Source: Treponema sp.
GTDB lineage: Bacteria > Spirochaetota > Spirochaetia > Treponematales > Breznakiellaceae
Direction of reading: 5' to 3'
Length of the DNA: 10,913 nucleotides
Assembly: GCA_031266095.1 (NCBI GenBank)
Contig: JAISBR010000148.1
Coordinates: forward strand, 1 to 10,913
Shown: one piece after another, positions 1-10,913 of the stretch
How positions within the stretch are numbered: the first letter of the stretch is position 1
How the letters are laid out: each line of letters opens with the position of its first letter
The notes under the pieces: model-generated
Database searches by the model: none
What the model was told of the DNA's origin: nothing
What the model saw: only the letters and a program-made list of their open reading frames with translations
Made by a program: the position numbers and the translations under genes

Positions 1-168
1 GTAAATCGCTTTGGCTTCGGCACGGTTCTCACTGCTTGCCCATATTGAGTTACCCGGTTGCTTGGACAGCGTTTCCATCGTCCGTACCAACCGCTTTTCC
101 AGCCTTGCCTCGTTGAAATTCACATCCGCGAATTTTTCCGCCATATTGAAACTTTCCCCTCCGGACAT
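1..168 (-). CDS. IS4/Tn5-like transposase, N-terminal part (cut by window edge)
   Basis: The complement of this stretch is an open frame of 56 codons that starts at the ATG at 168 and leaves the window without a stop. A GGAGGG ribosome-binding site lies 4 bases upstream of that ATG; a second in-frame ATG is at 144. The visible protein includes the run EARLEKRLVRTMETLSKQPG and ends in ENRAEAKAIY. This matches the pattern of the DNA-binding N-terminal domain of Tn5/IS4-type transposases: an acidic stretch, then (D/E)xRLxxRL, then a Pro-Gly, then (A)EAKAxYR. In that family the domain binds the element ends; the DDE catalytic core would lie to the left, outside the window. The promoter-side end of the insertion sequence should fall somewhere in 170-260, but its terminal inverted repeat cannot be fixed with only one end visible. 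The family call is by motif recall. Whether the full gene is intact is unknown. Confidence 0.68.
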   Translation of the reverse strand, partial: MSGGESFNMAEKFADVNFNEARLEKRLVRTMETLSKQPGNSIWASSENRAEAKAIY

Positions 169-393
169 AACGCCCTCCCAAGCTCTCGCTCACTATATCA
201 TGGTTTTTAGGAAAAGGGGGAAATTATGGGTCAAGTTTAGCACATGGAAGGGGTAGACCGAAGGATATGTTTCTTTTCCTCACCTCCTTTTCATATCTTA
301 GTCAGCTATTCAAGCGACCTCGTGTCGCACGACTATGTTGATATGGAGCTGGTTATCCGCGCCCTGCAATGAGCCGCAAAACCGGGAACAGTC
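169..393. other. Non-coding stretch at the insertion-sequence end, with a possible gene-tail relic
   Basis: No convincing gene is present. The left part, up to roughly 240-260, should contain the end of the insertion sequence, with a purine-rich run at 210-223 and GGTCAA at 229-234 (TTGACC on the minus strand, usable as a -35 or as part of the IS end). On the plus strand an open frame from about 243 ends in TGA at 371-373 with the C-terminal residues SSDLVSHDYVDMELVIRALQ. Its composition is protein-like, so it may be the tail of a gene cut by the insertion, but I do not recognise it. No strong promoter for the gene at 394 was found here. Confidence 0.35.
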
Positions 394-1101
394 ATGAAGC
401 GTACAATTGCCGCGATTTTTGCCTTCCTCTGCTGTTTCCCGGTTTTTTCGCTGGACGCCGCGGCTTACCGCCGCGCCTTTGCGGCCAACTGGAACGAGGC
501 CGAGGCCTATCTACGGGGAATACGGCCTCTTCTGCTTGAGGCACTGAACGATCCATTTCTTGCTGATGTGGGTGCTGCCGTCGTTTTTCCTGAATTGAGC
601 CGTTACTCGTACATACGGGATGCGGCGGAAACATCAATGCTTGAGCTTTTTTATATTATGAATGGAGCGGGTAATTTTTCCATAGGAAAATTCCAGATGA
701 AACCTTCATTCGCCGCCATGATTGAACAGGATGCGGACAAAGCCTGCCGGCTCCGGTATCCCGGCATATTTGAAACCGGGAGAAATGACCGGGAAACCCG
801 CCTGTTCAGGATAGAACGGCTCAAAACGCTCCGCCGCCAGGCGGAATACTTTGCGATTTTCCTGCGCATTATGGACAGACGTTTTCCTAATCTGCGGCAG
901 GATCCGCAGCGCATGGTAATGATTTTTTCCTCGGCTTACAATTCCGGTTATAACAAAAGCCTTGAGAGTCTCGAAGCACTTTCGGAACTTCATTGTTTTC
1001 CCTACGGCATTCTCGGTATCGGGGAACAGTATTCGTATTGCGATATAGCGTCTGCCTATTACCGGGAAAAGACGCCGCCGCTGTTTCTGACGGGACCGTA
1101 A
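394..1101 (+). CDS. Secreted lysozyme/transglycosylase-like protein (hypothetical)
   Basis: A 235-residue protein with a clear Sec signal peptide (residues 1 to about 20: Lys-Arg, a hydrophobic core, then VFSLDA), so it should act in the periplasm or be secreted. The mature part has the motifs VVFPELSRYS (65-72, Glu67), FSIGKFQMKPSF (95-106) and SSAYNSGY (179-186). This order, a Glu in a P-E-x-x-R-Y-S context, a G-x-F-Q-M block, then AYN-G, is that of goose-type lysozyme and soluble lytic transglycosylase folds, where the Glu is the catalytic acid cleaving peptidoglycan. I infer a muramidase or transglycosylase-like role; overall similarity to named families is not obvious, so it is best called hypothetical with a lysozyme-like signature. 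The ATG at 394 is chosen because the signal peptide starts there; the ribosome-binding site is weak. It stands alone, 174 bases before the next gene, which has its own promoter. Confidence 0.75.
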   Translation: MKRTIAAIFAFLCCFPVFSLDAAAYRRAFAANWNEAEAYLRGIRPLLLEALNDPFLADVGAAVVFPELSRYSYIRDAAETSMLELFYIMNGAGNFSIGKFQMKPSFAAMIEQDADKACRLRYPGIFETGRNDRETRLFRIERLKTLRRQAEYFAIFLRIMDRRFPNLRQDPQRMVMIFSSAYNSGYNKSLESLEALSELHCFPYGILGIGEQYSYCDIASAYYREKTPPLFLTGP

Positions 1102-1188
1102 TCCTCAGAAAGCCGGCGGCGTACAATTCAGCGACCGGCGCTGCCTGAGCGTGTTGCGCCACGTAAAAAACGAACAATAGGCGCTGAG

Positions 1189-1217
1189 TGGACACGTAGA
1201 ATAAAATGTTTTAATAT
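1189..1217 (+). promoter_or_regulatory. Putative sigma-70 promoter of the oxidoreductase gene
   Basis: TGGACA at 1189-1194 (five of six bases of TTGACA), a 17-base spacer, then TAATAT at 1212-1217 (four of six of TATAAT). It is placed to start transcription near 1224, about 50 bases before the start codon of the gene at 1276. Position and spacing are good; it is not verified. Confidence 0.45.
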
Positions 1218-1275
1218 CGAAGAACAAACCGGAAAAAGCCGGAATCCTGTCCGAAGTCTGGTCTGCGGGGTGATG

Positions 1276-2406
1276 ATGAAAACGATTGGCATTGGTATTA
1301 TTGGCTGCGGATTTATGGGGAAGACGCATACGTATGGGGCGAAAACGATTCCTCTCCATTACAACAATCTTCCCTTCCTTCCCCGGCTTGTGGGGGTTTG
1401 TGATTCAAATATTGAGGCTGCCAAGTCCATGAAGGAACAGAACGGTTTTGAGATGGCTACGTCAAATCTTGAAGAACTGCTCGATCATAAGGATATTGAT
1501 GTGGTTACCATAAGTACCCCTAATGTCTTCCATAAAGAAAATATTTTTGCCGCCCTGGCGGCGGGAAAGCATATCTATGCGGACAAACCTCTGGCCTCAA
1601 GTTATGCCGACGCCGTGGATGTAACTGAGGCATGGCGAAAGTCGGGCAGCGTTGCCCAGGTGGCCCACCAATTCCGTTTTTTTCCCACAGTCATGCGGGC
1701 ACAGCAGCTTATCGAAGAAGGCCGCGTCGGGAACATCATGAGTTTTCACGGTGCGTATCTTCACTCAGGGTCTATTGACAAAAACAAACCCATCGGCTGG
1801 AAACAGGATAAGGCCATGGGCGGCGGCGGGGTCCTCTTTGACTTGGGTTCCCATATTCTGGATCTTCTTCGCAGCCTGTTAGGCGATTTTACCGAAATTT
1901 TCGCCTCCACCCGTATCCTCTACCCGGAACGCCCCAATGCCAGGGGAGAAAAGGTTCCCATAAACGCCGATGATTCAGCCTGGATTCTTTGCAAACTTGC
2001 CGGCGGCGCTCAGGGTATGGTGGAAGCGTCTAAAATTTATACGGGTACCAACGATGATTTCAGCTTCGAGATCTACGGCGACAGAGGGGCGTTGCGCTTC
2101 GACTCCAATTACCCCAACTGGCTGGAATTTTTTGACAACGAGACGCCGGAAAAAGCTCTGGGCGGCGAGCGGGGCTATACCCGGATAGAAACCATGTCGG
2201 CTTTTGAAAAACCCGGCGGTTCATTCCCACCATCCAAATTTCCCCTGGGCTGGCTCCGGTCCCACGTACACTGTTTATACCGGTTTCTCAACAGCGTTTA
2301 TACGAAAACCCCGGCGTCCCCCTCCTTTGAGGACGGCGCCTATATTCTCAAGCTGCTGGAAACCGCCTATGCTTCGGCGGCGGAAGGGGTCTGGAAAACC
2401 GTGTAA
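1276..2406 (+). CDS. Gfo/Idh/MocA-family NAD(P)-dependent oxidoreductase
   Basis: A cytoplasmic dehydrogenase of about 376 residues in the glucose-fructose oxidoreductase / inositol 2-dehydrogenase / MocA family. These enzymes oxidise or reduce a hydroxyl on sugars, inositols or related polyols using NAD(P). The N-terminal Rossmann fold shows G10-C-G12-F-M-G15. The active-site motif usually written EKP appears as DKP with Lys104. The second signature GGGGVLFDLGSHILD includes Asp189 and His193, the residues that normally hold and activate substrate. The C-terminal half is the usual mixed alpha/beta substrate domain; length is normal. GTG (1270), ATG (1273) and ATG (1276) are consecutive in-frame starts. 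1276 is chosen because GGGG at 1267-1270 then sits 5 bases upstream. The substrate cannot be read from sequence. The gene appears to be monocistronic, with 290 bases to ftsK. Confidence 0.9.
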   Translation: MKTIGIGIIGCGFMGKTHTYGAKTIPLHYNNLPFLPRLVGVCDSNIEAAKSMKEQNGFEMATSNLEELLDHKDIDVVTISTPNVFHKENIFAALAAGKHIYADKPLASSYADAVDVTEAWRKSGSVAQVAHQFRFFPTVMRAQQLIEEGRVGNIMSFHGAYLHSGSIDKNKPIGWKQDKAMGGGGVLFDLGSHILDLLRSLLGDFTEIFASTRILYPERPNARGEKVPINADDSAWILCKLAGGAQGMVEASKIYTGTNDDFSFEIYGDRGALRFDSNYPNWLEFFDNETPEKALGGERGYTRIETMSAFEKPGGSFPPSKFPLGWLRSHVHCLYRFLNSVYTKTPASPSFEDGAYILKLLETAYASAAEGVWKTV

Positions 2407-2697
2407 TCGTTTTGCGTTTAGATTAATCCAAGAAGAACTTTCCCCGCGGCTTTTGAGACCGCCCCGGACAAGGGGAGATTTTAGTATTTGTCAAATAGAC
2501 ATGATGAAGGCCGTACAAAAAACATTGAATAGTAAAGGAAGCTCAATCACTATGAATGTGTAGTATTACTGAATACAAAACAGCAATTATCAAAAGAACC
2601 GTTGCCGGCCGCGACGAAGGTTGCGGGGCGTCTTTTCCCGTGGAAACACCTCAACTATCGGGGCATTTCCGCCGATAATGAAGCGGAGGGTTATGCG
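2407..2697. other. Intergenic stretch before ftsK, no firm gene
   Basis: A fairly AT-rich gap. Just after the oxidoreductase stop, CCCC and GGGG (about 2463-2477) could form a 4-bp hairpin followed by AGATTTT, at best a weak terminator. A 20-codon frame beginning at the paired ATGs near 2501 lacks a ribosome-binding site and is not called. The ftsK reading frame stays open leftwards to 2536, so up to about 160 bases of this gap could belong to ftsK if a non-ATG start such as TTG 2602 is used. Confidence 0.4.
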
Positions 2698-5196
2698 TTG
2701 CGGCTTACAGAGTGTTTCACCAGATTTTTACGCTTGGACGCCCATCGGAGGGGGAGCGCCGAAAAGGTTCCCTTTTTGAAGAACCTGCAATTCAAGCTTT
2801 CCAATGATACGCATTTTAGGTTTCGCGCTATAGCGATAGTGGCGGCGGTTTTTCTGTGGATCTGCGCTCTGCTCCTGGGACTTTCTTTGCTGAATGCGCT
2901 GTTTGGCATACCGGTCTTTCCGGCGGGACCGGCTAACCTTTTTGCCCGTTCTTACGGTATTCTCGCTTTTTTTATTCCGGTGTACCTGGGCTACGCCGCT
3001 TTTATACTAGCGGAGACCCACTGGCGGCCTGACCGGATCTTTCTGTTGAGCGCCGGTATCTTTCCCTTTTTCACCCTGGTCATTGGCTTTACCTTTATTA
3101 GGGATTTTGAGTCCCGCGCAAGCCAATTTGCCTTTGTGGATTTTGCCGGGAAAACCGGCTTTGGCTTTGTCATCGTCCTGATTACCATACTGGAAGTGCT
3201 TTCCCTGCGGCTGATTAAAAACACACTGTTTCCCCCGGATCCGAATGCGGAAGATCGACGGGGAAGGCGGGATAGAGCGCGGCGGCACGGCAGGATCGGG
3301 CTGCTCCCGCCGCCAAAGTCCAAGCTTACGGAGGTCTATGCCGAAGCGGCGGCCTCGATTGTCGGCAGAGACCGAAACGAGCAGACCGCTACGGACCGGC
3401 GTGAGGGCGATGTCCCGGCTGAAAGAGTCTGTGAGCATGACAGGGTCGACGCCGGTTTCACCGGTGAAGCCCGCCGCGGTGAAGTCTCCCGTGGCGATCC
3501 GGTCAAGGCTAAAACCGCTGTTGACAGCGGGCCGGATAACGTCCGTTTACCCTCGTTCCCGGCGCTGAACGGCCCGCCGGTCTTTCAGAAACCCGGCAAA
3601 GAAACAGTCGTGGAAACGGAGCCGGACGAAGAAGTGTTTGAGGAATTTTCCGGGGAAGAAGACTCATCTGAAGCCGAAGACAAAGACAGCGTAGAGTGGG
3701 CCATTGAGGAAGCGGAAGCCAATGCCGCGGCCCACGCCAGGCATCTGCACCAAAAGGCCGCCGCTTTTTCCCATATCCCGAAAAGAAAATACAATGTCCC
3801 GGTGGAGATACTTAACGAATACCCCGACGGCGAGTACTGGATCATCGATCAGGCTACGAGGGAAGCGGCCCTGATCCTCAAGGCAACACTGGAAGAATTC
3901 AAAATACAGGCGGAGGTTACCGGAATCAGGAAAGGCCCGGTGATCACCATGTTCGAGATTCTCCCGGCGCCGGGGGTGAAGCTTTCCCGTATAGTCAACT
4001 TACAGGACAATATCGCCCTGCGGCTTGCCGCTTCCTCGGTGCGGATCGTGGCCCCCATTCCGGGGAAACACGCCGTGGGTATTGAGGTCCCCAACGCGAA
4101 ACGGAACATCGTTTCCTTCAGGGAGATTATTGAGGGAGAGCTTCAGCGGACAGGGAAAAAGCCTGAAATCCCGGTGGTCATGGGGAAGGACATCACCGGT
4201 GAGGCCCAGACCATCGACCTGGTACAGATGCCCCATCTCCTCATCGCCGGCGCCACCGGTTCGGGAAAATCGGTCTGCGTCAATTCGATGATCCTCTCGA
4301 TACTGTATCAGCTGCATCCTTCCGACTGCCGGCTCATCCTTATCGATCCCAAGATCGTAGAGCTTAAATTGTATAACGATATCCCCCACCTGCTGACGCC
4401 GGTTATCACCGAACCGAAGCGGGCTTTCCAGGCCCTGCAGTACTGCATCTACGAAATGGAACGGCGCTACGCCTGCCTTGATTCCATGGGGGTACGGGAC
4501 ATCCGCAATTACAACAAACGCATCAGAGAGAAAAACATCGCCCAGGAACATATACCCTACATCGTGGTGGTCATCGACGAGTTCGCCGATCTGATGGCCA
4601 CTACCGGCAAGGAGCTTGAGTCAACCGTAGCCCGCCTTGCCGCCATGAGCCGCGCGGTAGGCATTCACCTGGTGCTGGCAACCCAGCGCCCTTCGATTGA
4701 CGTTATCACCGGCCTCATCAAAGCCAATATCCCCAGCCGCATTGCCTTTATGGTGGCCAGCAAAATGGACAGCCGGATCATCATCGACATGGTGGGTGCG
4801 GAGAAACTGCTTGGTAAAGGAGATATGCTCTACGCCGGAGCGGTGGACCCCTTCCCCATCCGCATGCAGGGCGCCTTTATCTCCGAAGAGGAAGTGGAGG
4901 CCGTGGTGGCCCATGTAAAAACTTTCGGCGCGCCCGATTACATTGATGACGAAATATTCTACGACGAAGATGAAGACGATACCAGTCCTGCTCTCTTTTC
5001 CGAGGGCGACGATCCCCTCTACGATAAAGCCTTGGAAATCGTGCTTCAGCAGGGGAAGGCCAGCGCCAGTTACATCCAGCGCCGCCTTAAAATCGGCTAC
5101 AACCGTTCCGCGCGGCTGGTGGAGGAAATGGAACGCAAGGGCGTGGTAGGGCCGGCTCAGGGAAGCAAACCGAGAGAGTTACTCCGCGGCGTGTAA
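2698..5196 (+). CDS. ftsK: DNA translocase FtsK/SpoIIIE
   Basis: Membrane-anchored hexameric ATPase that pumps chromosomal DNA through the division septum and helps resolve chromosome dimers. From the TTG at 2698 it is 832 residues. Four membrane helices lie at about 43-68, 85-107, 114-134 and 154-173. A charged, partly acidic linker follows (about 174-355). The alpha/beta motor has Walker A GATGSGKS (518-525), Walker B IVVVIDEF (Asp627, Glu628) and the FtsK-typical block LATQRPSIDVITGLIKANIP. The C-terminal winged-helix gamma domain (about 772-832), which reads the orienting DNA sequences, includes YIQRRLKIGYNRSARLVEEM. There is no in-frame ATG before the motor domain. TTG 2698 is preferred because GGAGGG at 2685-2690 lies 7 bases upstream; TTG 2602 (adds 32 residues, no ribosome-binding site) and TTG 2776 are alternatives. 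Convergent with the deacylase gene downstream. Confidence 0.95.
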   Translation: MRLTECFTRFLRLDAHRRGSAEKVPFLKNLQFKLSNDTHFRFRAIAIVAAVFLWICALLLGLSLLNALFGIPVFPAGPANLFARSYGILAFFIPVYLGYAAFILAETHWRPDRIFLLSAGIFPFFTLVIGFTFIRDFESRASQFAFVDFAGKTGFGFVIVLITILEVLSLRLIKNTLFPPDPNAEDRRGRRDRARRHGRIGLLPPPKSKLTEVYAEAAASIVGRDRNEQTATDRREGDVPAERVCEHDRVDAGFTGEARRGEVSRGDPVKAKTAVDSGPDNVRLPSFPALNGPPVFQKPGKETVVETEPDEEVFEEFSGEEDSSEAEDKDSVEWAIEEAEANAAAHARHLHQKAAAFSHIPKRKYNVPVEILNEYPDGEYWIIDQATREAALILKATLEEFKIQAEVTGIRKGPVITMFEILPAPGVKLSRIVNLQDNIALRLAASSVRIVAPIPGKHAVGIEVPNAKRNIVSFREIIEGELQRTGKKPEIPVVMGKDITGEAQTIDLVQMPHLLIAGATGSGKSVCVNSMILSILYQLHPSDCRLILIDPKIVELKLYNDIPHLLTPVITEPKRAFQALQYCIYEMERRYACLDSMGVRDIRNYNKRIREKNIAQEHIPYIVVVIDEFADLMATTGKELESTVARLAAMSRAVGIHLVLATQRPSIDVITGLIKANIPSRIAFMVASKMDSRIIIDMVGAEKLLGKGDMLYAGAVDPFPIRMQGAFISEEEVEAVVAHVKTFGAPDYIDDEIFYDEDEDDTSPALFSEGDDPLYDKALEIVLQQGKASASYIQRRLKIGYNRSARLVEEMERKGVVGPAQGSKPRELLRGV

Positions 5197-5287
5197 TTTC
5201 TTTTGCATGAGGGCGCCGCTTCCGTTGATCGAGGCAGCATGCGGGTACTTGTGTGAAAGCCGCGGGCATTGTTCTCCGGCCTGGCTC

Positions 5288-6892
5288 TTAAGCGTGGTAG
5301 AGGACGCCGTAGCGGCGGGCTGCCAGCTTCCCGTCCCGGCAGGCCGGCTTTCCGGCTATGAAGGCGTGGTCGAGCCCGGTCGCGAGCCTCGCGGGGGAAA
5401 GATAGTCCGCCTGATCCCGAAAATTTTCCGGATCAAAGATCAAGATGTCCGCCTGGTATCCCGGCCGTAAGAGTCCCCGGTTTTGCAGCCCCAGCCTTTG
5501 AGCGGGCTGGGCGGTCATCTTGCGGACAGCCGCGGGGAATTCCAGAACCTTCCGCTCCCGAACAAAGTCCCGCAGAAAATGGGGAAAGGCGCCGTAAAGC
5601 CGGGGGTGGGGGGTTTTTTTATCCCCGTAAAGGGCGTCGGAGATGAGAGAGGAGTAAGGCAGGCGGGCGATGGTATCAATGTCTTCCTGGGACATACTTT
5701 GGTTGATAATGGCAACTTTGCCCTTTTCGCTGTAGAGCAGCCGGGCCGCCATTTCTGTTTCGTCCCGAAAGCCGTATTCCGCGGCGCAGGCCGTAACGGA
5801 CTTTCCCAGGAATTTCCGGTTCTCTTCCATGTTTACCGAACTGATGATCGTTCGGTCCCAGCCGATGGTTTGAGAGAGGTTGTCCCAGTTATCCTCCCCG
5901 GATGCCAGGAGCCGCCGCAGATTTTCGATGTTCCCGCTTTTGTTAAGTCCCGCGAGGGCCTTTCCCACTCCCCCGGCCAGGAAGCCGGGGGGCAGCATCT
6001 GCATCATGGTGGAAGAGCCGCAGTCATAGGGGTAAAAGTCAACGGTTATATCCATGCCCCGCGCCCGTTCGGCTTCAATGGTTTCAATGGCCTCATAAAG
6101 GACCCCATGCCAGGCCTTTACCCCGGCGGCCTTGAAGTGGCTGATTTCCAGGGGGACTTCCGCTTTTTTTGCTATAGCGATTACTTCTTTGACGGCCTTT
6201 ACCAGGTGTTCCGTTTCCCAGCGCATGTGGGTACAGAGAATGCCCTTCCGCCCCTTCATAACCCGCGCCAGGACGGCAATCTCATCGGCGCTGCTATAAA
6301 CCTCAGGCACGTACATGAGGCCGATGCTCATACCGAAGGCCCCGGCGTCAAGCGCGTCCCACAGGAGTCCCCGGGCTTTGTCCATCTCCGCCTCTGTATA
6401 GGGCCCGCTTTGAAAGCCCTTTGCCGCGATACGCAGCGCCCCCATGCCGGCGAAGAATCCCATATTGACCGGCAGCGGCGCCGAGTGGAGCCGCTCGACA
6501 TATTCCCGGTGGGTACTGAAGGTTTCGTTTTCAAACGCACCCAGGCAGGGGGCCAGGTAATCCTGCAGGGCTTTTCGGAAAGAGGGGACATTGGGAACCG
6601 GCGACATGCCGCAGTTTCCGGCAAAGCAGGAAGTAATGCCCTGGGCGATTTCGAGCCGGCCAAAATCGTCTTCCAGGGCCGCCGTATCGCAGTGGCGGTG
6701 GAGATCGATAAAGCCGGGGCAGACAACCCTGCCCCCGGCATCGATCGTTTCTTTCGCCGGGACAGGGGGCCGCTCTCTCCCGCTCACGCGCAGCTCGCTG
6801 ATAACTTCGCCCTCTACAAGAACGTCTCCCCGGAAAGGGGGATCGCCGCTTCCGTCCACAATCGTACCGTTACAAATATATAAACTCGTCAT
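5288..6892 (-). CDS. N-acyl-D-amino-acid deacylase (D-aminoacylase) family amidohydrolase
   Basis: A 534-residue metal-dependent amidohydrolase. Relatives remove the acyl group from N-acyl-D-amino acids, giving a free D-amino acid and a carboxylate. The N-terminal beta-domain ends in PGFIDLHRHCD (His65, His67), the metal-binding H-x-H. Cys94 in FAGNCGMSP matches the metal-bridging Cys of D-aminoacylase. His222 (CTHMR) and His252 (EISHFK) are the next two metal ligands, and Asp419 (SLISDAL) is the catalytic acid position. HPRLYGAFPHFL is a family hallmark, and the C-terminus returns to the beta-sandwich (QADILIFDP). All key residues are present, so an active enzyme is expected; dihydropyrimidinase-like or N-acyl-D-glutamate deacylase specificities cannot be excluded. 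GGGGAG 7 bases upstream supports the ATG at 6892. It follows the symporter by 36 bases and is probably its operon partner. Confidence 0.88.
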   Translation of the reverse strand: MTSLYICNGTIVDGSGDPPFRGDVLVEGEVISELRVSGRERPPVPAKETIDAGGRVVCPGFIDLHRHCDTAALEDDFGRLEIAQGITSCFAGNCGMSPVPNVPSFRKALQDYLAPCLGAFENETFSTHREYVERLHSAPLPVNMGFFAGMGALRIAAKGFQSGPYTEAEMDKARGLLWDALDAGAFGMSIGLMYVPEVYSSADEIAVLARVMKGRKGILCTHMRWETEHLVKAVKEVIAIAKKAEVPLEISHFKAAGVKAWHGVLYEAIETIEAERARGMDITVDFYPYDCGSSTMMQMLPPGFLAGGVGKALAGLNKSGNIENLRRLLASGEDNWDNLSQTIGWDRTIISSVNMEENRKFLGKSVTACAAEYGFRDETEMAARLLYSEKGKVAIINQSMSQEDIDTIARLPYSSLISDALYGDKKTPHPRLYGAFPHFLRDFVRERKVLEFPAAVRKMTAQPAQRLGLQNRGLLRPGYQADILIFDPENFRDQADYLSPARLATGLDHAFIAGKPACRDGKLAARRYGVLYHA

Positions 6893-6902
6893 ACGCGTTC
6901 TC

Positions 6903-6916
6903 CCCGCTTTGGCGGG
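6903..6916 (-). promoter_or_regulatory. Short intercistronic hairpin touching the deacylase ribosome-binding site
   Basis: On the transcribed strand CCCGC-CAAA-GCGGG forms a 5-bp stem with a 4-base loop. Its 3' arm runs directly into the GGGGAG ribosome-binding site of the deacylase gene (6905-6900). Folding would partly mask that site, or could protect the message end after processing. A 5-bp stem is short, so any effect is uncertain. Confidence 0.35.
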
Positions 6917-6928
6917 TATTCAGATATA

Positions 6929-8434
6929 TTACTGTTTCGTCCGTTCCCGGGATTCAAGAACCAGCCGCATAGCTTCTTCCTCGGAAACGATAACCTTGGG
7001 CGTAACAAGGCTGACAATAATGCCTGCCGCGAGGGCTATGATACTGACAGGGATGGCCGGGCCGGTAAATACCCCCGCCACCGCCTGCTGGAAGGGTTTT
7101 ACAAAGAGGTATAAGAAGCCGAAGATGGTCCCGCAGAAGATACAGGCTATACCGCCCTGCCAGGTGGCGCGTTTCCAGTATTTTCCCAGGATCATCATCA
7201 TAGCGATACTGGGAATCAGGGAACCCACCACGTTGGAAATGTACCCGATAATATCCTGGGCAAAGAGGGTGGCAAGAAAGGCGATGAAGAGGGTGAATAC
7301 CAGGCATACCCTGGAGTAACTGACCATCTTTTCTTTAGGGACACTTTTCCCCGTAACTGTAGAATAGACATCGATCAAAAGGATGGTGATCCCCGCCATG
7401 GCGTCCGAGTCGGCTGAGGAGAGGGTGGCCGAAAGGCCGGCGATGAGGAACATCAATCCCAGGGTCGGCCCCAGGATGGTGGTAGCCATATAGGTGAAGG
7501 TGAAATTGGGGTTGGCAAGAACCGCGGCGGCTCCTTCCCTGCTGGCAATGGCAAAACCGGACATACCGATAATCGCGGGGATAAAGGAGAAGATGAGCAG
7601 TAGCACCCCGGAGAAAAAGAAAGCCTTTTTAGCGGCAGCGTTGGAGGAGGCGCTGTAAACCCTGGTACGGAAACCGGGAGTACCCACCTGGGAGATCCCC
7701 ACCGTATAGGCCAGGGATATGGCGGCCATCATGGTAACCCCCGCCAGCCCGTAAAAGCTCAGGGCCTCGGGCTTGCCGGCCGCTATGTACGCATCGTTGA
7801 TTGCCTGCCAGCCGCCCGCGGCGGGAAGAGCCTTGATGCAGATCGCTATAAAGCCCCCCAGGATCAACAGGACCTGTATGTTATCGGTCAAGACCACCGC
7901 CAGGTAGCCGCCGACAAAAACGTAGACCCCAAACCCCAGCATAGTGATGAGGCGGGCGATAATGGGATCGATTCCCGTTACATAACTTAAATAGGTGCCG
8001 CCTCCGTTCATGTGGTTCCCCAGCCAGGCAACTTCGGCGATAAACAGGAAGAACCCCATCACATTACGGACCTTTTTGTTTCCCCCAAAGCGGAACTGCA
8101 TCTCCTCCGACAGGGTCATAAATTTGTAATCCCGCTCGGAGCAGAAAAAAAAGGCCAGGAAAACCATGCCGAGGGCCCCGCCCAATCCGTACAGGGAACC
8201 ATACCAGCCTTGACGGAAACCGTTGGCGGTAGCCCCCATAGAGGAACCGGTTCCGATAAGGGTGGCGCTGATAGTCCCCAGGAGCAGGAGGAACGGCAGT
8301 TTACGGCCCGCCAGGAGGTAATCTTCCCCATCTTTGTTTTTTCGGGAACTGAGAATACCGATGCCTATCAGTATCGTGATATAAATCAAAAATCCGACGA
8401 TAAAAAATGTGCGGTGTTCCAAAGAAAAATCCAT
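6929..8434 (-). CDS. Sodium:solute symporter (SSS family)
   Basis: A 501-residue inner-membrane transporter of the PutP/SGLT (SSS) family, which couples sodium entry to uptake of amino acids, sugars, carboxylates or similar small solutes. About 13 hydrophobic segments are visible. Family marks are DYLLAGRKLPFLLLLG followed by TISATLIGTGSSMG (about 39-66) and SSADSDAMAG (339-348), whose hydroxyl residues correspond to the second sodium site on helix 8 in this fold. Length is typical. The ATG at 8434 is preceded by AAGGAGAT at a good distance. The gene is first in a likely two-gene operon with the deacylase 36 bases downstream, so the cargo is plausibly an N-acylated or D-amino acid; this is inference from context, since specificity cannot be read from SSS sequences. 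Confidence 0.92.
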   Translation of the reverse strand: MDFSLEHRTFFIVGFLIYITILIGIGILSSRKNKDGEDYLLAGRKLPFLLLLGTISATLIGTGSSMGATANGFRQGWYGSLYGLGGALGMVFLAFFFCSERDYKFMTLSEEMQFRFGGNKKVRNVMGFFLFIAEVAWLGNHMNGGGTYLSYVTGIDPIIARLITMLGFGVYVFVGGYLAVVLTDNIQVLLILGGFIAICIKALPAAGGWQAINDAYIAAGKPEALSFYGLAGVTMMAAISLAYTVGISQVGTPGFRTRVYSASSNAAAKKAFFFSGVLLLIFSFIPAIIGMSGFAIASREGAAAVLANPNFTFTYMATTILGPTLGLMFLIAGLSATLSSADSDAMAGITILLIDVYSTVTGKSVPKEKMVSYSRVCLVFTLFIAFLATLFAQDIIGYISNVVGSLIPSIAMMMILGKYWKRATWQGGIACIFCGTIFGFLYLFVKPFQQAVAGVFTGPAIPVSIIALAAGIIVSLVTPKVIVSEEEAMRLVLESRERTKQ

Positions 8435-8478
8435 AAACGATCTCCTTATTTCCCCTTATAGCTAACAATAATAAGAAA

Positions 8479-8505
8479 CTATCTGCTGTAAATGATTTTC
8501 TTTTA
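8479..8505 (-). promoter_or_regulatory. Possible sigma-28-like promoter of the symporter/deacylase operon
   Basis: On the minus strand TAAA (8505-8502), exactly 15 bases, then GCAGATAG (8486-8479). The flagellar sigma-28 consensus is TAAA-N15-GCCGATAA, so 6 of 8 bases of the -10 match along with the full TAAA. It would start transcription near 8470 with a leader of about 36 bases. No good sigma-70 pair was seen in the same gap. The surroundings are AT-rich, so a chance match is quite possible. Confidence 0.35.
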
Positions 8506-8575
8506 GTTCTTTGTGGTTTTCAGGGAATGGGCGGCCAGGCGGAGCGGAAGCGGCAGGCAAAACACTGTAGCGGGC

Positions 8576-8609
8576 AAAAAAGAAGCCTGACCACGGTGAG
8601 TGGCCAGGC
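8576..8609 (-). terminator. Rho-independent terminator of flaB
   Basis: On the minus strand a 10-bp stem GCCTGGCCAC / GTGGTCAGGC (one G-T wobble) with the 5-base loop TCACC is followed at once by TTCTTTTTT. It lies about 97 bases after the flaB stop codon and before the symporter gene. It therefore ends the flagellin transcript and separates it from the downstream operon on the same strand. Confidence 0.9.
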
Positions 8610-8705
8610 GCCTTTCCGAGAGACGTCTTCTGTAATACTGCCTCGCGCCGGTTTTCCGTTTATGCCGCACTACGCTGTTCACACGGCCGGCGCCGGACGT
8701 TGTTA

Positions 8706-9566
8706 CTACTGCAGAAGCTGGAGAACCGATTGACCCCTTTGATTGGCCTGCGCCAACATGGCGGTACCGGACTGAGTAAGAATCATGTTCTTGGTGTAAT
8801 TGACCGTCTCGTTCGCCATGTGGGTATCCCGGATGCGCGACTCGGAAGCCTGCAAGTTTTCAGCTCCCACGTCGATGCCGCGTACCGCGTGCTCCAGACG
8901 GTTCTGATAGGCGCCAAGATCGGCTCTCTGTTTGTTGACGATCTGCAACGCCTTGTCAAGGGTTCCAATGGCACGGTTGGCGCTGTCCGGTTCGGACAGT
9001 GAAATAAAGGTATCGTCACCAACGTTCCGGATCCCAAGACCCTTCGAAGTCATAGTGCCGATAAACACCTGCTCCCGCTGATCCATGTTGGCGCCGATAT
9101 GGAACCACATAGAGGCGGTAACCACGTTTTCCCCGATCATCCGGCCGAAACGGCCTGTCAGGAGATTCATCCCGTTGAACTGGGCGTGCGAGGCAATCCG
9201 GTCGATTTCGTCAACCAAGGCTGAAACCTCAATCTGGATGTACATCCGGTCCTCCGCGGTATAAATACCGTTAGAGGCCTGCACTGCCAACTCGCGGAGA
9301 CGCTGGACGATGTCTTCAGATTCCTGCAGATAGCCTTCCGCTGTCTGAATGAATGAAATACCATTCTGAGCATTGGTTGACGCCTGATTCAGGCCCCGGA
9401 TTTGGGCCCTCATCTTCTCAGAAACAGCAAGTCCCGAAGCATCGTCACCGGCGCGGTTGATGCGGAGTCCGCTCGACAGTTTCTCCATGCTTTTATCCAG
9501 GAACACCTGGGTAACCTTGAGGGACCTGTCGGCAAACATCGCGCTTAAGTTGTGATTAATAATCAT
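8706..9566 (-). CDS. flaB: Flagellin, periplasmic flagellar filament core protein FlaB
   Basis: A 286-residue flagellin, the usual length of spirochaete FlaB. It polymerises into the core of the periplasmic flagella that drive cell rotation. The N-terminal D0/D1 region begins [16 protein letters not shown] and carries [20 protein letters not shown] and [20 protein letters not shown]. The middle keeps the spirochaete-type block [15 protein letters not shown] instead of the large variable domain of external flagellins. The C-terminal D1/D0 region has [28 protein letters not shown] and [15 protein letters not shown], ending VLQLLQ. No signal peptide, as expected for type III export. The ATG at 9566 is chosen; a GTG at 9572 in frame overlaps the AGGAG ribosome-binding site (9571-9576) and is rejected. 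It has its own sigma-28-type promoter, a long structured leader and a strong terminator, so it is transcribed alone. Confidence 0.97.
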
Positions 9567-9621
9567 ATTCACTCCTTTGGCTTTTCCGGCGCACCGCCGT
9601 CATCGACGGCTTACGGCGCCG

Positions 9622-9635
9622 CGGCATCCATGCCG
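9622..9635 (-). promoter_or_regulatory. Hairpin with CsrA-type GGA loop in the flaB leader
   Basis: The RNA reads CGGCAUGGAUGCCG, a 5-bp stem that presents UGGA in the loop. The CsrA/RsmA recognition consensus is RUACARGGAUGU with GGA in a hairpin loop, so CAUGGAUG matches except for U in place of R. A second GGA (AAAGGAG) is the flaB ribosome-binding site itself, about 50 bases downstream, allowing a two-site arrangement. CsrA control of flagellin messages is known for Bacillus hag and Borrelia flaB; its use here is inference. Confidence 0.45.
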
Positions 9636-9675
9636 TTGTTGTATGGTGTCCGCGTAACGCGAACTTTTGTGCCAA

Positions 9676-9693
9676 GGTGTATGTACATACACC
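9676..9693. repeat. 18-bp perfect palindrome in the flaB leader region
   Basis: GGTGTATGTACATACACC is a perfect inverted repeat without a central gap. As DNA it could be an operator for a dimeric regulator; as RNA it forms a 7-bp stem with a GUAC tetraloop. It lies about 100 bases downstream of the predicted flaB transcript start and about 200 bases upstream of the divergent lipoprotein promoter. Its place within a series of hairpins favours the RNA reading. Confidence 0.6.
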
Positions 9694-9787
9694 GGAACCC
9701 TCGACCCACCCGTTCCCGGAAGGGTGAGGATACACGGATAAACCGCGGAGGCCCGACGGGCACATGGTTTTATCCGTTTCATTTAGA

Positions 9788-9814
9788 GTATCGGATTTTA
9801 AAAATAGAGCTTTA
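9788..9814 (-). promoter_or_regulatory. Sigma-28 (FliA-type) promoter of flaB
   Basis: On the minus strand TAAA (9814-9811), 15 bases, then TCCGATAC (9795-9788). Compared with TAAA-N15-GCCGATAA, the TAAA and spacing are exact and 6 of 8 bases of the -10 agree (CCGATA core). Sigma-28 control of flagellin genes is general in motile bacteria, including treponemes. Transcription would begin near 9781, giving a leader of about 215 bases. Confidence 0.7.
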
Positions 9815-9873
9815 GGGAAATCCACGCTATATCGTATCGGTACCAGGACCGCAGCTTATTTCAGCCGAAAAGG

Positions 9874-9902
9874 TTGAAAACAGGGAACTATGGTGTTATA
9901 TT
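9874..9902 (+). promoter_or_regulatory. Sigma-70 promoter of the lipoprotein gene
   Basis: TTGAAA at 9874-9879, a 17-base spacer and TATATT at 9897-9902, followed by AT-rich DNA. Transcription should begin near 9909, about 64 bases before the start codon at 9973. It diverges from the flaB promoter with about 60 bases between the -35 regions. Confidence 0.65.
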
Positions 9903-9972
9903 ATAAATTAAGAAACTTTTTTCACCCGGAACCGCATCTATACCGATACTGAAGGGTTATAGGGAAATGATC

Positions 9973-10913
9973 ATGCAAAACGATAAAAACACGCCTATCC
10001 GGCCTGCTGCCGCGCGGTCACGCGGCGGTCTGTTGAACGCCGCTCTCTTGAGCGCGGTGCTGGTGAGCGCCGCTCTACTGAGCGGACTCTTCCTCGGCGG
10101 CTGCTCAAGTCCGCTGGACGCCGGGGCAAACGGCGGCGGCGGGAACGTCACCCTCACCTTTGGCAAGAGCGACGGCCGCACGATCACTTCCGGCGTGGAC
10201 CTGCCCGCCGACGTGCTGGCCTCCATGCGCTTTGAGGCGAAACTCTCCGGGCCGAACCGGGAAGCCCTTACCCTCAACGCAAAATGGGGGGAAACCACCA
10301 AGCTCAAACTGCGCCAGGGCAAATGGCGGATTGACGCCAAGGCGTACCAGGCGGACAGCCCGAACCTCGCGGGGACGGGCAGCATCTCCTTTGACATAAA
10401 GGACAGAAACAATAAGATCATCGTGCCCATGGCAATGCGCGACACCGCCGGGGCTCCTCTTTCCTGCTACGAGATACACGTACCCGGCTTTGCGAACGGC
10501 CAGGTCGAGGCCAGCTTCACGGCGGCCTACCCGGGAACCACGGTTACCCTGACAACGGCGCCCGCCGGCGGGTATATCCTGCACAGTCTTACGTACACCG
10601 ACGGGACCGCTACGCACACCCCCGCGGGCGGCGGGAATGAGTACACCTTTACCATGCCCGACGCGGACGTAACGGTATCCGCGGTATTTATCCATCCCTT
10701 CTATACGATAACGTACAGCGCGGGCACGGGCTCGGGCACGGTTCCGGCGCCCGTTGTCATCGAATCAGGCACTTCCATCCCCCTGCCCGCGGGAAGCGCG
10801 CCGTCAGGCGGCATACCCTTTCATTCCTGGGAAATGGGTGGGACGGTTTACACGGCGGGCGCTTCCTATACGGTGACCGGCGACGTAACCCTCACCGCCC
10901 GCTGGGCGTTCAG
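9973..10913 (+). CDS. Putative lipoprotein with InlB/Listeria-Bacteroides-type repeats (incomplete at right edge)
   Basis: An open frame of 313 codons running out of the window. The ATG at 9973 has AGGGA (9961-9965) 7 bases upstream; an in-frame ATG at 9967 is too close to it. A basic N-region, a hydrophobic stretch (about 20-41) and the lipobox LGGC with Cys44 predict a lipid-anchored, exported protein. After a Gly-rich spacer comes a beta-rich domain (about 54-150). A repeat at about 169-239 follows, ending YTFTMPDADVTVSAVF, a pattern of the bacterial repeat family near Flg_new_2. A second unit to residue 311 starts YTITYSAGTGSGTVPAP and ends VTLTARW, the pattern of InlB B-repeats. More repeats probably follow beyond the edge. 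Such proteins are common surface proteins in treponemes; binding or adhesion is plausible but not shown. Codons are strongly GC-ending compared with the upstream intergenic DNA. Confidence 0.85.
   Translation, partial: MQNDKNTPIRPAAARSRGGLLNAALLSAVLVSAALLSGLFLGGCSSPLDAGANGGGGNVTLTFGKSDGRTITSGVDLPADVLASMRFEAKLSGPNREALTLNAKWGETTKLKLRQGKWRIDAKAYQADSPNLAGTGSISFDIKDRNNKIIVPMAMRDTAGAPLSCYEIHVPGFANGQVEASFTAAYPGTTVTLTTAPAGGYILHSLTYTDGTATHTPAGGGNEYTFTMPDADVTVSAVFIHPFYTITYSAGTGSGTVPAPVVIESGTSIPLPAGSAPSGGIPFHSWEMGGTVYTAGASYTVTGDVTLTARWAF

Follow-up and report, generated by a model that had tools for sequence, protein, structure and literature searches.

The window, i.e. the whole stretch of 10,913 nucleotides of Treponema sp. 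that we analysed (contig JAISBR010000148.1), carries on its minus strand a flagellin gene, whose product of 286 aa has Flagellin_N and Flagellin_C domains. Downstream of it, on the same strand, lie genes for a sodium:solute symporter (6929-8434) and an amidohydrolase (5288-6892). On the plus strand, a divergent ORF with InlB B-repeat and Listeria-Bacteroides repeat domains (9967-10911) runs off the window, accompanied by a sigma-70-like promoter match at 9874-9902. The features of the flagellin gene and of the stretch preceding it are, in 5' to 3' order of the minus strand:

9788..9814 (-), predicted sigma-28-type promoter, TAAA-15-TCCGATAC, from a motif scan
9567..9780 (-), predicted flagellin mRNA leader, 214 nt, from the promoter rule and the ATG
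9734..9777 (-), P1, 5'-terminal hairpin with a covarying outer stem and a 1x3 internal loop (CUC)
9761-9751 (-), P1 inner hairpin, GCCC-GUC-GGGC
9696..9732 (-), P2, sequence-conserved hairpin around CCUCACCCUUCCGGGAACGGGUGGGUCGAGGG
9676..9693 (-), P3, hairpin 3' of P2 and 5' of GGCAC, optional
9668..9673 (-), GGCACA, of which GGCAC is conserved 3' of P2
9648..9664 (-), P4, hairpin 3' of GGCAC and 5' of P5, optional
9622..9635 (-), P5, CGGC-AUGGAU-GCCG, an ANGGAN hexaloop hairpin (loop 9631-9626) and candidate high-affinity CsrA site
9587..9621 (-), P6, hairpin with covariation, proposed as a folded spacer that separates P5 from the Shine-Dalgarno sequence
9572..9578 (-), Shine-Dalgarno sequence AAAGGAG, candidate second CsrA site
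8706..9566 (-), FlaB-type flagellin CDS, 286 aa, from ORF and domain match

As start codon of flagellin we take the ATG at 9566 and not the GTG at 9572, which overlaps the Shine-Dalgarno sequence. From the sigma-28-type promoter we infer a transcript start near 9780, leaving a predicted leader of 214 nt up to the ATG; an earlier note on this DNA had predicted such a leader at 215 bases. This rule has outside support, since at loci that appear to be T. denticola-like (L110, L112-L116) it yields leaders of 123-125 nt, in agreement with the mapped start of T. denticola flaB2, which passages of PMC9481697 place 124 nt 5' of the ATG, with TTAA as the -35 and CCGATAA as the -10 element.

The six hairpins and their conservation

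All six hairpins that the earlier note had described in the flagellin leader are present on the minus strand, with P1 to P6 spanning 9777-9587. Its statements on the two ends hold as well: P1, said to lie near the transcript start, begins 3 nt past the predicted one, and P6, said to end about 10 bases before the ribosome-binding site, ends 11 nt before the GGAG. Folding of 9785-9571 gave -93.1 kcal/mol, compared with -75.3 (sd 4.8) for shuffled sequences (z -3.72), and a single one of 200 shuffles folded as well, so that the comparison with shuffled controls, which the note had proposed, came out in favour of the leader.

A flagellin search kept 80 loci, with titles mostly of Treponema or Spirochaetaceae and the nearest at 92% identity; presumably most of them stem from termite guts. 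As filter for group 1 we used the Shine-Dalgarno type together with P1 or P2, which 42 of the 80 loci passed, making 43 leaders with the window. Among the loci outside group 1, some are cut short and others are paralogues with short leaders. The 43 leaders are 142-421 nt long and have a mean folding z of -5.64 (42 of 43 below -2), compared with -1.98 for coding stretches of equal length (22 of 42 below -2) and -0.71 for stretches upstream of the promoter (5 of 42 below -2). In 36 of the 43 leaders, 17-23 nt separate the predicted start from the P1 inner hairpin, a count for which the promoter was sought only up to about 110 nt upstream of P1; a wider promoter scan picked the same promoter in most leaders.

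We aligned P1 in 42 of the 43 leaders (L015 has no P1 motif), P2 in 41 (the motif search gave no P2 in L045 and L070) and P5 with P6 in 37 (omitting L011, L024, L025, L027, L028 and L033, which have a long P6). Because shuffles ignore kinship, we also built a tree of the 43 flagellin genes and counted compensatory events on it by parsimony, with slid registers as controls. For P1, 75 cells were changed on both sides compared with 26.9 in shuffles (0/500), all eight outer pairs showed both-side change, and the gene tree gave 49 compensatory events versus 7-15 in slid registers; only 69.5% of the outer stem cells were paired in the gapless register, and the number of pairs with change on both sides was not above shuffles (101/500). 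For P5 and P6 together, the values were 47 cells versus 15.3 in shuffles (0/500) and 29 events versus 1-9 in slid registers, with both-side change at 11 of 17 pairs and 90.9% of cells paired; further pair types were not above shuffles (175/500). For P2, there were 4 cells versus 2.4 in shuffles (106/500) and 4 events versus 0-5 in controls, and all five measures of the shuffle tests were weak or absent. Of the six stems in which the earlier note had proposed to look for covariation, P1, P5 and P6 are thus above controls, whereas the compensatory change in P2 does not exceed that of controls, and P2 therefore rests on sequence conservation.

The evenly spaced chain of six hairpins did not hold up as a conserved unit: P1, P2, P5 and P6 belong to the core, and P3 and P4 come and go. 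Judged by these comparisons, the leader is a conserved structured RNA with a core of P1, P2, GGCAC, P5, P6 and the Shine-Dalgarno sequence. In its 5' domain, the P1 inner hairpin GCCC-GUY-GGGC is nearly invariant among relatives and the outer stem changes freely. GGCAC follows at most 56 nt past P2 in all 41 leaders that have P2; the interval contains one or two hairpins in 28 of these and measures 0-5 nt in 13. From none to several optional hairpins stand between GGCAC and P5; P3 and P4 of the window are members of the optional plug-ins. Two additional contacts were considered by eye and rejected, namely kissing of the P1 triloop with the P2 loop, whose letters do not co-vary among the leaders, and a helix between GGCAC and the GCC that precedes the Shine-Dalgarno sequence, of which only about two pairs hold across the leaders.

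At the 3' end, the order among the leaders is P5 (GGC-ANGGAN-GCC in most), P6 and then CCAAAGGAG. All 43 leaders contain an ANGGAN hexaloop on a stem of three pairs or more (mean in shuffles 3.2, maximum 11, ignoring kinship), and so do 32 of the 35 other regions upstream of flagellin (mean in shuffles 1.9, maximum 6). In all 37 aligned rows the A and the GGA of the P5 loop are invariant and the two N positions variable, and the GGAG of the Shine-Dalgarno sequence is present in all 43 leaders. On average, the GGA of the P5 loop is predicted to be unpaired at 0.98 and the Shine-Dalgarno sequence at 0.41. P5 and P6 adjoin with a gap of 0 nt in 42 of 43 leaders, and the distance from the end of P6 to GGAG is 10-12 nt in 42 of 43, L070 being the one leader that breaks the junction rule; the span of P6 varies from 28 to 97 nt. 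In a subgroup that includes L008, L010 and L005, an intrinsic-terminator-like hairpin with a G+C core and a U run lies 5' of P5. The T. denticola-like leaders have a further GGA element, CAGAGGAUCCGG, upstream of P5.

Distribution and comparison with known RNAs

We built one model of the 5' domain (R1: P1 and P2, from 24 of the 43 leaders) and one of the 3' module (R2: P5, P6 and Shine-Dalgarno sequence, from 37), and searched genome sets drawn evenly from larger groups with strict filters; 20 of the regions fetched thereafter were hand-picked, mostly for weak or double matches. On the window, which is in its training set, R1 scores 89 bits at 9781-9694. It matched 7 of 392 spirochaete genomes and, with 77 matches in total, 73 of 145 genomes of the Breznakiella homolactica family (a single match in 69 of the 73), the other 72 having no match at the filters used. 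Of the 27 fetched places, 26 are upstream of flagellin, the exception being a contig-end fragment (L129); 10 of the 27 had come up before in the flagellin search, which leaves an independent count of 16 among 17 new places. Two assemblies, G411 (C17, C447) and G465 (C30, C32), have two 5'-domain matches each, all upstream of flagellin, and these pairs could be real duplicates or mixed bins.

R2 matched 50 of the 392 spirochaete genomes at 51 places. The 28 matches with E < 1e-6 all directly precede flagellin, 25 of them at new places and 3 overlapping loci from the flagellin search. Of the 23 weak places (E 1e-6 to 1e-3), 22 were fetched (the remaining one is in G142); 3 of these are upstream of flagellin (L122, L145, L146) and 19 away from it (L123 and 18 others). 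The carriers include a genome of 1.14 Mb (G059) and genomes that appear T. denticola-like, and R1 had no match in the T. denticola-like genomes that carry R2 matches. The 3' module is therefore more widely distributed than the 5' domain (50 versus 7 of 392 genomes), and this distribution suggests that it is probably the older of the two. Genes for csrA and fliW were found in 127 and 128 of the 145 family genomes, respectively, and in the three genomes searched at first the two genes lie next to each other; csrA had no match in 9 of the 73 genomes with R1, some of which may be incomplete, and likewise in 9 of the 72 without it.

Weak R2 matches without flagellin at L144:1131-1221, L152:1162-1255 and L159:1176-1269 (minus) share a layout in which a GGCAUGGAUGCC hairpin is followed by a middle and then a terminator-like hairpin, the last with GGA in its loop. 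This element could be a CsrA-binding small RNA or merely a bidirectional terminator, on either strand.

In Rfam, the window has no match at gathering score, which agrees with the earlier note's proposal of an undescribed RNA, and neither do 12 group-1 relatives. At E up to 10, the region 9540-9830 gave only snoR31 (5.6) and CRISPR-DR15 (2.7), both at chance level. As precedent the earlier note had named flg-Rhizobiales, a flagellin leader RNA from another phylum; this family, whose model we take to be present in the library searched, was found neither at gathering score in the window nor among the matches with E up to 10 in 9540-9830. While it stands as a precedent for the class, nearer ones had been missed, namely Termite-flg (RF01729) and the control of flagellin leaders by CsrA.

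Membership of the window leader in Termite-flg was rejected, since there was no match even at E up to 10. The family, which goes back to Weinberg et al. 2010 (PMC2864571) and has a model of 106 nt, resembles it in being a flagellin leader in related genomes and in that its last hairpin, GGCAaGGAUaGCC, is also GGA-looped, if not always as an exact ANGGAN hexaloop. It differs in its 5' structure and in preceding another flagellin gene, e.g. at 212953 in G001, where R1 matches at 3364568. RF01729 is over its cut-off in 74 of the 145 family genomes, and all six fetched matches are upstream of flagellin, one of them overlapping a locus from the flagellin search. At L050:4069-4170 and L164-L169, its last hairpin resembles a CsrA site. 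A candidate CsrA hairpin is thus common to the Termite-flg, window-type and short-type (many of L040-L080) flagellin leaders. We found no earlier report of a window-type leader in open-licence PMC papers.

Candidate CsrA sites and rival readings of the leader

The window combines an AUGGAU loop in P5 (9631-9626) with a GGA within the Shine-Dalgarno sequence, as in a CsrA dual site. Passages of PMC7652899 describe binding of the CsrA homologue RsmE to ANGGAN hexaloop hairpins, bridging by CsrA of a hairpin site and the Shine-Dalgarno sequence in E. coli glgC, where the hairpin-loop GGA is likewise just upstream of the Shine-Dalgarno site, and control of B. subtilis hag by CsrA and FliW, with two CsrA sites of which one is within the Shine-Dalgarno sequence. 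Our leader differs from glgC and hag in that its candidate sites are set apart by a separate covarying hairpin, whose ends are fixed while its length varies, and in that a large conserved 5' domain precedes them. In T. denticola, flaB2 has a sigma-28 start as predicted here, and R2 matches the T. denticola-like loci L110 and L112-L116; the relevant passages of PMC9481697 mention CsrA sites near the Shine-Dalgarno sequences of flaB1 and flaB2, but not the hairpin module. Passages of PMC8668096 report that L. biflexa CsrA bound a flaB3 probe via its GGA in gel shifts, and that CsrA overexpression in L. interrogans raised flaB1, flaB2 and flaB4 transcripts, for which reason the sign of CsrA regulation may vary. 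Set beside these cases, the window leader appears to be a CsrA-type flagellin leader with an added domain not found in Rfam. The central suggestion of the earlier note, a cis-regulatory RNA outside Rfam, is borne out by conservation, compensatory changes, folding z-scores and strong model matches at flagellin genes. Stabilisation of the flagellin message or timing of its translation, the two functions that it had proposed, are plausible candidates.

The reading we prefer, at a probability of about 0.72, is that of a two-part cis-regulatory RNA, in which a 3' CsrA clamp would be relieved by FliW and a 5' module would most likely protect the leader. We infer that a CsrA dimer would grip the ANGGAN loop of P5, with its second face on the GGA of the Shine-Dalgarno sequence. 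P6 would fold away the intervening RNA and so hold the two sites at a fixed distance, whatever its own length. That P6 keeps its ends but not its length is what such a folded spacer would lead one to expect, and bridging by CsrA needs P6 to be folded because the linear distance between the two GGA is 47-116 nt. Bound to the leader, CsrA would block ribosomes; export of flagellin would free FliW, FliW would take CsrA off, and the net effect would be that flagellin is produced only while in use. Several results count against the two-part reading: the low predicted accessibility of the Shine-Dalgarno sequence (0.41), the linear distance just given, the genomes with R1 but no csrA match, the exception L070, the lack of excess compensatory change in P2, the share of P1 outer stem cells that are unpaired in the gapless register, the weak R2 matches, most of them away from flagellin, and the raised transcripts in L. 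interrogans. The 5' module would most likely keep the long ribosome-free leader intact and structured, a role consistent with its location at the very 5' end and with inserts that are filled by hairpins. The invariant letters in P2, in GGCAC and in the inner hairpin of P1 point to a specific partner in addition, for which P2 and GGCAC are possibly a docking site. For this module we rank stabiliser first and sensor second as putative roles, neither being strongly supported.

That P1, P2 and GGCAC bind a metabolite or a flagellar protein and thereby alter translation or the access of CsrA seems to us unlikely, albeit the strongest of the rivals. The sequence of P2 is conserved with few compensatory changes, as is often the case in binding sites, GGCAC is found in 41 of 41 leaders, the P1 inner hairpin is nearly invariant and R1 has a single match in 69 of 73 genomes. 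Yet no conserved alternative pairing was found among the leaders; by eye, GGCAC pairs with the GCC ahead of the Shine-Dalgarno sequence in only part of them; three leaders lack P2 (L045, L070) or the P1 motif (L015) in the motif search, and half of the family (72 of 145 genomes) has no R1 match at the filters used. It is improbable that the 5' domain constitutes an RNA sensor of a new class, which would follow the state of the periplasmic flagellum by way of a protein or small molecule and pass the signal to the CsrA clamp; if such a sensor were present, one flagellin leader would integrate two inputs.

We also doubt that the hairpin string is purely a stabiliser, which would shield an abundant, long-lived message from nucleases without any regulator and irrespective of sequence. 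Stability alone would not require the degree of conservation seen in the letters of ANGGAN, in GGCAC, in P2 and in the inner hairpin of P1, and the junctions between P5, P6 and the Shine-Dalgarno sequence are fixed, although a stabiliser would fit the folding of most of the extra length into hairpins among leaders of 142-421 nt, the mean z of -5.6 (versus -2.0 for coding stretches and -0.7 upstream of the promoter) and the start of P1 in the window 3 nt after the predicted transcript start.

A transcription attenuator, in which a terminator-like hairpin before P5 would stop most transcripts and readthrough would be regulated, is very unlikely: a hairpin with a G+C core and a U run does lie just 5' of P5 in several relatives, e.g. 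L008 and L010, but it is absent from the window and from L012, L026 and L031 among others, and the U run sits inside the stem. Chance inverted repeats or a coding stretch can practically be dismissed in view of the compensatory changes on the gene tree, even if the same strand has open frames of 60 and 89 codons that run through the leader; an upstream ORF was rejected, as single-base gaps inside P2 among relatives break any frame.

Under the preferred reading of a CsrA clamp with a protective 5' module, the leader would offer a concrete RNA architecture for the post-transcriptional control of flagellin in spirochaetes, which the abstract of PMC3757020 describes as only partially known. A folded spacer with fixed ends makes a clean geometric prediction for bridging by CsrA. 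The GGA hairpin, which three kinds of flagellin leader have in common, suggests an interpretation of Termite-flg that we did not find in the passages of its source paper (PMC2864571), which name no partner. The 5' domain, finally, is a compact conserved RNA found in 73 of the 145 sampled genomes of the family.
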